Source: a virus. Taken from it: a DNA stretch of 43,131 bases. Made by a program: the position numbers and the translations under genes. The stretch covers positions 1 through 43,131 of the IMG/VR virus record IMGVR_UViG_3300048550_000945; one strand, given 5' to 3'. This document shows positions 1 to 43,131 of this stretch, piece after piece; positions within the stretch are counted from its first letter, which is position 1, and every line of letters begins with the position of its first letter. Under the pieces are notes generated by a model. That model had not been told where the DNA came from. It saw only the letters and a program-made list of their open reading frames with translations, and searched no databases.

Positions 1-31
1 GTTGAATTCGCCACAATGGGGGGCTGATACG

Positions 32-412
32 ATGGCTACATTTTACAGGAACTGTGATCACCGAGGCAGGTGGAGGGGAGACCCTCTTGACTTTCTTTTG
101 ATCAAGATCGAAAGCCGACAACATACCAAAAGAGAAATCGTCTCCCTATTGGAAAGCATTGGGTTCAAGCTCTATTGGATCAAAAAGTCTAGGGGCAGGC
201 AGGGAGATATCATCTGGACAGCCAAGACCAAGAATGACATTTACGGTAAAGGAATCCTCGACGGAGGGGAGTTAATTACCGCTCGTTTGAATTGGATAAC
301 CTATGACGCAGACATGGTCTCGTTTTGGCATAGGACAAATCTTGATCTACGAAAACGCCTATTCTACTCCATTAACTTAGAAGGAAACACTCTAGAGCCG
401 TACACCTACTAA
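32..412 (+). CDS. Hypothetical phage protein
   Basis: Encodes about 126 residues from the ATG at 32, which has a G-rich stretch (17-22) eight bases upstream as a possible ribosome site. The frame stays open to the window edge (a TTG at 2), so a longer protein that begins outside the window cannot be excluded. The product is basic in its first half and ends in an aromatic-rich tail. No family or motif is recognised. An intrinsic terminator follows seven bases after the stop, so this is the last gene of its transcript. Confidence 0.6.
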   Translation: MATFYRNCDHRGRWRGDPLDFLLIKIESRQHTKREIVSLLESIGFKLYWIKKSRGRQGDIIWTAKTKNDIYGKGILDGGELITARLNWITYDADMVSFWHRTNLDLRKRLFYSINLEGNTLEPYTY

Positions 413-418
413 GGTACT

Positions 419-443
419 ACCACCCTTCGGGGTGGTTTTTTTT
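419..443 (+). terminator. Rho-independent terminator
   Basis: A perfect 7-bp stem (ACCACCC with GGGTGGT) closes a TTCG tetraloop and runs straight into eight T residues. It ends the transcript that contains the first gene and separates it from the gene at 490. Confidence 0.93.
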
Positions 444-455
444 GTTCTTTTATTG

Positions 456-482
456 CCTCCTTACACCAGACTAAGAAGGAGG
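456..482 (+). promoter_or_regulatory. Leader hairpin pairing with ribosome-binding site
   Basis: CCTCCTT at 456-462 is the exact complement of AAGGAGG at 476-482, the ribosome-binding site of the gene starting at 490. The loop is 13 bases and starts ACACC. The arm lies right after a TTTAT (about 448-453). Since a terminator sits just upstream, a promoter must lie between 444 and about 470. The arrangement recurs before other leading genes (2511, 14864, 25678) and suggests control of translation by RNA folding; this role is inferred. Confidence 0.55.
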
Positions 483-489
483 TCTAAGC

Positions 490-1089
490 ATGAGACAACT
501 AACAGCATCACAGAAAATCGCTCAACTTGAACACCGTATCGCTCATCTTGAGAAGCAGGCCTTAATTGGTATTTTCAAGAGCAATATGAGACGAGCTAAA
601 GAGATTCACAAGGCGATACATCAAGACATTAGCAAAGGGTACGAGCAATGGCTAATAGACCAGATACTCCCTTTTCAGATTTCTAGACAATTGGGCCGAG
701 ACTATGAATTCAAATACGAACACGCCCCTGATAACAAATACGAGGGGGCTATCGGCTCTTACCATGATAGCCATGAGAGGGATGTCAAGTCACTAAGTGC
801 GAACAAGTTTACGGTCGATATGTGGCGGGGTGCGAATATAGATCTTGACCTAACTATCGTCTTTGACGAGAGGAGCCTCGGCAGCAAGATCAGAGGTAAA
901 GATCCTTCTTTCACCGTCTACATGGATGGGAAGAAAGCATTTCACCTCAAGAGTATTAGAGACATCAAAAACGGCTTGGCTTGGAAGCATACCCTAAAGG
1001 CTCTCAAGACGGAGTTTAGAGAGCTGGGGAGAGAGATCGAAGACTACACTAGAGATTTTCTCGAAACACATGAAGACGAGCATATCTGA
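490..1089 (+). CDS. Tagged virion-type protein (199 aa), N-terminal helical tag copy A
   Basis: The first 17 codons are identical at nucleotide level to those of the gene at 5148; the two proteins then differ completely. The tag (residues 1-24) is a charged amphipathic helix containing two L-x-E sites, the cleavage pattern known for T4 prohead protease gp21. It may therefore be a capsid-targeting or pro-sequence for a protein packed in the head. The remaining 175 residues are mixed alpha/beta and match no family I know. The ribosome site AAGGAGG lies seven bases before the ATG and can be hidden in a hairpin. The gene stands alone between a terminator and a convergent methyltransferase. Confidence 0.8.
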   Translation: MRQLTASQKIAQLEHRIAHLEKQALIGIFKSNMRRAKEIHKAIHQDISKGYEQWLIDQILPFQISRQLGRDYEFKYEHAPDNKYEGAIGSYHDSHERDVKSLSANKFTVDMWRGANIDLDLTIVFDERSLGSKIRGKDPSFTVYMDGKKAFHLKSIRDIKNGLAWKHTLKALKTEFRELGREIEDYTRDFLETHEDEHI

Positions 1090-1131
1090 AAGAAAATATT
1101 AAAACAAGACAACAAGGTTCATTACCCCGCC

Positions 1132-1198
1132 TATAGACTCTAAAGTATTTGCGTATTGGGAGGTCTTCCCTTTAGAGTTTTCGGAGCTTACGTCTATA
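1132..1198. terminator. Nested inverted repeats between convergent genes
   Basis: Two nested perfect stems: TATAGAC 1132-1138 with GTCTATA 1192-1198, and ACTCTAAAG 1137-1145 with CTTTAGAGT 1170-1178. A GGGA/TCCC mini-stem lies in the inner loop, and TTTT follows on the plus strand. It sits exactly between the 3' ends of convergent genes, so a two-way terminator or transcript-end structure is likely. The loops are long and the T run short, so termination strength is uncertain. Confidence 0.45.
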
Positions 1199-1613
1199 TG
1201 GATTTCGAGATTTCTTCGTCCTTAATTAAAATATCTAAAACCGATCTTGCAACGGCCTGAGCAAGGATAGGAGGTACTGCGTTACCTACTTGCCCAAATT
1301 GAGTCATCGAAACTTTTCTTTTACTACTATATGAATCTAAGCGTGTTCCGACGAACTCCCAATCTAATGGGAATGTTTGCAAACAGGCCAATTCGCGGAC
1401 TGTAAGCATTCTATCGTAATTAGGATGAATGAAGTCCCTATAGCCACTTCTAGTAACAGTCGGAGAAGGCTTATTTGGATCTAATCGTCTATATGTAGAC
1501 CCAAAAGTTTTCGTAATATCTGAAAGCTTTTTCCCTTGTTCTACAAGTTTAATCTTTTTTATCGTACTAGGAGCATGAGCGGTTTTCTCGTGGTTTTTAA
1601 GTTTAGTGTCCAT
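1194..1613 (-). CDS. DNA cytosine-5 methyltransferase, beta chain (motifs IX-X)
   Basis: This 139-residue protein holds the C-terminal part of a C5 cytosine methyltransferase: motif IX (R43-L-D-P...P-T-V-T to residue 54), the R-E-x-A-x-L-Q-T-F-P segment (73-82) and motif X (G-N-A-V-P-P, 110-115). Motif X completes the AdoMet-binding core supplied by the alpha chain. The start overlaps the alpha gene by 11 bases in the +1 frame and has its own AGGA nine bases upstream, so separate translation is plausible. The known precedent is M.AquI, whose alpha and beta chains are split at the same place and have similar lengths (from memory). Alternative: a single gene broken by one extra A in the A6 run at the junction. 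Confidence 0.88.
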   Translation of the reverse strand: MDTKLKNHEKTAHAPSTIKKIKLVEQGKKLSDITKTFGSTYRRLDPNKPSPTVTRSGYRDFIHPNYDRMLTVRELACLQTFPLDWEFVGTRLDSYSSKRKVSMTQFGQVGNAVPPILAQAVARSVLDILIKDEEISKSI

Positions 1614-2373
1614 GTTTTTTAATCCTATCTTTGATAGTTTTAGAAATCTTTAATGCATTTTCAGAAGGGGGGCTAGCGTCGGACAGTGAGCCAATCGCAT
1701 CTCCGACTGTCGTGTAGGGCAAAAGGGTACTTTCTGAAAATGCATTAAACAAGGTTATCTGCCCCCTCGCGACTAATTCAGACGATTCTGTAATGCCGTG
1801 AGTAGCCTTTGGGAACTCAAATACCTGATTTATTCTATTACCGACAATAAAGAATCTCTCTCTGAACTGCGGGGCCCCAAAATGTGCGGAATTTAAAACT
1901 TGAAAACTTAGCTCATAACTATATTCAATATCATCATATAAGATTGGCTCGCTCATCCCACTTACTATTGCATCCTTTGCTCTACCTTTTGACCAATTTA
2001 CCATCCCTTTTACATTTTCCATTACAAATACCTTTGGCAAAGCTTCTCTAACCACTCGAATATACTCTAGTAAAAGAAGCCCCCTTGGGTCATCCATCCC
2101 CATCCGATCCCCTGCTAAGCTAAAGCTTTGGCAAGGAGGCCCGCCTATAACTACGTCTATGTCTAGAGGCTTTACTCCTGCCGTCCGTAAAATTTCTTCA
2201 GTCGTGATCCCTGAAATATCACCTTCTATAACAGGTACATTTGGCATATTCAGTCTTAGCGTCTCACAACAAGAGTGATCTTGTTCTACTGCAACAAGAG
2301 TCTGAAAGCCTGCTGCATGAAATCCGATATCCATCCCTCCCGCCCCCGAAAATAAACTAATTAAAGTTTTCAA
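1603..2373 (-). CDS. DNA cytosine-5 methyltransferase, alpha chain (motifs I-VIII)
   Basis: Transfers a methyl group from AdoMet to C5 of cytosine in a specific DNA site. Visible: motif I F-S-G-A-G-G (8-13), the catalytic loop G-G-P-P-C-Q-S with nucleophile C81, motif VI E-N-V (119-121) and motif VIII Q-F-R-E-R (169-173). The chain stops at residue 256, just before motif IX, which is encoded by the overlapping beta gene. Start is TTG at 2373, preceded by AAGGGGGA; no suitable ATG exists before motif I. Phages use such enzymes to resist restriction. The pair faces away from the gene at 2548. An 18-bp inverted repeat lies in its last third. Recognition sequence cannot be read from the sequence. 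Confidence 0.93.
   Translation of the reverse strand: MKTLISLFSGAGGMDIGFHAAGFQTLVAVEQDHSCCETLRLNMPNVPVIEGDISGITTEEILRTAGVKPLDIDVVIGGPPCQSFSLAGDRMGMDDPRGLLLLEYIRVVREALPKVFVMENVKGMVNWSKGRAKDAIVSGMSEPILYDDIEYSYELSFQVLNSAHFGAPQFRERFFIVGNRINQVFEFPKATHGITESSELVARGQITLFNAFSESTLLPYTTVGDAIGSLSDASPPSENALKISKTIKDRIKKHGH
1649..1749. repeat. 18-bp perfect inverted repeat inside methyltransferase alpha gene
   Basis: TTTAATGCATTTTCAGAA at 1649-1666 is repeated in inverse orientation at 1732-1749, with 65 bases between. A smaller GACAGT/ACTGTC pair lies in the loop. On the coding (minus) strand the hairpin would end 35 bases before the beta-chain start, so it could influence expression of beta or ribosome behaviour at the junction. 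It lies in codons for the variable target-recognition region. Confidence 0.7.
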
Positions 2374-2392
2374 GCGTTCCCCCTTGTCTTCT

Positions 2393-2423
2393 ATTATATA
2401 CAGTACGGTATAGAGATATTATA
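2393..2423 (-). promoter_or_regulatory. Candidate promoter elements of methyltransferase genes
   Basis: Two TATAAT hexamers read on the minus strand, at 2398-2393 and 2423-2418, 20 and 45 bases before the TTG start. No convincing -35 box was found at the usual spacing. TATAATA also occurs before the genes at 12748 and 36276(-), so a phage-type promoter centred on TATAA is possible. Together with the leader of the gene at 2548 this is a divergent promoter region. Confidence 0.35.
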
Positions 2424-2510
2424 CCCGAGACTCAAGTGGCTTTAGCTCTTATCAGATGGAAAGAATCTACGATAAGCTAGGGTATCGTTACTAAATTCTT
2501 TATCACCCCC

Positions 2511-2540
2511 CCTCTGAAGCTACAAACACAGCTAAGGAGG
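2511..2540 (+). promoter_or_regulatory. Leader hairpin hiding the ribosome site of the gene at 2548
   Basis: CCTCT 2511-2515 pairs with GGAGG 2536-2540 (one G-U), then after a 2x2 mismatch AGCT 2518-2521 pairs with AGCT 2530-2533 across an 8-base loop. The GGAGG is the ribosome-binding site of the next gene. A TTTAT lies at 2499-2503, as in the other leaders. Confidence 0.45.
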
Positions 2541-2547
2541 AGTAAAG

Positions 2548-3651
2548 ATGTTCCATCACTTAACAATGGCCGTTCGAGATAGGATGATTAAAGAGCTTCG
2601 TGAGTATTGGCAAGACCACCCTCGTTATGAAACTCTCTCACGAAACATACAAGGTAAGTACGCCTTTGATGAGAGGCCTCAGTTTGGCATGGTCATTAAA
2701 ACATCGGGTGCGAGTAACGTAATCCTAAGCCCTGATAACTTCATAGGTCATGTTAAAGGCTATGTCTCACTCGCTAAAGTAAAGAACAAGAAGAGCGTCT
2801 CTATAGAGTGGGCTAAAGAGGACAGCTTCGTGAAGCCAGAAGAGGGCGTTTACCACATCAAGGTAGAAAAGAATAACAGGGTTGAAGACCCCAATGCCTA
2901 TATTATGAACTATCAGAGATATGTGTATAGGAAAGAACCTTCTCCCATATTCTCTGACCCCACCACGATTGGGCTTGCGTATACTCCTCACGGAGACTCT
3001 TTGAGAATCCGAGAAGCTCCTTCGGGCAGAGTTTTGGGAGCAACGGAATACGTCTTGAATGGGTCAACCGTAACTTTAATAGAAGAGGTTCAACAAGGAC
3101 TGTCTTTAAGTGCGGAGTACACAAGTAAAGATGAGTTCTTGAATGGCCCTTTCCACGTAACCCCAGACTGTGCTTTCCGCAAGATCATACCAGGTGTCGT
3201 CATTGCAGTGGGTCGCTGGATAGAGGATGGAGATGAGCAGGTAATTGTTGTGTCCAACAAGCAGGAGATTGTAGCTAGGGAGCATGGGGGGAGGTGGGAA
3301 ATCTCTGTGGATATAGACTTAGTTACAAGGGATGTCCACTCACAGGCTGACATAGCGGATAGGACTGTGGTTTGGCTTTGGTCTACGTTGAGGCCAAAGC
3401 TGGCAAATATGGGTTTAGAGATGTCCGACGTTGGACTCGGGGGAGAGGGTGAGGAAGTTTATGATGAAAATGGAGATGATTATTTCTACACCGCCTCTAT
3501 GAGTCTTAGTCTTCAGACGGATTGGTTTATCCACTTCCCTGTACTAGTTCCTATTCGGGGGTCTAGTCAGGACCTAGTGCCTATCTCAGAGTTTGATGCT
3601 CCTCTTGTGGGCTTAGGTAGAGACAGCAGTTTCGTACAGAGGATAATTTGA
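2548..3651 (+). CDS. Putative virion protein (367 aa), unknown family
   Basis: First gene of the long plus-strand virion block, with a strong GGAGGAG ribosome site. Predicted from composition as a mixed alpha/beta N-terminus (1-70) followed by a beta-rich body and an acidic segment with E-G-E-E and D-E-N-G-D-D near residue 300. No membrane segment, signal peptide or enzyme motif is visible. Its place before tail genes and its size suggest a baseplate, neck or tail-associated component, but the family was not recognised. An overlapping 26-codon frame follows directly (3653-3733) and is judged doubtful. Confidence 0.75.
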   Translation: MFHHLTMAVRDRMIKELREYWQDHPRYETLSRNIQGKYAFDERPQFGMVIKTSGASNVILSPDNFIGHVKGYVSLAKVKNKKSVSIEWAKEDSFVKPEEGVYHIKVEKNNRVEDPNAYIMNYQRYVYRKEPSPIFSDPTTIGLAYTPHGDSLRIREAPSGRVLGATEYVLNGSTVTLIEEVQQGLSLSAEYTSKDEFLNGPFHVTPDCAFRKIIPGVVIAVGRWIEDGDEQVIVVSNKQEIVAREHGGRWEISVDIDLVTRDVHSQADIADRTVVWLWSTLRPKLANMGLEMSDVGLGGEGEEVYDENGDDYFYTASMSLSLQTDWFIHFPVLVPIRGSSQDLVPISEFDAPLVGLGRDSSFVQRII

Positions 3652-3698
3652 TATGTCATTTATTGCGGTCTTGAGTAAAGCTATCGAAAGGATGTTAA

Positions 3699-5072
3699 AT
3701 GAGCACCAAGCTACCAAAAAAGAAAAGCTATAACCCGTCTGACTTTAACCGCTATGGAAAGGAATGGGCAAGCAGAGATCCTCGCAGGAGTATTGCTAAT
3801 GTGAAGTTTTCAGGGGCGACGCTCATAATAGAGCCTGTCCACAAATTTTACGGCTGCACATTCAACAACTGCGTTATTGTCCTAAAAAGCTATGGCAGAG
3901 AGAGTAGCCATCACCTAAAAATAAATAAGTTTAACAACTGTGTTATACGAGACAAGAGAGGCGATAATTCAGACGTGACCTTTGGAAGTTGTACCCTCAA
4001 AAGCACAGTTGTGAAAAGTCCTATCGGACTAGGGGAACCTACCGAAAAAACTCATTTCATTAACTGCGAAATAAAAAAAGGGTACGGCAATGTTGATTTT
4101 AAGGGGGTCAACCTTGATGGCACTAAAGGCTTTAAATATGCCGATACTTCAATAGTAGAACACAAGGGTGTGACTGCTGAAGAAAAGGTGGTTATGGGTA
4201 GAAATGTTCAGAAGCTAGCAAGGGCTTTGAATAAGGTCAAAAACTTCAAGACCCTACTGAAGAAAGTGATCGCTCTTGAAGAGCAGTATGTCTATAAGAA
4301 GCACTTTGGTAGCGAACTGAGGACTCTAAGAGTAGAAATCAGGAAGCGGATTAAAGAGAAGCTGCGTAAAAATCAGGAAGAGGCTAGGCTTCGTCAACAG
4401 ATCCAGCAAGAAGTTCAACTACTCAATCTGGATCTCGCTCGAGCCCAAGGAGATGATGAGTTAGTGCCTATTATGATGAGGGCAGATTCTCTTCTTGAAG
4501 ACCCCCTTGCTGAAGAATTCAAAGCTGACTTAGGGTTTATACAAGAGACAGCTAAATCCAAGCTCTCTCTCTGGGAGCGTATGCTTAAAAATAAGAGAAA
4601 ACTCTTCAATGAGGGTCGTAGGGCTTCACAGATCAGAACCGCGTCACAGATGCTCAACCATCTCAACAAAGAGGCAGGAGTCTTCGACTCGTTTTCAGAG
4701 GGGGTGCTTAAATCTATCCTAGAGAAAGTCCTCAAGATGATGGTCGAAGAGAATCTGATTTCGGAGCACTTCAGCTACAGCCCAAGTATTAAGTTCATTA
4801 AAAGAGGCGGGTTGGAGAGTGCGTTCGTGAAGGGCAACAATGACCTCGGAGACTTCTCTATCAGGGTAAACAAGAAGGGGGAGAATGTAGTTGTTTTCTT
4901 AAGACCCTCTGAAGGAGGTCGTGTGCTATTAGGGAAGGATGTCAGGTTCTCCCTAATAGACCCCAAAGCCTCTGAGAGGAAGATCCTTCAAGAAGTAGGG
5001 GGTAGTTTAAAAAGTAAGGGCAAAGTCGGCTTACTGCATGAGCTACTTACGGGCTACAACCCTCACCTTTAA
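3699..5072 (+). CDS. Putative virion protein with N-terminal beta-helix-like repeats and coiled coil
   Basis: Length 457 residues. Residues 35-145 contain spaced F-x-N-C or F-G-S-C steps (C-T-F-N-N-C, K-F-N-N-C, T-F-G-S-C, H-F-I-N-C), the look of a short right-handed beta-helix such as occurs in phage fibre and baseplate proteins. Residues about 160-330 are highly charged helices, probably coiled coil. The last 120 residues form a mixed domain ending in K-V-G-L-L-H-E-L. The start follows AAAGGA at good spacing. The same transcript carries the gene at 2548. Role as a structural or fibre-associated protein is inferred; no family assigned. Confidence 0.75.
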   Translation: MSTKLPKKKSYNPSDFNRYGKEWASRDPRRSIANVKFSGATLIIEPVHKFYGCTFNNCVIVLKSYGRESSHHLKINKFNNCVIRDKRGDNSDVTFGSCTLKSTVVKSPIGLGEPTEKTHFINCEIKKGYGNVDFKGVNLDGTKGFKYADTSIVEHKGVTAEEKVVMGRNVQKLARALNKVKNFKTLLKKVIALEEQYVYKKHFGSELRTLRVEIRKRIKEKLRKNQEEARLRQQIQQEVQLLNLDLARAQGDDELVPIMMRADSLLEDPLAEEFKADLGFIQETAKSKLSLWERMLKNKRKLFNEGRRASQIRTASQMLNHLNKEAGVFDSFSEGVLKSILEKVLKMMVEENLISEHFSYSPSIKFIKRGGLESAFVKGNNDLGDFSIRVNKKGENVVVFLRPSEGGRVLLGKDVRFSLIDPKASERKILQEVGGSLKSKGKVGLLHELLTGYNPHL

Positions 5073-5147
5073 CCTTCTCCCTCTCAAACGTTATAGTCTT
5101 TAAATAATCAGAAGATAACTGACCCAATTAATGAAAGGATTTGTCCT

Positions 5148-5200
5148 ATGAGACAACTAACAGCATCACAGAAAATCGCTCAACTTGAACACCGTATCGC
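5148..5200 (+). repeat. 53-nt direct repeat (second copy of 490-542) encoding N-terminal tag
   Basis: Positions 5148-5200 equal 490-542 base for base, beginning exactly at the ATG of both genes. Upstream leaders and downstream bodies are unrelated. Identity at third codon positions means a recent duplication, gene conversion, or selection on the nucleotide sequence itself. Confidence 0.95.
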
Positions 5201-5582
5201 CAGACTTGAAAAATCTGCTAGTCGATTTGACTCCTTGAACCTCGAGGTCGTCGCATCAGCGGCAGAAGATGTTGCCCTCATGGTCAATGCTAGGTTTAAC
5301 GCCAAGTCTTCTACCATCCGCAAACAAAAAAGAGGCAAAACAGTAACAGCATTCTTCAACCTACTTCGAGGGCGTGAGGTTCTCACAAAGGTTTTCGTAA
5401 GAAAGACAAGAAACCGCTTGGTCGCTTTCATGAGAAACTCTACGGGCTTTGTTGAACTCGGCAATGTTGAGTATTTCACCGCAGATTCTCAATCTTCTGT
5501 ACGAGAGCTTCTTGAGAGTGTAAGGTTTAACCTTAAAACAGATAGTTCTATCGACCTCTATGTTGACTCCTCAGAGATTTGA
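5148..5582 (+). CDS. Tagged virion-type protein (144 aa), N-terminal helical tag copy B
   Basis: Begins with the same tag as the gene at 490 (identical for 53 bases from the ATG), ending in R-L-E-K-S-A-S. The L-x-E sites fit T4-type prohead protease cleavage, which would release the approximately 120-residue body. The body starts with a helix and continues as a basic alpha/beta domain with many R/K, then an acidic end (D-S-S-I-D-L-Y-V-D). A small basic mature protein with a removable tag recalls T4 internal proteins, which are packed with DNA; this is inference. The ribosome site AGGA (5136) can pair with TCCT (5144). Its 3' end overlaps the minus-strand gene at 5558 by 25 bases. Confidence 0.8.
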   Translation: MRQLTASQKIAQLEHRIARLEKSASRFDSLNLEVVASAAEDVALMVNARFNAKSSTIRKQKRGKTVTAFFNLLRGREVLTKVFVRKTRNRLVAFMRNSTGFVELGNVEYFTADSQSSVRELLESVRFNLKTDSSIDLYVDSSEI

Positions 5583-5839
5583 TCCAAAAGTATCTCTCTG
5601 TCTTGCGGGGACACGAAAATAGGTGTGTGGTCTCCCCTATGGGTGTTGAACTCAAGGTACTCTAACGCCATGTGGTATTTTTCATTTTCTTTGAGTTCTG
5701 GGTTTTTTTTCGACATCTCCCCCGCCCAATATTCAACGACCTGATCTTTGTCATAAACGACAGCAAAGGGTTCGTAGGAAACCCCTATGATCATGTCATT
5801 AAAGATCTCTCGCGGTTCTAGTAGGAGTAGTTCTTCCAT
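5558..5839 (-). CDS. Small conserved-looking hypothetical protein (93 aa)
   Basis: Acidic protein starting with E-E-L-L-L-L-E-P-R-E, then I-I-G-V-S-Y-E-P-F-A-V-V-Y-D-K-D-Q-V-V-E-Y: a beta-strand pair plus helix pattern seen in many small uncharacterised bacterial and phage proteins. The ribosome site AGAGG lies five bases before the ATG. It is the only minus-strand gene between 2.4 and 14.1 kb, so it must have its own promoter; a T/A-rich stretch at 5850-5872 is a candidate. Function unknown. Confidence 0.65.
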   Translation of the reverse strand: MEELLLLEPREIFNDMIIGVSYEPFAVVYDKDQVVEYWAGEMSKKNPELKENEKYHMALEYLEFNTHRGDHTPIFVSPQDREILLDQISEEST

Positions 5840-5909
5840 CGTAACCTCTATTCAATAGTTTATTTATTCAATCGACTGATAAAGTGAACATCTAAAAAGC
5901 TAGGTTACT

Positions 5910-6329
5910 ATGCCAATAATCAAGTTCCAATGTCAATCTTGTGGTCTCTTACAAAGAAAAAGAGTGCGAGGAGTTCAGTCTGTAGATTGCCCTTGTGGAG
6001 ATACCGCGTATGCGGAAGGGTCTCGACCTGTTTCTAGTATAGGATTCTCTTCAGAGGTTGAGGGCAGTATGAAAGCCCAAACTTCTGGGATTGAGTCTTT
6101 TGATTTGGATTTTGATCGAGTTATTGGCGAAGAGTCAAAACAGAAATGGGACACCGTATATCGAAGGCAACGAGATAAGTGGGATGTCCTCCATCAAAGT
6201 GACAGTGCCAGCGGCTACGATATTATGAGGCTACCTGACGGGAGCTATGGTTCTTTGCCTGAAAAAGCTAAGGTGTTCCGAGAAAACCGTCAGGACAATA
6301 TGAGAAAAATACGAACTCAGAACAAGTAA
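5910..6329 (+). CDS. Small zinc-ribbon protein next to tail sheath
   Basis: 139 residues. An N-terminal zinc ribbon is marked by C8-x2-C11 and C27-P-C29. The rest is hydrophilic with a helix rich in K/R/W. It resembles in design the FmdB-like protein at 39786, which shares the M-P-x4-x-C-x-S-C-G opening. Only 12 bases separate it from the sheath gene, so the two are co-expressed and it may be a tail or assembly factor. No enzymatic motif is present. Confidence 0.72.
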   Translation: MPIIKFQCQSCGLLQRKRVRGVQSVDCPCGDTAYAEGSRPVSSIGFSSEVEGSMKAQTSGIESFDLDFDRVIGEESKQKWDTVYRRQRDKWDVLHQSDSASGYDIMRLPDGSYGSLPEKAKVFRENRQDNMRKIRTQNK

Positions 6330-6341
6330 AGGAGTAGTCAG

Positions 6342-9300
6342 ATGGCTATAGAAAATAGTTACCTACCACCAGGTGTTTACACAAGCACCGTATTTGGGAA
6401 TCAAAACCAAAACCAAGCTCGACTGCAAGGCAGGGTGCCTACCTTAATCGGCACAGGTCGCCAGACCATCGAGAGCAAGGGCAGTCTCCTCGTAAGAGGC
6501 TCGTCTGCTGTGGTTGATCAACGGATCGTAGAAGAAGATCCATCAGGCAGAATGGTTGCAGGAGAGAATCCCGATGGGAGTTACACCTATCAGGACTTCG
6601 ACGGCGAGACAAACCAACTTCAGGTCAGGAAATGGCCTATCGTCACGGGTGACGGGTCTGGGACTAACGCTACGGTTCCTTCTTCTGTTACCGTGAGCAT
6701 CAACGGCATTAACACTGTCGTTCTCGCAGTTGATGGTGCTGAAGGAGTTCTTACTATCGCGGAAGCCCCTAAGCAAGGAGACGACGTAAGAGTTTCTTAC
6801 TTCTTCAACCGCACGGACACTTTCGTAGAAGAGGAAAACCTTTCTAGTCAGGTGTCTCCTTTCGACACAGAACTTCTCGGAAGTAGTTCCCCCTTCGTGA
6901 TCGACAATACCTCTAACACTCTTATCTTAACTGTAGATGGTGTGACAGGTGTTATCACACTCCCTAACGGAGCTCAGGGTGATCGAGCGAACTCCCTCCA
7001 GCGTGTCATCGCAACCATTAATGGTGCAGGGCTTGCTTCTCTCGAAGCAGACTCCTACAAAGACACGGAAGGTGGCGACAACCTCATCCTGACAGCAGAG
7101 GGGTCGATCCTTGTAGGTAACGGCACAGCTAACACCACTATCGGTGTTTACTTGAACCAGACAGGCAATGAACGCACCCGCACGTTCTTTACTCAGTATG
7201 GCCCTATTGTAGACGGAACAAACAGTGGAGTTATTACTACCTCCACTGACAATGTGACCGTTAGGGTTGACGGGGTAATTGTAGCGGTTGAGTCTGTAGA
7301 CGGTTCAACGAACGCTATCACCCTCGCACTCCCCCCTAAAGTAGGTACTGTCATTAGTGTTGACTACTACCACAATACTTTCAGAGATCAGTTCGACTAC
7401 GTGTCGGGTCGTGACATCACCTCCATCGACAGAGTTTCTCTTGTCGCATCAGGCGGTGGCTCAGCGGCCTTGTTTGTCGAAGACGTGGACTTTGTACTCT
7501 CAGACGACAAGATTGTCTGGGGTACAGCGACAGTTGCCTCTGCGGGTGCAGTACAGAATGGCCAGACCCCTTTCGGCAACAACCAAGTGTCTCCAACTCT
7601 CCGAGATGAGAGAGCCTATCTTTTAGAGTGTTCTTCTGTAATTACGAATGCCGTCCCTCCTAGAGTCCTCCAAAACGTCTTTAAACTCCCCTTCCAGCCC
7701 GTTGACGGATCTGGTGCAGGGAAAGCCACTAACAGAGCTGATCTTGTCACAGTGAGGACAGGAGTCTCCCTCTCAGACGCCCTTGTCAACCCTCTTGCAG
7801 TTGTGACTAAGGTTGACCCTCAGACTTCACAGGTAACTCTCGCCTCTGATATCCCTGCGAACCATAAGGTGTTTGCGAGCTTCTACTACTCCAATATTCA
7901 AGACAAGTTCGGAGATAAAGCGTATCGAGTCGAGGTTGAGTCTGCGGGAGCTTCTGGAGTTGGCACTTACTCTGTTAAGTCTTTAAACGAGACTCTTTAT
8001 AACGTGACTCTTGAAGACAAAGGTACAGACCTTAGTGAAATCGCCTTGAACTTCCCTTCAGGGTCTGAGTCCATGTCAGGTGCTAGAGTTATAGGAGGCA
8101 CCCCTGTGGCGGAGAATGTCACCGTTGAGCTTCGTAGTTACGACGAGACTCCTGCGATCTTCTTCACCGAAGGCTTCGGAGACTACTTCCTCGTCGAGGG
8201 TGCTTCAGACACTCTTGCTATTGAGGCAGACCTTCAGGCAATCACGATTGACTTCTCTGCCCCTATGGGTGCTGGTCGTAACGGTCACATTGCGACTCTT
8301 GTAAGTGACTTACTTACGTATGACGTTGCGAGCAACAACACTAACTACGGTGCGACAGCATTAACAAGAGCGGTCACTCTCACTGTGGATGGCGTAACTC
8401 TCGCAGAAGCTTCTATTAACGGCGTAGGTGACGATGTTGAGACTTGGGTCGGTGCTATCAACACAGCAGCGAACGCTTCTGCACCTGTTTACACAGCCAT
8501 GTCTAGCTTCTCTGCTTGGGAAGCGAAGGCAAATTCATATGCTGGCTTCAAGTTCCGTTTCGTCGGCGACTCGAATGGTGCTTCTGCCGTAGCCTCTGCC
8601 ACGATTGGTGCGGCTGTTTACCTCAGCCCCGACGACCTCGCTAACGCTGTTGGCGTGGCGATTACTAATGCAATCACCGCAGACATCGTTGGTGCAAACG
8701 CAGACTTTACAGGTCTTGATCTCAGTTGCTCTGCGGATAACACGGGCCGTTTAGTATTTAGTTTGGATTCTCTTCCAAACGCTAACGACTCATACGGATT
8801 TATTGAGTTCATCGCAGATACTGAAGATACGTTCCTCAGTATTGCAGGCGTAGACTTCGATACTCAGAACGCAACCACGAATGGCAACGGCACTCAGACT
8901 AAGTTTGGTTTCCTCCCTGTCGCGGCACACTCACGCACCACCCTTACTTCAGGCGAGCTCCGTGACCGCTTGATTCTTAAAGGTAGGACTGTTATAGGTA
9001 ACAAGTACTTCCCAACATCAGATCTAGGTGTATCTGTTGATCAGGGTGTGCGGGTCGAAGATGCTGGCCTCAGTGCTGGCGACTCCGCTGTTGCTTCAAG
9101 AAGATCTGTAGTTGATGCCCCAAGTGTCCTCCTTCGTTTGGGTTGGGGTGATGTAGACGCTCTTGGTATTCCTGCAAAGACACTGTACAGTGCTGGCAAT
9201 GACCAGAATGACACTCTTGTTCTTGAGATTGACGGTAGTACTGTCACTATCAATTTATCAGATGCTACGGCTCAAGGTAATCTCACTTCAATTACAGATA

Positions 9301-11153
9301 TCCTTGATGATGTAGTAATCGCGGTAGGTGTAAATGCCACTGCTCACATTGAGGGTGCGGGCATCCGTGTTATCAATGCAAACTCTAACATTGATTCCTA
9401 TATTAGAGTTGGTGCAGGTAACGGTAATTCATCTTTCGGTTTAACTGAGGGTGAGTCTGTTTCTTCTGTAGGTGTCACCGCCCAAGCTTTGACCTCAGCT
9501 CTTATGAGTGATGTTGTTGCGAAGGCCTCTTTCGCAACTGCTCTCTTCTCTATTGAGCCAAGCACAGACGCAATCGCGGGTCACTACGCAGAGAAAGCTG
9601 TGTCTTACCTCCACGTAAACCAAACAGGTCGTAGTTTTGTTGGTTTCGAGAGTCTCTCAACTAGTACCAGCTCTATCCTTGAAGTTACAGGGGGTCGTGT
9701 TGCTACAACTAGAGGAAGTGGTACGAAGATCACCGTAGGCGACGGAGCTGTCGGAGAGAATGCGTATCAAGGGTTTGTGGTCACTTCCGATAACCCGAAG
9801 GGTTCGGGGTCAGCTAATGACTCACGCCTCAACGACGGTTCTGGCTCAGATGGTGTTGTAGGACAGACTTATATTGATTCAGTAACAGGCCTCACCTTCT
9901 CCCTCCTCGCAAGAGAAGGTGGTTTGTCATACCCTACAGGTGTCAACGCAAGAGTTCTCTTCAGCGTATCCACTACCCTGACAACCGACGCTAATATTCC
10001 TGTGTCTCTCATACAAGGTGTTGAACTCACTGTGTCTAACACACTCAACACACAGGCAGGAGACATTGCTCTCGTAGAGACTTTTGTTAAGAGTGGTTCT
10101 GAGCCTTCTATAGGTCAGACCTACTATGTTGACTTCACCCGTGTTAGATCACTCTTTAACACTCGTACCTTCACCTCTCTCGGAGACGTGGTAGCCACCT
10201 ATGGGCCTCTGAGTCCAGAGAACTCTTTGAGCTTGGGTGCTTACCTCGCGTTTGCTAATGGTGCTTCTGCAATTGCTTGTAGGCAGATCCCTCTCGCGAA
10301 GGGTCAGAGTATTGCTACCGAGGATCAAGTCATCTCGGCAATTTCTGGTGTTGAAGGTGAGATCACACCAGGTCTTTCACCTTCTGTGATTGTGCCTGTT
10401 TATCCTGCGACATCAGCAATCCTCTCCGCAATCTCTAACCATTGTGACATTCAGTCTTCACTTCGTTATCGTTCAGAGCGTCGTGCTGTTGTTGGCGTAA
10501 AACCTGGCACTCAGCCAAGAGAAGTTCAGCTTCTCGCACAAGCAACAGGAAACTCAAGAGTTTGCATTGTTTACCCTGACATCGCCACTCTTACTTTCAT
10601 AAACGACGTGGGAGTCAGTCAGAGCTTCCTCGTCGGCGGTGAATATGTTGCGGTGGGTGTCGCTCTTGCTACAAGCAACCCTAGTGTAGACAGTGCGACC
10701 CCTTGGACGGGTCGTGTAATCAATGGTCTTTCTTCACTTTCAAGAACTCTTGATGAGGTTGACGCGAACGCGACAGCTAAAGCGGGTGTGACTGTTATAA
10801 GTCAGAGAGCGGACGGTATCAAGGTCAGACATGGTTTGACCACAAACATGACTTCTACTCTCACTAAGACCCCTACGGTTATCCAGATCGCAGATGACGT
10901 TCAGATTCGATCTCGTAACCTCTTGAGTAGGTACATCGGTGTGAAGTACGTACCTCAGGTCATACAGCAGATTGAGGGTCGTTTGAACGCTTTCTTGAAG
11001 CAACTCGTCCGAGACCAGATCATCTCAACCTACACAGGCTTGAGTGTTCGTCGAGATCCCGAAGACCCAACCCAATTGAACGTGGAGGTCTTCTACAAGC
11101 CCGTGTACCCCCTCCTCTATATTCAATTCACCTTTACTCTTCAGGGTGGCTGA
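6342..11153 (+). CDS. Contractile tail sheath protein, very large (1603 aa)
   Basis: Forms the contractile tube around the tail of a myovirus. The N-terminus has the typical sheath opening L-P-P-G-V-Y (8-13). The C-terminal approximately 250 residues contain the sheath core: a V-x-V-G-V-A-L-A-T-S-N-P segment, W-T-G-R-V-I-N-G-L, a V-R-H-G-L-T-T helix region and the final R-R-D-P-E-D-P-T...V-E-V-F-Y-K-P-V-Y-P-L strands used for subunit linking. T4 gp18 has about 660 residues; the extra length here is a series of beta-rich insertions between residues about 110 and 1250. Three approximately 45-residue modules look alike (start near 116, 304 and 470), each with V-D-G or V-D-P-x-T and ending in a S-Y/F-Y-Y-x-N strand. 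The inserts would protrude from the tail surface. Ribosome site AAGGAG. Confidence 0.93.
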   Translation: MAIENSYLPPGVYTSTVFGNQNQNQARLQGRVPTLIGTGRQTIESKGSLLVRGSSAVVDQRIVEEDPSGRMVAGENPDGSYTYQDFDGETNQLQVRKWPIVTGDGSGTNATVPSSVTVSINGINTVVLAVDGAEGVLTIAEAPKQGDDVRVSYFFNRTDTFVEEENLSSQVSPFDTELLGSSSPFVIDNTSNTLILTVDGVTGVITLPNGAQGDRANSLQRVIATINGAGLASLEADSYKDTEGGDNLILTAEGSILVGNGTANTTIGVYLNQTGNERTRTFFTQYGPIVDGTNSGVITTSTDNVTVRVDGVIVAVESVDGSTNAITLALPPKVGTVISVDYYHNTFRDQFDYVSGRDITSIDRVSLVASGGGSAALFVEDVDFVLSDDKIVWGTATVASAGAVQNGQTPFGNNQVSPTLRDERAYLLECSSVITNAVPPRVLQNVFKLPFQPVDGSGAGKATNRADLVTVRTGVSLSDALVNPLAVVTKVDPQTSQVTLASDIPANHKVFASFYYSNIQDKFGDKAYRVEVESAGASGVGTYSVKSLNETLYNVTLEDKGTDLSEIALNFPSGSESMSGARVIGGTPVAENVTVELRSYDETPAIFFTEGFGDYFLVEGASDTLAIEADLQAITIDFSAPMGAGRNGHIATLVSDLLTYDVASNNTNYGATALTRAVTLTVDGVTLAEASINGVGDDVETWVGAINTAANASAPVYTAMSSFSAWEAKANSYAGFKFRFVGDSNGASAVASATIGAAVYLSPDDLANAVGVAITNAITADIVGANADFTGLDLSCSADNTGRLVFSLDSLPNANDSYGFIEFIADTEDTFLSIAGVDFDTQNATTNGNGTQTKFGFLPVAAHSRTTLTSGELRDRLILKGRTVIGNKYFPTSDLGVSVDQGVRVEDAGLSAGDSAVASRRSVVDAPSVLLRLGWGDVDALGIPAKTLYSAGNDQNDTLVLEIDGSTVTINLSDATAQGNLTSITDILDDVVIAVGVNATAHIEGAGIRVINANSNIDSYIRVGAGNGNSSFGLTEGESVSSVGVTAQALTSALMSDVVAKASFATALFSIEPSTDAIAGHYAEKAVSYLHVNQTGRSFVGFESLSTSTSSILEVTGGRVATTRGSGTKITVGDGAVGENAYQGFVVTSDNPKGSGSANDSRLNDGSGSDGVVGQTYIDSVTGLTFSLLAREGGLSYPTGVNARVLFSVSTTLTTDANIPVSLIQGVELTVSNTLNTQAGDIALVETFVKSGSEPSIGQTYYVDFTRVRSLFNTRTFTSLGDVVATYGPLSPENSLSLGAYLAFANGASAIACRQIPLAKGQSIATEDQVISAISGVEGEITPGLSPSVIVPVYPATSAILSAISNHCDIQSSLRYRSERRAVVGVKPGTQPREVQLLAQATGNSRVCIVYPDIATLTFINDVGVSQSFLVGGEYVAVGVALATSNPSVDSATPWTGRVINGLSSLSRTLDEVDANATAKAGVTVISQRADGIKVRHGLTTNMTSTLTKTPTVIQIADDVQIRSRNLLSRYIGVKYVPQVIQQIEGRLNAFLKQLVRDQIISTYTGLSVRRDPEDPTQLNVEVFYKPVYPLLYIQFTFTLQGG

Positions 11154-11169
11154 TTTGTAGTGTATTTAT

Positions 11170-11207
11170 CCTCCGCCTTTTCTAGTTTAACACTACTAAG
11201 AGAAGGC
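11170..11207 (+). promoter_or_regulatory. Leader hairpin before gene at 11218
   Basis: GCCTTTTCT 11175-11183 pairs with AGAGAAGGC 11199-11207 (nine pairs, one G-U) over a 15-base loop that contains AACAC. The stem ends one base before the AGGGA ribosome site. A TTTAT at 11165-11169 precedes the pyrimidine arm. An alternative fold pairs TAGTGT (11158) with ACACTA (11190). The layout matches the other leaders in this window. Confidence 0.45.
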
Positions 11208-11217
11208 AGGGATAACC

Positions 11218-12156
11218 ATGTATGACCATAAGATCCGAGAACTCCAAGGGAGGTTGCTTCGCTTAGAGCGAGTAGCTTCTCAGGGCGACGAGGGCAGGTT
11301 CTTTGACAACCCTCTGGTAAGGTCTGTCAGAGAGTTTGCCGAGTCGGAGGCGATCTCTAATGATCTTCAGGTATCAGAGAATGCTTCTGATACCTTAGAT
11401 TCTGAGAAGTCAAAAGAGCTACTTAAAGCAGAATCAGTTTTCGCACCCCCAACTCCAGCAGAGACCCGAAAAAAGCCAGGTGGCGAAGAGTTTTCAACCC
11501 TGAATCAGTTTGTATTAGAGACTGAGGAGGGTGTGAGGATGCCCTCCCCCGAAAAAGCGGAGCAACCCCCTCAGTCTTTGGAGGAAGGTAAGCTGGATCT
11601 CAAGCAGAAAGCTGAGGATCGAGTGATAACCAGAAGTGAGAAGCTACGTGCTATAAGAGAAGTCATGAAAAAGAAGTCTAGCGGGGCTTGGCTTTTACGG
11701 CAAAGGTCACTCCAGAGAAGGAAAGAAGACAGTCGTTCTAATGGGAAACGTCGCCAAGACGATGAAGATGAGTTGACGGACAGCCAGCGTGAGGTTCAGC
11801 GAGAGAAAAGGGACTATGAGAGGAGAAAGGAGAAAGAACAGAAAGAGAAAGAACAGAAAGAGAAAGCCAAAGAGGAAAGAAAGAAAAACTTAGATCAACG
11901 CAAGCAGGATCAAGTCAGTGCGAGAGCCCAAGCGAAGGAAAAGAAAATAAAGTCTTTAGAGCAACAGGCGAAAGGGTACTCGAAAATGAAAGGAACCGAA
12001 AAAAGCCAATTTGTTAGAGTCGTGTACAAGCTACTCGACCGACAAGGCTCAAGTGGAGCGAAAGATGACCTGCAGTATAAATTGAAGAAGACTAAAAACC
12101 CCGAAGAAAAAAGCCAAGAAATTATTCGAGCCCTCAACTCTCTACGAAAAGGATAG
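11218..12156 (+). CDS. Tagged, highly charged coiled-coil protein (312 aa)
   Basis: Residues 1-22 form a helical tag of the same type as those at 490 and 5148 (x-I-R-E-L-Q-G-R-L-L-R-L-E-R-V-A-S) with an L-x-E site. Residues about 60-140 are acidic and proline-containing, 150-245 are a K/E/R-rich single helix or coiled coil with repeated E-K-E-Q-K. The last 60 residues form a small globular end. Low complexity, the tag and co-transcription with virion genes suggest an internal head or assembly protein processed by the prohead protease. No known family. Confidence 0.72.
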   Translation: MYDHKIRELQGRLLRLERVASQGDEGRFFDNPLVRSVREFAESEAISNDLQVSENASDTLDSEKSKELLKAESVFAPPTPAETRKKPGGEEFSTLNQFVLETEEGVRMPSPEKAEQPPQSLEEGKLDLKQKAEDRVITRSEKLRAIREVMKKKSSGAWLLRQRSLQRRKEDSRSNGKRRQDDEDELTDSQREVQREKRDYERRKEKEQKEKEQKEKAKEERKKNLDQRKQDQVSARAQAKEKKIKSLEQQAKGYSKMKGTEKSQFVRVVYKLLDRQGSSGAKDDLQYKLKKTKNPEEKSQEIIRALNSLRKG

Positions 12157-12159
12157 AAA

Positions 12160-12717
12160 ATGTCTACAGATCTTAATCTTACAAGCGAAGACCTCATAGT
12201 AATGAAGCACGGTGACAGATGCCCCGTCACCGCAGGGGCGACCCTAAGAAGCACAGGGTGGAAAGCTGGCTATTGGGTGAAGTATGCTGAAAATGAAAAC
12301 AGTGCTTCTGAGTTCACCGTGGAACTCGCAGACGGTGTGTACGCTACGGGTTTTTTGATGTACGGCAGTGAAGATTACTCAAACGCAAGGCAAAGCAACT
12401 ATAGGAACTTCACATCCTACCAGCAAAGAGGAGCCCTAGCATCTGCTTCAGGGGCATCTGTCTTGACCATGATTATGGGAGGCGGGAGATTTCTATTTTC
12501 TCAATTTGAGAGATTCAATCTTGACGTAAATGGAGACCGTACCATCCCTGCGAATTACGCTCTAAATGATAATCTTAAAGTGTCCGAGAATGGAGTTCTC
12601 TGCAACGACACGGACGCCCGTCTCCTAGCCAAAACGGGAGGGACACTAGCTCTCCTTGTTGGGGTCTGTTGTAAAACTCCTGTGGATGGTAAATTAGGAC
12701 TCGACCTGAAATTCTAA
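12160..12717 (+). CDS. Putative virion surface or decoration-type protein (185 aa)
   Basis: Starts three bases after the stop of the gene at 11218. Gly/Ala-rich beta protein without membrane segments. Near the C-terminus it has N-Y-A-L-N-D-N-L-K-V-S-E-N-G-V-L, matching in pattern Y-S-A-G-D-S-L-R-A-S-V-N-G-Y-L of the gene at 21669. This motif (Y-x3-D-x-L-x2-S-x-N-G-x-L) is common in small phage capsid-decoration and cement proteins. It could also be a tail tube protein, given its place two genes after the sheath, but it lacks the sequence look of known tube proteins. Confidence 0.65.
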   Translation: MSTDLNLTSEDLIVMKHGDRCPVTAGATLRSTGWKAGYWVKYAENENSASEFTVELADGVYATGFLMYGSEDYSNARQSNYRNFTSYQQRGALASASGASVLTMIMGGGRFLFSQFERFNLDVNGDRTIPANYALNDNLKVSENGVLCNDTDARLLAKTGGTLALLVGVCCKTPVDGKLGLDLKF

Positions 12718-12747
12718 ATATATAATAGGTTTTGAAAGGAGACAAAA

Positions 12748-13104
12748 TTGAGAAAATCACTACCAGGGATCGGGCATTGGCAAGAGTTCGACAAGATAAA
12801 TACGACGTTAGAAGTAAATTACACCGTAAAGGTACTAGCTTCAATTCGAGGCGTGACTTATCGTCGAATTGAAGAAACGGAAACTAAAGGGATTTTCCAC
12901 TTGAGGTTTTCTGTGAAGGGATACGGTGACTTTTTTTTGATGTATTCGGATTGCGACGAGGACTTCGCGAAGAAAGCAAAAAAGTCTTGGTCTGGCATCT
13001 TAAGTTATGTGGCCTCTCACCCCAATATCAGATGGGTGGACATTGAGTTCACACCCACTAATTCAATAATCAAGACTGTGATCTCACACTTAAGTAAGAA
13101 GTGA
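12748..13104 (+). CDS. Hypothetical protein (118 aa), TTG start
   Basis: Begins at a TTG preceded by a perfect AAAGGAG, four-base spacing region away; no in-frame ATG precedes the conserved-looking part. TATATAATA lies about 27 bases upstream and may be a promoter. The protein is alpha/beta, basic, with alternating strands and a C-terminal basic helix (K-T-V-I-S-H-L-S-K-K). No family recognised. Confidence 0.65.
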   Translation: MRKSLPGIGHWQEFDKINTTLEVNYTVKVLASIRGVTYRRIEETETKGIFHLRFSVKGYGDFFLMYSDCDEDFAKKAKKSWSGILSYVASHPNIRWVDIEFTPTNSIIKTVISHLSKK

Positions 13105-13152
13105 AATTAACGAAAACTCTCCAAGAAACACACTAACCTATGTGGGCATAAG

Positions 13153-14028
13153 ATGAACAGAAAAGCAGGACACGTAAAAGATATAATCCTCGATGAGATC
13201 GAAAATAGAGAAGATGAACTTAAAAGATATATACTAGTCAACACCGAGTTGGAAGACCACCCTTTCTTCATAGAGCTTCTAGCAGGGAATTTAAAAAGAG
13301 CCTATAGGAAAGCAAAGGGCTTTAACTTGAAGCAGGTGGTTGCCGAAATCGGACAAAGCGTAGAGGCCAAGCTTAAGGTTGCGAACGAGGCTCATGTAGT
13401 AGAAGAGATCCGACAGTACGCCATCAACAAAGGTCAAGACCGTCTGCAAAGCATGATTGATAGTATCATTACCAACCAAGCTAGACTCATGATCAAAGGA
13501 AATTGGAGTCGGCCGCGAGGTGTTAAGGGGTTCTCTAATCTTGTAACAACAGCTATCAAATTGTATCGAAAGGAACTCCCCCTCTCGTCACATATACCTA
13601 GTAGGGTTTCCCGCACCGCCAAAACTAAGGCGGCTGAACATCTCTTGGATTGGTACTTCGACCAAATCGAAGAGAGAGTTGAAGACATGGGAGGGGTTTA
13701 TGACATATTAGATATGTCAATCCTACTCAACCCTGATAGAGTCCTCCCTAAATCGCTAGAGGTTGGGGGGAGAAATTTATCTTATGAAGACTTCCTCAAC
13801 CTCCTCCTAAAGGCGAGGAAGAAAATGCGGTTTGACCCAGATGTTTATCTCAACTATGACCCTCCCCCATCTGGAAGACAGGGCTACCTGAGAGCCGAAG
13901 TTCAGGTGACTACCGACGAAGACACACGGACGCCACTTTTACTCTCTTTTGATATTAAAAGCGACCTGAGAAGAAGTCTAGAAGAAGATATTGAGCGTGT
14001 TCTTCAAGCGGCCTCTATGAATACATAA
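13153..14028 (+). CDS. Hypothetical protein (291 aa)
   Basis: Mostly helical for residues 1-230 with charged helices, followed by a beta-rich end (R-A-E-V-Q-V-T-T...L-L-S-F-D-I) and a terminal helix. The upstream ribosome site is weak (GGGC about six bases before the ATG). Last plus-strand gene before the convergent RuvC-like gene, so it closes the tail-block transcript. No motif identifies its role; a minor structural or assembly protein is possible from position only. Confidence 0.65.
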   Translation: MNRKAGHVKDIILDEIENREDELKRYILVNTELEDHPFFIELLAGNLKRAYRKAKGFNLKQVVAEIGQSVEAKLKVANEAHVVEEIRQYAINKGQDRLQSMIDSIITNQARLMIKGNWSRPRGVKGFSNLVTTAIKLYRKELPLSSHIPSRVSRTAKTKAAEHLLDWYFDQIEERVEDMGGVYDILDMSILLNPDRVLPKSLEVGGRNLSYEDFLNLLLKARKKMRFDPDVYLNYDPPPSGRQGYLRAEVQVTTDEDTRTPLLLSFDIKSDLRRSLEEDIERVLQAASMNT

Positions 14029-14151
14029 GGGAACTACGAGAGATATAGTTGGAGAGATAGAACGTCAAAGACGTGGATCAGAAGAGTAAGTCAAATAGAT
14101 TTGATCTGGTTCGTGATACGATTTGGAAAAACCAAGAAGTACCTCCGCCTA

Positions 14152-14184
14152 ATGGTCTGCTCGTAAGGTTAAGACTCAGACCAT
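14152..14184. terminator. Inverted repeat at end of convergent genes
   Basis: ATGGTCTG 14152-14159 pairs perfectly with CAGACCAT 14177-14184, with a 17-base loop that contains the stop codon of the RuvC-like gene. It lies between convergent transcripts. There is no T run, so an intrinsic terminator in the usual sense is doubtful; it could protect transcript ends. Confidence 0.3.
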
Positions 14185-14819
14185 CTAAAGAAACGGTCAT
14201 CCTCTTTGTGTGTGATCCCCTTACGCTTCACTTTACCTGTCTTCTTGCCCCGCACGTAACGTTCTAAAGAAGTGAAGTGCCTCCGCTCTAGGTCAGATAG
14301 ATCATCAACTGTGATCTTTTCTTCAACCAAAAGCCAAAAACGACTCGCGGCTCGGGCTACCCAAAAGGCATCAGCTTGGTGGTTATTCCATCTCTTAGCC
14401 CCTTGACCTTCGGTAGCTTGCTTTGCGGCATCTACCATATCGCCTTTACCCATCTTCCAACCTTTGGGTCGATTAAGAAAAGCGGCGGCGTGGGCTTTGA
14501 CTTGATTGGGTGAAAGATAAACCGTATCTACCTTTTCGAGCATGAGGGCTTCATTGCTATAGAGAAATAGACCATACATCCCTTCACTATAAAGGTCATT
14601 GAAGATAGGGGACTCAATACCTACCCTCATCGCATCATTCGGATATTTCTCTCTTATCTCTCGAATCAGTTCTTTCAATCCATCCCTAAGGTACATGTAC
14701 CTTGTTACAAAGACTTCAGAAGCCTCTGTCTTCATTGTTCCTTTGTCGAGGAAGCTCCCGTCATCGCGGATAAGCGTCCAGCCGAAGTTCCTTAGACTTG
14801 GGTCTAGTCCTAGTATCAT
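14169..14819 (-). CDS. RuvC-like Holliday junction nuclease
   Basis: Metal-dependent endonuclease of the RNase H fold that cuts branched DNA, useful for recombination and clearing branches before packaging. The opening M-I-L-G-L-D6-P-S-L-R-N-F-G-W is the RuvC motif I; E69 in I-E-S-P is the second acidic residue, and H147/D150 in N-N-H-Q-A-D-A complete the active site. Length 216 is near the RuvC range (about 170), with a basic C-terminal extension (K-K-T-G-K-V-K-R-K). AGAGG precedes the ATG. It lies alone in reverse orientation inside the virion block and shares a divergent promoter region (14820-14896) with the head operon; TTATAAATG at about 14850 on its strand is a candidate promoter. Confidence 0.9.
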   Translation of the reverse strand: MILGLDPSLRNFGWTLIRDDGSFLDKGTMKTEASEVFVTRYMYLRDGLKELIREIREKYPNDAMRVGIESPIFNDLYSEGMYGLFLYSNEALMLEKVDTVYLSPNQVKAHAAAFLNRPKGWKMGKGDMVDAAKQATEGQGAKRWNNHQADAFWVARAASRFWLLVEEKITVDDLSDLERRHFTSLERYVRGKKTGKVKRKGITHKEDDRFFRWSES

Positions 14820-14852
14820 ATCAACCTCTCTGTTTTTATGGGCAATAGTTCA

Positions 14853-14892
14853 TTTATAAGATAAAGTTCCTACACTGCAAGAAAAGGAGCTT
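14853..14892 (+). promoter_or_regulatory. Candidate promoter and ribosome-site hairpin of head operon
   Basis: TTTATAAG at 14853-14860 resembles phage TATAA-type promoters; TATAAG also appears before 24514 and 24647. AAGTTCCT 14864-14871 pairs with AGGAGCTT 14885-14892 (eight pairs, one G-U) over a 13-base loop starting ACAC. The right arm contains the ribosome site of the gene at 14897. A transcript starting inside the left arm would lack the block, so promoter choice could set translation. Confidence 0.5.
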
Positions 14893-14896
14893 CGAT

Positions 14897-15544
14897 ATGT
14901 CTGAGAAAGATATGGGTCTATTACCAATAATGTCACCTTTGTTCAATCTCAGGGAGACCTGTAAACAGATGTCTCTCCTCGAAGACCATTTGAATAATGT
15001 CAGGAAGAGATGCCCTGATTGTATCAGAAAGCACTTCCTTACGATAGAGGCACTGTTTGAAGAAGCAGTTTCTCTCGACAAAGACCGTGAGTACGCGGAA
15101 ATTCTTGATGGGAAAGCTCAAGATATCAGGGACTTGCAGGGGTCTTGGTTAGATGACGACAGTGACGAGAACTATCTCCTCGTCGCTCAAGCTCTCCGAG
15201 CTATCCGCAAGGAGTTTGCCCCGCTGTGTTTTGATGTCAGGAAACTTGCTAGGGTTGAGAGACTAAGTTCACAGCGACATTTTTGTAGTGGGTATAGTGG
15301 TGTTTCTTTTTCTAACCTCAGAGATCTCGCGAAGAGAGCCACTAAAAGTGAAGTGGAAAAAGAAGATGAGGCAATCGCTTCCCTTGTTCGCAGGGACCCA
15401 AAGAAGAAACCGCCGAGAAAAGATCTTAGGGAGAATCGGTACAACACAGGCGACCGTGACCTTGAAGGCTTGGGGCGAGGTGACGGCGGAGACCCTCACC
15501 TTTCTAGGAGAGACAGGAAGATGAGTAGTCGAAGGTATCTCTGA
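14897..15544 (+). CDS. Conserved-looking protein with C-x2-C-I-R-K-H motif (215 aa)
   Basis: Residues 18-55 read N-L-R-E-T-C-K-Q-M-x-L-L-E-D-H-L followed by C-P-D-C-I-R-K-H-F-L-T-I-E-A-L: a helical pair with Cys/His positions that could bind a metal. I have the impression that such segments recur in uncharacterised phage and bacterial proteins, but cannot name a family. The C-terminal third is basic and low complexity (K-K-K-P-P-R-K, R-D-R-K-M-S-S-R-R). It is the first gene of the head operon and lies 10 bases before the gene at 15555. Confidence 0.7.
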   Translation: MSEKDMGLLPIMSPLFNLRETCKQMSLLEDHLNNVRKRCPDCIRKHFLTIEALFEEAVSLDKDREYAEILDGKAQDIRDLQGSWLDDDSDENYLLVAQALRAIRKEFAPLCFDVRKLARVERLSSQRHFCSGYSGVSFSNLRDLAKRATKSEVEKEDEAIASLVRRDPKKKPPRKDLRENRYNTGDRDLEGLGRGDGGDPHLSRRDRKMSSRRYL

Positions 15545-15554
15545 GGAGTAAAAT

Positions 15555-18326
15555 ATGAATCCGTATCGAAATATACTTACAGAGCTGAGAGAATCTCAAA
15601 ATTTACTTAGTGAGGTAACTGCTATCCTGAAGACATCTGCTTCTAAGGGGGACATAGCCAAAGCGAGAGAATCGTTAAAAAATAAAAGCTACAAAGACCC
15701 CGATAGCGGTAAGAGCATCTCTTTCAGCACGGCATACAATAGAAGTGTCCCTCAGGCCCAGAAAGATTACGCAAAGGCATTGAAGTCGTTGCCTTCGGAT
15801 AAAAAAAAAGAGGATGACGACGACAACCCCCTTGACGACCTTAACGAGGAGCAACTCGACTTACTTGAACGTGTTTCTAAAGGGCGTGATGTCTCGAACA
15901 TGTCCCTCGTTGAAGAGAGGGTGCTTAGAGAGTCTTTAGCTATCCTCCTAGAGTCTCAGGACGAACTCGAAAAGGAGGGTGAGCCAGAGCCCCCTAAGAA
16001 AGCGGAGCGTAAGAAGAAACGTAAGTACGTGAAGAAGGTCAAAGAGAAGGTCAAAGAGAAGGTCAAAAAAGAGATCAAGCCGAAAGACGACGACGACCTT
16101 GAGTTCATTGACATTGATGAACTTATTGACGTTGAGGAGTTATCTGAAGTGCATTCAGATGACGCCAACCCCCTTTCTTCTGCCCTAGATAAGAAAGATA
16201 AGAGCAGGAGGGAGTTCGTTCAACAGGAACTGCTGAAGGAAGATGAGAAAGCGGAAAAGAGTAGGGACTCAATTCTGGACACTTTAACCCAATCTATTGA
16301 CACGATCTCCATTAAGGCCAATGAGGATCTGGAGAGTCAAATAAAAGAGCTCAAAGAAGACCTGAGTAAATCTGGGATATCTGAGTCCAAGAAGAGAGAA
16401 ATAGAAGACTCGATAGAAGATCTTCAAGACCAGAAAGATATCTTAACCCTTAACATTAAAAGCACTCAAGAGGGTTACCGTAAAGCTCTCACAGAGGCGG
16501 TTAAGGACATCCCTGATTTCGATGCGGAGCAGTCTAAGGAGCTATCTGAATCCTATTCGTCAATGGGAGCGGATTTAATATCGAAGGTTGAAGATCCCGC
16601 AGAGCTCAACACTTACATAGAAGACCAGATCAGCGAGCTGGAGTCTATAAGCAAAGATGACCCCGACTATCCTAAGTCACTAGGGAAGCTCTTAGCTCTC
16701 AAAGCTATGAAAGAGGAAGTAGTAGAGAACCCCACTTTCGGCTTCTCCCCCCCTCGGCTCAATGCAGATCCTGTGTTCTTAGAAGAATATAAGAGGGAAG
16801 TTGGATCTCAGCAGAGGACTAAGTTCAACTCTTTCAGCAAAGAGCAGAGAGATGTCGCAGCAAAGAAGCTGTCGGCACAGAAGGAAGACCTTATTGATAT
16901 CCTAGAGAGTCCTTCTTCCACAGACGCGGAGAAAAAGGAGGCAGAGAGGCAGATGATGATCGTTCGAGAATCAGAGTCTGCTCTAAACACTGTCCGCCTA
17001 CTCAATGAAGAAGAGCCTTTGGACGGATTCTCTCCTGTAGACAAGGATCTTCTTGAGCTTGCTAAGGAGAATGAAGGTGTAGTGGAGCTGGTCTCTAATG
17101 TATCAAGATCCGACCTTTCAAATGAAGAGATGAGGCAGGTTGTAGAGAACAATCTGAGGGAGTTGCCTGAGGATCAGTGGTTAAAAGTTCTAGGGGCGGG
17201 AGGAATGGACAACCCTTATTCAGGCTATAAGGATACTTTCAACAGCAACTACTGCCCTAACACCCCATCTAACGTAGCGGCGGGCGTAGCGGGTGAAGAA
17301 CTCGACGATATGTCTAAGTGTCCAAACCCTGTCACGGACTCATTGAAAAACTCTTTGAGGGACTCTTTAACAAAGAACTTCTTGGATGTGCAGACTTCCT
17401 TCCAAGCCCTGAAGTCAAAAAAGAAGAAAAGACCCGCTCGAAAGAACAAAGAGCTGGCTGACGTACTCAAGAAGAACAAGGACGAATTCTTTAGCGTCTT
17501 GCTCGATAGTAAACATAAAGACGGGACGCGAGTTACAAAGGAAGAGAAGGAAGAGTATAGAAACTTTTTCTTCACTGAGTTGAGAGCTCTCAACTTGAAA
17601 AACTTGAAAACGCAAGGTTACCCTATCAATGGAATCGAGGACATCATGCGTAAGATGAACAGGATACGAGGACTAGAGGGCAAGAAGAAGCTTGAAGAAA
17701 TAGAAGCCCTGAAAAAACTCATGTCCGACATGATGGACTTGAACCCACCAGCTAAGAAGGCATCTATTTTTAATAAACCTTTTATTGAAGGTCGTAATAG
17801 TTGCGGAGGTGTTTCAATGCACAAAAAATCAACTGTCTATATAGACTATCAAGAAAGAGCGAAGTCTTTCAAGAAGGGTATGCGTGTGTATACTTTCTGG
17901 GAAGGAAACTCTAGCCAGCCTGGTGTAGTCGTAGCAGTTTATCCCGCTATCGGTATGGTGGACGTGGGTTATCCTCACGGCACGAAAAGGCAACCCGTAG
18001 AAGAACTTATTATAGATACCTCTAATGACGCGAAGATATTGAATAAAGGCGATTCCCTGAACGGGGAGTCAGAGGCAGTGCCTGTTACTACCAGACTTGC
18101 TAAGACAGTAGCCTCTAAGCATGTGAAGAAAGCTATCTATTGGGCTCAACGCGGTCGAAAGTACAGGCTCTGTAAAGGGGAAGACCCTAAGATGCCGAAT
18201 TGCCCTCGTTGCAGGACGCAGATGAACCGTTCTATATACAAAAGAAGAGATGGAGTAAGTGATAAATTGTTCGCTTGCAGAAACTGTCTCTTTATCATCA
18301 AAACCACAGATGTTGAAGGAGTCTAA
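15555..18326 (+). CDS. Large charged head-morphogenesis protein (923 aa) with C-terminal zinc ribbon
   Basis: Stands directly before the prohead protease, the place of small core genes in T4. Residues 1-35 form a helix ending in T-S-A-S-K, like the tags of other virion proteins. Residues 80-720 are K/E/D-rich helices with low complexity, suited to a scaffold or core protein that is later degraded. From 755 the character changes: an SH3-like beta segment (K-G-M-R-V-Y-T-F-W-E-G...G-V-V-V-A-V-Y) and a zinc ribbon with C883/C886 and C908/C911. That last part has its own ribosome site and in-frame ATG (17817), so a separate 169-residue product is likely. GAGGAG precedes the main start. Could also be two fused ancestral genes. 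Confidence 0.78.
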   Translation: MNPYRNILTELRESQNLLSEVTAILKTSASKGDIAKARESLKNKSYKDPDSGKSISFSTAYNRSVPQAQKDYAKALKSLPSDKKKEDDDDNPLDDLNEEQLDLLERVSKGRDVSNMSLVEERVLRESLAILLESQDELEKEGEPEPPKKAERKKKRKYVKKVKEKVKEKVKKEIKPKDDDDLEFIDIDELIDVEELSEVHSDDANPLSSALDKKDKSRREFVQQELLKEDEKAEKSRDSILDTLTQSIDTISIKANEDLESQIKELKEDLSKSGISESKKREIEDSIEDLQDQKDILTLNIKSTQEGYRKALTEAVKDIPDFDAEQSKELSESYSSMGADLISKVEDPAELNTYIEDQISELESISKDDPDYPKSLGKLLALKAMKEEVVENPTFGFSPPRLNADPVFLEEYKREVGSQQRTKFNSFSKEQRDVAAKKLSAQKEDLIDILESPSSTDAEKKEAERQMMIVRESESALNTVRLLNEEEPLDGFSPVDKDLLELAKENEGVVELVSNVSRSDLSNEEMRQVVENNLRELPEDQWLKVLGAGGMDNPYSGYKDTFNSNYCPNTPSNVAAGVAGEELDDMSKCPNPVTDSLKNSLRDSLTKNFLDVQTSFQALKSKKKKRPARKNKELADVLKKNKDEFFSVLLDSKHKDGTRVTKEEKEEYRNFFFTELRALNLKNLKTQGYPINGIEDIMRKMNRIRGLEGKKKLEEIEALKKLMSDMMDLNPPAKKASIFNKPFIEGRNSCGGVSMHKKSTVYIDYQERAKSFKKGMRVYTFWEGNSSQPGVVVAVYPAIGMVDVGYPHGTKRQPVEELIIDTSNDAKILNKGDSLNGESEAVPVTTRLAKTVASKHVKKAIYWAQRGRKYRLCKGEDPKMPNCPRCRTQMNRSIYKRRDGVSDKLFACRNCLFIIKTTDVEGV
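17817..18326 (+). CDS. Nested in-frame C-terminal product (169 aa): SH3-like plus zinc ribbon
   Basis: An internal ATG at 17817, in frame with the 923-residue gene, is preceded by a textbook GGAGG (17805-17809) with seven-base spacing. The product starts at the point where the low-complexity region ends and the folded C-terminal part begins. In phage lambda, gene Nu3 is likewise nested in frame within gene C to give the scaffold from the protease gene; here the nested unit is a folded metal-binding protein. Residues C129/C132 and C154/C157 of the short form build the zinc ribbon. Existence of the short form is inferred. Confidence 0.6.
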   Translation: MHKKSTVYIDYQERAKSFKKGMRVYTFWEGNSSQPGVVVAVYPAIGMVDVGYPHGTKRQPVEELIIDTSNDAKILNKGDSLNGESEAVPVTTRLAKTVASKHVKKAIYWAQRGRKYRLCKGEDPKMPNCPRCRTQMNRSIYKRRDGVSDKLFACRNCLFIIKTTDVEGV

Positions 18327-18328
18327 AG

Positions 18329-19687
18329 ATGGCATTCTTACGATATGCAAGAGCTAATGTAGTAACTCCTCAACTCGGGGGTTCTGAATGGGACAAGATC
18401 AGGGTAGCTTCTGGTTCAAAGCAGATGAATAGGTCTCTTAAAGCAAAGGCGGAAGATATACTTGGTGAAGAATTCACCCCTGACAAGTATCTACTTACCC
18501 ATGCAACTATCGTCTGTTCCGTAGATGCCATCACACCCCCAAACACCAAAACAGGGTCTATTAAAGAGGGTGGCGTTACTATCAATAGAAAGTACGCTGA
18601 CTTTCGTATTTCTAAAGACACAGATAAGTTCATCAATAACAACCTAGACTCATGGTCAAGAGGTGTTATTAAGAAGTCGTACCAGACCTTCATCGGAGCT
18701 CATAACTTTGTCGAACACGTTCAGGTTGAAGAGCTGTCTAAAGGTAAGATTATAGACGCTGTACTTAGAGACATAGGCGACTCTTTATATGTAGACATCC
18801 TTGTGGCAACAAACAAGAAGCACAAAGACCTCATTGAGCAGATTGTCTCTGGCAAAATGAATTCTATGTCAATGGGTTGCTCTGTGGACTTTACTATCTG
18901 CACTAAATGTGGACACGTAGCCGCGGATGAGCCTGAAATGTGCTCTCACGTCAAATACGAGAAGGGTAACACCTTCTTCGATGAACAAGGTGTGAAACAC
19001 AGGGTTGCAGAGCTATGTGGACACGAAGATATCGGGGAAACTGCAGGTGTCACTTTCATTGAAGCTTCTTGGGTTGCAACTCCTGCTTTCCCTGGTGCGG
19101 TGGCAAGGAATACTTTAGATATTCCTGAAAAGTGGCTGGAAAAAAAAGCTAGCCTTGTAACCGCCGCTTTCGGAGTGGACGAAGATAGCGAAGAAGGCGA
19201 AGGGGGTCAGGATAAAGCTCCCTCAGATGGCCTCCTAAAAAAGCTAGATGCTGTCTACGAAGAAGCTGTTATCGACAGATTCAAGAAGAAGCTGGAAACT
19301 GAGATCAAGAAAGAAAAGTCTCAGTTAGCTCTACACCCCCCCATCAGCAAATCTACCGTTGAGCAGAACGACACCATCATTAAAGAAGGTGGCTCTATCA
19401 ACACGGAAGATTATCTCAAAGCATTAGGCCTCTCCATAAGAACTGCTAATTCAGAGCAAGAGGCGGTCTTTAACATAGCTTTGGTCAACAACCACTTCGG
19501 TGTCAATGTACCCTCTAGTGTCTATAAGGTCGCTAGTAAGATAGGGAACGCCGAAAACTATTCCTCTGTGGAAGACTTTCTGAAGAAAGCTTCAGAGGTG
19601 TATGGTAAAACACTATCAGAAAAAGAGTCTTTCGCTCTTATTCGAATCTCAAAACTTTTATCCCTTAACAGTTTCGGGCAGAGATAA
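18329..19687 (+). CDS. Prohead maturation protease (T4 gp21-like serine protease)
   Basis: Cleaves scaffold and capsid proteins during head maturation. Residues 121-131 (F-I-G-A-H-N-F-V-E-H) carry the catalytic histidine (H125 or H130) and G-K-M-N-S-M-S-M-G-C (175-184) the nucleophile serine (S179 or S181), as in gp21-type proteases. An insertion after the serine has C191-x2-C194...C205-x-H207 and C230-G-H232, a probable zinc site often seen in large-phage homologues. W-V-A-T-P-A-F-P-G-A (248-257) closes the core. The 190-residue charged C-terminus is probably a scaffold-docking and self-cleaved part. Start overlaps the ribosome site GAAGGAG inside the previous gene; flanked by scaffold and capsid genes. 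Confidence 0.9.
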   Translation: MAFLRYARANVVTPQLGGSEWDKIRVASGSKQMNRSLKAKAEDILGEEFTPDKYLLTHATIVCSVDAITPPNTKTGSIKEGGVTINRKYADFRISKDTDKFINNNLDSWSRGVIKKSYQTFIGAHNFVEHVQVEELSKGKIIDAVLRDIGDSLYVDILVATNKKHKDLIEQIVSGKMNSMSMGCSVDFTICTKCGHVAADEPEMCSHVKYEKGNTFFDEQGVKHRVAELCGHEDIGETAGVTFIEASWVATPAFPGAVARNTLDIPEKWLEKKASLVTAAFGVDEDSEEGEGGQDKAPSDGLLKKLDAVYEEAVIDRFKKKLETEIKKEKSQLALHPPISKSTVEQNDTIIKEGGSINTEDYLKALGLSIRTANSEQEAVFNIALVNNHFGVNVPSSVYKVASKIGNAENYSSVEDFLKKASEVYGKTLSEKESFALIRISKLLSLNSFGQR

Positions 19688-19720
19688 AGTCTTGCCCTTG
19701 AACCAATGAAAGGAGTACCT

Positions 19721-21535
19721 ATGTCTAGGTATACTCGTTCTAAGTCTCAGAGGTCTTCTTCTGCCCGAAGGAACCTCCGTTCACGCCGTGCTAACTCAGC
19801 TATCCCAGGTTATGACAACCTCGGCTGGGAAGATTTCGGCCACCCCGCTTCAGCAGACCAGCCTAGTCTTGAGGACTATGGAATCGAATCAGATTTCGGT
19901 GAGGGTGTACGCAAAGGTCCTTACGGCGACAGTCCTGCACCAGCTTCTTACGGATGGGAGCCAGATCATCCCGCTTCAAGAAGTGCTAGCCTCCGTGACC
20001 GAAAGCTCCGTAAAGCTATGGAGCGTAAGGCTGCCAAGTGCATCAAGATTGCTGAGTCTCGTCTCGGCAAGTCTGCGTCTCAGCGTGAGATTGAAGACCT
20101 CGCACTCCGCTTCATGGATCTCCCAAATAAGGCGGTTAACACTCGCGTAGCTAGCCTCGACCACCATATGGGTATGGAAGATCTCGATGCAGATGAAGAC
20201 GACATCATGGCAATGATGGACCACCATATGGGTATGGAAGACCATATGGGTATGGACGACCATATGGGCATGGAAGATCTCGATGCAGATGAAGACGACA
20301 TCATGGCAATGATGGACGATCATATGGGTATGGAAGACTTCGATGCTGATGAAGACGACATCATGGGCATGGAAGACCATATGGGTATGGACGACCTCGA
20401 TGCAGATGAAGACGACATCATGGCAATGATGGACGACCATATGGGTATGGAAGATCTCGATGCAGATGAAGACGACATCATGGCAATGATGGACGACCAT
20501 ATGGGTATGGAAGATCATATGGGTATGGACGACCATATGGGTATGGACGACCATATGGGTATGGAAGACTTCGATGCAGACGAGGACGACATCATGGCAA
20601 TGATGGACGAACCTGTGGCACATGGCATCTTTGACGAGTATGACCTCGACATGGATGGGATGATCAGCCCAGAAGAGTTCGGAGGTTCAGCGGACGCTTT
20701 CAACGCTATGGACAGCGACCTCGACGGCTTCCTCTCTAGGGAAGAAGCTTCTGTCGGACTCGGTGACTCTTTTGGAGAAGAAGCCGCTGAAGTTCTCGCG
20801 GAGGAAGTGACTATGCTTAAAGCCGCGAATGCTCGCCTCTCACGTAAAGTCCGCAGTCTCTCTGTTCGCATGGCATCTCAGGAAGAGGCTTCTGAAGAAG
20901 AAGCATCTGAAGAAGAAGCCGAAGAGAAGGAGACTTCAAAGAAGAAGGCAAGCACTTCTCGTCGTATTGCCCGCATCGAGAGACTTGCTAATGCACTCTC
21001 TGATTACATGGCTGAGATGGAGCGTCAGGCATCTGAGGAAGAGGCTTCTGAAGAAGAAGCATCTGAGGAAGAAGCTGAAGAGAAAGAGACTTCAAAGAAG
21101 AAGGCTAAGGAAGAAGAGGCATCTGAGGAAGAGGCTTCTGAAGAAGAAGCCGAAGAGAAGGAGACTTCAAAGAAGGCTTACCACTCAATGGCTGACGTTC
21201 TCGCCGACCTTGAGATAGAAGCAGACGAAGAAGAGATCGTCGCAGAAGATCCTATGGGTCTTGATGCTTCAGACCTTGGCATGATCGACCCTAAGCTTGC
21301 TTCAATCTTCACCGCTTCTGACGAAGATGACGAAGATGACGAAGATGCAGACGAGACAGAAGATGGCGATAGCGAGGAGAAGGAGACTTCAAAGAAGGCC
21401 TCTTACCGACCAAGCAAGAGAACTCGTCAAGCTTCTGTGAAGACACTCGGCAACATCAGCCGTGAGGCATCTAGCTCAGACGAGCTCTCTAAGCTCTGGG
21501 AATCAGCCCCAGACGTTTCTAAGTTCTTCGGGTGA
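19721..21535 (+). CDS. Acidic scaffold/prohead core protein with HMGM repeats and EF-hands
   Basis: Lies between protease and capsid genes, the place of T4 gp22 scaffold. Start chosen at 19721 (604 residues) because AAAGGAG lies immediately before it; the upstream in-frame ATG at 19706 precedes that site. Order: Arg/Ser-rich N-terminus (1-30), glycine/proline linker, basic helix (90-140), approximately 150-residue acidic repeat array (11 copies of H-M-G-M, six of D-[LF]-D-A-D-E-D-D-I-M), two EF-hand loops (308-319 and 331-342, both with D at 1, 3, 5, G at 6 and E at 12), then coiled coil with E-E-A-S-E-E-E-A and K-E-T-S-K-K repeats. An I-x-E site (I-A-R-I-E-R) fits protease cleavage. Calcium binding would be unusual for a scaffold. 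Confidence 0.82.
   Translation: MSRYTRSKSQRSSSARRNLRSRRANSAIPGYDNLGWEDFGHPASADQPSLEDYGIESDFGEGVRKGPYGDSPAPASYGWEPDHPASRSASLRDRKLRKAMERKAAKCIKIAESRLGKSASQREIEDLALRFMDLPNKAVNTRVASLDHHMGMEDLDADEDDIMAMMDHHMGMEDHMGMDDHMGMEDLDADEDDIMAMMDDHMGMEDFDADEDDIMGMEDHMGMDDLDADEDDIMAMMDDHMGMEDLDADEDDIMAMMDDHMGMEDHMGMDDHMGMDDHMGMEDFDADEDDIMAMMDEPVAHGIFDEYDLDMDGMISPEEFGGSADAFNAMDSDLDGFLSREEASVGLGDSFGEEAAEVLAEEVTMLKAANARLSRKVRSLSVRMASQEEASEEEASEEEAEEKETSKKKASTSRRIARIERLANALSDYMAEMERQASEEEASEEEASEEEAEEKETSKKKAKEEEASEEEASEEEAEEKETSKKAYHSMADVLADLEIEADEEEIVAEDPMGLDASDLGMIDPKLASIFTASDEDDEDDEDADETEDGDSEEKETSKKASYRPSKRTRQASVKTLGNISREASSSDELSKLWESAPDVSKFFG
20157..20608 (+). repeat. Coding tandem repeat array (His-Met-Gly-Met / Asp-rich)
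   Basis: Irregular tandem array built of two units: a 15-21-base unit coding D-H-M-G-M-[ED]-D and a longer unit coding D-[LF]-D-A-D-E-D-D-I-M-A-M-M. Copies are near identical in DNA, so recent expansion by slippage or recombination is likely and copy number should vary. The minus strand also stays open across it only because of repetition. Confidence 0.92.
20879..21180 (+). repeat. Coding acidic/Lys repeat (EEAS-EEEA-EKETSKK)
   Basis: Three near-identical blocks code E-E-A-S-E-E-E-A-S-E-E-E-A-E-E-K-E-T-S-K-K, at about 20880-20945, 21034-21105 and 21112-21176; part of the block returns at 21377-21397. Codons are largely the same between copies, pointing to recent duplication in the scaffold gene. 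Confidence 0.85.
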
Positions 21536-21620
21536 TTTTTTAATAACTCGTTTATTGAACTTGTATAACCATGCAACTTGGGTGTTAGGGCAACCTACCA
21601 CCCTATTCTAACAAACACAC

Positions 21621-21643
21621 TACTCACTTGATTACAGTGAGTA
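21621..21643 (+). promoter_or_regulatory. Leader hairpin before decoration/capsid genes
   Basis: TACTCACT 21621-21628 pairs perfectly with AGTGAGTA 21636-21643 across a 7-base loop. A second possible stem pairs GTTAG (about 21580) with CTAAC (about 21608). The ribosome site AGGAG before 21669 stays free, so this leader may stabilise the mRNA of highly expressed genes. The 133-base gap 21536-21668 likely also holds a promoter: TTTATTGAAC and TTGTATAACC occur at about 21551-21575. Confidence 0.4.
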
Positions 21644-21668
21644 TGAGCAAACACATAGGAGATTAACT

Positions 21669-22250
21669 ATGGCTCTACTTGGACAAGCAAGTGGTGGGTT
21701 CACTGAGAGCAGTTCTGCACTCCGTATTCTGCACGTCGGTGTTCGTAACACCCTCGGTCAGCTTACTGCAGACAGTTTCACTCAGACTAACCCTCCTGTA
21801 ACGACCGATACAGATCGCATTAGTACTTCTGCAGGTATGCAGACCAACGTTCTTGGTGTACTTAGCGGGTCAATCGCATTCACTAGGTCTGATGAGGGTG
21901 TAAACTTTCACGGTGGACCTACCGCAGTCAACCCCGCAACTGAGCGTGTACTCGGTGTTTTCATTAACAATGCTTCTGGCAATGCTTTTGAGAACCAACC
22001 TGGCGTAGCAAGCAACAGGGGACCTTATGTTTCTGCACAGGGTTCTTACGCGAACAGCCTCTATGAGACATCTCGCACTGACGCGGACCAAGCTATCACC
22101 TACAGTGCTGGCGACAGCCTCAGAGCTTCTGTCAACGGTTATCTCACTAACGATGCAAACGAGAGAGCTAGTGATACGATTGAGATCGCTATCCTCAAAA
22201 TTGCCCCAGACTCTAACTCAGACGAGTTGGTTTACGATCAACGCATCTGA
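21669..22250 (+). CDS. Putative head decoration/cement protein (193 aa)
   Basis: Gly/Ser/Thr-rich beta protein immediately upstream of the major capsid gene, the usual place of decoration proteins. Contains A-N-x-x-x-G-V-F-I-N-N-A-S-G-N-A-F-type segments and the motif Y-S-A-G-D-S-L-R-A-S-V-N-G-Y-L-T-N-D (about 156-173), typical of small capsid-surface proteins. Codon use is even and T/C-ending, as in the capsid gene, which suggests high expression. AGGAG lies before the ATG. A structured leader precedes it. Could instead be a minor head or tail protein. Confidence 0.68.
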   Translation: MALLGQASGGFTESSSALRILHVGVRNTLGQLTADSFTQTNPPVTTDTDRISTSAGMQTNVLGVLSGSIAFTRSDEGVNFHGGPTAVNPATERVLGVFINNASGNAFENQPGVASNRGPYVSAQGSYANSLYETSRTDADQAITYSAGDSLRASVNGYLTNDANERASDTIEIAILKIAPDSNSDELVYDQRI

Positions 22251-22271
22251 TTATAGGAAAGGACGTATAAA

Positions 22272-23150
22272 ATGAGTAACACAGTTGACAATAGCGTAAA
22301 ACAGAAGATCATCAGCGACTACATCAAGACCCCTCAGGGTCGTGCGAAGCTCGCGGCTTCTATGACACAGCCACTCCGCCTTCGTCGTGACTATACGAGT
22401 GTTGGTCGTAAGACCTTCCTCGTTGAGCAACTCCCAGACGGAGCGTTGCCGATTTATGACAAAGATCCAGACGTGACTGCATTTGTAGTTGGTGAAGAGG
22501 GTGAGAACATCCTCGCTATCACTAAGCCTCGTCGTGTGATTTTCCCACTCTTCGAGATCGCATCTAACCCTGAGATCCCACTCACGCAGATTAAAGAGCG
22601 TCGCTTCGACCTCATCGAGCGTGCTCAGGATCTCGCTAGGGCTCAGATTCAGGCTGCTGAGGACGAGCGTGTATTCGCGATTCTCGACGCAGTCGCGGCT
22701 AACGGCTTCGATAGCGTTGCAGGTCAGACTAACGCTGACATCCCTGTCATCGCCCCTCTTAACGGTGCTGTTCTTGCTGATGCATACAGCCTCATCGAGC
22801 GTCACGACCTCCGCGTTGCTCGCATCTTCATGAATGCTCGTGACTATGCTGACATCCGTAAGTTCGGTCGTGACATCCTCGACATCGAGTCACAGGCTTC
22901 ACTCCTCAAGACAGGCCTTCAGGCTACTCTTTGGGGTGCTCAGATCATCACTAGTCGTCTCGTACCTGTCGGTACTGTCTACGCTACCTGTGAGCCTGAG
23001 ATGTTCGGACGTATCCCTGTTCGTACTGAGCTTACCGTTCTCTCTGCTGATGACCCGAAGGCTCGTACCATCGGTTTCTCATGCTTCGAGAATCTCGGTA
23101 TTGGTGCATACAACCCACGCGGTCTTGCACGACTCACTGTCACTCGCTAA
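22272..23150 (+). CDS. Major capsid protein (HK97 fold, 292 aa)
   Basis: Main shell protein. Evidence is position (protease, scaffold, decoration, then this gene, then a strong terminator), codon use biased like that of a very highly expressed gene, and family-like segments: P-R-R-V-I-F-P-L-F-E-I-A (95-106), a long spine-type helix with R-F-D-L-I-E-R-A-Q-D-L-A-R (115-130), an A-E-D-E-R-V-F-A-I-L-D helix, and a C-terminal strand set with T-I-G-F-S-C-F-E-N-L-G-I-G-A-Y-N-P-R. The length is at the short end of HK97-fold capsid proteins. No N-terminal delta domain is evident, fitting a separate scaffold. AGGAAAGGA precedes the ATG. Confidence 0.82.
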   Translation: MSNTVDNSVKQKIISDYIKTPQGRAKLAASMTQPLRLRRDYTSVGRKTFLVEQLPDGALPIYDKDPDVTAFVVGEEGENILAITKPRRVIFPLFEIASNPEIPLTQIKERRFDLIERAQDLARAQIQAAEDERVFAILDAVAANGFDSVAGQTNADIPVIAPLNGAVLADAYSLIERHDLRVARIFMNARDYADIRKFGRDILDIESQASLLKTGLQATLWGAQIITSRLVPVGTVYATCEPEMFGRIPVRTELTVLSADDPKARTIGFSCFENLGIGAYNPRGLARLTVTR

Positions 23151-23207
23151 TACCTAGTATTTAGCTTGCGACAAGCCCCTCTGTCTCGGCGGGGTCTAGT
23201 CAAGAAG

Positions 23208-23245
23208 AAACCCTGTCTTCCGAATGGAGGATGGGGTTTTTTTTT
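23208..23245 (+). terminator. Strong terminator after major capsid gene
   Basis: AAACCCTGTCTTCC (23208-23221) pairs with GGAGGATGGGGTTT with one mismatch and G-U pairs, followed by nine T. A weaker CCCC/GGGG hairpin at about 23176-23194 precedes it. Ends the head operon. Confidence 0.9.
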
Positions 23246-23307
23246 ATTTCTCCCACATTCTAAATTGATAACACGTTTATACGAACCGAGATAGAAATAG
23301 GAGAGAG

Positions 23308-23571
23308 ATGATGTATATAAACTGGTCGAAAATACTAGAGAAAGCAAACCTCGTGACACTGAGATTACACTTTGATCTCATGTCTGCCTTGGAGTCTCTA
23401 GATGAAAACCCTAAAGACGTGACTGAAGACGAGATTCGTTACGCAATCATGCGAGGGAGAGACCGACTAGCCCAAGCATCAGGGCAAGATAAAGCTCTTT
23501 TAATAGAGATTGTGTCCGCCCTTGAAATTGAAATGAACAGTAGAAAACATTCGCGGACAATGAGCCTGTGA
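23308..23571 (+). CDS. Small helical hypothetical protein (87 aa)
   Basis: All-alpha protein with three charged helices; contains D-E-N-P-K-D-V-T-E-D-E-I and ends S-R-T-M-S-L. AGGAGA lies before tandem ATGs (23308 and 23311). TTTAT at 23276-23280, 28 bases upstream, is a promoter candidate as in other units, so this is probably the first gene of the 23.3-24.4 kb transcript. Function unknown. Confidence 0.62.
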   Translation: MMYINWSKILEKANLVTLRLHFDLMSALESLDENPKDVTEDEIRYAIMRGRDRLAQASGQDKALLIEIVSALEIEMNSRKHSRTMSL

Positions 23572-23587
23572 GTAGAGGGGAGTATTT

Positions 23588-24451
23588 ATGAGAAAGCTAT
23601 ATAACACTAAGAGAAAGCTCTCGATCTCGCCCACCTTCAAGATTTTGGGTGGAGTCCTCCGTAAATGGGGAGAGATCCGACACCTTGAAGAGGTTGCCAT
23701 CATATACAAAAATGGCTCTATCTCTAGGTACTCTCAAGATCCCGATTCTCCTTTCTATATCAGTGTCTTCCCTTACATAAACAAAATGGAAGTCTTCGGG
23801 ATATCTAATAAATGGCGACGTTACAATGGCTCTTGGGATTTCGTCACTCACGTATATGACCATGAGGGACGACCAGGACCTTTGCGGGCCGAAAAGACCG
23901 AAAAGACCATCAAGGGTGCTCGCCAGGCTGGCATTCAAGCTGTCAAAGATCACTATGTTCAAGTGAATAAAACTCTCATGCAAGATCCGCAAGAGAGGTT
24001 AGAGGAAGAGCTGGTAAGAGCACTCAAGGGCCACGATTGGTATTACGCGATGAGTGATGACCATAGAAAAAATATGAGCGGGCGAGACTCTATGAGGCGT
24101 ATTAAGCACCTAATGCGTGAGATGGAAGACTCTGATAGAGCAGAAGAGCTATTTAGAAAGTATGCACCCGAGGGCATAGAAGGAAAAGGCATCATACCTA
24201 AGAAGAGACCTATCGTGGAGGGAGACATCTTCTTTAAAAAAGACCCTCATGGATTTGATGTTCTTTATTGGTACGAAGTCTTGAAAGTAAACCGCAGGAG
24301 TCTTGTGCTTAGAGAGAAGAACTTCAAGAAGAGTAAGTATAACTCAAAAGAATATCTTGGAGATCCTTTTAGAGTCCCCTATCCTCAGAGAAAGTGGAAT
24401 GTCATTAAGTACAAAGGCATCACTTACACCTTACAGGGTACGCAGTTTTAA
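23588..24451 (+). CDS. Hypothetical protein (287 aa) with small helical middle domain
   Basis: Basic protein. Residues 1-130 form a beta-rich region (V-A-I-I-Y-K-N-G-S-I-S-R-Y; V-F-P-Y-I-N-K). Residues about 140-200 are helical: E-E-L-V-R-A-L-K-G-H-D-W-Y-Y-A-M-S-D-D-H-R, then a second helix with L-M-R-E-M-E and a closing R-K-Y-A-P. The end (I-V-E-G-D-I-F-F-K to Y-T-L-Q-G-T) looks like a small SH3-type barrel. GGGGAG precedes the ATG. Function unknown. Confidence 0.65.
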   Translation: MRKLYNTKRKLSISPTFKILGGVLRKWGEIRHLEEVAIIYKNGSISRYSQDPDSPFYISVFPYINKMEVFGISNKWRRYNGSWDFVTHVYDHEGRPGPLRAEKTEKTIKGARQAGIQAVKDHYVQVNKTLMQDPQERLEEELVRALKGHDWYYAMSDDHRKNMSGRDSMRRIKHLMREMEDSDRAEELFRKYAPEGIEGKGIIPKKRPIVEGDIFFKKDPHGFDVLYWYEVLKVNRRSLVLREKNFKKSKYNSKEYLGDPFRVPYPQRKWNVIKYKGITYTLQGTQF

Positions 24452-24454
24452 AAC

Positions 24455-24518
24455 CTCATCGAGCCTCTTTTTTTTATAAGTGTCAACACACAAACTTATT
24501 TAAAGGAGGCTCGATGAG
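24455..24518 (+). promoter_or_regulatory. Large leader hairpin with 13-bp perfect stem
   Basis: CTCATCGAGCCTC (24455-24467) is the exact inverse of GAGGCTCGATGAG (24506-24518); inside, ATAAGT (24476) pairs with ACTTAT (24494). The right arm contains a perfect AAAGGAGG and an ATG (24514). TATAAG at 24475-24480 in the loop side would start a transcript without the left arm, leaving the ribosome site free, while read-through RNA from upstream would be closed. T4 uses this logic for late genes such as e. The eight T residues after the left arm are not preceded by a stem and so do not form a classical terminator. Confidence 0.7.
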
Positions 24519-24552
24519 CATTGAATCTATAGTCCATGCCGTATCTCGATAA
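24514..24552 (+). CDS. Possible 12-residue leader peptide
   Basis: ATG at 24514 follows AAAGGAGG with four-base spacing, but the frame ends after 12 codons (M-S-I-E-S-I-V-H-A-V-S-R). A strong ribosome site on so short a frame suggests either a leader peptide for the genes at 24647 onward or a decayed gene. The next 90 bases hold a GCGGAA/TTCCGC hairpin (24574-24596) and TATAAG (about 24616). Confidence 0.35.
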   Translation: MSIESIVHAVSR

Positions 24553-24646
24553 TGACCCTGAAGGACATTGGGAGCGGAACTTCTAGGCCTTTCCGCCTGA
24601 ACAATAATATTTCTATAAGCAGTCAAGCTGTAAAGGAGAAAATAAG

Positions 24647-25396
24647 ATGAAGTTAACACCAAGAGATAAGAAGGTAATTGATTCTTTCATTGCAAAGAAA
24701 CCAATGGTTTCAAAAAAGCTGTCTACAGACGGCAAAGTCCTAAATAAGAACGCCCAATTATATTCTCACTTAGAATATATAGGGGTAGCTGAGTGGGGGG
24801 GGAGTCATATTAAACAAGTAAGCGACTACCCTGAGGAACTTGCAACCATTGTGAACTATATGACGAAGGAAGCTCTTCGAAGAGGCATCTCGGTGTTCGA
24901 TTTTTGGGGTCGTGAAAAGAAGCTGAAGGCGATCACTCTCACTCCTAAAGACAAGAAGGTCATCGAGTCTTTTATCGCAAAGAGGCCTGCACGGTCTAGG
25001 AAGCTTGAGTCTTACGGACATTCCCTTGAGTGCTTGCTGACTAGTAGGGTATTATTCCAACATGACGTGACAGGGGACTTTGTGATTAGAGATCGGAAGT
25101 CTCAACGGGGTTCCGCGATTCACAGGTGGCATGATACTGTTTTTTCCTATCTCAAGAAGAAGAGTAGGAAGGACACAATCCTCGCAGAAAACTATAAAAA
25201 CCTCGCTGAATACATGAAGGACATCTTAAGAGAGAAGACCATTGAGTTCAATGAAGTGAGAAGTATAGATAGGAAGCCTAGCGAGAGGCATATCCAAGAG
25301 GTCTGGGAGTCTGGTTTGATTGATGAAGAGATCCGTAGGGTGGACGAGGCTATCTCTGACTATCAGCACATGACAGACGTAGGGTTTCAAGACTAA
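24647..25396 (+). CDS. Protein with two L-T-x-x-D-K-K-V-I modules (249 aa)
   Basis: Two copies of an approximately 30-residue module start at residues 3 and 98: L-T-P-[RK]-D-K-K-V-I-[DE]-S-F-I-A-K-[KR]-P followed by S-[KR]-K-L. Each is followed by a different 60-70-residue region with aromatic residues. The module occurs again in the next gene and at 36589(-), so it is a dispersed phage domain. After the second copy comes a charged helical C-terminus. AAAGGAG precedes the ATG. The gene ends with TAA overlapping the ATG of the next. Function unknown; the module may bind a common partner. Confidence 0.72.
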   Translation: MKLTPRDKKVIDSFIAKKPMVSKKLSTDGKVLNKNAQLYSHLEYIGVAEWGGSHIKQVSDYPEELATIVNYMTKEALRRGISVFDFWGREKKLKAITLTPKDKKVIESFIAKRPARSRKLESYGHSLECLLTSRVLFQHDVTGDFVIRDRKSQRGSAIHRWHDTVFSYLKKKSRKDTILAENYKNLAEYMKDILREKTIEFNEVRSIDRKPSERHIQEVWESGLIDEEIRRVDEAISDYQHMTDVGFQD

Positions 25397-25658
25397 TGCA
25401 TGGTTTAAGACTTCCTAAACTAACGCAAAGAGACAAGAGTGTGATCCAAGACTTTGTGGATAAGAGGCAGTTTTATTCCAAAAAGCTTCTTTCAAACAGC
25501 GAAGCACTTGAGTGTAAAGTGACCAAGTGCTTTTCTATTGGGGAGAAGAGGGCAAAATTAAATGGAATAGTTGGGTTTTCAGTCACTTAGATTTCTCTGA
25601 CTTGTGGCTACGGCATGTATCAAACTATGTCTGTAACAGGTATGGCGACATACTCTAA
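25396..25658 (+). pseudogene. Frameshifted third copy of the D-K-K-V module gene
   Basis: The readable frame gives 64 residues with the module (L-T-Q-R-D-K-S-V-I-Q-D-F) and stops at 25590. From about 25537 the -1 frame continues with sensible protein (K-W-N-S-W-V-F-S-H-L, then L-W-L-R-H-V-S-N-Y-V) to a stop at 25656-25658, which matches the size and aromatic character of the paralogous regions. One missing G in the GGGG run near 25540 would explain this. It is either a recent mutation, an assembly error or a programmed -1 shift; no heptamer slippery site was seen. Confidence 0.62.
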
Positions 25659-25677
25659 TAGTTTATCTATCCTCGTC

Positions 25678-25702
25678 TTTCTCTACACCAACAAAGGAGA
25701 AA
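25678..25702 (+). promoter_or_regulatory. Leader hairpin before gene at 25707
   Basis: TTTCTC 25678-25683 pairs with GAGAAA 25697-25702 over a 13-base loop (starting TACACC) and covers half of the AAAGGAG ribosome site. TTTAT at 25662-25666 precedes it. Same design as the leaders at 456 and 14864. Confidence 0.42.
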
Positions 25703-25706
25703 TGCT

Positions 25707-26222
25707 ATGGACAGGATTGAACAGATAACTAGACAGTTCCTCCGTGAGAAGAAAGCCGCCGACTTCTTGGCAGAAGACAGGGAAGCAGGGGGGCATCGAC
25801 CTGGTTCTTACATGAGCAGGCAGAACCTCGCACATATGTTGAATCAGGTCATTTCTATCTGTCAGCAAATGGGGCATGAGGAAGAGCTTGAAGATTGGGT
25901 TGAGGACAAGATATCTCACGCCCATGCCGCTCTTTCAGATGTCGCGAGATATATTGAATATGGAGACCGCGAACCTTCTTTAAAAATGGCAGAAGACGGC
26001 CTAGTCGCGAGTGAAGACGAGAGAATGGCTCACCGAACTTGGACGAAGAAGCAGTGGAAAGAACACCTTGAGAAGTATCCTGAGATGGCCTACTACCAAG
26101 GAACTTACAATAGAGGTAAGTTTAACCCCGCCAAAGCTAACAAGAACATTAAAGAGTTCGGCCTTGAGAAGGAAATGGAGGCAGGTAAATTTAAGCCTAA
26201 AAAGAAAGCGAGATGGAGATGA
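25707..26222 (+). CDS. Phage protein with W-V-E-x-K-I helical domain (171 aa)
   Basis: Residues 35-85 contain S-R-Q-N-L-A-H-M-L-N-Q...E-L-E-D-W-V-E-D-K-I-S-H-A-H-A-A-L-S-D-V-A-R-Y-I, a small helical domain I recall as widespread in T4-like and marine phage proteins, function unknown. The N-terminus is a short helix with R-E-K-K-A-A-D. The C-terminal 60 residues are basic with many Lys, possibly for nucleic-acid contact. AAAGGAG lies before the ATG. Overlaps the next gene by 10 bases, so the two are coupled. Confidence 0.72.
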   Translation: MDRIEQITRQFLREKKAADFLAEDREAGGHRPGSYMSRQNLAHMLNQVISICQQMGHEEELEDWVEDKISHAHAALSDVARYIEYGDREPSLKMAEDGLVASEDERMAHRTWTKKQWKEHLEKYPEMAYYQGTYNRGKFNPAKANKNIKEFGLEKEMEAGKFKPKKKARWR

Positions 26223-26695
26223 ACTCAGCTACTAGAGTAGCTTCTGCTCACATGAGAAAAGAAGCCGCAAGTGGTCTCTTTGGGTTCACCAAATCTATCC
26301 AGAGAGAGGGTGAGTCAGCCATCAAGAGGGTAAAGAAGCAGGCGGAGAAGATCTCCACACAGCTTGAAAAGAGACATCCTGAAGCAGGGGTCTATTTAAC
26401 TTTGAGATGCACCAAAGCGGGTTGTGTTCCTTCTAAGGCATTAGCTAAGGTATGTATCTTCAACCGACCCCAAACTAGGGTCTTGAAAGGCCCTATGGGA
26501 TTTAAGCCATCTACGGCTAAGGCTTCCCAGAAAGCGATCTCGGACATACTCTTGTTTGCGGGCGAGGTTGGATATACTCTGTATCATAAGAAGAACGACG
26601 TACTTCCTTTCTTAACATCCTACGCGAAACGGAAGAGATGCCCCTACGCCAAGCTCTTAACTGAAGCGTACCCCCACATTCAGAGTGGCCTATGA
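26213..26695 (+). CDS. Hypothetical basic protein (160 aa)
   Basis: Starts inside the previous gene (10-base overlap); two close ATGs (26213 and 26219) make the exact start uncertain. The N-terminus R-V-A-S-A-H-M-R-K-E-A-A-S resembles the short helical tags of other proteins here. The body is basic with C66, C71 and C143 among K/R-rich helices. Its stop overlaps the next ATG (ATGA). No family recognised. Confidence 0.6.
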   Translation: MEMNSATRVASAHMRKEAASGLFGFTKSIQREGESAIKRVKKQAEKISTQLEKRHPEAGVYLTLRCTKAGCVPSKALAKVCIFNRPQTRVLKGPMGFKPSTAKASQKAISDILLFAGEVGYTLYHKKNDVLPFLTSYAKRKRCPYAKLLTEAYPHIQSGL

Positions 26696-27423
26696 GATCT
26701 CTATTCTTGTCCTTCTTGATATTCCCCTCACTGAGCTTTGCCCAAGTGAATATGGAATCAGATCGCGGAGGAGACAAAGAAGGATGGGGTCTTAAGACAG
26801 ACTTTGGCATCACCCTACAGTCGGGTAATGTCGAGACATTCTCTTATAAGCTTGGGCTCAGGGCTGATCTCGCGAGAGGGAAAAACCACCTTTACCTTGT
26901 CCTGAACAATCAGTATGGGGAAGAGGGTGGCGTAAGCTTTAGGGATCAGGGATTTGGACACATTAGGTGGACACATATGAGAGGGCCTGTTGGGTTTGAG
27001 ACCTTTACTCAAGTAGAATATGACGACTTTCGACTTCTCCAGACGAGGCAGTTGAATGGTTTAGGATTAAGAGTTGAGTTCATGGAAGTCTTAGCTGTCG
27101 GCATCAGTGGAATGTCTGATTTCGAGTCTATTCAGAAGAGAGACGAAGGTCAATTAGATTGGCGTGGGTCTTCTTATATCAGCTTAGATGAGGATTTAGG
27201 AGAGTCTTTCAAGATCCACGTCGTAAGTTATTACCAACCTCTTTTTAAGGACTTCTCTGATTGCCGCCTATATAGCATAGCTACGCTATCAGCCTCTGTC
27301 ACGAAAACCTTCTCGATTAAGAATCAAGTATCTTATGCCTTCGACACAAGACCCCCCGACGGTGTCGAGAAGAAAGATCTTCAATTCATAGTGAGCTTTG
27401 AATTGAAGACTTCGGGGGAATAG
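26692..27423 (+). CDS. Outer-membrane beta-barrel protein, DUF481-like (243 aa)
   Basis: A signal peptide (residues 1-17, M-R-S-L-F-L-S-F-L-I-F-P-S-L-S-F-A) is followed by a series of amphipathic strands typical of DUF481 (YdiY-like) proteins: G-x-x-x-S-G-N-V-E-T-F-S-Y, alternating aromatic/polar strands with Y-x-x-x-R-x-Q-L-N-G-L-G-L, ending in a strand F-I-V-S-F-E-L-K near the C-terminus. Such proteins sit in the Gram-negative outer membrane. A phage copy may change the cell surface during infection, for instance to block a receptor or help lysis; this is inference. Coupled by ATGA to the gene upstream. Acquired from a bacterial host seems likely. Confidence 0.78.
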   Translation: MRSLFLSFLIFPSLSFAQVNMESDRGGDKEGWGLKTDFGITLQSGNVETFSYKLGLRADLARGKNHLYLVLNNQYGEEGGVSFRDQGFGHIRWTHMRGPVGFETFTQVEYDDFRLLQTRQLNGLGLRVEFMEVLAVGISGMSDFESIQKRDEGQLDWRGSSYISLDEDLGESFKIHVVSYYQPLFKDFSDCRLYSIATLSASVTKTFSIKNQVSYAFDTRPPDGVEKKDLQFIVSFELKTSGE

Positions 27424-27462
27424 TTTTTTTATGGTTTACTCTTTAATAAAAGGAGAGTGAGC

Positions 27463-29121
27463 ATGAAAAGCCCATCAGAACAAATCTTAGACCTTCTGTC
27501 TGAATACAAAAACCTTAAAATCAAATCCGCCAAGAAGTCTTTAAGAAAGATACTAGGTAAGTTTGATGTCGAGTTAGTCTCTTACGAACTTCGAACTAGG
27601 TTTCTTGATCAGGTTGAAGTGAAATTAAAAAAAGAGTTCTCTTTACCTAAGCACTTGAAGAGGGAGTACCCTGAGCTAGTAGGGGAGACCTTCAGCTTAG
27701 GTCACTTCATGCAAAAACAGAGTATGATTAAAGGAGTCCCAGAGATTGGTATGCACCAAGAGAATATGTGGGTGATAGACCTTAACTACGCCCTCAAGAC
27801 GTGGATGTTGCAGTATGGTTGCGACATTGAGGTTCTCGTAGGAGATCGTAAAGACTACCCCCTGAAGAAGAAATACACATCCTTAGTTAAAAGAAGATTG
27901 CACAGATATGGCTGGAAAGCTCAGTTGCTTGTTAAAATGGGCTTAGGCTTATTTGGGGGTCTCTTCTGGAAGCTTGCCTATGAAACCATAATGAAGATAG
28001 ACGACAACCCTTTCTTAGACTTGTCTAAAGACAGCTTAAATCGTTTGAAGAGAGTCGGCTCTAGCCAAGCGAGCTGGGCTATCCTTTCAAGCGGAGTGTC
28101 TCAGTCAAGAGTGGAAGCACATATCATCCGACTCACTGTAAACCAGCTCCTTAACTCACTAGAGAAGAGTCCGCTCAAAGAAGAGCTCTATAAGCATGTT
28201 GGAGATAATCTACAGGCTCTCCCAGCCCACTTGTCGAAGCTCGAAAGAAGCTTAGATAGGACAAACTACGCTCTTATCACTATGGGAGGTGATTGGTATC
28301 GCCAGAGATTGGTTCACGAAGACCGAGAAATGGTAGATATGGCAAGCAAGTTTAACCCCCTTCCTGTGCCTTCTACCATTAAGAAGTCTCATTTAAAGCA
28401 GGCTAACCTCTTTAAAGACCTGATAAAGAAGACCTTTTACACAAAGACAGAGAATCTCCTCTCGGCGGTTGAGGAGATTAAAAAAGTCCCAGAAGCCGAA
28501 AGACGAGGGGTTCAAAAAAAACTCATGTCTGAACTCGAGGTTCACAAGAAAAAGTTTATAGAAAAGGCATATGGAGTGCTGGAGAGTAAACTTGAAGGTT
28601 TCCAATACGAGATCATAAGGTTCGAACCCAGTTCTAAATTATACTCTAACATCACAGTCCGAAAGAAAGATCAGAAAACTAAGTTCTCGCTCAAGACTTT
28701 AGAGTCTTCATTGAAGAAAAAAGCGAGAGAAGAAGAGCTGAGCCTCACACCGAAGACTAGGTTCAAAGATTTGTTGTTTGTCCTTGAGAATTGGAAATTC
28801 CAATATGGGCAGTATATTCTAATGTTAATCGGAGAGTCCTCCTTAACCTTCTCAGAAAAAGATACTAAGCTAGTTGCTAGGCTAAGTCGGTGGCTTAGTA
28901 TAGGAGCAAAGAAGGCGATCATCCTCTTGAAAGCTTTGTTCTTGTTTTTCGACCCTAGTGCTTTGGGTATTATAATTACCTTCCTACTCCTGCCAAAGAC
29001 TCTCGGCTATCAACCCCCTGCGATGGCGTTTGGGTCTGCCTTATTCATTGCTTTTGCAAGCATGATCTTCATCGGCAGAGAGAGAGCAGTCCCACATTGG
29101 AAGAGGTTTAAGAGAATTTAG
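27463..29121 (+). CDS. Membrane protein with two C-terminal helices (552 aa)
   Basis: Start set at ATG 27463 because AAAGGAG lies eight bases before it; a GTG at 27457 is too close to that site. The first 470 residues are soluble, Lys/Glu-rich and helical, with a hydrophobic stretch at about 165-180 (M-G-L-G-L-F-G-G-L-F-W). Two membrane helices lie near 486-509 and 520-537, then a basic tail (H-W-K-R-F-K-R-I), predicting a large cytoplasmic N-domain anchored in the inner membrane. No family recognised. It follows the outer-membrane gene, so an envelope role is possible. Ribosome site may fold with CTTT at 27441. Confidence 0.72.
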   Translation: MKSPSEQILDLLSEYKNLKIKSAKKSLRKILGKFDVELVSYELRTRFLDQVEVKLKKEFSLPKHLKREYPELVGETFSLGHFMQKQSMIKGVPEIGMHQENMWVIDLNYALKTWMLQYGCDIEVLVGDRKDYPLKKKYTSLVKRRLHRYGWKAQLLVKMGLGLFGGLFWKLAYETIMKIDDNPFLDLSKDSLNRLKRVGSSQASWAILSSGVSQSRVEAHIIRLTVNQLLNSLEKSPLKEELYKHVGDNLQALPAHLSKLERSLDRTNYALITMGGDWYRQRLVHEDREMVDMASKFNPLPVPSTIKKSHLKQANLFKDLIKKTFYTKTENLLSAVEEIKKVPEAERRGVQKKLMSELEVHKKKFIEKAYGVLESKLEGFQYEIIRFEPSSKLYSNITVRKKDQKTKFSLKTLESSLKKKAREEELSLTPKTRFKDLLFVLENWKFQYGQYILMLIGESSLTFSEKDTKLVARLSRWLSIGAKKAIILLKALFLFFDPSALGIIITFLLLPKTLGYQPPAMAFGSALFIAFASMIFIGRERAVPHWKRFKRI

Positions 29122-29175
29122 CAGCCCCCCGTCTCTTTTCGATAATATCGGTGAAGATATTTATTAGAGAAAGAG

Positions 29176-31341
29176 ATGATTATGAGAGTTTTAGAGAATA
29201 AGTTTAAGAGCAAATGTTACGTCTGCGGGGTTACGGTTCAGCCCGCAGACGGCTTCGCGGTTGAAGAGATACCGCGTGTTTGGAAAACCGTTTGTAAGAA
29301 CAGCGGTTGCCACAGCCAAGTCAAGGGGCTGACCGAATTACTGAACCGACCAAACACTAGAGAGATTACTTCAAAAGGGATGGTTAACATCTACCCTTTC
29401 GATTGGAGTGCCCTCCCTAAGATTAAAACCTTTCCTGGAGCGAGGTTTGATGGGAATACCAAAAGCTGGTTTATCTCCCTTGACCCTTCAGACCGAGATC
29501 GAGTAGTTAAGGTCGCAAAGGATCTCCGCCTTGATCTCCCTAAAGGGTTTGAAAAGGTCGAAGCCACATCCGAAGTTAAAGAAGCTATCGCGAGAGGAGA
29601 AGCAGTTGGAGCTTACCCTTACCAACTTAAGGGCATTGAGTTCTTGGCGGGTAAGAAGCATGCCCTCCTCGCGGACGACATGGGGCTCGGTAAGACCATT
29701 CAGTCTCTTGTCGCCCTCCCTGAGAACGCAAAGTGCATCTTCCTCTGCCCCGCTACCCTCAAGAGCAATGTTGCGAATGAGGTTAATAAATGGCGTCCAG
29801 ATCTTACCCCTGTGGTCATCTGTGGTCGAAAAGGGTTTAGGGTTCCTTCAAAGGGTGAAGTGGTAATTGTTAACTATGATATCTTGCCCTCTTGCTTCAC
29901 ACCTACGGATAAGTGGGGCGAGGAGTCAAGCACGCCTTCTTCTTGGGTTCAATCTCTATCTGAGACCGTCCTGATTGCAGATGAGGTTCACGTCTGTAAG
30001 AACCCAAAGGCATCTAAGTCTAAGAAGACAAAGGTTCTCAGTAAGATGTGCCTCAGAGTTTGGGCTATGACAGGTACGCCTATCATGTCTAAAGCTCTAG
30101 ATATGTGGGGTGTCCTTCAAGCGTTCGATTTAGAGCGTAAAGTATTCGGTAGCTGGAAAAACTTTGTTCAACTCATGAATGGAGAGAAGCAATGGGTTTC
30201 AGCTACCGCTTCAAAGTGGGTCTTTGGAACTCCTTCCCCTATGGTAACAGAGACTCTTCGAAAGTTGATGCTCCGTAGGTTGAAGAAAGACGTTCTCCCC
30301 GACCTTCCCGCTAAGACTTACCAAGACATCCTTGTAGACGTAAATTCTAAGTCTCTGTTCAATAAGACAGAGAAGCTCATGGTAGATGTTAAGCATCTTA
30401 CTCCTAACGAGCCTTTACCTCACTTCGAGAAGTTCTCAAAGCTTCGAGCAGCACTCGCTAAAGACCGCATCCCAGCTCTCATCGAGCAGGTTGAGTCTTT
30501 TGAGGAGGCAGATGAGCCTGTCGTGGTCTTCTCGGCACACAAAGAGCCTATGAAGGCTCTGGCTCAAAGAGATGGTTGGGGTACCATTACTTCAGACACC
30601 ACCCTCGAAGGCCGTAAAGAGATTGTCAGGCAGTTTCAAGACGGGTTTCTCAAGGGCGTAGGTTTGACCATCAAGGCGGGCGGAGTAGGCCTTACCTTGA
30701 CCCGAGCTAGTAAGATGATCTTCGTAGACATGGAGTGGAATCCTGCTTTGAACACTCAGGCGGAAGACAGGATCTGCCGCATCGGTCAGCAAGCGGATAA
30801 TATCCAATATGTGCGACTTGTCAGCAACTGTGCCCTTGACATCCATGTACATAATATCCTCCACGCAAAAGCAGAGATGATCCACAAGGCATTGGAGAGT
30901 GAAGACTCGCCTGTGGTCTTCACTCCAACTCCCGCTATCGACCTTTCTACGAAAGTGGTGCAGGAGACTCCAGAGGAGGCTCAAAAGAGAATCGAAGACC
31001 TTAGAGAAGCAAAGAAGCGAGCAGGGGAAAAGCTGGCTCAAGCATCTGCCACAGCAAAGATCACTGCTCGCCGAAGCTCTTGGACTCGAGGTAGTCTTTT
31101 ACCCGACCCCTCACCCACACAGCGTCAAGAGATCTACGCCGCCCTTGTCCTTATGTTAGGGTCTTGTGATGGTGCAGTGAGCCACGACAACGTAGGCTTT
31201 AATAAGCCTGACGCATATAATATGCGGTCAATCCGAATCTCAGGACTCTTAGGAGGAGATATCGGTCTTCAGAAATATGTGTGGGGTACTCTCAGGAAAT
31301 ACAGCCGACAGCTTGAGTCCATCTTCCCCGATCTCTTCTAA
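29176..31341 (+). CDS. SNF2-family helicase/translocase with HARP-like N-terminal domain (721 aa)
   Basis: ATP-driven double-strand DNA translocase of superfamily 2, closest in layout to SMARCAL1/ZRANB3-type annealing helicases that rewind DNA at forks. Order: Cys cluster C14/C17/C40/C45 (zinc), HARP-like segment with F-P-G-A-R-F-D-G-N-T-K-S-W-F-I (86-100), Walker A D-D-M-G-L-G-K-T (167-174), D-E-V-H (269-272), T-G-T-P (299-302), motif V G-G-V-G-L-T-L-T and motif VI Q-A-E-D-R-I-C-R-I-G-Q (528-538), then a 150-residue helical C-terminus. Start could be 29176 or 29182. Likely works in phage replication or fork repair together with RuvC and topoisomerase. 3' end overlaps the minus-strand gene by four bases. 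Confidence 0.92.
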   Translation: MIMRVLENKFKSKCYVCGVTVQPADGFAVEEIPRVWKTVCKNSGCHSQVKGLTELLNRPNTREITSKGMVNIYPFDWSALPKIKTFPGARFDGNTKSWFISLDPSDRDRVVKVAKDLRLDLPKGFEKVEATSEVKEAIARGEAVGAYPYQLKGIEFLAGKKHALLADDMGLGKTIQSLVALPENAKCIFLCPATLKSNVANEVNKWRPDLTPVVICGRKGFRVPSKGEVVIVNYDILPSCFTPTDKWGEESSTPSSWVQSLSETVLIADEVHVCKNPKASKSKKTKVLSKMCLRVWAMTGTPIMSKALDMWGVLQAFDLERKVFGSWKNFVQLMNGEKQWVSATASKWVFGTPSPMVTETLRKLMLRRLKKDVLPDLPAKTYQDILVDVNSKSLFNKTEKLMVDVKHLTPNEPLPHFEKFSKLRAALAKDRIPALIEQVESFEEADEPVVVFSAHKEPMKALAQRDGWGTITSDTTLEGRKEIVRQFQDGFLKGVGLTIKAGGVGLTLTRASKMIFVDMEWNPALNTQAEDRICRIGQQADNIQYVRLVSNCALDIHVHNILHAKAEMIHKALESEDSPVVFTPTPAIDLSTKVVQETPEEAQKRIEDLREAKKRAGEKLAQASATAKITARRSSWTRGSLLPDPSPTQRQEIYAALVLMLGSCDGAVSHDNVGFNKPDAYNMRSIRISGLLGGDIGLQKYVWGTLRKYSRQLESIFPDLF

Positions 31342-31907
31342 GATCCTGTCTCTATCTTCTGGTGATCATACGCCCTCAAAAACTTTTCAGCTTTATCTAG
31401 CTGATATGCCTTATCTCTCAGATCCTTATTGAGGTTCATATTACCTAATACGGTAATCTCATGGGTCGCGGTATCTTCAAGCCTTGTTGTCAAACCTAGT
31501 GTTTTTGGCATCAAGGCTTTTATTAGTTTAGGGTCTATGTATTTAATAGAGATGTCCCAAACCATATCTAATTCTACACCTTGACATATGTTCAAAGGCT
31601 GACCCCCATACACGGTAGTCATCTTTTCCCTGTGAAGAGAAATCCCTGATCTCGTCTTGAGTTCTAGGTCAAAGAAGTGGACAGGTATTGGGGCTTCAGG
31701 TCTATCAAAGAACATCTTAAAAGCTACATGAAGGTTCTTATCGCCAAAGGTTATCGTGGGTTGGTTGATATGACCCCACTCATGGATGATGATATATACC
31801 TCTTTAGACTCTACGAGCCTATTAACGAAGTCAAGTTCGATGTCGCTCATGGGTATGTACAGAGAATTACTGTTCCCACCTCCAAATTCGTTCTTGTCTT
31901 TTGCCAT
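31338..31907 (-). CDS. Hypothetical protein with H-E-W-G-H motif (189 aa)
   Basis: Contains H-E-W-G-H (residues 42-46), formally the H-E-x-x-H signature of zinc metallopeptidases. However it is flanked by beta-strand-like sequence (V-Y-I-I-I before, T-I-T-F after) rather than the usual helix, and no third ligand is obvious. The rest is alpha/beta with many conserved-looking turns. AAGAGG precedes the ATG. Last gene of the minus-strand block, 11 bases after topoisomerase IB. Either a divergent small peptidase or a virion protein with a chance match. Confidence 0.65.
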   Translation of the reverse strand: MAKDKNEFGGGNSNSLYIPMSDIELDFVNRLVESKEVYIIIHEWGHINQPTITFGDKNLHVAFKMFFDRPEAPIPVHFFDLELKTRSGISLHREKMTTVYGGQPLNICQGVELDMVWDISIKYIDPKLIKALMPKTLGLTTRLEDTATHEITVLGNMNLNKDLRDKAYQLDKAEKFLRAYDHQKIETGS

Positions 31908-31918
31908 CTTACACCTCT

Positions 31919-33250
31919 TTAGATAAGTTCAAGTATGTACAATACTCTACCCAAGCCAGAGCTAACCTTAACCCCTCTAGCACTAGAAACCTTTTGAGAC
32001 TCTCTCAGAAAGAATAAAGGATCGAACTCTAGCTTAGTTTCGCCCTTAAGTATACAATCTCTCAAGCTTCCCTTGAGGTCAGATTTACTTAAAAAGTGCA
32101 ATATGACCTCTGGGTTGATGTAAGACTGCTTCGTTGTTTTGGGTGAGTCATGAGAGAGGGCGACTTGAGCACTTTTATGTGCTTTATCCAGAACTTTGCA
32201 GATCTCGTCTATGGTCTTCTCCGCCGCCTCTTCCACCTCAAGATCAACATAAGACTTTATTTTTAACATTAGAGTGTCTCTCTCTTGCTTCAATGTCTCA
32301 TAAACCGCTTCTGTGGCCCGCAGCTTCCTGAAGTCTGTAATTCTTAACTCGCCGAAGTTTTCCTTAAAGTACTTCTTGAGGTGCCGATATTTGAAATCCT
32401 CCCCAAAGAGGTAATCTGAACTATGACCCTCAAAGCCCTCTATGTAATCTCTAAGTACTTTAGTTGTAGTGGTATCAGTTAGAGATGCCCTGTTGACAAC
32501 ACCTTTCTTACCCTCAAACCGTAAGAGGATCGTCCCATCTCCCTGTAAACGCAGGTGCTCTCTCTTCAAAGTGAGAGCTCCGAAGGTTTCGATCTCCTCA
32601 CCTTCAGCTAGGATCGCATTCCCATGACGACCTGGCCTGATGCCTGTCTCTAGAATAATTAACAAGACTAGAGCGGAGATCTTGTCAAAGCCGTATTTTG
32701 AATCCAGAGAGGACTTTAAGGTCTTCTCTATGTCATCATACTGCTCTAAGATCTTACGTTGATTAAGAGCCTTTTCTGCAACCGTGTACGTCTTGTTCGC
32801 AAACAGCTCTCCGATGTTCTTGACCCTGCCTTTATCATCGACATCAACTGTAATGGTGTCGGGAAGGTAGGCCCTTAATTTCTTAGGTATTGTCTTAAGG
32901 AACAACTTCTGCTTCTTATAGAGCTGAATGTCCCTCCTCGACTTTAGTGTAATCTTCCCTTCACCGTCAAGAGCCTCTTTGAGTGTGAGGTCACCCAAGA
33001 GGTGGTCGGTTATGATCTTAACCGTTTTATTCCTCTTAGTCTTGAAGGAGTCCTCTGTCAGAGGCCCTACAAACTTCTGTATATATCTCTTCACTTGGGG
33101 GAGAGACTCTATCAAAAGCCTTAGCTCTTTCGCTTTCGTACTCCCCTCTTCTATGGTGCGAGGGTACTTTTTCAGCGAGGAAAGGAGAGACTTAAATTCC
33201 TTTAGAGACCTGTCTCTGAAGTTGATTGTTGCTTTATCTATATCGTTCAT
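31919..33250 (-). CDS. DNA topoisomerase IB (443 aa)
   Basis: Relaxes supercoils by cutting one strand through a 3'-phosphotyrosine. The C-terminal half carries the family residues: R205 in E-T-G-I-R-P-G, K248/K249 in F-E-G-K-K-G-V, R308 in D-F-R-K-L-R-A-T, H367 in A-L-S-H and Y377 in Q-S-Y-I-N-P. The phrase F-G-A-L-T-L-K-R-E-H-L (223-233) is also typical of bacterial and poxvirus type IB enzymes and separates it from integrases of the same fold. The N-terminal 160 residues are helical and less conserved. GGAGGGG lies before the ATG and may pair with a C7 run upstream. Type IB enzymes are uncommon in phages, which mostly encode type II. Confidence 0.86.
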   Translation of the reverse strand: MNDIDKATINFRDRSLKEFKSLLSSLKKYPRTIEEGSTKAKELRLLIESLPQVKRYIQKFVGPLTEDSFKTKRNKTVKIITDHLLGDLTLKEALDGEGKITLKSRRDIQLYKKQKLFLKTIPKKLRAYLPDTITVDVDDKGRVKNIGELFANKTYTVAEKALNQRKILEQYDDIEKTLKSSLDSKYGFDKISALVLLIILETGIRPGRHGNAILAEGEEIETFGALTLKREHLRLQGDGTILLRFEGKKGVVNRASLTDTTTTKVLRDYIEGFEGHSSDYLFGEDFKYRHLKKYFKENFGELRITDFRKLRATEAVYETLKQERDTLMLKIKSYVDLEVEEAAEKTIDEICKVLDKAHKSAQVALSHDSPKTTKQSYINPEVILHFLSKSDLKGSLRDCILKGETKLEFDPLFFLRESQKVSSARGVKVSSGLGRVLYILELI

Positions 33251-33306
33251 ATCCCCTCCGTCTTAACTAAGAACTGAGATTGGGGGGGCTATTAATAGAC
33301 TACAAC

Positions 33307-33672
33307 CTACTTGAGTGTGCCGTCAAACTCTTCGAATTCTATGTCTTCGATTGGGTTTTTTTCGGCGTGCTCAGTTTTTTTTTGCGTTGGATGCGAGGAA
33401 CCGTCCTTATCTAAGGCAGAAACCGCGACATGAGTATACTTATCAAGAGCGGCCTGCCCGAGAATGTACCCTATCTGGATGAAGCCTGAAGTGACGATCA
33501 TCGTAACCAACACCATAAATGCGTAGTGTTCAATTTTCGTCTGATATTCCCAGATGACATAGAACATCAAGATTTTCCATCCAAGGTCAGCGATAAGGTA
33601 TGCCAAGAACTTCTTACTCTTGAGTGGGAGCTTATCGAAGATGGTATGGTCTTTTGGTTTTTCGGTGGTCAT
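33307..33672 (-). CDS. Small two-helix membrane protein, holin-like (121 aa)
   Basis: Two membrane segments at about 22-41 and 50-72 (A-F-M-V-L-V-T-M-I-V-T-S-G-F-I-Q-I-G-Y) with a short charged loop, then an acidic hydrophilic tail ending E-F-E-E-F-D-G-T-L-K. Size and layout fit a class II holin, but many small phage membrane proteins look alike and no endolysin was found in the window. It is near a second two-helix protein and a lipoprotein, so a lysis or envelope cassette is possible. Confidence 0.65.
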   Translation of the reverse strand: MTTEKPKDHTIFDKLPLKSKKFLAYLIADLGWKILMFYVIWEYQTKIEHYAFMVLVTMIVTSGFIQIGYILGQAALDKYTHVAVSALDKDGSSHPTQKKTEHAEKNPIEDIEFEEFDGTLK

Positions 33673-33681
33673 GGGTTCCTC

Positions 33682-34029
33682 TTAATTCACTCGGAGTTTG
33701 GTTCGCTTGTTAGTGGATTTGTTAACTGTTTTTGGGAGGTGGTTGTTTCCCAAGTTCACTCTAGTTGTCATAGAACTCTGGAAGTCGTCCTCTATGGTTT
33801 GAGTGTATTTACGAGGGGGAGTGCTGTAGGCATATATAGTCTCCAGCCTACCCTGCTCTTCAGGGAGCATGGAAGACAGCAATGCTTGGAAGTCGTCTCT
33901 CGCCTTTTGATTTCCGTCAGACAAGAACTCTAGGATCAAATGGTCTGGGAGAAGGGGAGGGTTTTCAAAGTCGCCTGTCACACCTTTCAGGGTGTTCTGT
34001 CCGTTGTCTCTAATCCAATAGTTAGACAT
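33682..34029 (-). CDS. Hypothetical soluble protein (115 aa)
   Basis: Start set at 34029 because GAGGGGGAG lies immediately before it; the frame extends upstream to 34056 without a good site. It overlaps the end of the gene at 34022 by eight bases. Sequence: N-Y-W-I-R-D-N-G-Q-N-T, an acidic helix with L-P-E-E-Q-G-R-L, then a basic Asn/Thr/Lys-rich tail. No membrane segment or known motif; co-expressed with two membrane proteins. Confidence 0.62.
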   Translation of the reverse strand: MSNYWIRDNGQNTLKGVTGDFENPPLLPDHLILEFLSDGNQKARDDFQALLSSMLPEEQGRLETIYAYSTPPRKYTQTIEDDFQSSMTTRVNLGNNHLPKTVNKSTNKRTKLRVN

Positions 34030-34519
34030 CTCTCTCCCCCTCTTCTTCTTCACCATCTTCGGTGTCTTTGGTTTTAGGTATCCAACTCTCTACAACATTC
34101 TTTAGAATGATGTCTTCTTCTTTCTTTGCCTTAATCACACCCTCTCCTTGGAATAAAGATAGCTTGTCAATCACAGCAGATTGGAGATCGAATATTTGTT
34201 CGCGAAGAAGTTGCATCTGTATCTGAGCATCCCTTAATCTCGCGATCAGGGCTTCTCGATCTCCGTTTGCGGACGCGAGTTTGTCCTTGAGTTCTTCTAC
34301 TTCAGAGGGGTCTCTCCCTGAAGCTATTGCGAGCATAGAAGATATAGACCCCGTGAGCATACCTATGATCCCAATCAGGATGTCCCTATTTTTCTCTACT
34401 ATTTCGTGCGTAGAAAGAAAGTAGATGAGTATGACAATAAGACACATGAAGACGACAGACGCCCACCAGCCTCTTTTAGCTTTCTCTGATTGAGTGAACT
34501 GCTTATTTGTCTGGTTCAT
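34022..34519 (-). CDS. Two-helix membrane protein with coiled coil (165 aa)
   Basis: Membrane helices at about 18-36 (W-W-A-S-V-V-F-M-C-L-I-V-I-L) and 47-67 (I-L-I-G-I-I-G-M-L-T-G-S-I-S-S-M-L), followed by A-S-G-R-D-P-S-E-V-E-E-L and a heptad-like coiled coil to about 120, then an acidic tail. Overlaps the cyclase gene by 17 bases, so the two are translationally coupled. It could be a holin or spanin-like protein, or a membrane partner of the cyclase. No nucleotide-binding domain is visible. Confidence 0.7.
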   Translation of the reverse strand: MNQTNKQFTQSEKAKRGWWASVVFMCLIVILIYFLSTHEIVEKNRDILIGIIGMLTGSISSMLAIASGRDPSEVEELKDKLASANGDREALIARLRDAQIQMQLLREQIFDLQSAVIDKLSLFQGEGVIKAKKEEDIILKNVVESWIPKTKDTEDGEEEEGERDV

Positions 34520-35390
34520 CGCTAAATCCTATTCTTTTCTGCAGGTCTTTTTTAACAAAATCGTAAGACTCTGAGACGTAATCTACGACGCTGTCATAGA
34601 TGGGCATAGTATAAGGAAGCCCTATTAATATTCTTGACATGGGTCTAACAGATATTTGAAATAGGACATATAGAATCACGATAAGAGAGATTACCCCAGC
34701 TCTCCATATGACCCAATTTACCCAATCTAGGAATTCCCTATCTCTAGCTCTTTTCTTTATATACTTCGGGCCACCCAGCCTTTTGACTTTCTCAGAACTT
34801 GGAGGGGGCTGAAGAGATTCCACACTCTGCCCAACTGCGTAAACCTCCTGCGGGGTGCTCACCCCTTTGAAGCGATACATACCAACGCAGGCATATCGAG
34901 TGTCCTTAGGGGTACGGGTATTAGTTCTACTCTTAATGTTGACAAATGCTTCTTTCGTCAACAGAACTTGACCTGCTTGGCAGAGGCTCATAGTTCGAGC
35001 CGCTATGTTTTTAGCTAAGCCCTCTAGTTCAATCCTTTTAGCACCAGCACCGACGAAGAGTTCATCTTGTTGCACCTCTATGATCCGACCCCAATGGATG
35101 CCTATACGGGTAGTCAGCCGAGTCTTCTTTGGAACTGTCCTCTGATAGCTGAGAGCAAAGTTGACGGCATCAACAGTCCTGTTAAAAGAAAGTAAGAACC
35201 CGTCACTTCGGTCTATTTCTCGACCGTCATGTTTATAGATTAAAGACCGTGCGAGCCTATCATGAACCTGAAACCACTGAGCCGACACATGGGCACCATT
35301 CTTTTGAACGAATGCGGTAGACCCAATTATATCTAGCAAGACGATTGCTAGATAACGTTCTTTCATCGTGACTTCAGTGGGGACTTTCAT
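34503..35390 (-). CDS. Class III nucleotide cyclase with C-terminal membrane anchor (295 aa)
   Basis: The first 190 residues form a class III cyclase domain that turns an NTP into a 3',5'-cyclic NMP. Metal-binding D20 lies in L-L-D-I-I-G-S-T, the second aspartate D63 in R-S-D-G-F-L-L-S-F, and transition-state N128 and R132 in K-N-I-A-A-R-T; Y-R-F-K-G-V-S-T-P-Q-E-V-Y-A-V (172-186) is the usual end strand. The purine-reading lysine expected before D63 is not in its normal place, so ATP, GTP or a pyrimidine substrate cannot be told apart. One membrane helix at about 231-247, then an amphipathic tail. GGGAG precedes the ATG. Neighbours are a lipoprotein and small membrane proteins. Cyclases are very rare in phages. 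Confidence 0.88.
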   Translation of the reverse strand: MKVPTEVTMKERYLAIVLLDIIGSTAFVQKNGAHVSAQWFQVHDRLARSLIYKHDGREIDRSDGFLLSFNRTVDAVNFALSYQRTVPKKTRLTTRIGIHWGRIIEVQQDELFVGAGAKRIELEGLAKNIAARTMSLCQAGQVLLTKEAFVNIKSRTNTRTPKDTRYACVGMYRFKGVSTPQEVYAVGQSVESLQPPPSSEKVKRLGGPKYIKKRARDREFLDWVNWVIWRAGVISLIVILYVLFQISVRPMSRILIGLPYTMPIYDSVVDYVSESYDFVKKDLQKRIGFSDEPDK

Positions 35391-35391
35391 A

Positions 35392-35601
35392 CTACTCCCA
35401 GAGGCTCTCTATATTGCTACAAGTAGTATTCAAGATCCTCTGAGCTATGACCTTATCGCAATTGTCTATGTAAGGTCGGTATCCGACACATTCTTCAATG
35501 TAGTCTATAGCCTCTTCGCAAGGTGTCTTCACGGGATCTTCCTGATGTCCTGCTTCACAAGAGCTTAAGGAAAACGCTATTAGTAAGGCGATCTTCTTCA
35601 T
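35392..35601 (-). CDS. Small Cys-rich lipoprotein (69 aa)
   Basis: Signal peptide with lipobox L-S-S-C (acylated C15): M-K-K-I-A-L-L-I-A-F-S-L-S-S-C. The mature part of about 54 residues has C28, C38, C48 and C61 spaced as C-x9-C-x9-C-x12-C, suggesting two disulphides in the periplasm. Overlaps the start codon region of nothing but abuts the cyclase (one base apart) and the upstream gene by one base. Could be an o-spanin-like lysis protein or a surface-exclusion lipoprotein. Being so small and Cys-rich, it differs from typical o-spanins, which are Pro-rich. Confidence 0.72.
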   Translation of the reverse strand: MKKIALLIAFSLSSCEAGHQEDPVKTPCEEAIDYIEECVGYRPYIDNCDKVIAQRILNTTCSNIESLWE

Positions 35602-35921
35602 TACAAGTACCCTACGAATGCGAATTCTTGTTTTTTAACAACTTCGAGAGGAGAGTTCTCATACTTTTTGATTAACCACATGATGTAGTAGTCTCCTGGG
35701 ATAAACCCAGCGGACAACCTCTCCGAGACGTAGTAGATTCCAGATTGATCTTGAAATGGCACTCTACCACCCTGCCCTACTCTCCATTGACCTCTAGCAT
35801 GGTCTTTAGCATGGAATTCATAGTAGATGACGTAAGGGTCAAAAGCACCACCACTCTGGTCATACAGCATGATGTATAAATCATTAGGGCCTAACTGTTG
35901 CCCTTGAGTATATACAGGCAT
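35601..35921 (-). CDS. Small Ig-like virion protein (106 aa)
   Basis: Beta-sandwich pattern: D-L-Y-I-M-L-Y-D, D-P-Y-V-I-Y-Y-E-F, G-I-Y-Y-V-S-E-R-L, G-D-Y-Y-I-M-W-L-I. This strand series (D-P-Y-x-V-x-Y and G-D-Y-x-I-x-W) is one I recall from small accessory structural proteins of large phages. Lies one base from the gene at 35923, with which it probably forms a pair. The end of its frame touches the lipoprotein gene. Confidence 0.65.
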   Translation of the reverse strand: MPVYTQGQQLGPNDLYIMLYDQSGGAFDPYVIYYEFHAKDHARGQWRVGQGGRVPFQDQSGIYYVSERLSAGFIPGDYYIMWLIKKYENSPLEVVKKQEFAFVGYL

Positions 35922-35922
35922 T

Positions 35923-36276
35923 TTAAATCACCGAGATGATGTTGTTGACTGAGGATGAGGCGACAGCTTTTTTAACAGAAATGGTTTGTTCCGCTTTGAC
36001 CTCAGATTCGTCCCCTACAAGATTAGCGACGTACTCAACAAAGAGAGTTTGCCCTTCGACATCATTAGGAATTGTAATCTTAGTGATGAACCTATGATCT
36101 TGATCTGTCTGTTGCATGGCAACTGGGCCTGTGATCACTGTCCTTACGACACCTTGATACTTAAATAATGTCGCGGTGACATTAGCAACTTGAATGGGTT
36201 TGCTATCTTGACCTATCCAAGATACTTGACAAGGGTGCGACTCAGAGACCTCTGCTTGAGAATAGTACGCAATCAT
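35923..36276 (-). CDS. Small beta-sandwich virion-type protein (117 aa)
   Basis: Alternating strands without membrane segments: V-A-N-V-T-A-T-L-F-K-Y, R-F-I-T-K-I-T-I-P, T-L-F-V-E-Y-V-A-N-L-V, ending V-N-N-I-I-S-V-I. Looks like an Ig-type domain and partner of the gene at 35601. Its strong ribosome site AAGGAGG (36289-36283) and the ATG lie in the right arm of a 19-bp perfect hairpin, so translation should depend on where transcription begins. Confidence 0.65.
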   Translation of the reverse strand: MIAYYSQAEVSESHPCQVSWIGQDSKPIQVANVTATLFKYQGVVRTVITGPVAMQQTDQDHRFITKITIPNDVEGQTLFVEYVANLVGDESEVKAEQTISVKKAVASSSVNNIISVI

Positions 36277-36327
36277 AACCCCCCTCCTTCATATGTATTA
36301 TATGTATTTATGAAGGAGGGGGGTTAT
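36275..36327 (-). promoter_or_regulatory. 19-bp perfect hairpin closing the ribosome site, with promoter-like loop
   Basis: Bases 36275-36293 and 36309-36327 are perfect inverted repeats of 19 bases around a 15-base loop. On the minus strand the right arm contains AAGGAGG and the first two bases of the ATG of the gene at 36276. The loop reads TATAAT (36302-36297), a possible -10 whose start point (about 36290) would fall after the left arm. RNA started there would have an open ribosome site; RNA read through from upstream genes would be closed. T4 gene e and other late genes work this way. No T run follows, so it is not an ordinary terminator. Confidence 0.75.
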
Positions 36328-36337
36328 AAAATGAATA

Positions 36338-36592
36338 TTAAGATTCTTCCCTCGCCATATAGGTCAAGGCTTTGAGAGACCTGATCTCATCGACATAGCT
36401 CAAAGCGATCACTCTTGACGTTCTGTTGAAGAACTCTCTCTTAAGATCTTTAAAAGAGGACTTCTTCTCGAAGACGAAGACCACCTTACGCCCTTCAAGC
36501 TCAGTCTTTAATAGCTCCATGCCTACTACTTTTAAGTACGCGGCAAAGTACAGATCTGAGGTCTTGTAAAGAGGCTCGGGTTCAACATTCAT
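36338..36592 (-). CDS. DUF5659-like small protein (84 aa)
   Basis: Matches the pattern I recall for DUF5659: L-Y-K-T-S-D-L-Y-F-A-A-Y-L near the start, a central R-K-V-V-F-V-F-E strand and a helix-rich end (L-K-A-L-T-Y). These small proteins occur in phages and some bacteria, with unknown function. Coupled to the gene upstream by an ATGA overlap at 36592-36589. It ends 11 bases before the large hairpin. Confidence 0.68.
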   Translation of the reverse strand: MNVEPEPLYKTSDLYFAAYLKVVGMELLKTELEGRKVVFVFEKKSSFKDLKREFFNRTSRVIALSYVDEIRSLKALTYMAREES

Positions 36593-36822
36593 ACCGAGCT
36601 TCTCTCCAGAAGGGAACTCAGGGCGACTTGGGCTTTACGAACGCCCTTGTCACTTGAAGGGATTTGAATGAGCTTGCCTTTCTTATCCCATTTAGCGACA
36701 AGGGGTCTTTCTCCCCATGCCCCTCTTAACTCGTCACCGTCTGTGACCAGCACCCGCCCTTCATGTGAAGAACGTTTTAAGAATGCACTAAGAACCTTTT
36801 TATCCTGAAGGGCGATTTTCAC
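36589..36822 (-). CDS. Small protein with D-K-K-V module (77 aa), GTG start
   Basis: Opens with M-K-I-A-L-Q-D-K-K-V-L-S-A-F-L-K-R, a fourth and more distant copy of the module found at 24647 (twice) and 25396, followed by R-V-L-V-T-D-G-D-E-L, equal in spacing to K-L-S-T-D-G-K-V-L there. The GTG start has GGGAG ten bases upstream. The body (V-A-K-W-D-K-K-G-K-L-I-Q-I-P) looks beta-rich. Unknown function. Confidence 0.65.
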   Translation of the reverse strand: MKIALQDKKVLSAFLKRSSHEGRVLVTDGDELRGAWGERPLVAKWDKKGKLIQIPSSDKGVRKAQVALSSLLERSSV

Positions 36823-36850
36823 CGTTTGTGTCTCCCGTGTTAGTTATGAT

Positions 36851-37522
36851 TTAGAGGACGTTACCGAGTCCGTCATATACTACCACGTAAGGATCAACAA
36901 CAGCACCTCCGACAGTGCGAGTGCTTTTAAGACCGAGAAGATCTCCCTTAGCTACAGAAATCCAGAAGCTTGAGTCCTCCTCAAGGACAGGGCTCACGAC
37001 ACCGTAGTCAAAGAAGCTCGTCGCTACAGGCTGAAAAACCCCAGCCACTTCTACGACATGACCTGCGGGAACGACGTATCTTGCCCCTGCGAGAATCTGT
37101 AGGATGTCTTCTACAGAAGCTGTAGAGGTTGCAACCCCCACGCCTGCGGTAGCTACGGTCACCGCGACAACAGCATTAATAGCCGCGAGGTCGAGAGTGT
37201 TACCTGCTCTCATCTCAGCCACTAGAGCATCTGCGATGGTCTTTGCGTCCGCTGATGTGATAGACGCACCTACGGCAGGGTCGTTTGCACCATCATCGAG
37301 ATTGACTAGGAGATAAGCCGCGAGGCCTCTCACTTCCGTAGTCACCACCCCAGCCGCTACTGTAGGGAGTGTGGTGGTTTCAGCTACGCGAAGGTAACGA
37401 GGCCCTTGCGGTGCGGGGTCAACCACAGGGTTGGCTTGTGATCTATTAGGCCACATATCTTTAACAAGAATCTGGCCGTTAGAGATAGATGTGTCTCTGA
37501 TACAAATTGCTGGACTTGGCAT
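36851..37522 (-). CDS. Virion-type protein, paralogue 1 of 3 (223 aa)
   Basis: Ala/Val-rich protein with the family plan shared by the next two genes: N-G-Q-I-L-V-K-D-M-W-P-N-R-S-Q near residue 20, P-Q-G-P-R-Y-L-R-V at about 38, a middle with L-A-A-Y-L-L and A-D-A-L-V-A-E-M-R-A, then I-L-Q-I-L-A-G-A-R-Y-V-V-P-A-G, F-W-I-S-V-A-K-G and a C-terminal P-Y-V-V-V-Y-D-G-L-G. Probably a fibre, neck or head-surface protein. AAGGAG precedes the ATG; the gene abuts the second copy, so all three are one operon. Confidence 0.75.
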   Translation of the reverse strand: MPSPAICIRDTSISNGQILVKDMWPNRSQANPVVDPAPQGPRYLRVAETTTLPTVAAGVVTTEVRGLAAYLLVNLDDGANDPAVGASITSADAKTIADALVAEMRAGNTLDLAAINAVVAVTVATAGVGVATSTASVEDILQILAGARYVVPAGHVVEVAGVFQPVATSFFDYGVVSPVLEEDSSFWISVAKGDLLGLKSTRTVGGAVVDPYVVVYDGLGNVL

Positions 37523-37534
37523 TTACTTTTCTCC

Positions 37535-38245
37535 TTAGATGTAGAGTGAGCCGTCATCACCATAGATGACAACGTAAGGTGCAGGGTTACCGCTAGCGTC
37601 TACCCTCTCCTGAGCTTTGCGAAGCTGACCTCTCTTTGCAGAGATCCAGAAAGAGGGGTGGTTGTTGAAGTCACTCCAAAGACTAGCATAGTCGGCAGGG
37701 TTCGTGAGAGATCCCGCTTGATCTAGACCCGCGAGAGGCACGAAGGCACCTGCATCTTGCACGTCCTGACCCGCTGGGATACTGAAGACTTTGTAGCCCG
37801 AAATAATCTGAAGAACCTCAAGCACTGTGCCTGTAGAGTTACCCAGAATGCCGTCAAGGTCATTACCCACGGCGGTGTTTTCAACGATAACAGCATTGAT
37901 GTCTGCGATAGTAAGACTTTGAGCAGAACGCATTCTCAAGATGAGAGCATCTGCGATGTCGTTTGCTTGATCACTAGTAAGGGCGATGCCCGCCGCCGCA
38001 GTATTCTCTACAGTAGTGAGAAGATAGACCGCGAGACCCGTGAGGTCAGTAGTCGTAGCGAAGTTGACATCGAGGGCAACGTCCTGACTAATGTCCCTTG
38101 TATGGCCATAGAGATAAACGGGCCCTTTGAAGTTAGGGCTGATAGTAGCATTCGACTGTGTCTTATGCGGGTAGAGATCAGTGATCTGTACTGAAACACG
38201 TCCGTCAGTTGAGTTAGTTACTCTTGGGGTTGCAAGAAATGGCAT
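37535..38245 (-). CDS. Virion-type protein, paralogue 2 of 3 (236 aa)
   Basis: Start set at 38245 (M-P-F-L-A-T-P) where AGGAG fits and where the N-terminus lines up with M-P-S and M-P-Y of the sister genes; the frame is open to 38281. Shares V-Q-I-T-D-L-Y-P, K-G-P-V-Y-L-Y, L-A-V-Y-L-L, A-D-A-L-I-L-R-M-R, V-L-Q-I-I-S-G, S-F-W-I-S-A-K-R-G and P-Y-V-V-I-Y-G-D-D-G-S-L-Y with them. Three tandem copies could form a hetero-trimer or be alternative surface proteins. Confidence 0.75.
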   Translation of the reverse strand: MPFLATPRVTNSTDGRVSVQITDLYPHKTQSNATISPNFKGPVYLYGHTRDISQDVALDVNFATTTDLTGLAVYLLTTVENTAAAGIALTSDQANDIADALILRMRSAQSLTIADINAVIVENTAVGNDLDGILGNSTGTVLEVLQIISGYKVFSIPAGQDVQDAGAFVPLAGLDQAGSLTNPADYASLWSDFNNHPSFWISAKRGQLRKAQERVDASGNPAPYVVIYGDDGSLYI

Positions 38246-38258
38246 ATCTAATCTCCTA

Positions 38259-39014
38259 TTAGCTGTAGAGAGTACCGTCATCGTTATAGACGGTAAGAAG
38301 AGGCGAGGTAGAGCGAACTCCTGCGAAAAGGTCGCCGTAGACGCCGTCTCTAACAGAAGTTAAGCCCGAGAGTGAACCCTCAGAGAATGAGATCTTCCAA
38401 GAAGAGTCTCTCGGCACAAGTGTTCTCATTGTAGAGCCGAGTGTGCCAGGCGAGAGTACAAGCTCTTTAACCCCGTCTGCATCCTGAATGGGAACTCCTG
38501 CGTTCACGATGTAATCTTCACCCGCTAAGATCGCTAGTACTTCTACCAACGACCCTGTGCTGTTCGAGTTAGCGACGCTAACCCCATCGAGGTCAGTAGG
38601 TGCGTTAACAACATCCGCACCTGAAAGAATTGTGTTGATGTCTGCAGTCTGGAGGGTAGATCCAGCTCGGACTCTAGCGACGATGTTCGTAGCCGCTTGT
38701 TCAGCTTGAACTAAGCTCAGAGCAGGGCCTGTACCCGCACCGTTAACATCTGCCGCAGGGTCAGCCTCTATGTGAGCTATAAGATATGCTATGAGGCCGT
38801 TACTTCTTCTGAGAAACTCGATTGAAGTATCTGCGTTGACTTTCAGCACAGGGCGACCGACGCCTGTTGAACCGACATTTGCAGTTCGGACATAGAAAGG
38901 GCCTTGCCCTCGCGGATCGTTGACGAGGTTTCTTTGAGACTCGTTGGGGAACAAGTCTGTGATCTGAACTGATCCGTTTTGGATTTCAGGTCGTCTTGCA
39001 ATGATATATGGCAT
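38259..39014 (-). CDS. Virion-type protein, paralogue 3 of 3 (251 aa)
   Basis: First of the three tandem paralogues in transcription order. N-terminus M-P-Y-I-I-A-R-R-P-E then V-Q-I-T-D-L-F-P-N-E-S-Q, Q-G-P-F-Y-V-R-T, L-I-A-Y-L-I-A-H-I-E, V-E-V-L-A-I-L-A-G-E-D-Y-I-V, S-S-W-K-I-S-F-S-E-G and end L-T-V-Y-N-D-D-G-T-L-Y. Most diverged in the middle. AAAGGAG precedes the ATG. Role as paralogue 1. Confidence 0.75.
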   Translation of the reverse strand: MPYIIARRPEIQNGSVQITDLFPNESQRNLVNDPRGQGPFYVRTANVGSTGVGRPVLKVNADTSIEFLRRSNGLIAYLIAHIEADPAADVNGAGTGPALSLVQAEQAATNIVARVRAGSTLQTADINTILSGADVVNAPTDLDGVSVANSNSTGSLVEVLAILAGEDYIVNAGVPIQDADGVKELVLSPGTLGSTMRTLVPRDSSWKISFSEGSLSGLTSVRDGVYGDLFAGVRSTSPLLTVYNDDGTLYS

Positions 39015-39066
39015 AGTAATCTCCTTTGTGGTTATGCTTTTACTACGCCGAAATATAAAACAACTA

Positions 39067-39786
39067 TTACCCTAAGTTTACGACAGAGCACCTCATCGTG
39101 AATTGAGGAGTTGAAGACTTCCCACCAAAGAAAAACTCACCTACAGAGCTTGAGGTCAAAGAGAATTCGTGACCTGGCTTTATAATCGTAGGTGACATAC
39201 CAGGAGAGCAAGAGAAGTATAGATCTTCGCCCGCTACATCAGATAGGTTCTGAATATCAATAGACTGACTAAAATTAGGAAGGTGTATATTTAAACCCCC
39301 CGCGTCTAAGGAGTCTGGGAGACCCCCTCCAAGGTCTGGGGCTGTTGCGGTTGCTGTGAAGACAGGGCTTATGACGCCAAAGAAGTCGTAGGGAACTAGA
39401 GCGACAACAGGGCCGAAGTCGGTGAAAGCACCCGTAGATCGGATTTTACCTCTCGCTCTAAGGTAGCAAACCTCGCCGTTAGTCGGGATGCGAGCACCTA
39501 CGAGTGGCGGTGCGGTCGCATAGTCGTCAAGGGTGAACATGAATCGAGTCTGATCTCGGTTTGAATCATCGACCCCAACCTTAGATTTGAGGATAGAAGG
39601 ACTCTTGAAGGTGGAGTCGTATCTCATCTCGAACATCTTAACAGGGTTTGTAAAAGCGTCGTCTATATTTGAGGCTCCATGTATCTCGATAAGTTCAAGG
39701 CCTCTGAGGTTTCGGTTAGGAAAACTCATGTCGGTCATGTTCTTGGCTCTATAGTTAAGACTAGGTATTAATCTTCCTCTAGACAT
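39067..39786 (-). CDS. Putative virion protein (239 aa)
   Basis: Start taken as ATG 39786, which overlaps the stop of the upstream gene (TGATG), typical of coupling; an in-frame GTG lies just before. The protein is beta-rich with N-terminal R-N-L-R-G-L-E-L-I-E-I-H-G, a middle with C-Y-L-R-A-R-G-K-I-R-S and a C-terminal strand F-T-M-R-C-S-V-V-N-L-G. No enzyme motif. Likely structural, from its place beside the triplicated genes. Confidence 0.68.
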   Translation of the reverse strand: MSRGRLIPSLNYRAKNMTDMSFPNRNLRGLELIEIHGASNIDDAFTNPVKMFEMRYDSTFKSPSILKSKVGVDDSNRDQTRFMFTLDDYATAPPLVGARIPTNGEVCYLRARGKIRSTGAFTDFGPVVALVPYDFFGVISPVFTATATAPDLGGGLPDSLDAGGLNIHLPNFSQSIDIQNLSDVAGEDLYFSCSPGMSPTIIKPGHEFSLTSSSVGEFFFGGKSSTPQFTMRCSVVNLG

Positions 39787-40172
39787 CACTTACTCGCTTT
39801 CTCTTTAGCTATGAGGGTTTCATATGAAGATGTGTTCTTCCCCTTGGATTTAGCTAACCTCTGAGCCTCTGACCAAGAGTCTACTTTCTCTCCGTCTACG
39901 TTTGGAGCTAATGTGACATTGGGCTGATCTCGCTTCATCTCTGCTGTCCGAGACTCAAGGCGTTCATTCTTCTTACGCATCTGGTTCTTGATACGATTGT
40001 TTTTGCCAGCCCAGCCGTCGCCTTTAAGTATGAAGTTACGGGTGGGTTGAAACACTTTTTTATTAGGTGTCTCGCACTCAGTGCAAGGTTGCTCTTTATC
40101 GTGATCTCTCATAGAGACTCTCAGTTGGTAATCGTGTCCGCAACTACTGCAACGATATAAGTAAAAAGGCAT
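39786..40172 (-). CDS. FmdB-type zinc-ribbon protein (128 aa)
   Basis: The N-terminus M-P-F-Y-L-Y-R-C-S-S-C-G-H is the FmdB/Zn-ribbon_8 pattern, with C8, C11, C30 and C33 binding one zinc. The tail is Lys/Arg/Asn-rich and probably disordered (K-N-N-R-I-K-N-Q-M-R-K-K). Similar proteins are common in phages as small regulators or virion parts. Shares layout with the zinc protein at 5910. CGGAG lies before the ATG. Confidence 0.8.
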   Translation of the reverse strand: MPFYLYRCSSCGHDYQLRVSMRDHDKEQPCTECETPNKKVFQPTRNFILKGDGWAGKNNRIKNQMRKKNERLESRTAEMKRDQPNVTLAPNVDGEKVDSWSEAQRLAKSKGKNTSSYETLIAKEKASK

Positions 40173-40175
40173 AGT

Positions 40176-40538
40176 TTAAGCTCCGAAGTATTTCTCTAAG
40201 ACAGCATAGATGTGCTTGCAGATCTTATGTGTCCCATTGGGGTCTTTCTTTTCTGGCCTGGTCTCCGTACCTTTAGTTGTACCATACAAGTAGTCTTTTT
40301 CTTTTGCGTGGTATTCTGGTCCTTGATACACCCAATATTTACAGGTGCAAGAGACTCTCAGGTCATCCCCGTTGGCCTCTACAGTAACATTGTAGTCGGC
40401 TACCTTGTATTTCTTAGGTTCGTCTTCAAGCTTACTCTTAAATTGTTGAACAATACCCTTGACGACTTTGCCCTTCTCTATGACATCTGGGTCAAGATTG
40501 TCTAATATGTCTTTTAGAGGTGCGGAGGTTTTTCTCAT
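40176..40538 (-). CDS. SWIM-like zinc protein (120 aa)
   Basis: Start set at 40538 because GGGAG lies before it; the frame is open to 40583. C64-T-C66 and C107-K-H109 give the C-x-C-x(n)-C-x-H signature of SWIM zinc fingers, with the intervening Y-W-V-Y-Q-G-P-E-Y-H-A segment, which I recall from T4-like phage proteins annotated as structural. Residues 1-45 are helical and charged. It may bind DNA or protein in the virion. Three bases separate it from the FmdB-like gene. Confidence 0.75.
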   Translation of the reverse strand: MRKTSAPLKDILDNLDPDVIEKGKVVKGIVQQFKSKLEDEPKKYKVADYNVTVEANGDDLRVSCTCKYWVYQGPEYHAKEKDYLYGTTKGTETRPEKKDPNGTHKICKHIYAVLEKYFGA

Positions 40539-40586
40539 GTTCTGTCTCCCTGTGATATGCTCAAGGGGGGCAAGATAGAACATTTA

Positions 40587-41408
40587 TTAAACCTTGGAGA
40601 GAAGCTCCACAATTCTCATTACAATTTTCAAGTATTCACCTTCCCCCAGAGCTCTGTAGTTGGGGCTTCCAGCTAAGAGGGCATCACCCCAAACATCACC
40701 GCCCCAAAAAGAGGTACAGACATCCCTACAGGAAAAGCCTTTAATCTTCTCCCTAGAAGACACAGTAATGGTGCGATCTTTTGAGTTATAGGCACAAATG
40801 ACTCTCGATTCCCTAAAGAGGTCATTCACGAAATGCCCTTCTGTCTTTCGACAGAGAAGCCCTGTCGAGTACTCTTTGTAAAAAGTGGCCTGATCTAACT
40901 TCTCCCGAAGGTAGATCCTCGCTTTCCCCATTCTCTTTGCAATAAACCCATCGAGAACAGCTTCTCGAATAAAGGCAAAGGCCAACCGACAAAAATCCGT
41001 GACATCTATAAAGTCAACATCATCTTCAGAGATGGGGTCATTCTCTTCAAGCCACTGTAAGATTCCTTGGATCTTCTCATGAACCTCTTCGTCGCTTGAA
41101 GTCTGACCCGCTTTAACTTTAGAGACTTCTTGCCAAAAGGCATCTTCTTGAGGGAAATCGCCACTCGCCCTTAATAGACCTCCCAATGTTTCGAGGTCTA
41201 GAGACTTGACTAAGACGACATCGTTACTTCCAACGGAAGGGATGTCCTTATCTAAGCAGGGAGAGGGCTTATTCTCTGTCGGAGAAGTGTATTGGGTGCC
41301 CTTGCAGGTGTAAGACCCGTATTGAGCCTTGACTGTCAACACGGGAGGGTGTTTAAGGTCAACGGAGAGAGCCGCACTTTTTGCATTTGGAGATACAATG
41401 ACAATCAT
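40587..41408 (-). CDS. Hypothetical protein (273 aa)
   Basis: Alpha/beta protein starting M-I-V-I-V-S-P-N-A-K. The segment V-L-V-K-S-L-D-L-E-T-L-G-G-L-L faintly recalls the D-x-D-x-x-G-G of DHH-type phosphoesterase relatives, but key acids are lacking, so no enzyme is called. The rest is helical with several Cys (C33, C142, C190, C210, C231, C235). No clear ribosome site precedes the ATG; the start is therefore uncertain. Divergent from the SF1 helicase 54 bases away. Confidence 0.65.
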   Translation of the reverse strand: MIVIVSPNAKSAALSVDLKHPPVLTVKAQYGSYTCKGTQYTSPTENKPSPCLDKDIPSVGSNDVVLVKSLDLETLGGLLRASGDFPQEDAFWQEVSKVKAGQTSSDEEVHEKIQGILQWLEENDPISEDDVDFIDVTDFCRLAFAFIREAVLDGFIAKRMGKARIYLREKLDQATFYKEYSTGLLCRKTEGHFVNDLFRESRVICAYNSKDRTITVSSREKIKGFSCRDVCTSFWGGDVWGDALLAGSPNYRALGEGEYLKIVMRIVELLSKV

Positions 41409-41462
41409 CTTATTAGTCTTTCTATCATCGGCAGAGGTTAAGTTTAAGGAACGGAGAAGAGA

Positions 41463-43131
41463 ATGACCAATTCAGAAACCAGAACCCAATTAGAGGTTTT
41501 TAAATTCTACCTAGCTCTATATGGATTCCACAATAAAGGAGGGTCTGAAAAGACCTTTCTTGCTGGAGCTTCTACTCTTAAGAGATATGTGGAACTCAGG
41601 AACGGGGTAATCAGAGATTTTTTATCCCCCTTAGCTGAAAGAGGATACCCCGCATTTAACACTCTCCCTAATAAGCTATCGAGAGCTCTTAAAGGGGCAG
41701 TGACGAACCCAGATCAAGTCTTAGCATTAGGTTCCATCTTCTATGACGTTTGTGTATTTTACAAGAGCAGAAGCAACTTGATCCGAGAAATATCAGATAG
41801 GAAGAGCAGGGATATACTCAGCACTTGTGTTTATGCTTGCTATGACGAACAAGTATCCTTATCTATGCTCTTGACAGCACCCCCTTCTAGGCTAAAGTTA
41901 CCTAACCGCTGGATTAAGAAAGCCTCTCTTCAGTTAGAAGAGGTATCTCAGGTAGAGATACACCTCAATGAACTTAAAGAGGTTCAAGTTATATCTGAAG
42001 AGATCAGAAGCCTGAATCTCAAGATTAACTCAGATACCATCACCGACCAAGAGAGAGCTGTACTTATATCTTTGAGAGAGAAAAAGATGAAGTCTCTCCA
42101 GAAGACTTCTGAAGAGATATCGAGTGAGTCTCCAGCCATCGCGGTCGCGAGCAGTATTATTAACAGCCCTGAAGAGCATAAGACCAAAGTAGGTCAAGAG
42201 CAAAAACTGACTCCCACCCAAGAAGATATCATCCTCTCTAAAGGAGAGACTTCTGTGCAAGCAGGTGCAGGGGTAGGTAAAACCAAGGTCGTAGCGAGCA
42301 AGGTTGCCTATACGGTTAAAGAACTCGATGTCTCCCCTGAGAACATGATTGTTGTCTCTACGAGCAAAGACACAGCCGACAATTTGAGACAGAGGATTGT
42401 TAAGTATGGCGGGGAAGAAAGCATGGGCAGATTCGTAGGAGTCTCAACCGAAGCAGTCGCCTTCAGTATTGTTAAGGATTTAGGGATCATTGCAGATAAA
42501 GAGATCATTAAAGATGAAACATTGGAGGAGTGGGTAAAGCTGGCTGTAGATCTCGTCATTCAAGGTGACGGTTCCAAAGACTCACCCAATCAACCTCTTC
42601 TAAAGGGTGTTGAACTCGACCCCGAAAGTAGTGAAGACCCTAGACTAACACCTCTACTGATTAGGGTGGTGTCTACAATTGCTAGGAAGGCGGTTAAAGA
42701 AAATTCTAAAGAACTGCTCTCGCTAGTAGCCCCCGCTATTTCGACATACTCTAAAGGGAAAATCAAGCTTGCCCCTAGATCTAGTGAGGTGTGGCTAGAT
42801 AAGGACTTTAGGTCTTCTATAAACCAGCATATAAAAAGCTCTGGCGGTAAAGAAGACCTAAGTCAATCTTCTCCATATGAGGGATTTCAAAGGTTTGCTT
42901 CAGAGAGTGCCAAACCTAAGCCTATTAAGGTGAGCAACCAATGGTTTAACTTGGGTATGGACCCTCTCCATAACACCCATGAGGCAAACCTGAGTCAATT
43001 TACTATATTCATAAAAGAGAACAAGAAGAAGATGGTCTCTGCGTCTTCTCTCTGGGAGAAGAGGAAAAAGTCAGCACCTCTCGATCTCACCTCGCTCAAA
43101 GACATGGTAGATTATGATATGAAGGTCGCGG
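41463..43131 (+). CDS. UvrD-like superfamily 1 helicase, 3' end cut by window
   Basis: At least 556 residues; continues beyond the window. After a 255-residue N-terminal region (helical, with coiled coil at about 165-215) comes the SF1 core: Q-motif-like T-P-T-Q-E-D-I-I (251-258), Walker A A-G-A-G-V-G-K-T (267-274) and a motif Ia region with V-V-S-T-S-K-D-T-A-D-N-L-R. UvrD-type enzymes unwind DNA 3' to 5' in repair and replication. The N-terminal extension is unusual because UvrD/Rep begin near the Q motif. GGAG lies seven bases before the ATG at 41463. The second half of the motor is outside the window. Confidence 0.85.
   Translation, partial: MTNSETRTQLEVFKFYLALYGFHNKGGSEKTFLAGASTLKRYVELRNGVIRDFLSPLAERGYPAFNTLPNKLSRALKGAVTNPDQVLALGSIFYDVCVFYKSRSNLIREISDRKSRDILSTCVYACYDEQVSLSMLLTAPPSRLKLPNRWIKKASLQLEEVSQVEIHLNELKEVQVISEEIRSLNLKINSDTITDQERAVLISLREKKMKSLQKTSEEISSESPAIAVASSIINSPEEHKTKVGQEQKLTPTQEDIILSKGETSVQAGAGVGKTKVVASKVAYTVKELDVSPENMIVVSTSKDTADNLRQRIVKYGGEESMGRFVGVSTEAVAFSIVKDLGIIADKEIIKDETLEEWVKLAVDLVIQGDGSKDSPNQPLLKGVELDPESSEDPRLTPLLIRVVSTIARKAVKENSKELLSLVAPAISTYSKGKIKLAPRSSEVWLDKDFRSSINQHIKSSGGKEDLSQSSPYEGFQRFASESAKPKPIKVSNQWFNLGMDPLHNTHEANLSQFTIFIKENKKKMVSASSLWEKRKKSAPLDLTSLKDMVDYDMKVA

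Follow-up and report, generated by a model that had tools for sequence, protein, structure and literature searches.

A membrane-anchored class III nucleotide cyclase and its two-helix partner in unrelated phages: a candidate virus-owned signalling device

The window is the whole stretch of viral DNA analysed here, 43,131 nucleotides of the IMG/VR record IMGVR_UViG_3300048550_000945. Its minus strand carries a gene for a predicted membrane-anchored class III nucleotide cyclase, called C below, and the start of a second gene at 34519 overlaps the stop of the first by 17 bases. The second product, M, is a two-helix, coiled-coil membrane protein (Table 1). An earlier note, made from the sequence of this DNA alone, had recognised the overlap and the order of the surrounding genes, with a lipoprotein upstream of C and a 124-aa and then a 121-aa gene after M, and both descriptions hold. 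The range that it assigned to the feature, 34503-35601, takes in the cyclase and the lipoprotein and leaves out M, the only obligate partner of C.

Table 1. Genes at the cyclase locus, in window positions. Occurrence is given for the phage groups that are described in the text.
Feature	Position	Strand	Basis or occurrence
C, 295 aa, predicted class III nucleotide cyclase with membrane anchor	34503..35390	-	ORF, profiles, AlphaFold2 model
M, 165-aa two-TM and coiled-coil protein, partner of C	34022..34519	-	ORF, relatives, predicted structure
69-aa Cys-rich putative lipoprotein	35392..35601	-	Directly upstream of C in 10/14 loci of group J and in one unassigned locus, nowhere else
Soluble 124-aa protein following M (probable start 34029)	33682..34056	-	4/14 group-J loci
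121-aa two-TM protein	33307..33672	-	3/14 group-J loci, 10/10 group-T loci, 0/17 small phages

C consists of a catalytic domain (residues about 13-190), a conserved juxtamembrane linker (191-220) and a single hydrophobic helix (about 224-246), which agrees with the membrane anchor claimed for it and lies C-terminal of the catalytic domain. Profile search, one of the checks that had been proposed, places C above the curated cut-off of Pfam Guanylate_cyc (PF00211; 23.4 bits against 21.9, genome-wise E 1.9e-6), which bears out a phage-borne class III cyclase, while the matches to profiles of the bacterial cyclase PycC are weak. The strongest match is to the cyclase domain of NCBIfam TIGR04510 (E 2.5e-44, 152 bits), with residues 15-204 only aligned. 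Structure prediction, proposed as well, gives a confident class III fold: the AlphaFold2 model has a mean pLDDT of 91, and its best solved matches are Ma1120 and Rv1900c, two adenylyl cyclases of class III (target TM-score 0.87-0.90), which are also the top solved matches of C by profile comparison.

The active site is strongly conserved. Residues D20, D63, R132, K118, E123, K127 and D60 occur in 102/102 distinct C-M pairs and N128 in 99/102, with Ala replacing N128 in the loci L042, L043 and L045. The catalytic quartet D20, D63, N128 and R132, read as intact in the earlier note, is thus present, conserved and under selection. The note was equally right that the base-specifying lysine is not in its usual place, as C has GREI-DRSDGF where adenylyl cyclases usually have GxxVKxxGDGF. 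This lysine is not obligatory for class III cyclases, because Rv1900c, the closest solved relative of C, also lacks it and is still active. The linker (LQPPxxSEKxKR) is as conserved as the catalytic domain, and the TM helix and tail are less so. Judged from its sequence, C is a predicted enzyme, a class III cyclase with an apparently intact catalytic set. The L042 locus (IMGVR_UViG_3300040856_003274) harbors a highly divergent C, with Ala at N128 and motifs intermediate towards the bacterial relatives, next to an ordinary M; this C is possibly an independent recruitment.

The predicted structure of M, at low confidence (pLDDT 67), is a TM hairpin (residues 6-37 and 45-66) followed by a long helix (71-122). 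The second TM helix is rich in glycine and serine. Residues 67-80 are 98% conserved, and the predicted cytosolic stem, GRDPSEVEELKDKL, and the coil are near-invariant. The median dN/dS of M is 0.06, below the 0.12 of C (0.08 for the catalytic domain of C alone), and these ratios indicate that both proteins are subject to purifying selection. At least 216 relatives of M are present in IMG/VR. A profile search with M against the PDB returned no structural match, and M contains neither a Pfam domain above cut-off nor a cyclic-nucleotide-binding domain.

M also occurs on its own. The one bacterial M found is on a MAG contig that is itself phage-like and lacks C, and a divergent M (about 45%) without C is present in small phages that form a sister group (L270, L285-L290), where no cyclase was found in the available sequence, including a contig of 29.9 kb. 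These sister phages show an inverted terminase gene beside M, and in some of them thymidylate synthase adjoins M. As M occurs there without C, it must have some role by itself, and C is coupled to that role.

C, by comparison, is tied to M. The best 80 of the at least 216 M loci all have C (80/80), and a search from the cyclase side added 72 loci, 71 with M; the contig of the single exception ends 70 bases past the cyclase. Each contig being counted once, about 135 contigs in IMG/VR carry both genes, and the contigs surveyed may be fragments. The two genes nearly always overlap or lie within about 50 bases of each other, with a usual spacing of -4 to -20 bases, and they remain close despite insertions of 1.5-3.9 kb between them. 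Their order is reversed in L217, and they stand tail to tail in G012 and G013. Distances among the C and M sequences are correlated (r=0.65; 0/999 permutations), which partly reflects shared phylogeny. Within group T the trees of C and M, built by quick methods, conflict, and therefore partners can be exchanged. From this sequence survey M is to be regarded as the obligate partner of C, with C lacking M solely at contig ends.

The pair is distributed over at least three groups of uncultured phages (J, S and T) that have little else in common in their C-M neighbourhoods; the smallest carriers measure 35 kb and the largest several hundred kb. Group J, which includes the window, consists of giant phages whose capsid protein is related to those of Tunturi_5 and Bacillus phage G. 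The phages of group S measure about 35 kb, and their C-M pair lies between the terminase, often with thymidylate synthase, and the portal; the group S terminase has no match among cultured phages. Group T consists of large phages without the J capsid. None of the 50,697 INPHARED records, which cover cultured phages, encodes C or M, and plasmid relatives of C are limited to distant rhizobial cyclases (26-32%).

In one clade of the giant phages, 14/14 large contigs have C. Among J contigs picked by the capsid gene alone, both C and M are present in 7/7 longer than 110 kb, and the four misses are fragments of at most 105 kb. The sister clade by capsid, to which LR745208.1 belongs, has C in 0/12 contigs (94-619 kb), and M is likewise missing in all three members searched (LR745208.1, G437 and G439). 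The capsid tree joins the contigs without C in one clade (support 100/99). Since C is absent throughout this clade and M is missing where searched, the pair was gained or lost as a unit. The uniformly cyclase-free sister clade includes L317 (619 kb), and a comparison of habitats and hosts could reveal the purpose of the module.

The conserved unit is C and M alone, and the surrounding small genes are incidental. The earlier note had seen in the locus a functional cluster of small envelope proteins, a view rejected on the neighbour counts across loci: the presence of the lipoprotein, 124-aa and 121-aa genes beside C-M varies from group to group (Table 1), and none of them is in the C-M neighbourhoods of the small phages. 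In group T the 121-aa gene lies upstream of C on the opposite strand. A survey of co-occurrence in other phages, also proposed in the note, divides: the cyclase is kept beside the 165-aa gene essentially always, the opposite of the outcome that the note had named as refuting its idea, and the 121-aa gene comes and goes.

The window holds several other features. A cytosine-5 DNA methyltransferase-like gene on the minus strand (1194-2373) is divided between two overlapping ORFs (1603-2373 and 1194-1613), by a frameshift, as a split enzyme or through an assembly error. Two plus-strand genes (490-1089 and 5148-5582) encode proteins with a nearly identical leader (MRQLTASQKIAQLEHRIARLEK), perhaps a virion propeptide. 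Tandem repeats with a unit of about 60-117 bases occupy positions 20159-20610 (plus strand) of the ORF 19706-21535, which encodes an Asp/Met-rich repeat protein. Three paralogues of about 220-250 aa stand in tandem (36851-39014, minus strand); they are kept in related group-J contigs and are probably virion proteins. An outer-membrane-protein-like gene (26692-27423, plus strand) with a signal peptide, DUF481-like by eye, is near C-M in 7/10 group-T phages.

Catalysis by class III cyclases requires a dimer. This requirement, the features of M and the conserved linker of C together favour a split receptor-cyclase, in which C and M make up one membrane-bound second-messenger module with M as scaffold or sensor and a product that acts on a host receptor. 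We hold this reading, drawn from sequence and predicted structure, to be a serious possibility that falls just short of probable. M would oligomerise in the inner membrane by means of its small-residue-rich second TM helix, stem and coil, and would hold C as a catalytic dimer, probably through the linker. M would sense or scaffold, and C would make a cyclic nucleotide. No PF00027 domain was detected in 18 contigs with C and M (five of at least 275 kb) or in two relatives lacking C, with control genomes positive, in accord with the earlier remark that no cyclic-nucleotide-binding domain lies nearby. With no recognisable cyclic-nucleotide-binding protein of their own, these phages would depend on a host receptor as the target of the product, unless it reaches M by way of something other than a known binding domain. 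In the small phages C-M is located among packaging and head genes, and this gene position suggests late expression and a possible role in the state of the host envelope, lysis timing or the exclusion of competitors. A wider proposal, that unrelated phages separately acquired this split receptor-cyclase as a virus-owned second-messenger system and use host-receptor signalling to control late infection, is possible and distinctly more doubtful.

The main rival reverses the direction of signalling. By a Pycsar-like logic, C would be triggered and its product would switch on M as a membrane effector, a pore or depolariser, which would kill or silence the cell against a competing phage or time lysis. 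A cyclase and a two-TM protein in one operon fit this logic, as does the glycine- and serine-rich second TM helix of M. M is moreover the more conserved partner and is also found without C, as expected of a working part, and the phages that have M alone agree with this role of M no less well than with a split receptor-cyclase. Most M members weakly match models of SLATT two-TM effectors and their reversed sequences do not; however, these scores stay below cut-off and the profile-profile probability of 0.2 is no higher than with shuffled controls. M carries a coil rather than a cyclic-nucleotide-binding domain, PycC profiles match C weakly, and fixation across whole phage clades would be unusual for an exclusion cassette. 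We regard the effector direction as possible but doubtful. A lysis system, in which M would be a holin or would regulate one and C would set the time, draws on the same gene positions among late packaging and head genes, on the inverted terminase gene beside M in the sister group, and on the two-TM topology and charged cytosolic tail of M. M matches no holin family, however, a near-invariant coil of 50 residues is atypical of holins, and the phage contig G428 (about 36 kb) carries two further genes after its tail genes, one endolysin-like and one for a 1-TM coiled-coil protein, all of which makes this reading improbable.

Two further explanations concern the activity of C. It could have ceased to be an enzyme and, with the cyclase fold retained, serve M as a structural partner, as the missing canonical lysine, the Ala at N128 in the three loci named above and the Pro at that position in the bacterial TIGR04510 relatives might suggest. 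The retention of the metal aspartates and the transition-state arginine in every distinct sequence, and of N128 in nearly every one, speaks against a dead enzyme, as does the activity of Rv1900c, and we consider this very unlikely. C could instead be a decoy that floods the cell with cyclic nucleotide and so saturates or mis-sets host immunity, M merely anchoring it. Attacks of phages on cyclic-nucleotide immunity by means of Acb1 and Apyc1 are known (PMC9117128), but C has a TM anchor of its own, which would render M superfluous, and yet C is never seen without M. For this reason the decoy is the least favoured of the three roles that the earlier note had put forward, the others being superinfection exclusion and lysis timing, and only a slight chance is left to it. 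The split receptor-cyclase is the reading that we carry forward.

Phages destroy or sponge the cyclic-nucleotide alarms of bacteria. If C is active, phages also make cyclic-nucleotide signals for their own ends, and the C-M pair appears to be a signalling device of the virus itself, not described before. That M hardly varies suggests a single conserved target, either in the membrane or in the host. As a compact and sharply bounded unit in phages of such different sizes, the pair can be expressed directly, and it provides a marker for the split between presence and absence in sister clades of giant phages.

Among known proteins, the closest sequence relatives of the C catalytic domain are bacterial proteins of about 840-965 aa annotated as putative peptide modification system cyclase (TIGR04510), a type present in 7/399 sampled Pseudomonadota genomes. 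They share with C the DRSDG, GAK and EGLxK motifs, the missing lysine and a hydrophobic segment after the domain. In contrast, C ends after one TM helix without the long C-terminal part, has Asn in place of their Pro in the NxxAR motif, and is paired with M. Assignment as a full-length TIGR04510 cyclase was rejected, since 152 bits over the domain alone compare with a 400-bit cut-off. Ma1120 and Rv1900c (Mycobacterium) resemble C in fold and in the layout of metal and transition-state residues; identity is about 23%, and C has the C-terminal TM helix and lacks the base-specifying Lys found in Ma1120.

Pycsar systems, whose cyclase product is cCMP or cUMP, resemble the pair in that a class III cyclase adjoins a membrane protein (PycC with PycTM or PycTIR). 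They are bacterial, whereas C and M are phage-carried, and the Pycsar receptor-effector is defined by a cyclic-nucleotide-binding domain joined to a TM or TIR domain (PMC11224242), the first of which M lacks. PycC profiles match C far less strongly than TIGR04510 does (E 1e-3 for the window protein, 2.4e-6 for the best member), and Pycsar membership, raised in the earlier note, was rejected on the weak matches and the missing cyclic-nucleotide-binding partner. SLATT two-TM effectors are similar to M in having a TM hairpin and then a cytosolic helix. The SLATT model PF18142 matches 30/35 M members below its curated cut-off (best E 5e-5; window M, 14.8 bits against 26.5), and the matches vanish with reversed sequences. 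M as a SLATT effector was nevertheless rejected, because these single-sequence matches are below cut-off and hhalign, with only three sequences on the SLATT side, gave a probability no higher than shuffled controls did. Holin families in Pfam, PHROGs and NCBIfam gave no match to M.

No description of a phage-encoded cyclase of this kind, of such a C-M pair or of a comparable cyclic-nucleotide signalling pathway encoded by phages was found in the open-access literature searched. Other viral proteins with a predicted class III cyclase fold are present in BFVD, from uncultured Caudovirales (A0A6J5RWB7 and A0A6J5KRX6) and from giant viruses, at 11-16% identity to C and with other architectures. 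A viral cyclase as such is therefore not new, and it is the pairing with M for which no description was found.
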